DNA from: Ceratothoa steindachneri
Taxonomy: Eukaryota; Arthropoda; Malacostraca; Isopoda; Cymothoidae
Assembly (NCBI GenBank): GCA_963969495.1
Contig: OZ018317.1
Span: 34,751,726 to 34,815,725, forward strand
Direction of reading: 5' to 3'
Length of the DNA: 64,000 nt
Shown here: positions 1 to 64,000 of the stretch, one piece after another
Numbering within the stretch: the stretch's first letter is position 1
Layout: each line of letters opens with the position of its first letter
Program-made: the position numbers and the translations under genes
The notes under the pieces: model-generated
What the model saw: the letters and a program-made list of their open reading frames with translations, nothing else
Told to the model about the DNA's origin: nothing
Databases searched by the model: none

Positions 1-295
1 GAAGCTGGCCTCCTCCACTTTATTTGACCTTTTTGTGTGTTTCTTTTTGTAGGTCACATGTTCCTGCGCTGTGGGGGAGGCGAGCCTACCCCAACACTGG
101 AGCACGCTTCCTTCTGGTTTTTCTCGTTGTTGTTATTTTTTACGCATTTGTCCTTTTTATCATTGTTATTTGTTATTTACATATTGTTATTTGTTTTTTT
201 TAATATAGCCTATTAGTAGACTGTGCTGTGTATGGCGACTTATGCCCAAGTAGGCAGTCGCCAGATGGGCTAACACAATGAAAAAAAAGGACTCA
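1..295 (+). repeat. Retroelement 3' tail with hairpin and poly-A
   Basis: A non-coding stretch ends in a short hairpin (GGCGACT pairing with AGTCGCC, inner TGCC with GGCA, about 234-262), then GATGGGCTAACACAATG and an A run. The same tail recurs at 14175-14216 and, diverged, at about 32740-32873 and 47905-47950 (minus). A recurrent hairpin plus A-run tail is what a LINE or SINE 3' end looks like. The 5' part lies outside the window, so the family cannot be named. Confidence 0.55.
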
Positions 296-1189
296 GGCAA
301 CCATGAAAGCCAGGTCTAACGTCCGGATGATAATATTAATATCTTTTAGACCTCCATTTTAGAGGCAGTGTGATGTTCGTTAAATAGGATAGGGTGAAAT
401 AGGAAAGTAGAGCTTCAAAGATTGGAATGCTCAGAGTTCCAGGAATAGTGTTCGTTAACTCTACTTCTCTTGTAGGAAAGTTTCCTGAACAAGTTCTGTT
501 TTTTTCTTTCTCCAATTACGTGTAATATTTTTAGTGCTGCTGCTGCTTATTGTTTCTGCACTTTGCCTACTTTACCGCGACCAGACTTGATGACAGCGAA
601 GACGAACACAAGTTCAATTAATGATGAGTGAATTGATGAAGTTACAATGTACTCAATATTGGAAGATAATTTGGATAGTGGGAGAAGATAGTTGGTGAAA
701 ATAAAGAGGGAGGGTAGAGTTTTTGCCCTGTTGATGAGAGCATCGCTTTTCTTTTGTCCCTGTTTTTCCTTTGTATTTCTCCTTGTTTTTCTATTTTCTT
801 ATGCTCGTGTCTATTTATGTCCTGTTAAAGTTTTCTTCTTATTGTTTTTTTAACTTATTTTTGTGTACTTACTTTTAGTTCAATTATTGACCTTTGGAGC
901 CTTTGTTAGCTCTTGGTCCAGCAATTTACCGTGTGTTTCTCTCGTTTAAGTTGTCACATTGTTATTTGTTTTTCGTTGTACTTTGCATAGTGTTTGTCTT
1001 CTTGTGTATCAGTTAAGTATATATTGGCATAATTTTTTCCTAAGAGCATAGCTTGTAGGTGTGGGATAAAAAAATTCGTCAGTGTAGACTATACTTTTTA
1101 GCCAATTTTTTGAGTCGGACATCGAGGGGTTTCATACGTTGTCTTCTGTGCAGATCCCTTTGTCCAAGACGGTCGAGCCTTCTGGCTTT
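296..1189. other. Unassigned AT-rich non-coding DNA
   Basis: No coding signal, RNA gene or clear repeat unit was seen. T-rich runs dominate about 720-1060. Confidence 0.5.
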
Positions 1190-3080
1190 TTACTAAATAG
1201 CGGCGCGGAATTCTGCACAGGTTGGATCGTCTTCATTGAGGCCCTGTTGGCCGCTTGAGTTACTATGTACTGCAGAGTAGATGAGCTGAGACCGGATGAA
1301 CATTAGGTATATATTCCTAATGTTGGCTGAGCTATGTAAGATCTCTGAACCTGTATGTCTTGGGGATTTCTCTATTTGCCAGTTCCTATCTCTCTTATAT
1401 TGACTAGAATATCCGTGGTTGGGGATTTTTAGGCCAAGGACAGTGTCTTCCGCGAAGTGGCCGTATTTCCTCCCATCTATTCTGATCGGCCACGTCAATC
1501 GGCTGCTCAAAACCCAACGGGACGATTTTGAACTTGTCCTTGTTACTTTGATCTTCCATCGTCTCTCGTACTGGTTGATATTAGAGATTTCCACTATCGT
1601 GTGAGTTGCCTGTGACCTTGCTTTCCTCTCCGTCCAGGGGACGATTTGTGTAATGTCATCTGCGAATTGCTAATACATTGTGTCCTTGTGCATTAGAGTT
1701 GGGAGAACGATGGTGAAAACCAGGTAGAGTAGTGGGTTCAGAAAACTTCCCTGAGGCACGCTCGGCTTAAGTTCTAACTCAAGTGTTCTAAATCCCTCGA
1801 TCATGAGAAGGGAATTCTAACCATAAAAAAGTCACAGAGGATCCTTTCCAGCACCGGGTCTAGCTGGAGGCTTAGGATATTGTATTGAAGCCCTTCCAAC
1901 CATACCTTATGCACGCCCCTCAGCACAATATTAACATAGTAACCTTTCCCTTGGCAATAAGCTATTTTCTCCGTTAGGAGCGCCAATGCCGCATCTGTTC
2001 CCCTATTTCTACGGAACCTGTATTATTGTGAGTTGTACGCTCCTAACTCGCTCAGTTAAGCTTGTAGCCTTTCGGCTATAATATTTTTAAAGATCTTGCC
2101 GAGCATCCCCGGAAGAGAGATTAGATGATTGTTAGCCACCTGGCCCAGGAGCCTGTTCCCTCTCTGGATGATTTTATCCACCTTATACCCGTCAAGGAAG
2201 TAGTCTGTATTTAGGACTGCATTCATGGTGTTAACTAGACCCTGAATAATTTGGCGTGAGGTATTCACGAGGTTATTTTTCGTGAGCCTAGACCAGTCGG
2301 GCGCCCTCTGTTTGAAGGACCTTATGGAGGTCATGGTTTCTTCAAAGTTGATGGGACGATCATGGTTAACTCACTTTCTCTTTCTTGAGATACTTACGGT
2401 TGTGGATGGGTTGTGCCAAGGTCATCGAACAGTTGGTCTTTAAAGTCCTGGTCGAAGTCGTCCTTTTTCCTTAGGGGATATTGCGAAAGTCTCTTTCTAG
2501 TGTATCCTGAATCTTCTTTCGAGAGACTCCTGATCCTCAGTGGTGTTGTAACCGTCTTTGACACGTGTTCTTCGTTTGGGAAGCAATATCTTGAGTTTTT
2601 GTATGTTGTTCCAAAACATTATAGGATTGCTTTCCCTGTCCAGCCTAACAACGATATCATCCCAGATATCTCTTTGTTTGTTGAAGATAATGTTTTTCAG
2701 CTTCTCTCTTAGTTCTCTCATTCGAGCTGCCCTTTCCTGGTTTGTGCCTGTCCTGCCAATTTCCTCATAGATTTCTCTATGTTCCGGGCGATATCCCTCA
2801 TCTCGTCCGTTCACCTAGGTTGTGGGAGATTTTATGTGAGATTCTAGAGACGAATCTCTCGTCGGCTAGTATGAAAAAATCAGTTATCTTGTTTATCTCT
2901 TCATGTAGATCTTCAAAATTTCCATCGCCCAGATCAGCTGGCTGATAGTCGCTGAGCATCTCTCTATACTGCTCCCAGTTAGCTCTTACATAACTTTTCC
3001 TAAGTAGAACGGGCTTGAGCATTGGCGCAAGCGAGATTGTGGTGATGATTAGGATGTGATCGCTCGGTACCACGGGTCAT
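1190..3080 (-). pseudogene. Degraded jockey-like LINE (non-LTR retrotransposon)
   Basis: Relic of a reverse-transcriptase gene read right to left. Near 3070 it has SDHILI, resembling the SDH motif that ends an APE-type endonuclease. About 2500-2810 is the endonuclease-RT linker (FWNNIQKL). At 2060-2330 is an early RT segment with LISLPGMLGKIF, matching the family pattern of P-I-S-L-L plus G-K-I-F-E. At 1800-1986 is a segment like the one around RT motif A. At 1190-1594 is the post-catalytic region starting with a WKIKV-like motif. Frames change between pieces and no intact YxDD is visible. A second copy of what looks like the same family is at 54330-55970; both end near the shared string CGAGCCTTCTG. 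Clade assignment (jockey-like) is inference. Confidence 0.7.
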
Positions 3081-4035
3081 TGCTGAAGTTGAATGGGAAG
3101 AGTTAGGTAGATTATCATTCTTTTGCGCTTTTCTTGGTCTGAGGCCGGGATAATGTTCACTTTTATGGGAAGAGCTGTATTACCAACTCGGAGCTGGTAC
3201 GTTGTGTGTTAAGATTGAAGCCAGTACTTTGATAATCATGGCTTCGCGTAAATTCAGACGGCGAAGATCCGAGTTTATTCTAGGAAAGAAAGTGTTTTCC
3301 AAAAATTATTTATTTATTATTTGTTGGTTGTGCTTTTCAATAACGTGTGATTTCACTTCGCCTTTCTGTAGGTGCATTATTAAGTATCAGCTGAGGGTAG
3401 TCGTGGTCATACTAATGTAGTGGTTGTTGAGATTTGCATTTCATTCCTCATAGGGGCATTGAAATTTCTACACCACATTAGTACCATATAAGTTAGATTG
3501 CTTGTATGAAGGGTTATTTTGCTTCAGTAGGTAGCTGACTTTTATGTCTTAGTAGTCTATTCTTAGTAGTACCTTGTTAATGAAACATTCATTCGCTTGC
3601 GCACAGAGCGTTTTGGAATCTGCTGAACTGGCTCTCTCACGCTCTCGACTAGCTCAGCTGTACGCTTCGTGGGGCATCCTGAATGGCTTTGACGGTTGTC
3701 ACTTGCTGCATGGAGGTTCACCACTGTCCTATAGTTATCAAAGTGGTCTACCCAGTCCTGAATTCTGCTCTTGGAGTTTTTTATATTAGAACTGATGCAC
3801 GAATGTCTCTTGTACTTTCATAAGCGAGCCTGTCTTGTAGTAATGTTTGACGCAGCATATTCCTTGCTGGAGCTCTCATTGAGATCTAGTTGTGTTCACA
3901 TGCGTTGTTTGTGTCATGTCCTGCAAATAAGGGTGATTAGTGAATGGATGAATGAAGGATATATCAGAAAAAGTGTGTGCAGACCCGTTTTGGGGAGTGG
4001 CCATGTAGAAGCATGTCTAATATATATATATATAT
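3081..4035. other. Unassigned DNA ending in a short TA run
   Basis: Short open frames here (for example 3574-3789 and 3771-4037, plus) show no recognisable domain. A short (TA)n run at about 4019-4035 abuts the mariner terminus. Confidence 0.4.
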
Positions 4036-4740
4036 AGGGTGTGTTCGGCTAAAATTGACAGTTAACACATAAAAAACGCCCCAAATAAATGCATTTGAAA
4101 AATTAAACAAAAAAAATTAATTGCTGCCTTTAGTTTAGCCTCAATACGGCTCCAGAACAGGGCGAGTACGTTCCTCGCTGGCACAGGGAAAATGTTTGGA
4201 CGCCTTGATCTTGGCTATCAACTCGGCCTTGGGGTTGCAGGCAGATCGGTTGGTGTCTTTCTCAACCGCGTCCCAAGTTTAGTAGTCCATGGGATTACAC
4301 TCAGCGAAATTAGGATGCCAGAGAGTGGTACTGGTGAAGTCCTAGAAATTCTCCGACAGCAACTTCTAACTCTTTTCTGATACATGGCTTTCTCACTACA
4401 ATTTTCTCCAGCCAGGGTTTGACCACACTCTCCAGCAGCTCCACATAGACGTCGGAATTGAGCTTAAGACTCTGCTTAAGGATGTGGGGCGGCATAACGT
4501 CACCCACACTGGATATACACACACAGACCATCACAGTTTGGGGGAACTTGGTCTTCATGATACGTGGAACGTCGCATGGATTATAGACAAGCTATCTGCT
4601 TTGTGGGTGTTGTGCAACTGATCCTTTTAGACTTTCTTTTCATTTGAGAAGAACCAGATTGTCCTCTTCTCATCAGGATGATTCACTTTGTTCAGGAGTG
4701 TCTTTGCCTTCGTCAAGCGGTTCTCTTAACATAAAATAGC
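4036..4740 (-). mobile_element. Mariner-family transposon relic
   Basis: Read right to left this is the catalytic half of a mariner-type transposase. About 4630-4735 reads like the segment before the first catalytic Asp, with WFFSNEK where the family has FFSDEK, so the Asp is Asn. At 4310-4558 is a well kept block (VMPPHILKQ, VVKPWLEKI) typical of the family core. The QQD-type second catalytic segment that should follow KP is missing. After a frameshift, about 4150-4320 carries CNPMDY, the third catalytic Asp of the DD..D mariner group, then a stop. The 3' terminal sequence (GGGTGTGTTCGG...) begins directly after a (TA)n run, consistent with TA target choice. The N-terminal DNA-binding half and the other terminus were not found. 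Dead element. Confidence 0.75.
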
Positions 4741-4744
4741 ATAA

Positions 4745-5149
4745 CATTCATGGATGACAAAAGCCACAAATAGCCTATCAAAGGACATCCGAATAAATCT
4801 CTACCCCCAACATCCCTCAATAAACTACATTCAAAGAATGGTCGCCATAATATCTCCTTTTAATTATCACCATGCGAGCTACCGTGCAACTGCAATATAC
4901 AATAATATCAATATTAAAATATGTATAATTCACAACCTAGAAATCTACTACTCTATTTGTGAAAAATTATTATCTTACATCCAACCTATGCCCCTGTTGT
5001 CTAGTCCTATAAATACCCTACAACTCAAAGAACTTTCCAAGGTTCATCCAAACAAAATTTAAAAAGCTCACTCATATTCTCTATCACATATACTTCAAAT
5101 GAAAAAATGTCATACCCTGTATATGTACATATTCAAGGTGGCTCAGGGA
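4745..5149 (+). other. Unassigned; open frame without known domain
   Basis: An open frame of 102 residues (4754-5062, plus) is rich in Ile, Asn and Tyr. I recognise no domain, signal peptide or splice context. It may be chance in AT-rich sequence or part of a decayed transposon. Confidence 0.3.
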
Positions 5150-6645
5150 AGGTATCATCTTTGTTGACCTCTTTTCCCCGATTCTAGCAGGTTGATATCA
5201 TCTCTAAAATGTGGGTACCATGCTTGTATTTCATACTCAAGATCTGGCCGAGAGTTTAAGGATAACCATGTGTTATAGAGTTTAAGGATAACCTTACTTT
5301 TGTAACTATCGTTTCTCTTAATGAAGCCTAACACTCTATTTGCTTTATTTTATGCCTCAATAAACTGCTTACACAATATCAGTGACTACTACTTCTAAGT
5401 CCTTCTTATACTCTACTGTAATCAGTCAATGCCCGTATATTTCATAGCTAAATTTTCAATTACATCTTCCTATGTGCATATCTTTACATTTTTGAAGACT
5501 AAAAGTCATTTTCCACTTATGTGCCAAAGGAAAAAAGCTTTTTAATTCACTCTGCACTTCAAAGTTTTCCTCAACTTCTTTTACAGAAGCTACCAATTTG
5601 GTGCTATATGCAAAAATTGATACTTTGCTATTTACTGCTATCCAATTCAATACTTTCCCACATATCTCAAGCCTTTTTAACTTATTAACCAATCCCCTAT
5701 GTGGAACCTTGTCATAGGCCTTGCTAAAATATTAATAAATTACATCTACATTCTTTCCTTTATTGTTTTGTTACATAATTTCCAGTAAGTTTATTAAATA
5801 TGATCTACCTGTCTAAATCCATGCTGAAAGCATACCTCCTTTTAAATACCTTCTTAAGAATTTTGCAAACTATAGATGTTATAATTATTCCGGTACTCTT
5901 TACTTCCCTTCTTAAAAATGAACGCAATCTTTGCTATTTTCCAATCAATTGGTACTTCTCCCAAATCTAGTGATCGAGTATATAATTTTTCTAGAGCTAC
6001 TGCAATGCTTTCCACACCTTGACGTAACCTAGAATGGGTGTCATCTGGGCAAGAGGCCTTACTAATATTTAACTCAATTAATAATCTGTTAATGATTTCC
6101 CTATCATCATTAATGGTATTCAACACCTCCTTCCCTAAAAAAGAACTACCATAAGGTAAATATTTCAAATTCTCTTCGGTAAATACTGAAGCAAAATGAT
6201 CATTAAGTGACTCAACTTCTTCCTCATCAGATTCCTTCATAACTCCTTCATATTTAATAGGCCCTATGTTATCTCTGATAAATTTTCTATTAATTTTATA
6301 ATAACTAAAATAAATTCTTGGATCCTTATTGTTGTTCTGAGTTAATTTCTGGTATCCTTTTTTTTTCTTAATAATCTGACGTAGCTCATTCTGAGTCGAT
6401 CTAAAACGATTTAGAGTCACGACAGTATCTTCCATCTACAATCTCTTGTGTGCCATCATCTGAGAAATTTTTCTAGCTATCTCCTGATTCCACCTCAATG
6501 GCTTCCAGCATTTCTCCCTAATGACATTCATTCCAATACACTGCTACTGAACTATGCTTAATATATTCCTAAAATTATTCCACATCTCAAAATGATTCTT
6601 ACCACTGAATTCTACATCAAAGTCAACCTGTTTAAGCATGTTTTG
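5150..6645 (-). pseudogene. CR1-like LINE, internally deleted
   Basis: Minus-strand relic of a CR1-like reverse transcriptase, aligned by eye with the better copy at 43005-45480. It starts near 6640 with the linker (FEMWNNFRNI), then 6435-5854 carries FASVFTEE and IAFIFKKGSKEYRNNY, matching the RT N-terminal region. Motif A is FSKAYDKVPH near 5710-5740. Next, LNWI runs in frame straight into SKVSIFAYSTKL, where the other copy has about 50 more residues including VPQGSVLGPLL, so RT motif B is deleted. The YxDD box FADD has become FAYS. The downstream KCKDMHIGR is kept, and RPDLEYEIQAW (like VRPHLEYAVQFW) is readable at about 5185-5235. Not functional. Confidence 0.8.
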
Positions 6646-7140
6646 ATGCCCGACCGTCTGGTGGGCATCGAGGAGGGCATGTCCACCCTTCCCCACAAAA
6701 AAACACAAACCTTGCAAACAAGTTAATTAGGTGTTCCCATTCGTACATTTATCCAAATGTAAATTTGAATCTATGTCTGTATTTACATATGTGTGTTGTT
6801 ATGAGGTGTAAGTTATCTTTCGTATTCTACTATTGTGTGTGGCACATACATGTACGTTTATGTACACTTTAGTAAAGCCGTGTTCCCTACTTTCAATTCA
6901 ATGCATTAGGGTTGTTAACGGTTTGTAGCCTTGTATGTATTAAAATCGGGTATTTGACATTTGTGAGTTTGTACATGTGAACATGTGAGTGTAAGTGTAA
7001 TTGTCAATGTGAGGAGTTGTGAATGTGTGGCAGCAGACTATTTCCAAGTCCAGTGATGACCTTCATTAAGACATGTTCTGTATTTTTTTTTACTTTCCAC
7101 CTTCTTTTAGACACTTTTCCTCTTTTTTATTCATTCATTC
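6646..7140. other. Unassigned DNA
   Basis: Contains a small inverted repeat (GATGCCC...GGGCATC, about 6648-6672). No gene was recognised. Confidence 0.4.
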
Positions 7141-7149
7141 ATTTCGCTG

Positions 7150-7529
7150 CAATAACAACTAAAGCGAGGGGAGTGAGAGGGAAAGAGAGAAAGAGTGATA
7201 AAGAGAATGAGAGAAAGACCGCTAAAGAGAGTGAGAGAGAAATGGAGACAGAAAAGTCAAATAAATAGTGAGAGAAAGAGACAGCTAAAGAGTGATTAAG
7301 AGAGAGTAAGAGAGAAAGAAAGAGTGATAAAGAGAGTGAGATAGAAAAAGTGAAAATAAGATTGAGAGAGAAGCGACTGATAAATAGAGTGAGAGAGAAA
7401 GAGAGACAGTAAAAGAATGATACATAGTGAGAGAAGGAGAAATAAACAGTGATTAAGAGTGAGAAAGAGAAAGAGCGATGAAAAGAGAGTTAGAGAAAGA
7501 GTGATAAAGAGACTGAGAGAGAGAAAGAG
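7150..7529 (+). repeat. Polypurine GAGA/GATAAAGA tract, left part
   Basis: Degenerate purine-only repeats (GAGAGAAAGAGTGATAAAGA and relatives) with no coding signal. The tract resumes at 8590, so the LINE at 7530-8587 interrupts it. Confidence 0.8.
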
Positions 7530-8587
7530 TGCTACAAGGAACTACAAGGAAAATAAGTACCCTAGAAGACCTTACAGTCCAATCAATGAGGGTGCCTTTG
7601 GGCTAACTGTTGAGCAGTCACAGTTCTGCACAACGACTTAAGTACCCAAACGGCCACTTTTCAAGACTTTGTCCATTCTTGACTTGAACTGATCAACAGA
7701 ATTGCTGTTGACAACTTCCACTGGAAGTGCGTTCCAGCTACCACAGATGCTGTATGTGAAAATTTACCACACAGATGACGGTTGTAACGCTCCCGTTCAA
7801 GTTTGTAGCAGTGATTTCTCGTTCTGCCCTAACTACTCGTAAGTTGGAAAATATCCGTGTAGTCTACATTATTGAAGCCCCGAAGTATTTTAAATACTTC
7901 GATAAGCTGACCACGCAGTCTCCGGGTTTCTAACGAGAACAGATCTAATTCCCTTAATCTATCATCGTAACTTTTGTGTCTGATAGAGAGAATCAGTTTG
8001 GTTGCCCTGGCTTGCACACGGTTCACTCTCGCAATATCCATTCGAAACGAAGGACTCCAAAATTGTACGGCATACTCCAGGTGCGGTCGGACAAGTGAGT
8101 TGTACAAACACAGTACAATCTCCTTGTTACGATATCCAAACTGGCGCTTTATGTAGCCTAGTATCCTTTGGGCCTTTTTTCCGCTTCAATGCACTGTTTC
8201 GAGAACTTGAGGTCACTAGTGATTGTTACACTCAAGTCCTTCTCAGTGTCGGTGGATTAAATAGCAGTGCCCTTAAGGATATTCTGAGATTGGGTGTTTC
8301 TGTGGCCAATATGCATCACTTTGCATTTCCTCACGTTAAAAGGCATTTGCCACGTGTCCGACCACCCTCCAATCTTCCCAAGATCTTCCTGCAGGCAGGC
8401 AGTATTTCCATCTTTGCAACGTTCATACCAAGCTTGGTATCGTCTGCAAATTTGGAAATCTTGGCAACCATGTCACCGTCCATGTCGTTGACGTAGATGA
8501 TGAATAGTAGTGGTCCCAGGACAGAACCTTGAGGTACCCCTCTAGTAACGGGCACCCACTTAGAAGCCTGTCCATTCACCACCACCT
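7530..8587 (-). pseudogene. 5'-truncated CR1-like LINE inserted in a purine tract
   Basis: The minus-strand copy begins abruptly at about 8587 inside the RT domain (VVNGQ...) and runs to a 3' end at about 7530. It keeps VPQGSVLGPLLFIIYVND (motif B region) and FADDTKLG (catalytic YxDD box), then breaks frame. At 8107-7829 it reads NSLVRPHLEYAVQFWSP and RLRELDLFSLETRRLRGQ, the conserved C-terminal block. The 3' untranslated part matches the copy at 45360-45480 and ends in two about 10-bp units (TTCCTTGTAG), the short terminal repeat typical of CR1-type elements. Both flanks are the same GA-rich tract. 5' truncation is the usual outcome of target-primed reverse transcription. Confidence 0.85.
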
Positions 8588-8790
8588 GTGACAGAAAATG
8601 AATGCTAAATAGTGAGAGAAAGAGAGATAAAGAATGATTAATAGAGTGAGAGAGAGAAAGAGCGATAAAGAAAGTGAGAGAGAGAGAAAAAAAAAAGAAT
8701 GATGATTTGTTTGGGCATAAATAGTGATAAAGAGAGAGATAGAGCTAATAAATAAATAAATAAAGAATGATCAAAGAGAGGCGATTAAAT
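8588..8790 (+). repeat. Polypurine tract, right part
   Basis: Continuation of the GAGA-type tract after the LINE, with AAATAAATAAAT near 8750. Confidence 0.75.
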
Positions 8791-9269
8791 CTTGACTCTT
8801 TAAGACCTAAACAGAATTCGCCGAGCCGACAGGTGGCTTTAGGGCTTATACCGTCAGAGGTTATGTGCGCGTATGTATGCACAAGCACGTTCCGACATGT
8901 GCATTCTCGTGCATAACTTGGACGCTCTCTCCGCAGCCGTCAAAGTTTCTCCTGTGGCACTTTCTTCAGAATCTTCTGACTTGTTACGGTCCACAAGGCA
9001 ACCTACTCGTCTCCACCTTTAAGGATCCAATTAATTGGAACAACCCAGTCAAAGAAAGTGGACCGCCCCATTTCTCCCTCCATCTTGAACCCCCAGGAGG
9101 GGCCAGTGGCTGGAATGGTAGTATTACCTGTTCCTGGAGTCCGACGTTGGATAGATACGGTAGATGAGGTGAATGAGCCGCCCACCCCTCTCCCCCTCTC
9201 TCCCTCAATCAAAAGAATACTGGCGTTAACAAATAGAAAAGGGATGAACGCACAAAATATAATGGAAAA
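8791..9269. other. Unassigned, higher-GC segment
   Basis: GC is raised at about 8930-9210 and overlapping frames are open on both strands, which suggests composition rather than a gene. No domain was recognised and no splice pair could be supported. Confidence 0.3.
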
Positions 9270-9760
9270 ATGAACAGATTATAAAGGAGGAATTAAGAGA
9301 TAAAAAGAGATCAATGAACAGATAAAAAAGGGGGAATACCAAATAAATAGTGAGTTATATAGAGATAAAATAGAGGAAATAGCCGATAAATAAGTAACTA
9401 TACAGAGATGAAAAAGTGAGGAGATAGGCGATAAATAGGGAGCTATATTGAAATAAAAAGGGGGCATGAACAGATAAAAGGGAGTAAATAATCGATAAAT
9501 AGGGAGTTATTTAAGAGATAAAAAATGGAGGCATGAATATATAAGAAGAAAGGAAATAACCGATAAATAGGGAACTATAGAGAGATAAATTGGAGGAAAT
9601 AACCGATAAATAAGCTATAAAGAGGTAAAAAGGAGAAAAAATAGAGGATAAATAAGGTGATATACAGAAATAAAAAAAAGCAAGAATAAACAAATAAAAA
9701 TGAAGGAAACAGCCAAAAAATAAGGGGCTATACAAAGATAAAATAGTGTGGGATGAACAG
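9270..9760 (+). repeat. Degenerate minisatellite (CGATAAATAGGGAGCTAT core)
   Basis: The core CGATAAATAGGGAGCTAT recurs at 9383, 9429, 9493, 9561 and 9604, with spacings of 41-68 bases separated by GAGATAAAAAGGGGG-like spacers. Low-complexity peptides in the minus frames (Leu/Tyr/Ser repeats) are by-products. Confidence 0.75.
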
Positions 9761-11129
9761 AAAACAAGATCTGATGACCAAAGTCGCGTGCTCTCATTTA
9801 TTCTGATTTATGACCTTACGACCTTCAAAACTATCAATAATTCATGGACTAACCTTAGGAGGCCTTTTACAATTATATCTTTCGAAAGAGAATGTAAAAG
9901 AATATAAGGGTTTGAAATTTCGTTAGAATCGGCCGAATAGTTATGATGTTATTACCAAAACAAAAAACGGTGACCTACCGACTGACCGACCAACACGCGA
10001 CTAAAAATGGATGAATAGTTAGCAAATACAAAAATAGAGAGGGATTATCTAGGATAAGAACAATCCTTGAGTGGCCGCCCTCAGCCCTCAGCTTCGAAAA
10101 GTTCAAAGGTTTGGGTGCAGGTAACATTTAGAGTCTACTGGCACTAGTTCGCTCTACGGAGTATAGGGATTTTTCAATTCTCCTTTCCTTATTTTTATGA
10201 TTACCATTACTGTATTTTTTATGTTCTTATTCGTCTTTACGTCATTATTTGTCTGTATATATGTCTGCCTGTTTCTTATTCTCTTCTCTCAGCCCCTTTC
10301 ACTATGACTGGTCAACTGGGGTCAGTGCCTCGAGCGACCAATCATTTCGCTGATTTTGGCCTGATTAAATCGAGCAACAGCCAAAGACAAGAGGAGGAAG
10401 GGGGGGAGACCACGCCAGAGAGGTTTAGTCCCCCCTCCCCTTCCTCCCAGAGTGGGATATCCAAGTCTTCGGGAGCCTGGTAGCGACCAGTAATCGATAT
10501 AATAAAGGTTTGAGAAAATGAAGTCGAATTGACCTTTATGTGTGACTGAACACTAGTTAAACAAGGCAGTCATAAGCCGGCGTATGCGGGGTTAGTGGGA
10601 GGTAGTAATAACGTTTGTGAAAAGGGGATGCATATGGATTAGATAAGGGGTGTTAAATTGGATCGAGGATGATAGGGACTGTTTAATACCACATATTATT
10701 AAAAAGTATATATTGTGTAGAGGAAAGGGTGATTTAGAATACATTAAGGTATGTAAGAATTTAATACAAGGGATCCCGAATTAAAAAAAATAAGCGCCTT
10801 CATGAGTCATTATGAACTGGAATGCCAAAAGGTCAATTCTTGTCTCCCAACCTATTTCTTAAAGGTAAATTTTTATTACTTTGCCACTATCTCTTTATTC
10901 ATTTCACTATTTGTTCTTGCACAATTTTTAAACTTTTTAATCCCATTTTCTCGCTCCTTCACCACAGTGAAAATGCTTTTTAACTTTAGATTAACTAAAT
11001 AACTAATAAGGAACTCCCCACTTTAAAAAAAAAGACCAAGAAGTCCTTCACGATGACATATCCGGTTATTGCACAATGTCAACACACCACAGATTTGCGC
11101 ATTCCACTGTTCACTTACGGTCAAAGTAT
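9761..11129. other. Unassigned DNA
   Basis: No gene recognised. The stretch at about 10280-10560 has higher GC and an AATAAA signal at about 10500. A solo LTR was considered but no matching partner end is visible. Confidence 0.35.
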
Positions 11130-11130
11130 T

Positions 11131-11425
11131 CTCGGAGCAACTTTTGCAATGTAATTTGCCCAAACCTCATCATTACTTTTAGTAGCTTTTCGAAGCCATT
11201 CTCTCAATACTGATTTGGCCATGCTTTTGAAACCTAACTTGGTCAAGGATTTGTTTTGCTTCCTCCTGCATCCATTGTGTACCCTCCCGGTCTCAATGCC
11301 CGCAAAAAGATCTGTGATTATATTCCACTCATTTTCACTTTCAATATCTTTAGCACATTACAAACTTTCTGAAGGAGAGGTCTTCAGTGATTTGTTTGAA
11401 ATAAAAAAAAATCATTCAGGTCCAC
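11131..11425 (-). other. Coding-like segment, unidentified
   Basis: Minus-strand frame ending in TGA at about 11131. It has a natural-looking composition (WNIITDLFAGIETG; SVLREWLRKATKSNDEVWAN) with one in-frame TAA. A second frame over the same bases also looks protein-like (QEEAKQILDQVRFQKHGQ), so a frameshifted relic is possible. I do not recognise the family. Confidence 0.3.
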
Positions 11426-11688
11426 AAGTTTTGGCAACCAGACAACTATAATAGTAATCTCTTCTTGTAGTGATTTTACTCCGATAATACAAGTCTTCGA
11501 TTTCACTACCAATTGTATATTCATACTTGTTACCTAAGTATGTGCTTCTGTATGCGTGGTTAAATTTGCGTTTGACTCCTTTATTTCTCTTTCATTTAGA
11601 CTTGTTAGTTTTTTCCTCATTTAAGGGATCCAATTTTCCATTTTCCTAAATTAATCAGATAGAGAATTATGTCTAGAGTAGCGTCCTA

Positions 11689-13056
11689 GAAGATCAGGAC
11701 ACCTTTATTTCTTTCTCATCTTCCATAACATTTGCCAGAAATCCAAGGTTTCTAAAACTGGTGTACGGTAAACTATAGTTATAAAATACGCACAAGTAAA
11801 GGTTATGTAAAATTGGCTAAATAAAACGAAACTTATCAACAGATAAGAAATTTGCTAAAAAAATTGAAGTGTTTAATATGATCTGAACCCTTAAATTTCT
11901 TGTAGAGAGAAAGATATTTTTTACATAGCAACTAACTTCATTTCATTCTTCTTTACGTTAGGTCATCATTATCTTGACAAATAACGTCCAGGAAACATGC
12001 CTAACAATTTTGTAAGGCCTCTCTCTTTCCGTAAGCTGGTCGTAAAACTACACCACCAAGATTGTATTTCAACGGGAACCAATGCAGAGACTGTCAAGCG
12101 CTTCAACAGTCTAATCGCTAATATTCTTTCAACCTATGAGAAAGCAGGTTTATGTAAGGCTGCTAAATCAATCGGTAGGCCAATAATGGAAGACAGAATC
12201 ATTACCTAAATTTTAAAGAAGGACAGTTTCAAGATTTCAGCAGGTTCTTTAGTGATTAGTAAGATTTTTGCCATCAATGTCTCCACGCAGACTACATCAC
12301 GGCGGTTGGAAGAAGACGATCTTTACACTCGAAACCTGCGGCCAAACCATTGATCAGCCCGAAGAACAAGAACGGTCGTCTTGCATTCGCCAACGAGCAC
12401 GTAATATGTAAGGAGATTTAATGGAGCCAAGCCTAATTTAGTGACGCAACCAAGTTTAGTTTGTCCGGCGCAAAGCAAGCGAAAGATTTTCTGTCAATTG
12501 TACCAAAGTTTGTGTGAGGTTTAAGGAAAGAAGTGTCATTAGGGTACAAGGCACTGGGTCACTTGTGCTCTTACGGGGCATAGTAGATGCACAAGTGTAC
12601 AATAAATTGCTGCGACAGTATGATTTGCCTCACCTGCGACACTCAGAAGGCCAGCTTGTAATTTATAAGCAGGATAATGCCTCCTGCTACACGGACAAGT
12701 ACACGGACGATGAACACACCTCTCTCATGAACTGGCCTGCACAGGGTCCTAACCTGAATCCTAGTTGAAATTCTTTGAAAAACACGAGGAAAGGGGTCTA
12801 AAGCGAGGAATAAAGGCCTAAATAATAATTATAACGTTTTCAAATGTTTTTCGCTGATAATATAATCGTTATATTACAATATAAATTTGTTTCTGCTGTC
12901 GTTCAGATCATTTTGGACACTTCACTTATTCTAGTAAATTGCTTATCTGCTGATAACTTTTTATAGCTGTAGATTATCGTACATCAATTTTGGGTACCTT
13001 CGATTTTCTTTGGCAAAAGTTATGAAAGATATGATAGAAATATAGGCGTTCTGTTC
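11689..13056 (+). mobile_element. Tc1-like transposon with long terminal inverted repeats
   Basis: Both ends carry matching inverted sequence. On the left (11689 to about 11890) are CACCTTTATTTC, CATAACATTTGCC, GTGTACGGTAA and TATCAACAGATAAG. On the right (about 12905-13056) the reverse complement gives CGCCTATATTTC, CATAACTTTTGCC, ATGTACGATAA and TATCAGCAGATAAG. TA dinucleotides bound both ends (11687-11688 and 13057-13058). The left arm has about 45 extra bases. Inside (11997 to about 12790, plus) is a broken Tc1 transposase: a helix-turn-helix region with VSTQTTSRRLEED, then FSDATKFSLSG (first catalytic Asp kept, following Glu changed to Ala), QDNASCYTD (second Asp) and WPAQGPNLNPS, followed by a stop where the third acidic residue belongs. 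Several frameshifts; inactive. Confidence 0.8.
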
Positions 13057-14161
13057 TACATTGTTTAGTTAGTAAGCTTCCTTTTTTCATTTCTCGTTCT
13101 TAATTCTTTTAGATTATCATATATTTATTTAGCATTTATCAAGATTAATTTTCTTTATGTATTAGTACTTCTTTGGAGGATTTAATCAGCTTTAGGAGTA
13201 GCTTTCCTTGACCTTTTCTTAGACAGTAAATAACAATTTGTTTGTTTTGTCCTTTTCCCAAGGTGGAAGGGAAGAAGTACTGGGATTATACTCATGTGTG
13301 CTTCTTCACCTTTATGTACAACTTAAGTTTCTTTTAAAAGCAGCGAAAAGAGGAAGGGTAGTTGGCTGAATAAGAGCGAGATGCCACAAGGTAATTCATT
13401 TGTATCTGCCTTGTTTTATCACCATACTTAGATCAAATATCTAAAGTCCTAATTTAATGCTCGAATAATGATGCTAAGTCAGTGTTTATCATTCTATACA
13501 TTCTATACAAAAACAAAGTTAATATAGCTGTAAAAAATCAGAATGGTTTTAAAATACTCCTCAGTTAAAATAGTTCCAGGTTAAAATTTGTTAAAATCTT
13601 GTTTATCTCCGAGAAGAATCTAAACATTAATTGATTAATTATAGCTTCCTAGACCCTCTCGAGGATTCGCGAAGGCCTCTCCTTTTTGACCTTCAACATC
13701 CTGGACTGCGTGGGTAATGACCTGCTGGCCATTATTCTTTGAAACTAGACACTTCCCTTCTCTCTTGAATCTTACTAATGGCAAGGATAAGGCAATCAAA
13801 TTCTTAAAGGCGATTACACCATCTTTATACCGGACATAGGACACGAAACTAATGATATATGGCAATAATGAACAATAGACATCTACCCCCATCGTCGGTT
13901 GACGTGGAAAATTGCACTCAGCGATAGGATCTAGAGAGCATGACACACATCCCTCTCCTACAGTTGAGGCTCTCTGGGGTAAGCTTTAGTAATCTGATAC
14001 TTGGGGTGTCAAAGTTCCTACTCATTGATGTTAGGTAAGTTAATTATCCTATGCTGAATAGAAATGTTCAAATTTCTTTCTTAGTCAGCTACGTTGATGA
14101 CACATGAATTATTAAGTGCGTAAAAATTTCCTTCCATTATTGTATGTCCAACTTTGAGCCA
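13057..14161. other. Unassigned DNA
   Basis: A 103-residue open frame lies at 13635-13946 (minus) with no recognised domain. It is downstream of the signal-peptide exon at 14848-14908 on the same strand, so it could in principle hold a later exon, but I cannot support a splice chain. Confidence 0.3.
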
Positions 14162-14229
14162 CTCAATGTTCAAGATGGGCTACCACAAGGAAAAAAAAGA
14201 AGAAAAAAAACAACCTCTCAATGTTCAAG
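14162..14229 (+). mobile_element. Micro retro-insertion with 13-bp target duplication
   Basis: The direct repeat CTCAATGTTCAAG occurs at 14162-14174 and 14217-14229. Between them lie 42 bases: ATGGGCTACCACAAGG, then an A-rich tail interrupted by single G and C. The first part matches the 3' end of the element tail at about 268-284. This is a complete, extremely 5'-truncated LINE/SINE tail insertion. Confidence 0.85.
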
Positions 14230-14847
14230 CTTGCGATCAGAATAACAACTTGTGAAATTTGTAAAAAAGAGAATTAATATTGAGTGATGGGATGTATCAA
14301 GAGGATACAAGTCTTGCCTAATGAACCAAGGTCATGATATATCAAGAGAGAAAAAGAAAAAAAATAGTGATATAAAAATTTAAAAAATGTCCAAGAAAAT
14401 CAATGTCACAGGTAACCAGCTGGCCTTTGGATTTACACACTCAAAAAAAAGATTTTTTCAAAATCTATTTTTGCAAATTAGATTCCTTAATTAAACTGTA
14501 TATGTCTAATACAGTCTGTAGTATTATAACTGTAGTGAAAGATATATTTTCACATGTATATACATTTTCAACATCAAAGAAACAGGAAGTATTCGAGAAA
14601 AAAGAACAGCTTTGACCTATAGAGAAGCAAACCACAATGAAATCCTCCCCTACGGTACCAAAATAAAGACCACTGCAAAATATCACCAGTAAATTTGTTA
14701 ACACCTTAAAACTTAATTAAAATAAAATTCGTATTGAAATTCATCATTTCCTTCTCTTCGGTTATGATCTATCTGCACGTGTATGACGACTATGAAGATG
14801 TATGGGAGAGATGGAAGTTAAATTAACAATGTTATGGTAGTAAATAC

Positions 14848-14908
14848 CTTGTGCCTCAGCCAACACAGCTGCAAGAGCAATGATAATGAGAAGGAGGTTC
14901 CGTAGTTC
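14848..14908 (-). CDS. Candidate signal-peptide exon of a secreted host protein
   Basis: A 61-base minus-strand exon with good splice borders. Upstream is a T-rich tract ending TTTTATTTTGCAG; downstream is CACAAG then GTATTT. In phase 0 it encodes ELRNLLLIIIALAAVLAEAQ, a textbook secretion signal with a long hydrophobic core and an A-x-A cleavage site. A possible start is the ATG at 15105-15103, directly followed by GT (AATAATG|GTAATT), giving Met joined to Glu; a TATA-like CTATTTATAT lies about 55 bases upstream of it. A possible next exon is near 14620-14560, where an acceptor (TTCTCTATAG) keeps frame into GQSCSFFSNTSCFF, but this is weak. Small secreted proteins of arthropods often split the signal peptide this way. 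The product is unknown. Confidence 0.42.
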
Positions 14909-15173
14909 CTGCAAAATAAAAAAAAAATTAGCTTTTTGCGGATCTAAATATCTTGAGAACCGATCAGAAGTGGGAACCCAATTAAAATTTAACCCTTCCT
15001 TATGCCTCAGACATGTAGTTGGTCAATGGCAATCCTTAAACCTCTAGTGCTCCTGTACCAAAGCTCTGGAATGAGATGCCGTTCCTCATGCGTGTAAATT
15101 ACCATTATTGAAAATCGTTCGAATTTGCCTCTTCAACAAATATGCTATCATTAAGCACATATAAATAGTTGTT

Positions 15174-15330
<157 letters not shown>

Positions 15331-15477
15331 TGACAAAGTATCGCGTGAGTAAGCAATAAATGCAAGAAAGACCACAAGGAAAATGAACCGAAGACTCCAC
15401 CAAATAACTTCGAACTCTATTCCAAGTTCATTATCAAGTACTTTGAATCTTCGTTTCATTTTTCTTGTGGGCCTTGT

Positions 15478-15480
<3 letters not shown>
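15331..15480. repeat. Fold-back cassette A between TA arrays
   Basis: Inverted arms at 15371-15394 and 15448-15471 (ACCACAAGGAAAATGAACCG against its near reverse complement). The outer left part, AAAGTATCGCGTGAG, matches the cassette at 59340-59502. The right border reads TTGTTCGATATATA, the same as at 26160. Confidence 0.75.

Positions 15481-15554
<74 letters not shown>
15481..15554. repeat. (TA)n microsatellite
   Basis: Uninterrupted TA dinucleotides separating cassettes A and C. Confidence 0.98.
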
Positions 15555-15557
<3 letters not shown>

Positions 15558-15785
15558 TATTTGGTTAAAGGCCATAGTATATTTCTCCTTTATTAATTTT
15601 CTTTGGAAACTTTCCATTTTTCTTATTATTTTTTTTAGTTCATCTTGTAGATGGTAAAAAACTTCTACGTTCATCTCTGTTTTAAATGAAATGTGTTTTA
15701 GATGAAATAAAAAAGATAATAAAATAAATGGAAATATAAGATAAAGGCGAAATATACTATGGTCTTTAACAAAATCTGCATACAA
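15555..15785. repeat. Fold-back cassette C between TA arrays
   Basis: Left arm (from 15555) contains GGCCATAGTATATTTCTCCT. The reverse complement of the right arm (to 15782) contains GACCATAGTATATTTCGCCT. The arms are about 100 bases with many mismatches. (TA)n lies on both sides. Confidence 0.8.
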
Positions 15786-15807
15786 GAAGGTCTGCTACCC
15801 ATTTACA

Positions 15808-15810
<3 letters not shown>

Positions 15811-15848
<38 letters not shown>
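15811..15848. repeat. (TA)n microsatellite
   Basis: Pure TA run to the right of cassette C. Confidence 0.97.
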
Positions 15849-15850
<2 letters not shown>

Positions 15851-16450
15851 TATTCCTTTATGTGCGGAGAGAAAAGCTTCGAGGCTTTAGAAATTCGTAA
15901 ACAATCCTATAATTTGAAAAACATTATCTTCAATGATATCAGAATCATAATTAACATAGATAAAGAAAAGAAAACAAAATAAGGTAAAAAAAATACTATA
16001 TTTCGAAGAAATAAATAATATTAGTCGAGGTAAAAAAAAGAAATGTCCCCCTCCGAACAATTTCTTTTCATTTTTCTCTTGCTACATACTACTCTTCGAT
16101 TTTCATTATATTGACATCACTTATTATAAATTATTTGCGCCCTCAAAACATTTGCCATATATCCTACTCAAAGTTGCCATGGTGATCAGTCGATTGCCAA
16201 CACTAAGAGATAAAATCTTACCTTTGGATTTCTTTTCTGTTTTTAAGAGGTCACTTCTGTTCCCCTCAAGTGTCATTATATTCTACTCAGGATCAATATA
16301 CAAGTTTACAATTGAGTCACACTTCTACGACTCTTCCGATCTTTGCCTAGATAATGATTAATTTTGTATTGGCAGAGAGGTGATAAAAATGAGTATAGCA
16401 AGTAGAGAAGTTTTTTATAAAACTTCTTTCAATACCATAAATATTTAAAG
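15849..16450. other. Unassigned AT-rich DNA
   Basis: No gene or repeat structure recognised. Confidence 0.4.
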
Positions 16451-16451
16451 A

Positions 16452-16452
16452 G

Positions 16453-16517
<65 letters not shown>

Positions 16518-16592
16518 CACATATTAACCATGGCGAACATGAATATTACAACACAAAATTCGCCCCAAAACAAGCACGCACGCACGCGCGCG

Positions 16593-16632
<40 letters not shown>
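16452..16632. repeat. (AAT)n and (CA)n/(CG)n microsatellites
   Basis: (AAT)n at about 16455-16517, then CACG/CGCG/CACA repeats at about 16575-16632. Confidence 0.95.
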
Positions 16633-16633
<1 letters not shown>

Positions 16634-19600
16634 GGTGTTCCATGAACTGGGGTTTATAATTACCGATATTACTTACCTGGTTAATAATTATCTAATGACC
16701 GATTAATTGATAATTAATAATGACTGAAAATTTCAGTGAGCTGCATCAAATTATTGGCATAGAGGTAATGAACTTTTGCTTCCATAACTCATCCACACAT
16801 ATAATTCATTTATAAGCACTTCTCTGCTATTTTGAAACAGATGTTATATACACACGAAGAGTCATATACGCACGTAGCCATATGTACATACTCCACTCCC
16901 CAAGCGCTTGCTTATTAGGAGCTAACACATAAACACGCCACGCACACAACACAGAAGTACCCGCCATACATACACCCATGAACAAGTTCCTCAAGATGAC
17001 CTGAAACGTGTTAAGAAGCAAGTTTTGACCCAGGGCTGATGGAAGAACAGGTTAAGCTGGTCATAACTGCTTGTGGAAGTTTGGGGAGAGATGGAGAGAT
17101 GGAGGGAATGTAAGTGGGGATGTTGAGTGTGAGATGTGAGAAATGGTGGGGGTGAAGGGGATTGGTGGCTTGTAAGCGAGTCTTGCCTTTTAAGTAGGCA
17201 ATGAATAACCAAAGTATTGGGAGAGAGGGATTGAATAATGAAGTATTGATTTGCGTGAATGAAACCCTTGTAGATGGATGGATGTGGTAAAGGCGATGAA
17301 ATGTAAAGGTAAATATTAAATGGCCGCTAAAAAGCAGCGAGAAAAAAAAATAAGAGAAAGTTTGTAAGTTTAATTATGGGTGTGTTATAACAACCTCCAG
17401 GGGATTCCGCTTTCATTCTGGATCGTTGACACGTTGAGGAGAGTAGAGCACGACTAGCCTATCTCAAACAACGGTCTGGGTAGTTACATAATTAGGGAGC
17501 GACAAATAACACAAGTTCCACTCTTGGCCACTTCAAGAAGTCACAGAAATAGGAAATAACTAGGACTTTAGGATCCATTCAAGGCAAGTCCAGGAATAGA
17601 ACAGTAGAATTATTAACAAGGGTAGACCCTAAGATCCTCCCCCAAGGTCAGTCCAGAGAAGAAATCGCAGCATTAAGTAGCTCTTATCCTATAGGATCCT
17701 TTACATCCCAGGTCAAGAATCAAATTTTTCTCTTGGAAATCAGGGAAGACCCTAAAATTGCCTCAAGGCCTCTCCCAAAAGAACGGTAGGAGAGATCAAG
17801 GGAGAAGTAAAGAAAAGAAAATATATAGTAATAGCTATTTTTAATATTGGCTTTCTTTAAAACTTTATATTTTAATGGAATACTTGTCGATTCTATTCCT
17901 AACAATGTTAATTAAGTTGGTTTCAAAGACTTAGGAGGGGAAAGCATTCCAATTTTGAGTAATTTTAGAAGTGAAAAATAGTACACCATCTAATCTCTTT
18001 TGGTAACTTTGTTATTGTACCTTTTACACACCTTAATTTACCTTAATTAAACATACTTTCATGGCGTAGTGAAACATTGATTACAGTGTATGGATTGGAT
18101 TGTGTATGCCTATGATCACTTGTTTATAATATTGAAATTTGGGTAGGAATCGGGAATAGTTTTGCTTTTGTACAACATCCGAGGAGCTGAGTCAAGAATA
18201 TTCGAATCTACAAAAAACAATTTAACGTTTTTCTTCTTCTTCTTCTTCTTTTTATAGCCTATTTTTTTCTTTTGTTTATTGCACAGATCAGTCACGGAGG
18301 GAACTTAAGGATATTTGTTAGCCCTTTTGTATTTTTGTTTTTTAATAATCGGTTTTAGTTATTTTTCTTATTATTCCCGTCTCTTCATCCATTATTCTTT
18401 TTTACTTAATATGGTATGGTTTATATATTCTCCTTGGAGAACGACATAAGGCATTTACGATTTTCTAAGTGCCTTTTAAGTTGTCATTTCAGCAATCTTT
18501 TCTCCTACTTTCCCAGAGCATGCTACCGACGTAAAATAAATAAATAAATCGCTACTGAGTTATGTTAACTTCAACCTCGAAATAAGAAATTTGTAATTTG
18601 ATTAAATATGAAAATAAACAAGACCGATTTATCCCACCTCAATGACACCAAGATATTTATTTCCCAAATCTCATTGTGAGCAGCCAAGATATCTACTACT
18701 TACGCATAAGGAAATATCAAATCCTACCCCGTCTTCCATTGTCCTCACTGTCCTTCATATTTTCCACTAGTGAAATTTAATGTGAGTGACATTTAGTCGC
18801 ATCTCTTCAGCACAGCGAATTGAGGAATCTTTCCTTCATCATAGATTCCCCAATTTAAAGACTGGACATCCAATTTTACCCGAGTACAAATGGCTTTTTT
18901 TCTCAAAATCTTTGTGTTGTAAGAAAGCTTCAGAAGGACGCTGGACCTGGCACGTGGAGAATCAAAATAAACATCCGCTATGTTTAGTGGCAGGAATAAT
19001 CGTGTATCCTTCATATTTTGCAAGATATTGCAGTGTCTTTCAGATTAAGAGGAAAACATCAATAAAAAGTTAACACGCGACAGTGAATTTGTGTTAAATC
19101 TTAATTAATATTAGTTATGTAGCGATGCATCTTAATAGATAAAATCAACAAATCCAGATAATATTTTATCTTAGGATCCTGTTTAAATAATTCTATTTTG
19201 TAATTGAAAAGCTGTTTGTACTATCTCACATACTATTTAGGTTGTACACGTTTGGCGTTTATTTACTTTTTGGAGACGTTCTGTTTAACTAACAATATCT
19301 TGCATTTAACGAGAGATTTAATGACTTCCTGTGGTTAGCTTTATTGTTTCTCTTTTTTATAGTTTTCCTCTAGTTAAACACTTCAAATATTAACCCAGAA
19401 ATATACTCTTGAGTACTCAGAAGAATATACATAAGTGCTCACAGAAAATCATACTGAATTGAAAAGTGGATATAACGTTTTATCCTTTGGCTTTATTTAG
19501 TCTTTATATTCCGATTACCATCTGATCTTTATTTTACATTTGCTCCTAGACTCTTAATTATACAGTATAGTTTGTGGTTATTTAGGTTTAAATGTACCTA

Positions 19601-19833
19601 ATAATATCTCCAATTAAAATGTTATAAAGTTCAATAGTCATTGAAATAGGGACTAAAATAAATTGAAAATAAAATATCGGAAAAAATGGCGGCAAAAACA
19701 AAGTGATTCTATATTATCAAAGTTCTAATTATCCAATTTAATAAAATTATTTAAGGTAGTTAACATAAAAATATTTTTTATTTATTGCCTAAAAAGATGT
19801 ACAGTGTAGTAATTCATTTTCACACAGTTGATG
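16633..19833. other. Unassigned intergenic DNA, AT-rich at the right
   Basis: No domain was recognised in the short open frames. A (TTC)n run is at about 18237-18252. About 19080-19830 is markedly AT-rich and lies directly 3' of the non-standard-code gene; it looks untranslated in the frames I checked. Confidence 0.4.
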
Positions 19834-21318
19834 TCAGCATTTTTTGCTAGAATTTAGTACTTTATTTGAAATCGATTCAGTGGATGCTAAACTTAGGTCT
19901 TGCGTATCTTAATCTTCCGTTCGGAGGTCTTTAATAGCCAGTTGAATGAAAACGATTTCTCTTTTCAATTTTTCTAATACAGCTTTCCTTTCCTAAAAGC
20001 AAGCTCGAAGTCTGTCCAATCGTTCTATAGCACTCTAATTTGCATTCTCTAGCGATTCTTTGTCTTGCTGAATCTTCTAAACTTCCTCGTCCCCTCCGTT
20101 CATCTTTCCTTCAGTTTTGGTGATGGTCATTTTCGTTTTGTCAATCCTAGTTATTAAGTTGTTGATAATATCTTATATATTTTCTTTTTCTGAGGTGAGT
20201 TGATCCAGTTGTTCGCGTTGGGATTTGATGGTTTAAAATAATTCGAAAAAGCAAGCCTTCAATTTTTCTTCTTCTTGTGTGGCCTCAGTCACTTGTTTTT
20301 TTTAGTTTTCCAGTGTTTGCTATAGGGAGATGATTTCTGGTTTAGCATTTCTGTTTGTTTCTTACCAACATTGCTCTTCCTTTTGGACTGTTTTGTGTTT
20401 TTCTTTCGCTTCTTTTGTCTTTTCTTCCTCTTATTCCAGACGAGCAGAATCCTCTTGGTATTTCTTCTTTAACGCCTTAAGTTCTTTGTCTAAATTAACC
20501 TTCATGGAACTGAAACATTTAATATCTTACTTCCCTTTCCTCATAAACTCCTCCAACTTTGCAGTTAGTTCTTCTTTTTACTGTTCCTAATTACAGATAA
20601 TCAATTTTATATCTTTCTTTTCATTTTTTATCTTACTTAAGTCTTTTTTGAGACATTCAGCAAGAGATTAACTTTCATTCCTCATTTCGGAGAGTCCAGA
20701 TTTGAACTGTGAAACCTCTTCATGATTATCCTGAAGATTTTTCTTCAGTTTCTCTAACAGTTCCTACTCTTGTTCAAGCTGTTTTTTTAGAGTATACTCC
20801 TGATTTTAGAGTCTCTTTTTGGAGGTTAGTACACAAATTAAATCCTTGTTCCGTCTTTTTTCGCACTCTAGCGAAATTTCTACTTCGGCAGCTCCTACTG
20901 AAAGTTTAGTAGGTGAATTAATAGGGTTTTTCAGTTAGCCACGATTTTTGAAGAAGTTTCCATTTGAGTAGTCCTCAGGAGAGGGACCATAACTTTTGTA
21001 GTTTGTAGTTTTATTGACGATTCCGTTACGCATTGTGGTAATAAGTAGTTCTCTTGAACCAAGTTAATAATGAATTAAGTAATTTTGAGGTGGATCGATT
21101 TGAGCGGTTAGTTTAAAATCGAAATAAATTTCTCTATTTTCCAACTCAGATAATTCATTAGTATGACACTCAGTGAAGATGGCTTTATTAAGAATCTTGC
21201 GGGCTTTTTAGCCGTTGAACGAAGGTTGAACTTTCTATTTGAGTAATTTCCGAAGAGAAGTAACTACTGGAAAGGGAAAAACGAAAAGAACTACAATAAT
21301 TAACTTTTTAAATTACAT
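19834..21318 (-). CDS. Secreted coiled-coil protein in a TAA/TAG-sense (ciliate-type) code
   Basis: One frame, no frameshift, ATG at 21318-21316 to TGA at 19836-19834: 494 residues if TAA and TAG are sense. In-frame TAA occurs 14 times and TAG 7 times; TGA is absent until the end. About 22 ordinary CAA/CAG codons are also present. Residues 1-21 form a signal peptide (X = TAA at codon 2): MXFKKLIIVVLFVFPFPVVT. Residues about 50-162 look like a small extracytoplasmic domain (IYFDFKLTAQIDPP; two Cys near 152 and 162). From about 165 to 465 the chain is a Lys/Glu/Leu/Gln heptad coiled coil (EKLKKNLQDNHEEV; REQLDQLTSEKEN). The tail ends NSSKKC. Nearly every TAA/TAG sits where Gln or Glu suits a coiled coil. 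Under the standard code it would be a pseudogene with 21 stops yet no indels. Secreted coiled-coil proteins fill ciliate extrusive granules (trichocyst or mucocyst matrix proteins); such a role is a guess. The source (integrated ciliate DNA, assembly join or relic) is unresolved. Confidence 0.8.
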
Positions 21319-22280
21319 ATCTAATTAAAACTTATTATTTTTTTTAATTATTAACTTATTAATTCCCCATAACTTCTGCACTTTACCTGAATAACCCGAA
21401 AGTAATCTATTCTCCCGAACCCTGTGCACACGAGAAATTTGTTCTCACTCTCTCTCTCTCTGCTCATATTCTACAAGTCTTTTAAATCCCCTACTTTTTT
21501 ACTACGTCTGTTTAGGCCCCCAAATGGGGGAAAGAGGGCATTAAACTTTATAAAATAAGTTCATTCTTGAAAGCCTCTCTCTCAAGGTCTACCTATCTCG
21601 AGTGACTGGTAGCTTTCATCGTGCAGCCTCCTGCATGCCGGGAGAGGAGTCAGCCGTGAAAGCGAGGCGGCCAAGGTCAAGAATGACCATGGCAAGGATC
21701 AAGATAGGATAAAGGAAGGGTGGTGGTACATCGCATGAATGCATGTGCGCCAGGAGGTTCGCATACACTTACGTATGTGTTCGTGTATGTAATGTTCTCT
21801 CTAGAAATTATATAAGTTTAGAATATCGACCAATTTTTGTTTCCTTTTTTCTCGTCTCTGGAAAAGTAAACATTAAAATAAAGTCATTTAATTTAATAAT
21901 TATTTTTTATTTAATATATTAATTTTACAGGAGTTAAAATGTATAATCTGTAATAAATATTTATTACGCAGTATTGAAATTTCAAATCAAAAGACGTAAT
22001 TTTACGGGAACTTCTATATATAATTTTTTACTTATGAGAAAGTTTCGGAGAAGTGACTTGTTTCAATCATCATTGCAAGAATAATGATACAAAACCCTAA
22101 GGGTCTGAACTTATATATTTATAAAAGGTTTTTCAGTAAAATGCATCTTCATCTTGTCTTTTATTATAAAATTACTGAAATATGGAATACTTTACTCCCG
22201 GGGGTCATTGATAGCCACTCGGCTTGAAATTTTTTACTGTGTTGAGTTTTTAAATGAGAAGAAAGACGCAGTTTTACGGA
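21319..22280. other. Upstream flank and unassigned DNA
   Basis: The first about 60 bases upstream of the ATG at 21318 are very AT-rich. From about 21448 a short (CT)n and ordinary-looking sequence resume. No gene recognised. Confidence 0.4.
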
Positions 22281-22282
22281 AA

Positions 22283-22293
22283 CACACACATAT

Positions 22294-22388
<95 letters not shown>
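22283..22388. repeat. (CA)n(TA)n(TG)n composite microsatellite
   Basis: A short CA block, (TA)n at about 22301-22373, then a TG block: a second self-complementary composite. Confidence 0.95.
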
Positions 22389-22390
<2 letters not shown>

Positions 22391-22558
22391 AATAACACCA
22401 CTGTGGAAGAGCGTAGTATTTATTATCTCGAGACCAGTTTCGGCATGGAGTTTGTCATGCCAGCCTCAGTAGAACACTAAGAATACATGACAAACTCCAT
22501 GCCGAAACTGGTCTCGAGATTATAAATACCAAGCTTCTCTACAGTGGTTTTATTTACA
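22389..22558. repeat. Fold-back cassette D between TA arrays
   Basis: Inverted arms of about 70 bases (22389-22459 and 22486-22557) around a 26-base loop. The inner about 36 bases are almost perfectly complementary and include CTCGAGACCAGTTTCGGCAT. TA arrays flank both sides. Confidence 0.92.
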
Positions 22559-22591
22559 TATTTAGAATCTGTCATTGGATTTAACAATTTT

Positions 22592-22597
<6 letters not shown>

Positions 22598-22687
<90 letters not shown>
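22598..22687. repeat. (TA)n microsatellite
   Basis: Pure TA array between cassettes D and E. Confidence 0.98.
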
Positions 22688-22689
<2 letters not shown>

Positions 22690-22720
22690 CGAAAAATTAT
22701 TGCAGTAACGCAATTAATTA

Positions 22721-22899
22721 TGCGGTTAAAAGGCTATTTTTGGCAAACCCAGTCTTCTTCAAAGCCTTCAGAAGGAGCTCTTCTCACATGCACAAGAAGG
22801 TAACACGCTTATTTTAAGTGTTACCTTCTCGTGTATGTGAGAAGAGCTTCTTCCGAGGGCTTTGAGGAAAACTGTGTTTGCTAAAAATAACCTTTTAAC

Positions 22900-22902
<3 letters not shown>
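22721..22902. repeat. Fold-back cassette E between TA arrays
   Basis: Arms at 22721-22806 and 22818-22902 around an 11-base loop, with a few mismatches. The inner stem is AAGAAGGTAACAC against GTGTTACCTTCTC. TA arrays lie on both sides (22598-22687, with about 33 bases between, and 22903-22938). Unrelated in sequence to cassette D. Confidence 0.92.

Positions 22903-22938
<36 letters not shown>
22903..22938. repeat. (TA)n microsatellite
   Basis: Pure TA run abutting the right arm of cassette E. Confidence 0.95.
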
Positions 22939-22941
<3 letters not shown>

Positions 22942-24080
22942 ATTTTTTCAGTATTTTCGAGACATTTTGAGACGAATTTGTTTTAAAACAGTTTTGACAA
23001 ATTTCTCCCATTGCTTCATTTTTCCAATTTAATTAACTTTATATATTTATTTAATTTTTAATTTTTGATATCACAAAAATATTCGATTAACATTTGGCTA
23101 TTTTTATTTTTAGTCCCTATAGCTAAGTTTCAAATCTAATGTTTAATGAATAAATATTATTACTTGGCAACACAGCACAGCAAAGCCTATCGGCAGTCAT
23201 CCCAAAGTTAATATTAAGACAATTTATAGAAAACTAATAATGATAACAAAATTAATTTAACCTTTGTCCGAAACATTTTGTAAAATATGACATGACTAAT
23301 TTTGCCAACTACACATCGATTTCATTGTTCTCTCCCCATTTTTTCCATAATGGACTCTTCTTCCCAAAATAGTTTTACCGGGTTAAATATGGGATTGTTG
23401 GGCAAATTAACTACCTTTCACGCCACTTATAACTTCTCCTCCTGTTTAGGGGTTATTTATAATTAACCACCGATACCCACACATTCAGAGAAATTACGTA
23501 TTACTCCAAAACTTGCCTCCTAATAACAAGATGGCGGATGTTTAGTCAAAATGAGCCGGCGCATAAATGCAAATTAGATTTTTCCCTAAATTTATTCTAT
23601 TCCTACATGATTAGAACCAACTTTCCTGAATTATCGCTATTTTGCAGAACAAATTTCTTGATAAATGGATAAATGCGTTTCTTGATTTATTAATACATTG
23701 ATAAATGCCTTTTAAAATCCCAAACATATTTGCAATCCTTTTATTTGGCGATTTGCGCCAACTTGCGCCAAGCTTTGATCCACGGCTCAGTTCAAGCAAT
23801 AATTCCAGTTCTCCTGGAAGAGCCTTAGACATCATGTACATACACACAGATACACACACACACACACCAATAACTGATGATTCCTGACAATACAATGAAT
23901 TTCTAATTGACACTTACGGGGTGCGGAAGCCCCGGACGCATTCATCTGCATGATTGTTTCTAATTCCGCGAGTGACTGTGTATATAACTTATGTATGTGC
24001 GTGATGGATGTGCGTATATATTTGTGTATGCATGCAGTCAAACGCAGAATTTGAAATTTAAGGACACTTGGGTTCTTTGG
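22939..24080. other. Unassigned DNA
   Basis: AT-rich. A short (CA)n lies at about 23848-23868. No gene recognised. Confidence 0.4.
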
Positions 24081-24084
24081 ACCA

Positions 24085-24240
24085 TTCTGACAATTTTTAA
24101 CCAGATATAAGTTTGGGTATAACGTATAAGGTGGGTATAAGGTATAATGTGGGCATATGGTATTAAGTTGGGTATAAATTATAAGGTCGGTATAAGGTAT
24201 AAGTTGGGTATAAGGTGTAGAGTGGGTATGAGCCAACAAA
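24085..24240 (+). repeat. Minisatellite of GGGTATAAGGTATAA units
   Basis: About eight degenerate units of 16-22 bases built on GGGTATAAGGTATAA. Confidence 0.85.
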
Positions 24241-24474
24241 CCTCAAAATCCATAAACCTTCAATGCCTAATTTAAGAATCTCCCTCCCCCATTACCCCTT
24301 ACCCCCTCCCATCGCCAATTTGGTCACTTAAATTTAGTGTACGTCCATTAACGAGGTCAGAAGTCATAGTAAAAAACTATTAAGAAAATAAAGATTTTTA
24401 AAGATCTCATGACCGACGTGAGCAAGGTCGATACGACGGAGGAAGACCAGGAATAAATATAGAGCTTTTTTATT

Positions 24475-25765
24475 GAGTACAATATTATACTGTATTGTAC
24501 TCAATAGATAGTATATGTACAAATGCACTCACGAAAAAATGCCTGTATAAGAGTACTCAGTAAAGACTAGGTTATCTATATAGACTTAATTAATAGCAAT
24601 TGTAGAATTGTACTCAATTAACTGTACATGTATAATTGTGTCTAATAAAGATTACATGTTGAATTGTACTCGGAAAAAGTAGATGTAGAATTTTACTTAA
24701 TTAATCTTAATTGTAGAATTGTACTAAATGTAGAATTGTACTTAATAAACTGTTTATGTATAATTGTACCTAACAAATAGATGTACAATTGTATTCATGA
24801 AGAATATATGCAGAAAGGCACTTCATTAATAGTTCTATGTTAATTGTACTCACTAAACAGTAAACAGTCCTTGGAAAGTGCATGTAGTTAGTTTAAAGTA
24901 ATAAAGTACACTGCACACTGCTTCTAACGCTGTGTGAGGTGCAATTAGTACTGTTATAGATGTGCTCTTTATTTATTGCAATTCTACATGTCCTCTTTAT
25001 AAGTACTCTTCTACATGTTACTTTTTTATAGAAAGAATGGCATGAGTGAGGATTGCCTGTAAGAAGCTTACATGTAAAATTATTGTCAAAGATTTCGTGT
25101 AAAATTGTACTCATTAAAGAGTACATTTAGAGATATACTCAATAGAGCACATGTAAAACTTACTCAATAAATAGTATGTATGTACTAAATAAAGGTAATG
25201 TATAATAGTGCTCATAGAGGGTATATGTAGAATTGCACTAAATAAAGAGTACATGTATAATAGTACTGATGAGAGTACATGTATATTTGTAATCAATAAA
25301 CAATATATGTAGAAGAGCACTCATGAATAGGACATGTAGAATTGTACTCAATAAACAGTACAAGTAGATTTTACTCCTCAAACGTATGTGTAGATTTATA
25401 CTCAATAATAATTGTGCTCAATAAAGTATTGATGGAGAATTTTACCCAATAAAGAGTACATGAACAATTATAGGTAATAACGAGTATATCGAGAATTGTA
25501 CTCATTAGGAGTACATTGAGAATTTTATTAAATAAAAAGAACATGTAGAATCGTACTCATAAATAGCACGTAAATTTGTACTCGGTGAAGAGGGCATGGA
25601 GAAATGTACTTATTATATAGTATATGCAGACTTATACTCAATAAATAATACATTCAGATTTTTACTTGATAAAGAACACATCGAGAATTATACTCAATAA
25701 TTAGTACATGCATAATTGTACTCAATAAAGAGTACATGCCGAACTGAACTCAATAAAGACTGCAT
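24475..25765 (+). repeat. About 28-bp degenerate minisatellite, 1.3 kb
   Basis: Consensus unit about AGTACATGTAGAATTG plus TACTCAATAAAG, repeated roughly 45 times with substitutions and small indels. The part GTACATGTAC is near-palindromic. Short open frames over it are by-products. Confidence 0.9.
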
Positions 25766-27618
<1,853 letters not shown>

Positions 27619-28160
27619 TATATATATACGTATGTACTCCTATGTCGGCGTGTATAATTTTGTAAGGCAACGCCTCTTTCTTCACAAGTCAGTAACGATT
27701 TCTAAATGATATGACGTAACTGAGCCATTTCCCGTTACGTACACAAATGGCCGTTCATAATTGCAGTCATTTAAACTATTTTTTTGCAATTACACGCATA
27801 GAAAAATAAAGAAACGGCAAATTTGTAAAAGAAAAATGTAAAGATGAAACTAGCGTTATATTCGGTTATGCCAGAAATGGCTGTGATAGAATTCAACCGT
27901 GAATGGCCCTAAGGAACTTGGCTGATAGAGGTGTAAGTATTGAGTGTGTTCGGTGCGGATGGAGCATTTTAATGAAAGTTTTTCTGACGTTGACACGGTA
28001 TAGAGTCCAGAGTAACTTATGGTAGGTATTAATTTAATCGTATTGGCGAACATATGTATATCTAACTATATGTCTTTTGATCTCTTTTGCTGTCTCTTAA
28101 CGCACCTATTACACTTTCATTCATTCCTGCAATGTCAAGTTTCTAACAGATTTCTGATTT

Positions 28161-28161
<1 letters not shown>
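27619..28161. other. Short TA run, then unassigned DNA
   Basis: A residual TA run is at 27619-27628. No gene recognised beyond it. Confidence 0.4.

Positions 28162-28233
<72 letters not shown>
28162..28233. repeat. (TA)n microsatellite
   Basis: Pure TA array. Confidence 0.98.
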
Positions 28234-28235
<2 letters not shown>

Positions 28236-28944
28236 ATCGGCAAAGGAGGCAAGGTAAACTGAAGGCTGGCTATGATGTAATTTGTCCTGTATTAAGACTT
28301 TGTGTGGTGGGCAAATTAGTTTCTGGTTGGAACTGAATGTTTATTTGTGGTCTCCACTTCCATATTGTGACGGCTTCAGCCATGCGCAGGGGCTGAAAAT
28401 GTTTTGAATCGTGACTCGTTAGTACACGTGAACGAAGAATTCGACACCTGCTCACCAGACTCAGATAAATCCAACGCAACAACACAATTAAAGGCTGCTT
28501 GATGAAGAAATGACCGCCTTCCATACACACCCTGTTCTTGCATCATTATTCGACAAAGTAGATGGTAGATTGCAGTCGAAGATAAGTTTAAATATGACAG
28601 CTAAGGCAACTCGAGTGATAGACAACCGAATGTATCAACTACACCCTCCTTTTATTCTACACTCCGTTACAGAAGATAGAAGTCGGCAGCACGTCGCCCT
28701 ACCTAGTTCTCTCTTGGTACTATTCACAGCACCAGTTATGTAACACTAAACTAATAGTTACCTTCTTCAACCGTCAGACTAGTCACCGTTGCCTTAAATA
28801 TCCGAGCCCCCCCCATTGGCTTACTAATCAAGGCTAGATACCGACTTCGATGGGGAATGTGGGTTACACTCAAAACAGTTTCATGTCCAGAACGCGGAGA
28901 ACTTGAAAAGTTACCAGCACACCCATAATTTAACTCTAGAATCT
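28234..28944. other. Unassigned DNA
   Basis: Open frames of about 77-86 residues (28270-28530 minus, 28510-28743 plus) show no recognised domain. Confidence 0.35.
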
Positions 28945-29440
28945 CCCGCTGCCTTTAAGGAACTTGTGTATGATCGACTTTTACAAACGGGCAAATCATT
29001 TATTTTTTTCATTTAATTCAATTTTTGCTATTTATTTAGATTCATTGTTTTTCATTTATATTCTTTTATAAATGCCTTTGAGGAACTTGTGTATGATCGA
29101 CATTTACAAACGGGAAATCATTTATTTTTTTTCATTTAATTCAATTTTTGCTCTTTATTTAGGTTCAGTATTTTTCATTTATGTTCTTTTATAAATGCCT
29201 TTTAGCAACTTGTGTATGATCGACTATTAAAAATGGGGAAAGCATTTATTTTTTCATTTAATTCAATTTTTGCTATTTATTTAGATTCATTGTTTTTCAT
29301 TTATGTTCTTTTGTAAATGCTTTTGAGGAACTTGTGTATGATCAACTTTTACAAACGGGGAAATCATTTATTTTTTTAATTTAATTAAATTTTTGCTCTT
29401 AATTTAGATCCGTTGTTTTTCATTTATATTTTTTTATATA
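28945..29440 (+). repeat. About 123-bp tandem repeat, four copies
   Basis: AGGAACTTGTGTATGATCGA recurs at 28958, 29081, 29204 (as AGCAACTTG...) and 29326, a period of 122-123 bases. Each unit continues with TTCATTTAATTCAATTTTTG. Confidence 0.93.
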
Positions 29441-30540
29441 AAATGCATAATTTAGCCAACCTCTCGAAAATTTCCCTAAACTCACTTAAACATTAGCAAA
29501 CTCCCCAAATGTAAAACATCTGAACATCTATAACCCAACGCATTCATAAAACCCCTTCCAAATTTCGCTGTCATAACAAATACTCCTAACTCCATATAAC
29601 TCTCAATACAAACTCCTCAGACCACGTTGGCAGGAGTCCCATAAATTTTCACCTACTTCCAACCACTCCCCAAACTCCCACTAAACTCCTTCTTCCTTTA
29701 CTTTTGAACATCGAAAAGTCAGTATCTGGATGACAGGATGACCTTGGGCCTGCTTGTTACCATACCCGTGTTACTGGTCGCTATGCCCGGCCGCATGATT
29801 CGAACGACTTACAATCGTACCAGGAAATTCCTTTGGGCTTTCTTAGGCCTCTGGGCCTTGACTCTCTTGCCCAGGTGATTGGGGTCTAGGAGCTTTCTCA
29901 CCTTAAGGGTTAAGATATATAACTATGGAGCCATAAAGTACAAAGTTTAAAGTAGGAGTACAGTTTTTAGAGGAAGATTTAATATAGAGTATTTATGTTA
30001 ATGAGAATCATCCTCGCGTTGCCAGGATCAAAATTACAACTTTGTACTACTGAGCCACTGTGAAAATAAACAGTAATCAAAGCTGGTTTTTAACATCCTA
30101 GTTTTCTAACACCAGTGTTTTTTAATCGACTTGTTTTATAAATCAGGCGAAGTAAAAACGTATTGAGATTTAAATTATATTTTCCTCATAGCAAAAAAAT
30201 TACGGTTATCAAACTTTTTTCACTTTTTCTCATAAGAATTTCATTAACATTAATTCTTTTAAAAAATTTGAAAATGTAAAATCCAGTAAAGAAAACACAG
30301 AACAAACGTTTCAAGAGACATTGATAACTTTTGTTAAAAATAATTGCCACTTTAATCGGTAAATAATAATCCCATAGAATACTGCATCTGCCACATTATT
30401 AAAGACATGGTTTGATAAAATAGAAAACAGTGTACAGAAGCCGAATTAACAGATGCTATAATTTAATATTAAGATGAAACTACCTCGTTTGTAATTAGGA
30501 AGTCTATCATACAAATAGAAGCTCTTTTTTTTAACAGAAC
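29441..30540. other. Unassigned DNA
   Basis: No gene or repeat recognised. Confidence 0.4.
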
Positions 30541-30604
30541 GATTTTTTATTTAGGTACAAGTATAGGACTAGTTTCGGAATATCACGATCAACCCTTCAG
30601 GTGT
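30541..30604 (-). repeat. Copy of the CCGAAACTAGTC motif
   Basis: Reverse complement reads CTGAAGGG...TTCCGAAACTAGTCC...AAATAAA. It is related to cassette D (CCGAAACTGGTCTCGAG) and to the flank at 38320-38365 (CCGAAGCTAGTCC). Confidence 0.55.
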
Positions 30605-30619
30605 TCAACGACTGAGCCT

Positions 30620-30985
30620 TAATCATAATATTACCCTAAACGAAATATTACCCTAAAACCAAATATTACCATAAAACAAATATTACCCAAAACATAATAT
30701 TACCAAAAATGAAATATAACCTTAAACCGAAAAATCATCATAAAACAAAAAATTACCATAAAACAAGATATTACCATTAACCCAAATAATACCCTAAAAC
30801 AAAAATTACTATAATACAAAATATTAAAATTAACCCAAATATTACTCTAAAACATAATATTACCCTAAATCCAAATATTACCCTAAAAAATATTATTCTA
30901 AACGAACTATAACAATAAACGAAATATTACCATGAAACGAAAAATTACCCTAAAACAAAAATATTTCCCTAAAACATTCCTAAGG
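30620..30985 (+). repeat. AATATTACCCTAAAAC minisatellite
   Basis: About 20 degenerate units of 16-18 bases (AAATATTACCCTAAAAC and variants). Confidence 0.88.
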
Positions 30986-31005
30986 TGTAGACTGAGGAAA
31001 GCGAT

Positions 31006-31140
31006 AACAACAAACAAGAAAGAAAGAAATGCGATAGCAACAAACAAAAAAGAAATAAATGCGATAACAGCAAACAAGAAAGAAAGAAATGCGAAAACAA
31101 CAAACAAGAAAGAAAGAAATGCGAAAACAAGTGGATGTGA
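31006..31140 (+). repeat. 30-bp tandem repeat, about four copies
   Basis: Units of about GCGATAACAACAAACAAG plus AAAGAAAGAAAT. The 30-base period keeps frame, giving a TNKKERNA peptide repeat that is probably incidental. Confidence 0.85.
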
Positions 31141-32429
31141 TATTTACCTATAAGCTTTCATTTACATTTAACTATCGCCATATACACTACGCTAATACAA
31201 AAAAGTGTATTTTATTATTATCATCGTTATGATTATTATTATTAGTAGTAATATTTTGACTATTATTATTAGTAGTAATATCTTCGATGGGCTGAAAAAT
31301 AAAAAATTTAGTGTATGAAAGTGTTTGCAAGTGCTATAACACTATAATGTGAGTGAGAGAGTGTGTTGAATGAGTTCAAGAAAATATTTGTCCACCGCCC
31401 ACCGTCCCATATACTCCTTCCATCCCCACCTGGTATTTTGAGTCCCTTACAACAGGAGCAACCCCTTTGCTTTTCTTCCCCGCTGACCTTTGGCGGAACT
31501 TTCCTCTTAAAAGGTAAAAATGTCTGGAAGGCGCAGAGAGGGTCAAGGTGTAGGTGGGAAAGTGCCTGAATACATATGTGAAGGTGTGTATACGTTTGAA
31601 ATGCAAGTGCTTGGAGGAAGGAATGAGACGATCGTTCACTCTATTTCATTCGTTTTCACTAATGGATAAAAATAATAATAATATATAAGAGAGGCGGATT
31701 TTCACTACCTGGAAGGTAATGTTGCGTAGTGAATGTGTGAAAGATTTTACAGTTTGGGCGGATTGTTCCTCTTGGCACTCCAAAACATTTCTAGGCTTAA
31801 TCACCCCTACCCCCACTCCATGGTCATCGGAAAGAGCGCCAATCAATTCTTTGCCCCCTGAGGCACTCCTATCCCCATATTCCCCTAACCCCAAAGCAAT
31901 AAAAGGACTTCCGCCGTCACTTTCTCCAAGGACGTTACTGGCCCTCTTACGATCAGTGCTGGCATTCCTTGGCACCTTTCCTTTCCTCCTCGGACCAGAG
32001 GTGGGGAACCGATGTCTTTTTAGTATTCGGTGGGGAGGGGGTGCGTGATTAGTTTTTTTTATCTTCCCCATGCCCCGTTGGTCCCTGGCATTTCCCTAGT
32101 AATCAAACTATAGGGGTAAACAAAATCTTCAAAAATTAAAAAAATCAACACGTTTGCATGGAGACTATTGTGCCTTCCCCTGTAGTAATCAGGGATAAAG
32201 ATATATAATCAAGGTAATAAGATTTTAGATAACCCCAAACATGGGCGTTACTAGCACTAGGTGCAGCCTAGTCCTAAACCATAAGCCACCCGCAGAAATG
32301 TGATTTGATGTTCGTATGCCGGGGTATTTTTAAAAGCGTTCCTCTATGTATTGTTCGTATTTGTCCTTCAGGGTTTAAGATGAGTTCAGGTTCCTTTATT
32401 TTGAATTGGTCAAGTTCGGTTTTGTATCA
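31141..32429. other. Unassigned DNA, GC-richer at 31370-32060
   Basis: Overlapping open frames on both strands at 31370-31640 and 31646-32071 reflect composition. No domain or convincing splice sites. Confidence 0.3.
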
Positions 32430-32900
32430 GTCCTCTTTGTTGTCGTTTTCTCTTAATTTACTCTCCTCAACAAAGGATCAATCCTGCTTCTCTCTTATTG
32501 ACTCCACTTTCCCTTAATTTTCTCTGTCCCTGTATGACGTCGGTCTAAAGGAGAGAAGTAGAGTCAATGATTTGGCGAGACAGAAGTCAGACTACAGTGA
32601 TGTCAAAGCATCCCTGTATTTTGACTTGTCTCGCCAAAGCACCGAATCTACTTCTGTCCTTTTGACCGACGTCATACAGGGACAGAAAAGATTGAAGTAA
32701 AGGAAAGCGATAAGATAGAAAATGGATTGATCCTTTGTCTTGCTTCCTTTCCCCCTTTTTGGGGTGTTTTTCGTCTCTTTAATTTTATTTTAAAGTAGCC
32801 TAGAACTAGGCTAGTTTTAATACGGCGACTAATGCCCAAGTAGGCAATCGTCAGATGAGCTCTTAAAAAAAAATGTCGAGGAGAGTAAATTGAAAGAATC
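32430..32900. mobile_element. Palindromic MITE split by a retro-insertion
   Basis: The left arm (about 32440-32600) and right arm (about 32617-32736, resuming at 32874) are inverted copies. Shared inner blocks include TGTCCCTGTATGACGTCGGT and TTTGGCGAGACA; outer blocks are CAAAGGATCAATCC and GAGGAGAGTAAATT. The palindrome is only continuous if 32740-32873 is removed. No coding capacity. Superfamily unknown. Confidence 0.82.
32740..32873 (+). mobile_element. Retroelement tail inserted in the MITE arm
   Basis: Ends with the hairpin CGGCGACTAATGCCCAAGTA... then GATGAGCTC and A9, as in the tail at 1-295. A short TGTC occurs on both sides (32736-32739 and 32874-32877), a possible target duplication. 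Confidence 0.7.
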
Positions 32901-32959
32901 GGCGCGCGAGGAAAAGCTGGGGCGAATCTACAAATTGATCACCGAAAGAATTTTGGTTG

Positions 32960-33530
32960 ATGTGAATTGGAATTGATGAGATGATTGGGCCTAAAATGAG
33001 GGGGTAATGACGTGGGGAAGGAAACAGAGCCTAAAATGATAGATAATGGAGATAAAGGTGATTGGCCTAAAATGGGAGAGGGGTGAAGAGGAAGATAATT
33101 GGGCCTAAAAAAAAAGAGAATTAAAAGGAAGATGGTTTGTCCTAAAATGAGATGGAATATACAGGAAGATCGTTGGGACTAAAATGAAAGGGAATTAAGG
33201 AGATGATTAAGCCTAAAATAAGAGAATGAAGAGGAAGATTATTGGACGTAAAATAAAAGGGAATGCAGAAGAAGAGGATTGGGTCTAAAATGAGAGAGAA
33301 TTGAAGTGGAAGATGATTGGGTCTAAAATAGTCGGCACTAAAGAGGAGAATGATTAAGCCTAAAATGAGAGAAAATTAAGAAAAAAATGATTGGGCCTAA
33401 AATGAGAAGGACAGCAGAGGAAGATGATTGGGCCTAAAATGTGATGGAATGTAGAGGAAGATGATTGGGTTTAAAATGTGAAGATAATGAAGCGTAAGAT
33501 GATTAGTTCTAAAATGGGAGGGGATGAAGA
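32960..33530 (+). repeat. GATGATTGGGCCTAAAATGAG minisatellite
   Basis: About 14 degenerate units of 35-45 bases built on GATGATTGGGCCTAAAATGA followed by purine-rich spacers. Confidence 0.88.
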
Positions 33531-35604
33531 GAGATACAAAGATTTACAATAACAAAAAGTTCCTCAAATTGTCTTGCGAAAAAATCAGAGGTTGTATCGA
33601 ATCAAGAAAGTGCCTAACCTACTCTCTGCTCATTTACCCGCGCCCTCCTGCGAAGGTAGCGTAAAATAACTATCCGAATATGTTTTTAAAAGAAAACTGG
33701 ATTTTTAATAGAAAAACAAAGACAATTCCTAACTCCAATATTTTGATAATTAGCCATTTCTTAGATTGTTGAAAAAACAAAAAAAAATCCTTAAGTTTCC
33801 TTTTGATTTGTTCAATAGTATGGTTATTTATAACTTAGATAGTTGTGTTCGACTATTCAACTATCTATTAGTTGGTGTTTCTCCACCACACTAGTCAATA
33901 ATAGAGGCAACGTCAATTTTCTCGACTGCTTCAGAGAAGAAAGAGAACAGAGACAAAATATTATTTCTTCTTATCCATATTTCAGTATTTCTCCTTCCAC
34001 AGCCTAGTTAAATGAGCGTGTGAATAGAGACCATCAAGCTAATAAGTAATAGTGGTGTATTGGAATGAAATGCAGCAAATAAACAAAGAGGAGAACAAAG
34101 AGGAGAATTTCTCGAAGTAAAAATGTCCAGTCAAACTCGCTCTCCTTGAGACAGCCTGCAAGTTTCTGAGTTGCAGCACCTGAGCCATAGGCGTACATGG
34201 CATCAGAACGCATCGCAGTACTCGAATTATAATTAATATTAATTCTAGAGTCGAATTTATATTTCGAATTTAGTTTTCAAATTGAAAGTCCTAATGTGAC
34301 TTAATAACCAACTAATAATCAATAAAGGTATCTTTGTCTTACTTGTTATTCACATAACATTATCATCAGTTCGTTTCATCCTTTTCCTGGTCAAAAGCCT
34401 ACCAAAGAACTTTCCACTGATCAAGGTCTATCTCGCGAGCCTACCATGCTAATACTACTATTGTGAGATGAGAACCAAATATCTTCGCAAAAATAGCAAC
34501 TAGAACTAATAATACCTACTTTGACTATAGGAGAATTAGTAAAAACTACCGTGCTTATTCATAATTTTTGTCCTATCGATGCCCAATATATGAAATTATA
34601 CCATTTAATGTCATCAGGGTTTCAGCTTTGTTACAAGTGTTTGCGGAGTTATTAGAGGTCTCTAAATATTAGATGGTTTCTAAATAAGAACCACTCTTAA
34701 TAGGAGTACTTAAAAAGAGTTAAAGACGTTTTTACATCCAGTGTTCTATTTTGCATGCACTTAATCTTTATATATATTCAAGCCAGAGATATTGAAATTC
34801 CACCAGGTAGTATCAGCTAAGGTTTACTTTGAAGTGAGGGGAAATGGATTTTTTTGTAAACAATTTTTGCTTGATCGCTGGCTTGATTTAGCAAAACTAA
34901 CGCTGTAGGACTAGTATGGCCTTGCTTGTCTTTGCGTTAATTTTACTTGGCTTGTTTCACCATGCCTTCGTTTAATGATTTGGGGGGGGGATGGGGGTTG
35001 ACACACACCTGGTGTGATTAAATTTGCCTTGCCTCGTCTTAATTATACTCTTCAGGAACAAATAGCCTTCATCAATGTTGCCTTTTTAGGTAATAAAGGC
35101 AAAATTATAAGTTGTGTACTCCCAGTCGATAATGCTCCAATTACTTTTCTCTTTTCCTACGGGCTATGATCCGCTATGATATTTTCAGTCGCCCTAACTT
35201 TATTACAATTTTTTCAAAACTAACTAAAATATCATGGTTGCCATGGCTACTTGAGCGCCTTAAAAGGCTACCATATCACCCCCTCCCCCGCCCCTCACCA
35301 GACCTTGAAATATTTTTGCCAAGTTGTAAACGACATCTATAAATCGAGTTCCTTTCTCTAGATTTGGCTTGAGTCAATCTTTTCTGATTTGATGTGATTT
35401 ATATTGATTATACTCGATTTGAATCAATTAAAATTTATTTGATTCGAGTAAAAGTGATCGAAATTTACTTAAATTGATTTACCAAGAAGGGAAAAGGACC
35501 AGGGGCTGCCAGGAATAAATTAACGGGTGGATACAGGATAAGGGAGGGTCAATACAGAGGTATGTTTGAAGGCCATTTACAGGATAAGGTATTTCAATGC
35601 TTTT
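33531..35604. other. Unassigned DNA
   Basis: No gene recognised. About 35375-35480 has loose repeats of a GATTTGAATCAATT-like unit. Confidence 0.35.
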
Positions 35605-35840
35605 ATAGCCGACTGTCTGTTTAGTGGCAATTGCTACTGTCTGTCTATATATCGATGGATTTATCCTGTGTCCGTTTAAGTGGTAATTGCTACTGTTGCT
35701 CTACCTATCCGCGAGTTTATTAAAGATTTATGTTTATTCAGTGGTAATTGCTACTGTTGGTCTATCTATATGTGAATTGATTATACTTGTCTGTCTGTTT
35801 TAGTGGTAATTGTTACTGTCGGTCTACCTATCTGTTTATT
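35605..35840 (+). repeat. About 60-bp tandem repeat, four copies
   Basis: GTGGTAATTGCTACTGT recurs near 35620, 35680, 35738 and 35802, each followed by a CTACCTATCTG-like string. Confidence 0.85.
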
Positions 35841-37707
35841 TATTATAGCTTTCAAATTAAATTGGATCAAATTATCAAAATTATTATTATTGAAATAGTT
35901 ATACAATGTAACCCATGATTTTTTAATGCTTTCTATTTTGGGTACTTTCCTTTTAAAGACAACCAATTTATTTTACTTTCCATTTATCGATAGCCAGGGA
36001 TTTTCTTCCATATTTTTTTAGCAAAGAAGTAAGTTAAATTAGGTTGAATTATTGGTGTTTTGTGAAATATTTGTATAGTTTTTCTTTTAATAACCTAACC
36101 TAACCCTTAGCATTTATTGTGACTTATTCCCCTAAACATCATTGTCAATGTAAATCTACAGTCTTTTTACTCATAAATTCATAGTCTCCCCTAACATATA
36201 TTGAACTTGACAAAACAGAAAACGGGGATAGTAATCAGGTCAGTTAGTCAATATATTAAAAAAATTGTTAATTATTATTTTTAAAGTTATTATTAAGTAG
36301 CAATAATACTTATACCTACTACTCGATTTAAATTGTCTTTTACCTTTCCCCAATCTGCTTTGGTCTTTTCCCTTTTCTTTACTTGAACTGGCTTTGTTTT
36401 GTTTGTTGTCTTTGTTTGTTTTTTCCGTCTTTTCCTGAATCTTACAACCTACCTCTATGTCTATAAGGTAGGTCTGTTCTCACCTAAGAAGACCACGCCA
36501 TTAACACTTCTGCTGTTTTTCCATTTTCTTGTTCTATTTTTTTGTTTTTGTTTGACCTTTGTTTGAGAGTTTGGCCTACCACCACATAAGGAGGTCAGAA
36601 CAATAGCACTTGTTTTTCCTTCTGTTCTGGTTCTATTTTTGTTTCGTTTTCATTTTCACAATGAGCTTGATTCTATTTATCCAGAATTAAAACAATGAAA
36701 ATAAGAAACAGATACCATAGTAAGAATAAAGGTTCATTCGAGTAAACCTTAACACTTTCGAGAGTTACTTTTCTCAACTACAGGTTCCAAATTACGAACG
36801 ATAAGGCTAGATGCTTGGAGGTGCGAACTTAGTTTCGCTTCACAGTAAGGCATATTTTAATCGCCAATCTTTTCCATTGGCAAATTTTTGCTACCTTAAA
36901 AAAATTAGTTAATTACCTGAAAAACGTTTAATTTTCACTAACTTCTGACCTTTCTAGTTAATTTCCCGTAGAAATTTCACTGCGTTCACCGACCTGACCT
37001 CATTTTTTTCATTAAATACTCCATGGTCATATTGAAGGATAAATATTACTAATACTTGTTTTACATTTAAATCAAAGCTTTGCTTTGATGGATTATATCT
37101 CCAAGGAGAGTAAGGGGCTCATTTTGGGGATAGTACACTTGATTAAATAATACATTTAAGGATTTCTCCCATAGATTTTATAATCTCACATTTATTACTC
37201 GTTCTTTTCTTAGTAATAGTAAAGGACATTGCACCATTAATACTGTTAGCGACTTTAGCCTCTCCTGGTTCAAAATAGGTGACTACTTTGCTCATTGCCT
37301 CTAAGAAAATAAGTCGTCTATCACATCATCATCTCTCGGAGGTAAAAGGGGCCACTGCCCTAGGCAAGGGATGACATATAATATTTAATCTATAATTGAA
37401 AAAGTGTCCAAGAATTCTTCCTATAAAGGGAGGAATGACGCATATAAGTGTAGAGTACAATTCCTTAAGCACCGTAGGACAAAGCCTTTCGCAACAAAAT
37501 TTAAAGGAATATTTTATGGATTAATGGACTTAGTAACATAGTAACTAAGTATTCTCTATTAATAATTTAAGACCACCAACCTAAAACTTACCTTACACTC
37601 GGATAAAGAGGCTGCAAACCTTAACGAAGCATCTATGAATGTAGTTTCCCAACTTTGTCCTACGAGTATCCCATTTTTCAAATTGTTTTGGACAAAAGTT
37701 AAATACG
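35841..37707. other. Unassigned DNA
   Basis: T-rich stretches at about 36380-36660 hold two loosely similar halves around AAGGTAGGTCTGTTCT and AAGGAGGTCAGAACA. No gene recognised. Confidence 0.35.

Positions 37708-37783
<76 letters not shown>
37708..37783. repeat. (TA)n microsatellite
   Basis: TA array with two single-base interruptions. Confidence 0.97.
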
Positions 37784-37784
<1 letters not shown>

Positions 37785-37879
37785 CTTGACTACTATTGCA
37801 TTAATCCAGTTTGATTATGGGTGGGGCTGTCGCAGAACCAGTCAATCTATACCCGTGTACTAATCAGTTAAAAGAATTG

Positions 37880-38115
37880 TCTGCACCTCAAAAGACCTAG
37901 CAGTCCATACCGAAAATATGCTTTTTCAATCCCTAACGCTACTAGTAACTGTTTTTATTATCTAAAGTATGAAAAAGGTGGATAGTTAAGATGAAGGCCT
38001 TCCCAGCCCACCTCTCTTACCCGCCATAATGGGCATGGAAAACTGAAAAGAGATATCAGTAGGACGAAATTGATAACACAACCAGGAATTTTGGTGGTAA
38101 AGTTTAAGCATTAAA
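37880..38115 (-). pseudogene. CR1-like LINE 3' untranslated fragment
   Basis: Plus-strand CCTCAAAAGAC, then CATACCGAAAATATGC and AACACAACCAGGAATTTT, match CCTCAAAAGAC, CATACCGAGGATGTAC and GACACAATCAGGAAATTTT at 58700-58830 in the same order. Only 3' non-coding sequence remains. Confidence 0.65.
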
Positions 38116-38159
38116 GCTACCTATTTGGCGTTAACAGAAAAAATCTATCTCTTGTCCAT

Positions 38160-39180
<1,021 letters not shown>

Positions 39181-39200
39181 CACATACTTCTGTTAATAGG

Positions 39201-39238
39201 TACCCCGCGGCTCCTTAGCCGCGGGGTAGGCTTTTTTT
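39201..39238 (+). other. Perfect GC-rich hairpin followed by a T run
   Basis: TACCCCGCGGCT (39201-39212), loop CCTT, AGCCGCGGGGTA (39217-39228), then AGGC and eight T. The stem is perfect over 12 pairs in locally AT-rich DNA. Function unknown. Confidence 0.85.
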
Positions 39239-39254
39239 TATTTTAAGATATTTA

Positions 39255-39420
39255 GAAACTGTGAATTTATTATCTAATCTATTCTTTGATAGAAAGCTTC
39301 TACTGAATTAATGGATAACACTTTTTCCGGTAATAGATTCCAAATGTTGATAATCCTAAAGGAACGGTCTAATGCTAAGGAAAGTAGGGAGGCTGGATGT
39401 GTTTACAAACTCTGAAGATT
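39255..39420 (-). pseudogene. CR1-like LINE C-terminal fragment
   Basis: The minus strand reads RIINIWNLLPEKVLSINSVE, matching the family end (WN-L-P-E-V plus SV-FK-R-D). Confidence 0.6.
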
Positions 39421-40270
39421 TCTGGTGATTTCATTTTATGAGGCGACATGAAGGGAAATGAAGAGTTTTGTTGGAAGAAATGATGGAAGTAGAGTTGGGC
39501 GTTAGTCGTGCAAGTAGAAGTAAAGAAGAGGTTATTGCTTTAGTGAATGAGTGGATGAAGCAGAGATTTACATGGATGGATCAATGCATGGGTGGAGAAT
39601 ATGGATTTTTCAATAATAGATATGAGTCAAAAAGCGAGTGATTTGTGAATGAGTAGAACGAATGATGAATGGAAGTGTAGACGAGTATCTGTAGATAGGG
39701 TGAAATGATATGGAAGAACGAATGAGTGATATGATTAGGAGTTCAAATATTACGTAACTTTGTTGCACTTGATGACGAAGAGAATGGAATGGTGAGTTTT
39801 GTGCTGCAAAAAACATTTGCATGTACTTTTTTTCAGCACATGGAGTGTATAAGTACATTTAGCTTGAATTAAGAGAAGAGAAACAAAGGAGTATGAATGA
39901 TCTGTTTTTGGTGAGAACGAATATGCTGAAAGATTGTTTAGACAATAAAGTTTGAGAAAGTGTAAGTAAGTCCCAATATGACCCCATGATTGTGGTATGT
40001 AAAGTTAAAACGATTGATAAGTATATGAGAAGATGTGCATAAGGTGGAATGAGAAGTTAAATGGTATTAGATCAGGAAGTGAAGGAAGGGTATGTGAGAT
40101 CCTTTGAGAGCAGGAAATAAGGGTACTATAGTCACATAGTTAGAGGGACCAAGCAAGGACTACTTAGTCCACTCAAAGTCCAGTCCCATTCTATACTAAT
40201 ATGCTAGTATTCCTTTTTTGGAAGTGTCACTACGATGCTCACTCACGCTCACACATTCAATCCACTACAG
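39421..40270. other. Unassigned DNA
   Basis: G/A-rich loose repeats with GAATGA motifs. No gene recognised. Confidence 0.35.
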
Positions 40271-40299
40271 GGCTCCGTATTTAAACAATATCAGTGTTC

Positions 40300-40400
40300 G
40301 TAAAATAAGTGTCAATTTTGTTTTTAAAACTATTCACACTACTAACATTTACTACCTCCGCGGGTAATGTAGGGCAGCCTTAAATAAGTTACTGGAAGTA
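40300..40400 (-). pseudogene. CR1-like LINE C-terminal fragment
   Basis: The minus strand reads LPAEVVNVSSVNSFKN, the conserved last block of the LINE protein. It probably belongs with the fragment at 40960-41700. Confidence 0.65.
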
Positions 40401-40664
40401 GGGCACAGGCTGTATATGAGTGTGAAAGGACTAGGGAAAAAAAGATTAAATCGTGTATGTTTGAATGACGACATAAAACGTGTTGTAGAGAGGAAGCGGA
40501 AGACATATTTACAGGTAGTTCCTAGTCCAAATTAGCATGTAGCATAAATGCCTTGTAAAATACAAATAATCAAAGCAGTAGTGACTCGAGGGTCGATTGC
40601 GTAAAAGAGTAACAAATAAAAAAAAATGTAGAAGGAAGATGAGTGAGTATCTGGATCGAATCAA

Positions 40665-41000
40665 GAAGTTATTTTGGAAGGGGGTAAAAAGCGAGAAACC
40701 AAGAGAAGCATACATAGTTATATGAATAGCAAGGTCTAACTTACAACCATTTCTTTGAGTAGTTGTTCATAATTCATATTATCAATCCTTTAAAAATTTC
40801 TCAAACCTGATTAGTTCCTGAGTAGTAAACAAGCTTTATTGGAAGGGGTAAAGACCGAGAAACTAAGAAAAGCATAATTATCTGAACACTAGGATCGAAT
40901 TTCAAACCATCTCTTCCACTAGCTCTCTATACTTCATATTATCCTTCATTTAAAATTGTGTACACCCTGATTAGTTCCTTAGTAGTATTTTTCTTTCCAC
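40665..41000 (+). repeat. About 165-bp tandem duplication
   Basis: Two diverged copies, each starting near TTGGAAGGGGGTAAA and ending CCTGATTAGTTCC(T)GAGTAGTA. Confidence 0.8.
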
Positions 41001-41700
41001 TGAAATAAGTTGGGTATTAGCCTAATTTAATCATTTTCGTGCTCTTACCTCGATTAATTTAATTGCCCGTGTCTGCACTTTTTTCCCCGTCTACATGTCC
41101 TTTCCAAGGGAGGGTGATACGACATATACACAATATTCTAAATGTGGTCTTACAAGTAACTATACAAAGAAAGGAGGCTCTCTCGATTTCAAACATGGAG
41201 CTGTTGTTTGATGTAACCCAGTATTTTCATCGATTTTTCTACCTCTATAAAATGTTTTGATTATTTTACGTCACGCATAACGAGAACTCTTTATCTTTTT
41301 CGTTCTCTGACGTTACCAAGTTATAATCTTGTACTGTGTATTATTTTCTCTGATTTTCATACTCTATATGCATCACTGTGCACATCTCTACATTGAATGG
41401 TTTCTACCAGGTATCAGACCATTTACCTATTATTTTAGATCAATTAGATTTTAGCTATATCTCAGGAATTGGCCACACAGGCTCCTAGTTTATTATCGTC
41501 TGAGAACTTAGAAATGCTTCGACGAATTCCCGCAGCTGTTAATATTATATAATAAACAACCGCGGAGCAATCACTGAGCCCTATGGAACATCTCTTGTTA
41601 TCTATTTCACTATATTTTCCCAAATTGTCGAAGGCTTTTCTGAACTCTGGTAAATAATATCTACTTTTTGTGTTTACTAGGGATAGAAAACATATTATGG
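41001..41700 (-). pseudogene. CR1-like LINE reverse-transcriptase fragment
   Basis: Going right to left: FRKAFDN (motif A, near 41640); RDVP*GSVIAPRLFI, where the family has VPQGSVLGPLLFI and the Gln codon is TAG (near 41590); KFSDDNKLG, a variant of the FADDTKLG catalytic box (near 41495); and LLVRPHLEYCVYVVSPSL (near 41130). Pieces are separated by indels, and the C-terminal end is probably the block at 40300-40400. Confidence 0.75.
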
Positions 41701-42055
41701 TAAACTCTTAGGGATTCTTAAAACACGATGTATTTATTAGTCATGTTGAGATTCCTTTAATTTATGTTCTTCAAGGTGTTATATCGATAATGATTGCAAT
41801 ATGGGTTAGAAAGACCGATAAAGAGGTTAGGATTGGTAAGGTCGCCTAAGGGGTAGTGAGTGTGAATGTAGATGATTGAGTTTGTAATGTCTTATGGTAA
41901 AGAAGGAACAACCAGTAGCAAATTCCGATGCAGCGTTTGTATGCTTTTCAAAAAAGGTGACTGTAAAAATGAAAGAACAACAAAGAGATACGTTTTTAAC
42001 ATCAACATACAAAATAAAAAAGCCATAACCAACAATCACTTGACTCGAATCAATT
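41701..42055. other. Unassigned DNA
   Basis: Open frames on both strands at 41827-42081 show no recognised domain. Confidence 0.35.
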
Positions 42056-42487
42056 TCGGAACAGACCTGGCAGTGAATTAGGCGTTCGAGGCTGCTCGTA
42101 GTGTGAGTATAACCTGTAAGTTAGGTTAAGTTTTGTAGCAAGGGACTGGCCCAAACTTCTCGCAGAAAGTTTTGCAATCAGTTTTGACTACTGTCGATAT
42201 TTTAAGCTATTTAACCTAAAACTCAGTAGTTGTCAACACTTTACACCGTGTGTGAATGAAATAAAAGATTGTCTCAAAAGATAATTTTTATTCTTCTCAC
42301 CAAGTGTCTTTTCGCAACCCAACGCTGTAATTGAATTAACGCTTATTACAGTGCTAACCGCAACACGAATATGCTAATGAAAGTTTCATAATACGTCTAG
42401 TCTTGCAAGCTCGCTGTCCTAACCTAACTTAACCTTAACTTCAAGATAGCCTCTAACGCCTAAATTCGCTGCCGGGCCTGTTCCGAT
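42056..42487. mobile_element. MITE-like element with about 40-bp inverted ends
   Basis: The left end reads CGGAACAGACCTGGCAGTGA...TTAGGCGTTCGAGGCT (42058-42095). The right end, reverse complemented, reads CGGAACAGGCCCGGCAGCGA...TTAGGCGTTAGAGGCT. Telomere-like CCTAACCTAACTT occurs inside. No transposase. Target duplication unclear. Confidence 0.75.
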
Positions 42488-43004
42488 AAAAGACACCTCA
42501 TTTACAATCAAAGCTCGGGAAAAGGAAGCAGGTTGGAATGAAAAACATATGGTAGAACAGGAATCAGTCTCGCATAGGAAGCAAGGTTCGAATAGGGACT
42601 AGGCTAGATGAATTAAATGTTACCATACAAATTCCCATAGAAAGGATAAATAATTAAAAGTGCGGCTTGAAATAAGCATGAACAGCTTAATACAAAATCA
42701 GTTACCCTTATATTGGACGCTTTAATTTTTTTTTATTGTAATTCCGGATGCAGTAATGCTATCCTGTGTATATTTATTCTACAATCTGTCTATTCTCTCC
42801 TTTCCTTAGCTTATAGTGAGGGTTATTTTCATTACCTAAATAACCATAGTTTTCCTTTAGGCACTGCAGTTATGGCACACAGTTGTGTCTTCCCAATGGA
42901 AGTTGACCGTACCACTGTTGTGCTTCTTTCAATCACTTATATTTTGAAGAAAGCCTGATTTTTTCCAAGTTTTTAACAGATTTTGCCTATGGTTGTTTAA
43001 ATCT
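42488..43004. other. Unassigned DNA
   Basis: Open frame 42713-42958 (plus) is without a known domain. No other feature seen. Confidence 0.35.
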
Positions 43005-45480
43005 GGTATCGTCATGGGTGATTTCAACACACAAGTTGACTAAGAAACCAGAGAACCCTGTGGCGAGAACGCACTACTCCTGGAGTTCACGAACAACGAG
43101 TTCCTAACTCAATGGGTGAGAGAGCCAACGAGAGGAGACAATATCCTCGACTTGGTTTTCACCTCTGACGATGACATTGTTGAGGCCCTTTCTGTTGGCG
43201 AAGAGCTCGGTGGCAGTGACCACCGACTAATTAGATTGGTAGTCAAAGTTCCCAAGGCAGAGTCTGCAACTAGTAAATCAAGGAAACTCGATTTGAGAAG
43301 AGCAGACTTTGCAGGTCTACGCGCGGGACTGACTGACGTGAGGCTAGAAGAGTTCGATGCTGTTGAAGACTCTTGGAACAGTTTCAAAACCACATTCATG
43401 AGTCTTGAATCGCGTTTTATCCTTCTGAAATTCCCCCGTCGGTCCTCTGTTCAACCAAAGTGGTTTAGTTGAGAAATCGGGCAACTGCTTAGGGAGAAGA
43501 GAAATGTGTACCGGCAATCGAAGATCTCAGGTGACTTTGACGAATACCGGAGGCTAGCCAGGAGAGTGAAGTCCAGCATAAAGGCGGCTAAGCGGTCTGA
43601 AGAACTCCGAGTGGCGAGGCTCTGTAAAGAGAATCCCAAGGAGTTTTTTGGATATGTGAACAGCCGTAAACCAATCCGTCGAACGATTGGCCCTTTGAGG
43701 AATGAGGAGGGGACATTAAAGCATTCAGATGCAGGAAAAGCTAACCTCCTTAACGACTACTTCTCTTCAGTGTTTACTGAAGAGCGTGGTCCCATTCCCC
43801 AGCCGACGGATTCCTACTCGGGGGAAAAGCTGGAGGCAATGGACTTCACCGGAGGAGAAATAAAGAAAAAGATCGCTGACCTAAAGACGAATAGGTCCCC
43901 CGGACCGGACGGGTTTCTACCTAAAGTGTTGAAAGAAGTGTGCGATGAAGTATCACGACATCTGTGCGCTATCTTTAACATGTCAAGCCTGACCAAATGC
44001 GTTCCTAGAGACTGGCGTGAGGCAAAGGTGACTCCTATCTTCAAAAAAGGAGACCGTAACCAACGGTCGAACTACCGACCTATCAGTCTGACTTCGATAG
44101 TCGGTAAACTCATGGAAAGCATCATGGTGGACAAAGTGACGTCGTATTAAGAGTCAAACCTGCTACTGAGGAGTTCCCAGCACGGCTTCCAAAGGCAACG
44201 GTCATGCCTGACGAACCTTGTGGAATTCTTCCACTTCGTGTTCAGTGAGCACGATCGGGACAAGGCGGTGGATGTGGTCTACCTAGACTTTAAGAAAGCC
44301 TTTGGTAAGGTACCACACCGCCGCCTTCTCCGGAAAGTGCGAGCGCTTGGCATAGACGGAAAGGTAGCCGGCTGGATCGAGAACTGGCTAAGTGGCAGAC
44401 GGCAACGGGTGGTGGTGAATGGACAGTCTTTTGAGTGGGTGCCCGTTACTAGCGGGGTGCCTCAAGGTTCTGTCCTGGGACCACTACTATTCATCATCTA
44501 CGTCAACGACATGGACGGTGACATGGTTGCCAAGATTTCCAAATTTGCCGATGATACGAAGCTTAGAATGAACGTTGCAAAGGATGGAAATACTGCCCAC
44601 CTGCAGGAAGATCTTGGGAAGATTGGGGAGTGGTCGGACACGTGGCAAATGCCTTTTAACGTGGGGAAATGCAAAGTGATGCATATCGGCCACAGAAACC
44701 CCCAATCTCAGTATATCCTTAAGGGTACTGCTATGGAATCCACCGACACTGAGAAGGACTTGGGTGTAACAATCACTAGTAACCTCAAGTTCTCGAAACA
44801 GTGCTTCGAGGCGGAGAAAAAGCCCCAAAGGATGCTAGGCTATATTAAGCGCCAGTTTAGTTATCGGAACCAGGAGATTGTACTGTGCCTGTAAACTCAC
44901 TTGTCCGACCGCACCTGGAGTATGCCGTACAATTTTTGAGTGCTTTATTGCGAAAGGACATCGCGAGATTGGAACGCGTACAAGCCAGGGCAACCAAGCT
45001 GATTCCCTCTATCCGACATAAAACTTATGAGGATAGACTAAGGGAATTAGATCTGTTTTCTCTGGAAACCCGTAGACTGCGTGGTCAGCTCATCGAAGTT
45101 TTCAAAATACTTCGAGGGTTCGAAAATGTTTACTACCGGGATATTTTCACACTGAGTGAGAACAGAACGCGCAATCACGGCTTCAAACTTGAACTGAAGC
45201 GTTACAACCGCAATCTGTGTGGAAATTTTTTCACCTACAGTATCTGCGGTAAGTGGAACGCACTTTCAGTGGAAGTTGTCAACAGTGAATCTGTTGACCA
45301 GTTCAAGTCAAGACTAGAAAAAGTCTTGAAAAGCGGCCGTTCAGGGACGCAAAACAATTGAGCAGCCATGTGCCTGTTCGATTGCTAGTGCAAAGGTACC
45401 CTCTTTGAATGGACCGTAAGGTCTTCTAGGGTACTTACTTTCCTTGTTACTCCTTGTTAATCTTATGTCTTTTATAGTGA
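43005..45480 (+). pseudogene. CR1-like LINE, best-preserved copy
   Basis: Near-full ORF2-type protein lacking most of the endonuclease. It starts at GDFN (43020), then GSDHRLIRL (about 43211-43237), closing the APE-type endonuclease. The linker follows with VFTEE and KVTPIFKKGDRNQRSNYRPI. RT motif A is VVYLDFKKAFGKVPH (about 44274-44318), motif B GVPQGSVLGPLLFIIYVND, and the catalytic box FADDTKL (about 44544). Then come KCKVMHIG, VRPHLEYAVQF and, at the end, WNALSVEVVNSESVDQFKSR. One frame runs from 43014 to 44894 except for TAA at 43041, TGA near 43470 and TAA at 44148; one base is lost at about 44894 (TGTACAAC in the 7.5 kb copy, TGTAAAC here). The 3' end carries CTCCTTGTTA repeats. Inactive but young-looking; it serves as the local family reference. 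Confidence 0.92.
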
Positions 45481-46474
45481 AGCTAAATACTCGTAAATAC
45501 AAATGACTACTAACTTTAATTGTGCAATTGTGGGTTGGTTAGAACATCTTAATAAAACCTTCTTGAGACTTACTTAGTTTCAATCGTTTGTTTATTGTAT
45601 ATTTGTGCGTTCGAACATTTATTAAGTCGGTTTTACACACATGTCGGACTAATATAAAAAAAATACTGTGTAAACATCCAACATACTCGTAGACTACTAC
45701 TTGAAGATTTCTATAGTACCTTCATAGTTTGTTTATTAGGAGAGTTTCAAATGGTGAGAAAGGACTGAAAAGTCCATATTTTATGCGTAAATGGCATTAA
45801 AAATATGCTGAGAGAAAGGTGTTGGTGATATCCATTCACCTAAACGGCCATGACGGTCTAAACCAATCAGCTTCGACTGTGAAACTTTTCTTTCCAATCA
45901 TAATTAGTGTTATACAAAATTTTGCCAGATAAATAACATTTATTAAAATAAGGACAAATAGACTCCAATGGTATAAAGTTTATTGTCGTAGAATGGCCTC
46001 TCGACGCTATAACATATTTAACTATTCGTTGAGGGAACTATTCAATTATATTTAGAGTGCGTGGTTATCTAGTCGACCGATATTATTTGTCTTCAATATG
46101 CTTAAGAAGTGAAACTAAGCTAAAGGATAATAATATGGCTATCATTAATAAAATAGAGTTTTATTAAAAAAACTATCAACAACACACAAAACGGAAAATG
46201 TTGACATAAACAGAGAATGGAAAGGGTCGTGGGAATATCTGGCTAATCCGAGGAATTAAGATTTGGGAGAGATTTAAAAAGGTAAACCAAATAAAAATTA
46301 AAGGAAAAGGATGGTTCACTAAACCATTTAAAGCACAAGATAGGGTTGATAAAAAGGTTAAATACTCAAAGGTAATGTTCAGCTCACGTAATTAAAAGTT
46401 GTTGTGCAGAGGAAGGCGAAGTGAAGGAATCTTCGGTCCACTGGCGAGTTCCAGCCGAAGGGATGGGGGGATTA
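45481..46474. other. Unassigned DNA
   Basis: No gene or repeat recognised. Confidence 0.4.
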
Positions 46475-46860
46475 AATGATCCTGACGTAAAGTCTTGGCA
46501 ATGAGAACCGTTTCTTGACGAACGGGCTTGAAGAAAAATGGCTGTTCTACGTTGTTCTCTTCTGAACAACAGGGCAGTGAGAACCGTCTCTTGTCTACGG
46601 GCTCAAAGAACAATAGCTGTTCTAATGTTGTTCTCTTTCTGAACAACAGGAGGGGAGGGTGAGAACCGTCTCTTGTCTACGGGCTCAAAGAACAATGGCT
46701 GTTCTAACGTTGTTCTCTTTCTGAACAACAGGGGGGGGGGGGTGAGAACCGTCTCTTGTCTACGGGCTCAAAGAACAATGGCTGTTTTAACGTTGTTCTC
46801 TTTCTGAACAACAGGGGAGGCCTTGTGGACTTGGCGTCTTGAACCTTGGCACTCAATTGA
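46475..46860 (+). repeat. About 80-bp tandem repeat, four copies
   Basis: GTTGTTCTCT recurs at 46551, 46627, 46709 and 46792 (periods 76, 82, 83), with GAGAACCGTCTCTTGTCTAC in each unit. Variation is mainly in G-run length. Confidence 0.92.
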
Positions 46861-47904
46861 TATTGTCCTCTTCTGGACAATGATGGTGGATCTCGAGGTA
46901 GAGGGCCCTGGTGCACAAGGTGAGACCGGATCGGCGTAATGTTTCGCGAAGAAAATCTGGATCTGAATCTGCTCTTATTGGTAAAGTTTCCATATAAATA
47001 GTCGAGCCATCCCTTTGGCGTAGGGGACAATGGAGTGGGGGCTTCAAGAGAATGCCCAGCCGCGCCATGAGAACAATACCTTATCTGCCTATAAGCCTAA
47101 CTCAATCTGGCGAGGTCGGTTCATGGGGCGAAACGGGGGGGGATGAACCTCCTTGGTTAAATATTGACTCAGGTGGGTGCGATTACGCGCCCGGCTTCAA
47201 GGTGAAGAGGCACGTGGGTAGCAACATGTTTCTAAATAACATGTGATAGCGGTTGAAATTAAGCGGCCTCAAACCGTTCTATCATATTCATATATATAAA
47301 GAGTACCTAGCCTACGCATACTTTTAAATAAATCACCCGAATGTCCGTTACCATGGGGACCACTTAGCCTACGCATAGCCTTAAATGATTTAACCAAATT
47401 TCTGCAGCCATAGAAACCTCATAATTAAAGGAATATTTGCATTTATTTACTGGAGAAAATTTTGTTTACCTTCCTGTAGTAGTAACAGTATCGATTTTTT
47501 GTTGTTCATTAGAAGGATCAAGGTAAAAAATGAAAAAAATGTTTATAAAATTTATTAAAGGCATGAGTCTTATAAACTTTGTGAGTAAACCTTCATATAT
47601 ATATATATATATAAATTCCATATTTACGAGCTAACTCTCACAATACTAGTAATTTTACAATAAAAGAATAAATAAATCGTAGTAGTAACGCCTGCAAGAC
47701 GGCGTAACTAGTTTGTTACGCTTATGATATCAGTCTGCGCTGACGAATGTTCACCGTCTCAAATGTATCTTCGTTATTCTGTGTCATATCACAAGAAGTT
47801 AACATTGTATCCTGTAATATTAAAGCATCACTTGCGGTTATTTTGAGAGCAAACTAAAGGCTTTAGCTTGCGCTTACCATTTTAAAGATTGTTGTTTGAG
47901 GCGC
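46861..47904. other. Unassigned DNA
   Basis: A short (TA)n is at about 47596-47613. No gene recognised. Confidence 0.35.
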
Positions 47905-47950
47905 CCAACTGGCCATTGCCAACAAAGGCATTAGTCGCCATAATAAATTT
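47905..47950 (-). repeat. Diverged retroelement tail hairpin
   Basis: The minus strand reads ATGGCGACTAATGCCTTTG...TTGGCAATGGCCAGTTGGGC, related to the hairpin tail at 220-285. Confidence 0.5.
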
Positions 47951-48189
47951 TTTGGAAGATTAGTTTCTAAACAATTTTAGCCCTAAACTTGAACGTTCTT
48001 TCTTGGACAAGATAATTTCGTTCAAGATCCTTTTTATGCTTAACAATGAAGCAGGACATACAAGATTCTTAGATGACGTTAAGTCAATGTAAATGTTATT
48101 TCAGACCCCGACCTCGCACCTCTACTCCAGCCAATTCACCAAGAAGTCGAATTTGCCTTTTAGGTATATTTACACCATACCTTTGAACA

Positions 48190-48825
48190 GGTAGTCATGG
48201 ATACGGAAGATAAATCTGAGGCTAAAGGATTGAGGGAAAGAGTACTAACGTCTATGATGTCATTGAATATTCTGCTGATTCGTGGACTGAGTGAAGTAGT
48301 CAACCGTGAAAGGAGTGTGGAACAAATTGTATCTCCAACTCGCCAGTAGCTCCTAGAACTTTACAACTGAGGACATATCCAAAGCCTGGGAAGTTGTGGT
48401 TGATTCTTCCAATGTACTACGATTTGACATCGTTGAAGACGAGGAGGACGTTAAGTTACTTGAGTCCAATGTGGAAGAATTGACCAATAATGATCTTAAT
48501 GAGGTGTATAGTTGTAATCCCTTAGGAAGATGACCTAGAGACAATCCCTTATGTAGATGAACTAGAGACAATCCATTATGAAAATGACCGAGAGGCATTT
48601 TCCAGAATTAAAACGGTATTTTATTTAAGAGTTTTTAGAATCCTTTAGTCTCATTGAAGGGTGGTTGGACACACTGAAAGAGCTAAGTTCAAATTCAGAT
48701 AGGCTTAAAATGGTTTACCGTAGAGTTACCGACGCTATCAGCTACTACAAGGCCATCTACGATAAGAAAAGAAAAAAAGCTGTAAAAACAACCTTGATTT
48801 CTACTTCAAAAGGCACGTAAATCCA
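48190..48825 (+). pseudogene. Tigger/pogo-like transposase C-terminal relic
   Basis: Across frame changes the plus strand reads TEDISKAWEVV, then DEEDVKLLESNVEELTNNDL, and later SFSLIEGWLDTLKEL, SDRLKMVYRRVTDAISYYKA and IYDKKRKKAVKTTL. This matches the end of Tigger-type (CENP-B related) transposases: the acidic D-V-L-L-E-S block followed by a helical tail ending in I-Y-D-E-K-K-K. The DDE catalytic part and terminal repeats were not found. The preceding open frame (48198-48347) may or may not belong. Confidence 0.65.
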
Positions 48826-49830
48826 CTTGGACTTTACAAGGAATCTTTGACATTAAAGGCGATCCAATAATGGAATATTCTTCATGTTGAAAAATGTCAT
48901 AACAATTGGTGCAGTTAGTGTAAACAATAAATTACACCTCCTGCTGCTTCCATCCTCATGTGGAACGCTCTTCGTCCTTTATAAGTATATCAAGCCTCAG
49001 AATATCAATCTATCTAGACCCAAAACAACTATGTCGAATGGTACTCTTCTACCTTTGGCATCTTACACTCGCAGAAAACGGAGAATGTTCTATTTAGTTC
49101 CGTAGATATCTATGGCAGAAAAATGAAAGTGGTGAGATTCTTAGTTGTTTATGTAGAGTACGATATTAAGCCTAGAAAAGAGGTGGTTTGAGACATAGAA
49201 AATTTCCCAACAAATGCTATACTATTTTCCATCTGTTTAAAGTGTTTTAACATAGTCACCCACATAAATAAATAGAACATTCTCCATTTACTGCGATAAT
49301 AAAAAGCCAAATGTATATATCTGTCATTCGACCCTGCTGTTTTGGGCTAGCAAGATTGATATTCTGAAGCCTAATCTTTCCTATAGTGTACAAGGGACGT
49401 CCCATAGGAAGTTAGGAACACTTGACGGTGTTATTTATTGCTTTACACTAACCGCATCCTTCTTGTTAATGTTAGTGAGGCGTTTACAATTTATGCTAAA
49501 AATAAAATGACTTATGCTTAAAAAAACACCTTATATAAAAGAATTCAAATTATCAAAAGAAATTTAACCTAGGACAATGCAGAAACTAAATAATGGACCC
49601 TATGTTTTCTCACTTTTCTCAACATTCGTATAATCCTTTATTTGACCTATGAGTTCGATAGGATTCGTGTGATTTGACAAGTAGATTCCTCTCTTATGGT
49701 CTTTTCTCGTTCTCACATGAACCACCATATTTTTCAAAGCAATAACTCTATCTCAAAAGAACCACCTGAAAATATTACAATGAGACAAAAAAGTATATAT
49801 TTCGTTTTTATGAAATATTAACAACATACA
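48826..49830. other. Unassigned DNA
   Basis: No gene recognised. Confidence 0.4.
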
Positions 49831-50111
49831 AGTTTATTGGTTTATCATTTTAACAACCCTTAAAATTTAAAATATACGATTCCATAAAAGAATGTTGGTT
49901 GTTTTTATTAACTGCTGACTAGGTGATCTAAAAAGAAATATGCATTTTATATCTGAGTACCAAAATTGACTCAACAGAAAAAAATATGCTGAGCTGACGC
50001 AGCAAAAATTTGATGCAATTTTCCGTAATCCATTCATTTTCCTTAATCTAATCATTTTCTTAAATCCATTCATTCTCCTTAATGATTGTATTGGTCCATA
50101 CTAACCAGGTA

Positions 50112-50188
<77 letters not shown>

Positions 50189-50645
50189 AAGTGATTCAGA
50201 CCGTCATTAACACAAATTCTGTGTCTTTAGCATTATTTAAACGTTTTATTGGTTTATCATTTTAACAACCCTTAAAATTTAAAATATACGATTCCATAAA
50301 AGAATGTTGGTGGTTTTTATTAACTGCTGACTAGGTGATCTAAAAAGAAATATGCATTTTATATCTGAGTACCAAAATTGACTCAACAGAAAAAAATATG
50401 CTGAGCTGACGCAGCAAAAATTTGATGCAATTTTCCGTAATCCATTCATTTTCCTTAATCTAATCATTTTCCTAAATCCATTCATTCTCCTTAATGCTTA
50501 TATTGGTCCATACTAACCAAGTATCTCTCTCTCTCTCTCTATCTCTCTTTCTCTCTATCTCTCTCTCTCTCTCTCTCTCTTTCTAAGTGATTCAGACCGT
50601 CATTAACACAAATTCTGTGTCTTTAGGATTATTTAAACGTTTTAT
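49831..50645 (+). repeat. Recent about 412-bp tandem duplication
   Basis: The segment from TTTATTGGTTTATCATTTTA to TTATTTAAACGTTTTAT is present twice, offset 412 bases, almost identical apart from the internal (CT)n length and a few substitutions. Each copy holds an AT-rich part and a CT microsatellite. Confidence 0.95.
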
Positions 50646-50689
50646 GGAGACAATGGAGTTTTATTAGACATTATTTCTTTATTGTCACG

Positions 50690-51110
50690 TCTCTTCTCTC
50701 TCTCTCTAACTCTTTCTTTCTATCTGCCTCTAACTCTGTCTCTCTCTCTCTAACTCTGTTTCTTTCTCTCTAATTGTTTCTTATTTTCTCTCTCTCTAAC
50801 TCTGTTTCTCTCTATCTCTCTCTAACCCTGTTTCTCTCTCTCTCTCTCTCTCTAACTCTGTCTGTCTGTCTCTTTTTCTCACTTTCTCTTTCACCTGTCC
50901 CTTTCACTCTCACTCGTTCTCTATCTCACTCTAACTCTTTTTCTGTCGGTGTCTCTCTCTTTCTCACATTCTCTTTCATTTCTTACTTTCTCTCTCACTC
51001 ATTCTTTATCTCCCTCAACTATTTTTCTGTATGTCTCTCTCTCTCTCTCTCATCATTCTCTATTATCCTTTTCATCCCTCTCTCTCTTACTTCTTATTTA
51101 TCGTTCTCTA
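50690..51110 (+). repeat. Polypyrimidine (CT-rich) tract
   Basis: Degenerate TCTCTCTAACTCTGTTTCTC units. Ser/Leu-rich frames over it are by-products. Confidence 0.92.
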
Positions 51111-52396
51111 CTTTTTATGGGTAGCCGTTAGGTACCATTGTATTTTAAGTAGGCCCTTTGTCAAATCACCCAAACGAACACGTGCATATGTATAGAGTCA
51201 CAAAAATATATATGCTCTCACGTGTGGTTTTTTGTAGTTAACTTGATTTGTTCATGCCTGTTTTCTATTCACACAAAAACAGGTTTTTGCTGCCTCTGCG
51301 GCCATCGCGCCGAAATCGCACATGATTTCACCTTTCGCTGAGAGAAGTCAAACGGCTGAGAGATTTTGTGTATATATGTGTGTGTGCGACTCACAAACAC
51401 CAGGTGGCTCGATGCAACTCCTCATCCCCCCCTCTCTGTATGTAAGCACGGTTGCCTCGATCCTTTCGCCGCAATTCGTCCCTGAGGAACTCAGGAAGGA
51501 GCCGCCTCTTTTTAACCCCCATTCACTTCCTCTGCCCCAGCCGAGCACTGACCAAAAGATCCCTATCCGACCCTTAGAGATAAGTCAAAAGGTATTAAGA
51601 TATGACAGTTATATTTATCAATTAATATTAATGCCTCGCGTTGACCGTAACTACGGGTATCTTAATGTATCGTAATTCAATGTCCTCAATTTCTCGAAAG
51701 GCACATCTGTGTCGGGATATTGTTTGGTGACAGGTATAGAGAGGTACCAACGTTGATATGGCAGACAAATGAAAGTGATGAGATCCTTAGTTTTTTTATG
51801 TAGAGTACAACATTGAATAGTGAGGTGGAGGGGGGGGGGACAGACAGACTAAGACATTGACCTTAAAATGCAAAAAATATCATTTAAGTTATATAGGCTA
51901 AACAACCTCAGTGTATTCCTTCATATTCGTTCCAGCCTACTTCTTATCTTCTGTACTATGACGTCATACTTTCTCCTTGGATGTCGCTATACATATAAAA
52001 TGAGCTACTTTTACAATTCCCTCGAATTGCCGCAAATTTTCAAGAAATACCATACTTAACTCTCACTCCCCCAGCTCCCACTATCACCCCCTAAAAAATT
52101 GAAATAGAGGAGAAACACTTCACCTAACCAAAATGGTTCATTTCGGAAACTTTTGATTTTATTTCGAATGAGAGGAACAAAGAACTATGCAATCTAAATT
52201 ACGAATCAGGAAGATATATAAATTATAGTAAACATGAAAGTATAGAAGTCAAAGTAATCTCCCCCCTTCAAAAAAATATTATTACTATAATGATATAGAA
52301 CTCAAAATTTAACTTAAAAATTCGTCTTGAAGAAAATTCGTTTTTTATTACTAGGGGTCATCACCAGTACGGGGTCACCTTTTAGGTACTCTCTGT
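51111..52396. other. Unassigned DNA
   Basis: Open frames on both strands at 51322-51675 show no recognised domain. Confidence 0.35.
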
Positions 52397-53216
52397 GTTG
52401 GCTATTGATTGGCTATATTTTGATGATATGTTGGGTATTTATATGGGCTTTATGTTGCTATATGTTGAGTATATATGAGCTATATGTTGGATATGCTCAG
52501 TAAATATGGGCTGTACGTTGGCTAAATTTTACTTTTATATTGGTTATATGTTGCATATATGTTGCCTATATATTTGTCTATATGTTAGTTATATATTAGC
52601 TTTGTCTATATATTGTCTATATGTTGGTTATTTATTGGCTATATGTTCATTATATGTCGGCTATTTATTGATTATATGTTGGTTATATATTGTCTCTACG
52701 TTGGATATATTTTGGCTATATGTTGCTTCTATATTGCTATATTTTGCCTATTAATTATCTACGTGTGGCAACATTGGCTATATTTGCTGCATGTTGGCTA
52801 TTAATTAACTATATGTTGCTATATTTGGCTACATGTTGGCGATATATTGCCTATACGTTGGGTATATATTGGCTATTGTTGGCTGTAGTGTAGCTATAAG
52901 TTGGCTAAATATTGGCTATAAAGTGGCTCGATGTTGCCTATATATTGGTTATTTATTGGCTATAGGTTGGCTATGTATTGGTTATATATTGCCTATATTT
53001 CGTCTATATATTGCTTATATGATGGCGAAATATTGGTCATATGTTGGCTATATAGTGGTTCGATATTTGCTATATAGTGGCTCGATATTTGCTATATATT
53101 GCCTATATGTTGGTTATATATTGGCTATTTTTTGGCTATGTTATATATTTTCTCTATATGTTGCCTATATATTGGATATACGAGTATTTTGGTTATATAT
53201 TGACTATATATTGTTC
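52397..53216 (+). repeat. 11-bp minisatellite, about 74 units
   Basis: Consensus TTGGCTATATA/G. From about 52950 to 53150 the 11-base register is almost unbroken, with substitutions at a few positions; elsewhere single-base slips occur. Because 11 is not a multiple of 3, an array without stops opens all three frames, giving Tyr/Ile/Leu-rich frames that should not be called genes. Confidence 0.95.
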
Positions 53217-53420
53217 TAAGTGCACGACGAAGGCTTAGATCTTGAAAAAGATCTAAGTTAAATTTGGAGCTTTATAATAACTAGTTTGATATAATTTATT
53301 AAATATAATATCAATTTGGAGAGGAAGTTAGAAGCATGTTAAATGAGACAGTTCACTTCCGTGAAGTAATCAGAGCAGGAGCGGCATTTTAAGCCTTGAT
53401 AAAATTTCACTTTATTGCGA

Positions 53421-54329
<909 letters not shown>

Positions 54330-55970
54330 TCTAATAGTTGCCCGGCGATCGAGCCTTCTGCGTAATTTTATGTTCTCCTTGATGTTCATGTCCCACTACG
54401 GGATCTTTTTATTGTCCCACTACCAAATCATTTTATCTCGTCCTACTACGGGATCTTTTATTGAATTTTTTGTTGTTGTTTTAATTGCTATTTTCACTTT
54501 TGTTTTTACCTTTTGCCTTGCCAGCAAAATATAGGCACGGGTTCTGTTCTTTGGTTGTTAGAGAGGTATCTTTTACATCTACCTCCCTCTGCCCCAGGAT
54601 CGAGGTCTGCTAGAGTCTCTTTGGGAGAATGTCCTCCTCTAGCCTTGACCAGATGTCCAATCTTCTTTTGTACCAGAAGATGTTGACTGGTTCCAGTTCA
54701 GTCTTTTCGTGGAGGCTCCTCGAGGTACTGTAGTCTTGCCACCTTGGGTTGGTGATAAACCGAAAGCATCGATTTTGCACCCTCTGGAATCTTGTCATGT
54801 CTTTTCTTGATGCTGCTTTCTGCGGTATGGCAGGGTATACTATTTTGGATCTAACCAAACTGGTGTATAGTTTCTTCTTGTTAAGTAGGTTTAGGAATCT
54901 AAATCTTGAGAGCTTGTCTAGTTCGTTTTTGGCTAGTCCGATCCTAGAGCCACTGTGCCCGCTCATGTCAATGTTGGCAAGTCTAAACCCGAGAACGGAT
55001 ACATTCGGTGAGTAGTCGATTTGGGTGTGGTCCAGGTTGAGAGGGACCGAACGATGTCCACCTATTGCTGCTGCTGGGAATTTAGACACGTTGGTCTGGA
55101 TCTTCCAGCGCCTTTTGAATCTGGAAATACTTTCAGCCTCGGTGGCCGTGGCTCTAGCCATCATCTTCGCGGATTTTGTTGTTCATACTACGATCTGGAT
55201 GACATCGTCCGTGTATTGTATGTTTAGGGTCCTTTCAATAGGTTTAGGTATATCCATCATAAAGATGGTAAAGAGAGTGGGGCAAAGGCATCTAGGAACA
55301 CCGGACAGGAGTTCGAAGGCCTCCCTTGCATGCTTCTCGAATGCAATGACAGCTTGCCTGTTAGTAAAGTAGCTACAGAGGATTTTTTTTAAGTGTGGTA
55401 TGAGTTTGAGTCCAAAGATTTTGTATTTCAGGCCGTCGATCCAGACTTTGTCAAAGGCCTTCTTTACATCTTTACATCTTTTCCTCGTTCAACAGAAAAT
55501 TTTCTGACAGGCGTGTTGTTAGCCTGCTGTTGAGAATCTTTTCAAAACCTTCCCAACGGTCTTAAGCAATGGGATAGGTCTGAAGTTCACCACCTCCTTT
55601 GCTGGTTTACCGAGCCGCGGAATGAAGAAAACTTTTGAGGTCTTCAGGCTGTCTGAGAAGTATTCATTCGCTGGGGAAGTTGTGAGTAGATTCAGCAACC
55701 TAATTTGAAGTCTTTCGGATGCCTATTTCAGATGTCTGATGGTGATTTGGCTGAGGCCAAGGGCTTTGGGCCAGAACGATGAAATGGCCCCCTACCCTTC
55801 CACAATAGTGAAGGTGTTCTTCCCCTGCGAGTTACCGTAGAGACGGTGGAGGTTCGCGGTTCCTGTCCCCCCCTCCCCTCCATGTATTCGAGAACCTGAT
55901 CCTCGAAGCCTAGGTTAAAGTTTTCCTCCTCTTCATCGGAGAGTTTGAAAACGTTTTTCCAGACTCATCA
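54330..55970 (-). pseudogene. Jockey-like LINE, second copy
   Basis: Right to left: FKLSDEEEENFNLGFEDQ (near 55940); FFIPRLGKPAKEVVNFRPIP followed by GKVLKR (RT start, near 55600); DVKKAFDKVWIDG, an intact motif A (near 55450); PTLFTIFMMDIP, then QYTDDVIQI, a YTDD catalytic box (near 55190). From 55164 to 54610 the post-catalytic domain is open (RRWKIQTNVSKF, SVLGFRL, LYTSLVRSKIVYP, RFQRVQNRCFRFITN). Indels break the frame upstream. The 3' region has three about 33-bp repeats of TCCCACTACGGGATCTTTT (54395-54465) and ends with CGAGCCTTCTG, as in the copy at 1190-3080. Confidence 0.82.
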
Positions 55971-55989
55971 TACTTTCCTCCTACATTCT

Positions 55990-56560
55990 TTAATATTGCG
56001 AATTTTGGCATTTTTGTCTATCAGACTGCAATTCAAAGCTGCCAGATACTTCAGGATAGAGCTTCTGGCAAGAATTAATTCTCAATTGGTGGTGTTTTTT
56101 TCCCTATGTGACATTAGTCTTATAAAAATACAGACATTTTTTCAGTCTTTAGGATTTTTTTTCTTTGAATGAATAATTTCCTAATATATTATTTTATATA
56201 GCGACTTTTGGCATCATTCGTGGCTAAGCCTACAAGGCAAGCGTTGCCAAATACTTCAGGATAGAGCTTCTCCTAAGGATTAATTCTCAATTACTAGTGT
56301 ATTTTTTATTTGATATTAGAGTTATAAACAAAATAAGATTTTTTTCCTTACTCGTTGTCTTTAGGATTTTTTTATCTGAATGGATACTTTTCTCGTACAT
56401 TATTTATATTGCAACGTTTGGCATCATTCAGGGCTGAATCTACAAGGCAAGAGTTGCCAAATATTTCAAAATAGAGCTTTAGTCAAGGATTAATTGTCCA
56501 TTAGTGCTGTTTACTGTCATATTGTAACTGGATTCTAGACATTTTTTCAGTCTATTTCAT
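55990..56560 (+). repeat. About 207-bp tandem repeat, three diverged copies
   Basis: GCCAAATACTTCAGGATAGA recurs at 56041, 56246 and 56456, with AATTAATTCTCAATT and TTTTGGCATCATTC in each copy. Confidence 0.9.
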
Positions 56561-56660
56561 ACCATTAAATCTCATGGTCGTGAAAATAAATCCTGGTTGA
56601 CGTGGGATTTGCGCCTATGACCCTATGGGTTAGCGCACACTAAACAAAAACAACAAACAA

Positions 56661-56730
56661 ATGGTGTGTGAAACCATGGCAACCAAGGTCGTCGAAATGA
56701 TCCCGCTGTAGAAATTTCGAATTAGGCAAG
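56661..56730 (+). other. Possible first coding exon with in-frame TAG
   Basis: Two in-frame ATGs (56661 and 56676, the latter in an AAACCATGG context) open a frame MATKVVEMIPL, TAG, then KFRIRQ, ending CAAG followed by GTAAGC, a good splice donor. The TAG at 56709 would need to be sense for the exon to work. Weak on its own; listed because of the non-standard-code gene at 19834-21318. Confidence 0.25.
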
Positions 56731-57739
56731 GTAAGCCTTTCTTCCTCGGCCGAAATTTAATTCTATTTCTCGTTCTGTGATTTTTATTATTTCATTTATG
56801 GCATTTTCCAGCTTATCATCCTATCATTCTTATGACACTGGAATTGTATTTATGTAGTCAATGACTTTTAGTCATACATACTAATTATTATAGCATGAAA
56901 ACTAATGTGATTTTGATGTAGATATGTAACTGAGTATTAACATAATTTAACGGATGTCAAAAAGCCACAAGGGTCTATCAAGTTGAAATTATTTGTAATG
57001 GATGATGTAAATACTATTTTCGTCTTTGAGCATTAAAATATCTATTTCATAACTTTATTGTGCACATTTATTTACATTAAATTCCATATTTATGCTAAAA
57101 TATCTTTGGTTATAAAAAATCTGAGGTGTACATTACATATAAACAAACGAAAAGGCATCTTCAAACATATTTTGTTATGATTTCTAATTTTATGATGTCT
57201 CGTGAGATGGATGTACTAACTGTAGGTTCGGGATGAATATACACAATTGTGTGACCACTAAATTATGTTTTGAAGGCAGCACGTGAAAAATGAAAACCAA
57301 TTTCCTGATCATAAATTTTGATGTGATTTTTATCTGAATGCCAAATGTCGTGAGGTTGAAATAATGTATTTGATGTGTTAATTTTTACAAAGGCAATGTA
57401 AATAGGTAGGCAGAAAAAATTATCTTCAGTATATAGGTAAAATATTCAGTCAGTGGAATATTACAGAAAAAAATAAGAAAATAAGTGAAAAGAAAGAAAA
57501 TCAACCGTGAAAATATTGATGCTAAAGTAGGCCGCCAAATCATCAGCCCGTTTCCACAATGTGGGTGCATTCAGAGCCTCTGTAACTCCGCAGATTATAC
57601 AAATTCATTCGAAAAATAATTTCTTAAGGTCCCTTTTATTTCTCATTAGGGAACTTACAGTTTAATATATATCAAAACTCGGTTATTTATATCGCATAAC
57701 AACAGTCGTGAAGTAGGCCCAAATTGGTACTTCCGGAGA
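56731..57739. other. Unassigned AT-rich DNA
   Basis: No gene recognised. Confidence 0.4.
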
Positions 57740-57743
57740 TTAA

Positions 57744-57989
57744 TCACACCCGATACATCTTAACTTGATATCTCAAATAGGCTAGACCGTAGCTCCCTAA
57801 ATGTATATGAATATACAAATAGTAATTAGCAATACTACTTTGAAACCCAGCGAGACGCAAGGGGTATAGTAGCGTAATTCGCTGAGCTGAATTTATCGCC
57901 GCTAATCTCGAGAAGAAACGAGCCGTAAAGTCTGGCGCCGAGATCGCTCGTGAAGTCTTCCGGGTGTAATTGCGGTCCTCAATGGTCAC
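57744..57989 (-). pseudogene. Possible Tc1-like transposase N-terminal fragment
   Basis: The minus frame includes RAISAPDFTARFFSRLAAIN, loosely like the T-S-A-P-x-I/L stretch before the second helix-turn-helix of Tc1 transposases, then RITLLYPLRLAGF where T-V-x-R-R-L-x-x-A-G-L is expected. No catalytic motif follows and no termini were seen. Confidence 0.3.
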
Positions 57990-58449
57990 TTCGGCCGGTT
58001 GGTCGCTCAGTCACGGAGGGGTCCGAGGGATGATAACAAGAAATTCAGCTCAGGGAAATTAGTAACATTCTACATGCTCGCAAGTTGTGTACATAATGTG
58101 TCATTTGCACACGGGCATAACAATCCATACACGTTCCGCACGAAATTGCATCTACTTTTTTATATTATTCAGCGTGAATGAATTTTTAATCCATTATGTC
58201 TGAATCGGGTTAGAGAAATACCCCTCCTCCCTTGTGGGTGGAGGCCACACCTGCACTTTTGCCATTGTAATGACCCCGAGTTCACCCCCTAACCACACCC
58301 GACTGCTCCACCGTTGCACGTTGAGTGTGATAGCCATGTATCCACCCGGAAATGGTGCCCAAATCTGGGCACTACATACCCGTAGTCCGCGTTCTCAGGG
58401 ATGTCCCCCACCGGAGGAGGAAATTATGGGGTATTACTGCCCCTTAACT
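57990..58449. other. Unassigned DNA
   Basis: GC-richer at 58215-58430. No gene recognised. Confidence 0.35.
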
Positions 58450-58689
58450 ATTCTGGTTGAGAGAGAGAGAACGAGGAGGGACAAAAAATGAAGAGAGAGA
58501 GAACGAGGAGACAAAAATAAACGAAGAGAGAGAGAGAAAACTAAGATAATTAGACAGAGCGAGAAAGAAAAACAAATATAGAAAGAGAGAACAAGGATAT
58601 AGAGAAAAACTGAGATAATTAGAGAAAACGAGAGAGAACTAGGAGATATAAAAATGGAAGAGAGAGAGAGAGTCACAAGGAGTTAGAAA
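58450..58689 (+). repeat. Polypurine (GA-rich) tract
   Basis: GAGAGAGAACGAGGAGACAAAAA-like repeats, interrupted at 58690 by a LINE copy and continuing after 59275. Confidence 0.9.
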
Positions 58690-59275
58690 GAATAGTATTA
58701 CCTCAAAAGACATTACTGACCATACCGAGGATGTACTATTTTGAGAAATCCGTAAAATGCAGCATGAGAAAACACATACCAAAGGCGAAGGCTTTGAAAA
58801 ATGACACAATCAGGAAATTTTAATTGTATAGTTGAAACCTATTTATTTGTTTCTATATTCTATGTTCTATACATATCATAGATTACATCATCTAGTCTAG
58901 ATTTGAACTGTTCTAAAGACGAACTATTCACCATCTCGACCGGATGACGATTCCATGTACCGCAAATCTTATACGAGGAGTAGTTCTGATATGGAAGTAG
59001 TCGGGAATGGGGGCAAACCAGCTTGTAACCATGGTTACGAGTCAAATTTGTCTTCAACGTGTAATTCCTCCTGCAATCTACGTTCTCAACACCCCTTAAA
59101 ATCTTGAAGGTCTCTATTAGCTGGCCTCATAATCGGCGAGTCTCCAGAGAGAAAGCCCCAATTTCTGAAGCCAATGCTGATAGCCTTTGCGCCTAAGTGA
59201 ATGAATTAACTTGGTGGCCCTAGCCTGGACTCGTTTGAGTCTATCTTTGTCCTTACGCAGGATAGGGGACCAAAG
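58690..59275 (-). pseudogene. CR1-like LINE 3' fragment inserted in a GA tract
   Basis: Going right to left: PILRKDKDRLKRVQARATKL (about 59260-59200), then frame shifts, then 59057-58860 with RNHGYKL, ICGTWNRHPVEMVNSSSLEQ and FKSRLDDV, the conserved C-terminus. The 3' end reads AACTCCTTGTGACTCTCT in minus orientation, sharing AACTCCTTGT with the other copies, and joins GAGAGAGAGAGT directly. Confidence 0.82.
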
Positions 59276-59320
59276 AGAGACAGAGACAGATAAAAATTAG
59301 GAGAGAAAGGAAGAACGAGG

Positions 59321-59495
59321 ATATATATATATATATATAAAATGAAAAACTCACAAAGTATCACGTGAGGGTAGCAAATGAATGCAATGTCCCGCAGGAA
59401 AAAATGGAAAGGTGTTTCCAAGTACTTTCGAACTTTATTAATAAAGTTCGAAAGTACTTGGAAGCACCTGTTAATTTTTTTTGCTGGACAGTGCA

Positions 59496-59556
<61 letters not shown>
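59321..59556. repeat. Fold-back cassette G between TA arrays
   Basis: TA run at 59321-59338, then AAAGTATCACGTGAG (as in cassette A). A palindrome centred at 59439/59440 has a perfect about 24-base inner arm (CCAAGTACTTTCGAACTTTA) extending imperfectly to 59378 and 59501. It is followed by (TA)n at about 59499-59556. Confidence 0.92.
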
Positions 59557-59563
<7 letters not shown>

Positions 59564-59564
59564 C

Positions 59565-59565
<1 letters not shown>

Positions 59566-59611
<46 letters not shown>

Positions 59612-60330
59612 GGATAGATTGTTTCTGTGTAAGAGATGGAGGGAGCCCCTGTGTGTATGTGTGCGTTACTCGGAGCCGCAAGGTAAAGAATTACTTCGAG
59701 GATCCTTGCGACCCATCCGTGGAAGTACTTTTGTGGAGAACCTAAGTAGAGACTATAAGTGTCGGAGCTCCCCTTCCCCCGTCCCTTCCGCCAAACTGGT
59801 GATGGAAAATATAATAAAAACCTATATGCGTTTTAATGGGCACTAAAACCCATTCGGTCAATTATCACCTAAATTGCTCAATGCCGAACTATTAACTCCC
59901 TATGTAAGTAGCTCGTTCCTTTTATTTCACATTCTATGCGTAAAGTTGTTGCCACCCAAAGTACTTCTGAATCTCTGTGGAGTAGTTTCCCCTTAAAAGA
60001 CCTGAACCTCTGAAATTTAAGCTTCTAACCGTGGTCCCTCCCTAGTCCTTGGTGATCAATATTCTCAAAGCCATTTTAATTCCTTTATCAATTGACCACC
60101 TAAGCTCAGCATCTCTGGCGAGAAGATATCAGAAAGAGAAAAAGAGGATGATGAAACAAAGAGAGAGAGGGAATAAGACAAGGAGAGAGAGAGAGAGAGT
60201 GGAGGATGAATCAAAGAGAAGGAGGGACGATGAGACGAGAGAGAAAGATAATTAGAGAAATGGGATAAAAGGCAGACATAGAGAGGGGGAGTGAGAGACA
60301 AAGAAAGAGGGAGGATGAAAGAGAGTGAGA
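59566..60330 (+). repeat. GA-rich tracts with intervening unique DNA
   Basis: (GA)n at 59566-59607 and GA-rich repeats at about 60120-60330. The stretch 59630-60110 between them has no recognised gene. Confidence 0.75.
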
Positions 60331-61143
60331 GGGACGTCTGCTGAAGCACAAAGGCAAAAGCAAAACATGTCAATCAAGTAGCAAGGCATCTACGCGAAAT
60401 AGAACATGAAAACAGAAATCTCTACATAAATATACACAGATCACATAAAACTACCTACATAAAAAATCTGTTCTTCCTTATATAGTCATACTTTCATATA
60501 TGTACATACTCTCCACATTCATATGTATGATTGCCTACCTTCATATAAAGTTTCTATACAAGCCTATATACCCACATACAAAACTACCATACGAAATATT
60601 TTAATTGAGAAAAAAATGCGATGAACAACGAAAAATCAGGAAATAGACGTAAATATATGAATGGCGAACAAGAATAGTGAAAAATGCGACAGATATATGA
60701 ATAACAAACCTTGTTAAAACTTAATGATTGGGGCCGGAAGGGCGCACCACAAATGACCACGAACAAATTCGCTTTTAAGAACTAAATATACCCATTGCGG
60801 CCCCTCCTTGCGGGCGAGGTTCCGCATTCTGTGGTTTGGTGGATAGCTTTAGGATTGGTCAAGTAATTCCTAACTATTTCGTTTATTTTGACCGTTCATT
60901 AACCATTTTCGAGTCAATTCTAACTTAGCTGTCAGTCTACCTTTACCGTTCAGTTAACCCTTGACTTCATCATCCCCCGGGAACTATAAACCTACTTGAG
61001 GGGACTAAATCTACTAAGCGAGGGTATTTGGGCTTTGGTGTGCACCAGCTCGCTCTTGATCTGGTTTACGTGCTAAGATCGCTGTTTCTGGGATCTCTGT
61101 TACCATCCTAAATTTCAGATATGTATGTATTCGAACCCCGACT

Positions 61144-61185
<42 letters not shown>

Positions 61186-61858
61186 GGATTCCGATTAACC
61201 AGCGTCCTGCTCTGTATCTAGCAGTGTCCAAGAAATAATACATCTAGTAAAAGAATCTAGGTTGCCTTGGTAACAAAGCCAAAGCAACTGTTCCCGTTGC
61301 GATCAAGCAGTATTCGGTTTTATGATCAGTCACTTGTACCACGGGGTGGGCGGGCCCTGTCTAAGGAGAGGGCGAGAGGGTGTGTAACTTAGGGAGAGGC
61401 TAGGAGATTGGGGGGATTTGGGTGTGACTTTTTACTTCTCAAGGTCTGAAGCGGTGAATGTCAAAGGTAAAAAATATGAGGCAGAATATTAGGCCAGGAG
61501 TATTAGTGAAATTGAAGATACTGGGAGTAAGTATTACTGAGGGATTTTGTTTGGACTCGTCATAAGGGAGTATTTATAAAGATATGCGTGTGTACTTATG
61601 CGGTATCCGATGGACAATTATGGATTACAGGTGGGGTAACGGAGTACTGATTAAATCAGTTGTGGGTGTGTATTTGGGGGACGTGGTTTAATAAAATTAA
61701 GAAATAGGTGGGAGGGGCTTTGATGTATGGTTTTATTGTTGTTATGGGGATTGTTTTGTGTCCTAATATTATTGCAATTGGGAGCTTTCTACTTTTTTTG
61801 GCACAACGAATTTGTTTAGATTATCTTCTTTTGGGGTTTTTCTGTTGTAAAATTATTC
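60331..61858. other. Unassigned DNA with one TA array
   Basis: (TA)n at 61148-61182. No gene recognised in the rest. Confidence 0.4.
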
Positions 61859-62545
61859 TTGCTATCATTTGAGAGAGAGAGAGAGAAAAAGAGAATGAGA
61901 AATTTTGTATGCCCTGGGTACTGCATAAGACCAAATGAGAACGGGGTCGCAAGTGAATGCTACCTCGGAGATAGACTAGACAGTGAAGCTGAAGTGGAAA
62001 TAGCTGTTCGTGTAAAAATAGCCATTGCCTGGAATAAGTGGAGAGAGGTGTCAAGATTACTGTTGAAACGAGTCATTGCATTGAAGAAGAGAATCCTGGT
62101 ATATGTAGCATGTGTAAGAGCAGCTCTCTTGTACGGTGTTGAGAATTCGCACTTAACAGAAAGACTGATAAGTGTGTTGAGAGGATGTCATCGACGTATG
62201 CTGAGATATATGGCTGGTGTGAAGTGGCAGGATCGCATCGGGAGCTTTGAGGTGGCGGACATATGTGGGCTAGTGGAGCTGGAGTCTGAGCTGCAATTGA
62301 GAAGACTCAGATGGTTTGGTCATGTGGAGAGATGAGAGGAGGATGGCTGCCTGAGGGAGGCTATGTGGAAGGCAGAAGGCGACCAGGAAGACCCTACAAA
62401 ACTTGAAGGGACTGTACTGTGGAAGATATGTGGGGAGAGAAACTTACGAAGGAAGATGCTCAGGACTGAAGTCGGTGTAGAAAAGACATACGACCATGCA
62501 ACCCTGCCGAAGTGGGACCAAGAGGATGGAAAACAAAGATTATTA

Positions 62546-62546
<1 letters not shown>
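61859..62546 (+). pseudogene. LINE C-terminal fragment ending in (TA)n
   Basis: Frame 61859-62335 reads YLGDRLDSEAEVEIAVRVKI, KRILVYVACVRAALLYGVE, CHRRMLRYMAGVKWQDRIGS and LRRLRWFGHVER. This is the typical post-RT region of non-LTR elements (LLYG-E, RRMLR, LRWFGHV-R). A stop follows R in GHVER, and the remainder continues past it without an intact frame. The element ends with AACAAAGATTATTATG and then a (TA)n run (62547-62585). It differs from the CR1-like and jockey-like copies; the clade is undetermined. Confidence 0.75.

Positions 62547-62585
<39 letters not shown>
62547..62585. repeat. (TA)n microsatellite at a LINE 3' end
   Basis: TA run with one interruption, directly joined to the LINE terminus. 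Confidence 0.95.
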
Positions 62586-62588
<3 letters not shown>

Positions 62589-62945
62589 TATATATCATCG
62601 CTAAATATAATTTAAGAAGGGAATTTTTTTGAGTATTTGTTAATAATTTCATCTTAGTTTGGTTATGACTTATGTTATTTTATCAAAGTTATTTCTAATA
62701 ATTCTTTTATAATATAAAAAAACAAAAAGGTGAAGTTCAGAAATAAATATAAATATCAAAATTTAGTTTAGATTTGCTTTTTAAAATTATTATAATTGGC
62801 CAAATTCAGAAAATGTATAAAAATTAACCATGGCTGTTTTCTTTAGATTTTAAATTCTAATCTTACTTTCTAAGCGCAAACTCCCACATAGGGGGGATTG
62901 GCGAAGCCATTGCCTAGTTTTATTTTTTAAATATCACCACGAAAA

Positions 62946-63298
62946 ATGAAGCTGCGTCTTTCATCTTCAGAGTTGCTCGAAGTCGAACATAAAGAAAGGT
63001 ACAAAGAACAATTAAATTTTCTAATGACTGAAATTCGGAGTTAAACTCTTGAGTTCATCGAGCAAACTTTGCAAAACGCACCGAACTTTGCACTACAAAT
63101 GATGTAAGTTACCCACACAATGTTACTTATTAATATTTTAATTATTTAAAACGTAGTTAAATTATTTTGTATTGAAAATATCAAAAAAATAGTTCAAAAG
63201 ACCCTGTAATAGATGAACCACTAGCAAAATAATAACAAAATACAAATAATATGGCATTTAACCCTCGAGAACCGAAGAAAACTGATCAAAGATACTGA
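62946..63298 (+). CDS. Candidate small split gene in the TAA-sense code
   Basis: Exon 1 (62946-63103) opens with ATG and reads MKLRLSSSELLEVEHKERYK, EQLNFLMTEIRS, TAA, TLEFIEQTLQNAPNFALQM, then AT|GTAAGT, a consensus donor. An 89-base AT-rich intron ends AAAAAAATAG. Exon 2 (63193-63298) restores frame and reads SKDPVIDEPLAK, TAA, TAA, QNTNNMAFNPREPKKTDQRY, then TGA. With TAA as Gln it is an 87-residue, mostly helical protein. Under the standard code it stops after 32 residues. The composition looks genuinely coding on both sides of the intron, but three stops could also be decay. Family unknown. Confidence 0.45.
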
Positions 63299-64000
63299 AA
63301 ATTTATTTAAGATGCGAAAAAAGACTTGAATTCCAGTAAGAAAAAAAATGAAATCTTCCATTTGTAGACAATTGAATAAAACGAGGAAGTATCATATTTT
63401 TTAGTATAATTTATTACTTATTTCAGATATTCTTTAATGATACTGGATTTTTACTTTCATTGGGTGATTTTTAAAGTTTAATTCTTGCTATTTGTTAAAG
63501 AAATTGAGCACTAGCACTGGTTTCAGTGTCCTATATAAAGGATCATGAGCCCCAGAGGCGAGCTCCAGGCATAGAAACACATTTTATGTATCTTTATTCA
63601 TTTATTTATATTTGTTTCAGTACTTTTCATTCGTTCTTGAACAATTCCAACAACTAATTGAACTCAATCTCCTCTAGTCTGTCTTTTCCCTCTTTCCATC
63701 CGTGCTCAAGAAGTGTCCTATCCTGGATATTGGTTGCGTGTGCTTGTCTTCAAAATTTCCTGTAATCCCACATCTCTCTCTCTCACAAATATGTACACTC
63801 TCTCCTCACTTTCCTTTCGAGCTCTGACCTCAGATATGTCCCAATCGACAGCGGCAATTTCTTATTCAAAGTAGATTGCAAAGATCATCGTTTTTTTGCA
63901 TGGATACAAGAAGAACAACAGAATGAAGACTAGATAAAACCCTTGCATGCACACAAGGAGAGTCTGAGAGAGAAACAGAAAACGTGAAAAGGTTTAACAA
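63299..64000. other. Unassigned DNA
   Basis: No gene recognised. A short (CT)n lies at about 63772-63784. Confidence 0.4.

Follow-up and report, generated by a model that had tools for sequence, protein, structure and literature searches.

An intact coiled-coil gene with in-frame UAA and UAG codons in an animal chromosome, possibly captured from a protist with another genetic code

We found that a 494-codon open frame (P0001) on the minus strand of an animal contig, at positions 19834..21318 of the window (the whole 64-kb stretch analysed here), runs intact from ATG to TGA if its 14 TAA and 7 TAG are read as glutamine, and would encode a coiled-coil protein that is probably secreted. Judged from its sequence, P0001 is a real gene of a lineage reading UAA and UAG as sense, most likely glutamine, with UGA as the stop. 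The best explanation in our view, with a probability of about one half, is that DNA of a UAR=Gln protist was repeatedly captured into the animal germ line. This explanation builds on what we observed, namely the frame, the coiled coil, a relative, purifying selection under UAR as sense and decayed TAR-bearing copies in the assembly; from these we infer the donor, the repetition of the transfer and the lack of function in the animal.

Our recount reproduced exactly the coordinates, strand, ATG and TGA ends, codon number and TAA and TAG counts given in the initial annotation, and confirmed that no TGA precedes the terminal one. P0001 therefore reads like the genes of NCBI table 6, with TAA and TAG as sense (21 TAR) and TGA as the stop (0 internal); the other two frames of the same strand contain 11 and 13 TGA. 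Between stops the TGA-free run measures 536 codons. Comparable runs of at least 540 codons arose in 2, 3, 2 and 5 of 30 Markov sequences of 64 kb each (orders 1, 2, 3 and 5, respectively), or 12 of 120 overall, and we therefore dropped frame length as evidence for a gene, since it is not significant alone. None of 3000 order-2 sequences with the composition of the P0001 stretch itself was TGA-free in a fixed frame. In third base, the TAR codons (A:G 14:7) resemble CAR (16:6), AAA:AAG (50:18) and GAA:GAG (43:16), and the codon ratio TAR:CAR (21:22) resembles TTR:CTR (19:17). TAR behaves as an ordinary codon family in P0001. A chance open frame in A-rich DNA would draw on the ease with which such DNA yields long TGA-free runs, but it has to face the heptad periodicity, the gapless relative and the synonymous bias presented below, and we regard its probability as negligible.

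The predicted protein starts with a putative signal peptide, judged by eye (residues 1-21; window 21256..21318, minus), which has a TAA as codon 2, followed by a region of mixed composition (residues 22-165; 20824..21255, minus) for which sequence and homology search gave no homologue. Residues 166-475 (19894..20823, minus) form a heptad-repeat coiled coil with one register skip, as defined by heptad power and register fit. The heptad power (period 3.5) of these residues is 4.52, compared with 1.03 +/- 0.31 in shuffles, and no value as high was reached in 5000 residue shuffles or in 1000 order-2 DNA Markov sequences; the other two frames of the strand gave 1.26 and 0.72. Over the whole length the value for P0001 is 3.27, compared with 2.87 for the antisense frame in register with it. 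The near-continuous coiled coil in P0001 is far beyond chance, which bears out the heptad-rich coiled coil noted in the initial annotation. With TAR scored as near-neutral, the fitted register needs one skip in 310 residues and places 3 of 16 TAA/TAG at core a/d positions, against 28 of 33 Leu, a share raised in part by the reliance of the fit on hydrophobic residues. A low-confidence AlphaFold2 model made without an alignment (mean pLDDT 57.3) predicts helices at residues 144-260, 267-402 and 411-493. The putative signal-peptide codons (window 21265-21290, minus) also resemble a 3' splice site, with a pyrimidine tract followed by CAG, and P0001 may have an upstream exon before its start.

A protein search of the assembly with P0001 returned at least 40 matches. 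The best after P0001 itself is L002 on contig C8 (33% identity over 333 residues, gap-free), and the remaining ones are short. L002 is a divergent, intact-looking relative on the plus strand (L002:1387-2586 = C8:111728741-111729940) with 10 TAR and 0 TGA in 400 codons, the other two frames of its strand having 12 and 9 TGA. No counterpart of residues 1-135 of P0001 was matched in L002. In the aligned part, P0001 has 16 TAR sites and L002 has 7, with 1 common to both. The only stop-free match in the protein searches spans 29 residues, and we rejected the idea of exons belonging to an intron-bearing, standard-code host homologue.

At the DNA level, the assembly was searched with the gene plus some 130 bases on either side. 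The complete query recurred nowhere but at its own place, and the 41 other matches fell in two coding blocks only. Block 1 (20397..20514, minus) is matched at 6 other places in the genome, and the TAA of codon 296 is kept in all 5 copies covering it. Block 2 (19934..20155, minus) is matched at 35 other places, with the TAG of codons 414, 428 and 442 kept in the consensus. These 41 matches amount to 37 loci, because four block pairs lie less than 300 bases apart. When loci L003-L008 were compared, 5 of 6 had roughly 400 bases or more in common, among them a 3' part absent from the window, and L005 shared about 150; block 2 thus lies inside a dispersed repeat in 5 of the 6 loci. In this repeat (L003, L004, L006, L007 and L008) the common 3' part starts at about GTGCCGGTCCCAAGCCCGGATAAATAGG, with the gene block on its 5' side.

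L002 has decayed relatives of its own on contigs C309, C16, C8 and C1. For four loci set against the 9.5 kb surrounding L002, similarity is confined to its coding region or begins 3 bases ahead of it. One relative, L017 (C309:18832-19456, on a 22-kb unplaced contig), is 85% identical; it contains a TGA and a frameshift and has lost 21 and 30 bases in two deletions. Another (L019:2380-2476, on C8) is 99 bases long and matches the start of L002 at 95% identity, with a 2-base deletion and CAA in place of an L002 TAA; no other L002 part was matched in 4.5 kb near it. P0001 is hence a member of a small family comprising one intact-looking relative and many decayed pieces. Since the decayed pieces carry the same TAA/TAG where covered and lie 6-18% off their consensus, the family has a long history in this genome.

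A codon-usage scan found no further TAR gene, known copies aside, in the stretches covered on C1 (124 kb) and C8 (109.5 kb) or in the 22-kb C309, a scan from which genes of other usage could escape. Both intact genes look isolated on their contigs. The longest TGA-free frame of the window (52361-54148, minus; 35 TAR) was considered as a second gene and rejected, as it consists largely of (AT)n and a degenerate tandem repeat.

To compare P0001 with its decayed copies we used 12 of the 37 loci (those fetched) and 101 codons for the window gene against the copy consensus. Relative to their own consensus, the copies carry 54 synonymous and 178 non-synonymous differences (pS 0.105, pN 0.092, ratio 0.88, divergence 6-18%); the 12 compared copies drift near-neutrally. 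The window gene, by contrast, differs from the consensus over these 101 codons by 16 synonymous and 6 non-synonymous changes (pS 0.265, pN 0.025, ratio 0.09; Fisher 5e-6 against the copies), and the four TAR codons covered (296, 414, 428 and 442, of 21) are already TAR in the consensus. The synonymous bias and the presence of TAR in the consensus argue that, along the path from the window gene to the source of the copies, selection acted on the protein and TAR was read as sense. These counts indicate that UAR counted as sense when the gene was translated, probably with the meaning glutamine. As the 12 loci were found by similarity to the gene, pN may be biased down, but a small bias is indicated by the near-neutral ratio that the copies show among themselves. 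Moreover, the synonymous distance of 0.265 exceeds the copy divergence of about 0.10, which argues that the copied gene was a sister of the window gene and not the window gene itself. This source, now unseen in the assembly, was probably such a sister whether the family was transferred or resident.

Indels point in the same direction. The copies carry 23 indels in 2550 nt, 17 of them frame-breaking, and at this rate unselected drift as long would give 13.4 indels in 1482 nt (probability of none, 1.6e-6); the gapless alignment of P0001 and L002 has 0 indels over 333 codons. On the L002 branch, a three-way comparison of 59 codons, which is a small sample, gave 4 synonymous and 1 non-synonymous changes, against 3/5 and 11/20 for the decayed L017 and L027; the pairwise pN/pS of L002 against four decayed pieces is 0.31-0.48, also in small samples.

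These data weigh on the possibility that P0001 is a decayed host gene whose stops are mutations. Such decay is attractive in that CAR becomes TAR by a single C-to-T change and that the P0001 TAR sites are mostly non-Gln in L002. However, P0001 shows none of the marks of a pseudogene (TGA, frameshifts, pN/pS near 1), the four TARs covered (of 21) also stand in the decayed-copy consensus, and selection stayed strong. The initial annotation had argued that decay of a host gene would produce TGA and indels as well, and our simulations agree: decay to 21 stops gave on average 5.2-5.9 TGA and 79-123 indels, assuming an indel rate of 0.1 per substitution, with 3 of 900 runs free of TGA and 0 of 900 free of indels. 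A standard-code homologue with CAA, CAG or GAA at the TAR sites, which the initial annotation had named as the finding that would count against it, was not found for P0001. For L002, seven comparable TAR codons correspond in decayed pieces to CAA/CAG in 4/7, GAA in 1/7 and TAA in 2/7. We consider decay of a host gene highly improbable.

The same seven L002 codons (CAR 4, TAA 2, GAA 1) inform on the meaning of TAR. In the reverse direction, a decayed piece has TAG for one CAG of L002, and TAA takes the place of AAA/GAA at four codons. The TAR-CAR exchange between L002 and the decayed pieces, as read from their alignment, points to glutamine. Within the coiled coil, TAR falls at heptad positions e and g in a ratio of 5:0, against 4:11 for Glu (p 0.008), and it avoids the core (3/16). 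Lys, Arg and Thr agree with its heptad counts no less well than CAR. Between the two residues proposed earlier, glutamine gains from the CAR found in 4/7 comparisons and from the preference of e over g, unlike Glu, which is less favoured; glutamine is the preferred rather than the proven choice. Complicating this picture, 1 of 16 TAR sites of P0001 corresponds to Gln in L002, compared with 9/19 for its CAR sites (p 0.01), which places TAR at less conserved positions; viewed from L002 there is no such difference (TAR 2/7, CAR 8/27). L002 also under-uses TAR, with TAR:CAR at 10:30 against TTR:CTR at 22:8 (p 9e-5). TAR may thus have become a Gln codon more recently than CAR, or be less favoured, and persist where the protein tolerates it.

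The assembly is chromosome-scale (3.93 Gb in 529 contigs), and the window, which contains no N, corresponds to C1:34751726-34815725 in a contig of 256.8 Mb. LINE copies lie on both sides of P0001 within the window, in pieces of differing decay (43044-45361, 7534-8589, 5284-6468, 41052-41601 and 58881-59320) that are usable as a control for host decay; piece 7534-8589 is 86.5% identical to part of the one at 43-45 kb. The relatives of LINE 43044-45361 are animal-type: the best 120 of 7432 matches are mostly unnamed environmental entries plus named animals, including turtles, birds, a chimaera and an amphipod, with one entry named as a bacterium. In a standard-code search, 12 non-self LINE pieces of the window have CAR at 20, TAR at 3 and other codons at 17 of their Q sites; a code-6 search of the same pieces gave CAR 20, TAR 6 and other 21. 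Their stops (TAA 8, TAG 7, TGA 4) fall at many residue kinds. As an internal control, the Q-site counts and the TGA among the stops make the host look like a standard-code organism with ordinary decay, and the host animal otherwise seems to use the standard code. The central claim of the initial annotation, an intact frame needing UAR as sense in DNA with animal-type LINEs, is supported.

Elsewhere in the window, frames resembling remnants of Tc1/mariner transposases were seen by eye at 26380-27298 and 38683-39176, and 22290-22905 holds inverted repeats with (AT)n tracts that resemble small non-autonomous transposons. At the gene edges, candidate target-site duplications amounted to A/T-rich words of 10-13 bases, none of them convincing, and a telomeric array was not observed.

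Protist reads built into the animal assembly, by misassembly or contamination, would fit the single intact copy of each gene and the L017 relative on a 22-kb unplaced contig. However, P0001 and L002 are joined in the assembly to host DNA on both sides, deep in contigs of 257 and 212 Mb, LINE copies flank P0001, and decayed pieces with the same TARs occur at many places, in 5 of 6 examined inside a repeat, which is hard to explain in this way. With P0001 in a 256.8-Mb contig, a relative in a 212-Mb contig, 41 other matches and no N, we find misassembly or contamination, as proposed in the initial annotation, quite unlikely. The recent event that it had offered in the same breath holds at most in part, as decayed TAR pieces 6-18% off their consensus imply a long history. 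Overall, the initial annotation is partly supported: right on the code and the foreign look of the gene, too narrow on recency and contamination.

We found no donor or homologue among 5.8 billion proteins, including nr and UniRef, in a word-limited search in which 8000 and 444 candidates were scored; neither did this search return a match from ciliates or other UAR=Gln species. Starting from residues 20-180 gave no homologue, and viral and prokaryote contigs contained no relative. The protein searches depend on shared exact 5-residue words, and the contig scans on back-translation of short peptides; distant or TAR-written relatives could therefore escape both. Hits to Pfam KIF9 (3.4e-4) and KxDL (7.5e-4), both under cut-offs, PHROGs (0.0013) and PDB (0.37) were taken as coiled-coil noise. 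Of the ciliate-type origin suggested earlier, the code stands, and a ciliate is a candidate donor; no homologue was found outside the assembly. Among the literature matches listed, such genes in an animal were not reported. Chromidina ciliates are described from the renal appendages of Loligo and Sepia (PMC4988119).

If the family were instead an old resident translated in the animal, UAA and UAG in its mRNAs would mean glutamine in some tissue, either because a suppressor tRNA decodes them or because U-to-C editing turns UAR into CAR. One resident family accounts for the dispersed pieces with the fewest events, needing one arrival or none; the selection on P0001 and on the L002 branch (4/1, a small sample) is what one would see in a live gene, and the four-fold-site GC lies near the host composition. 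On the other hand, two pattern searches built on the tRNA-Gln backbone found only normal Gln anticodons (4/4 and 6/6, the latter 4 TTG and 2 CTG) and no UUA or CUA, the LINE pieces of the window prefer CAR over TAR at Gln sites (20 vs 3), and P0001 is one uninterrupted frame. An exact pattern for a suppressor anticodon arm had 14 matches (control 1), and the 5 of these 14 that were fetched yielded no tRNA, 4 being LINE-like by eye and one another stretch. We know of no animal precedent for reading 21 in-frame stops. Residence with translation is a possible but unlikely reading. A gene- or tissue-limited code by which the animal reads UAA and UAG as glutamine in this family, lasting long enough for TAR build-up under purifying selection and for a repeat to disperse pieces that contain TAR, strikes us as rather doubtful.

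Repeated transfer, our preferred reading, requires no new decoding in animals; it requires several arrivals of one family, where long residence in the host requires one. UAR=Gln DNA would come from an intimate protist partner, either a ciliate or a parasite (a syndinian dinoflagellate, for instance), and would reach the germ line on several occasions, much as mitochondrial DNA gives rise to NUMTs. Older arrivals would decay, and one would have been captured and dispersed by a host repeat. The two intact genes would be the youngest arrivals, carried as inert passengers in the animal. Ciliate nanochromosomes are gene-sized donor molecules, and pieces confined to the coding region would suit donors of this kind, although the protein search favours such pieces and the DNA search had short flanks. 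Against transfer, the four-fold-site GC of the two genes (0.335 and 0.364, vs 0.365-0.394 for host DNA) is host-like and resembles that of a long-time resident.

Compared with the ciliate-type nuclear code (NCBI table 6, UAA/UAG = Gln), P0001 is alike in having TAA and TAG as sense, TGA as stop and Gln as the best-supported residue. Unlike the genes of table 6 organisms, it stands in the chromosome of an animal with standard-code-looking LINEs, and no ciliate homologue was found. The trichocyst matrix or Grl granule-core proteins of ciliates have a signal peptide, a long coiled coil and a few hundred residues, and belong to a multigene family. P0001 resembles them in its putative signal peptide, long coiled coil, size and family, but general searches found no similarity, its coiled coil contains Cys and its N-terminal region is unplaced. 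In NUMT-like capture, foreign pieces of varied divergence and length are scattered and decay, their source having been selected under another code. The pieces described here are likewise scattered and decaying, but their source would be the nuclear gene of another eukaryote. Finally, in Amoebophrya sp. ex Karlodinium veneficum, in-frame UAR, thought to be Gln, is reported in part of the genes, along with suppressor tRNAs and in-frame UGA (PMC12005148). The presence of UAR in only some genes is shared with our case, but here there is no internal TGA, and the searches based on the tRNA-Gln backbone found no suppressor tRNA.

Gene finders discard stop-bearing frames, and genes like P0001 stay invisible as a result. 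If transferred, the family would provide direct evidence of repeated DNA flow from an other-code eukaryote into an animal germ line, its origin being marked by the code. If read in the animal, it would represent a first case of nonstandard nuclear decoding of such kind in a metazoan, none being known to us. In either case, the question can be tested directly on the two loci, their decayed copies and the TAR sites.
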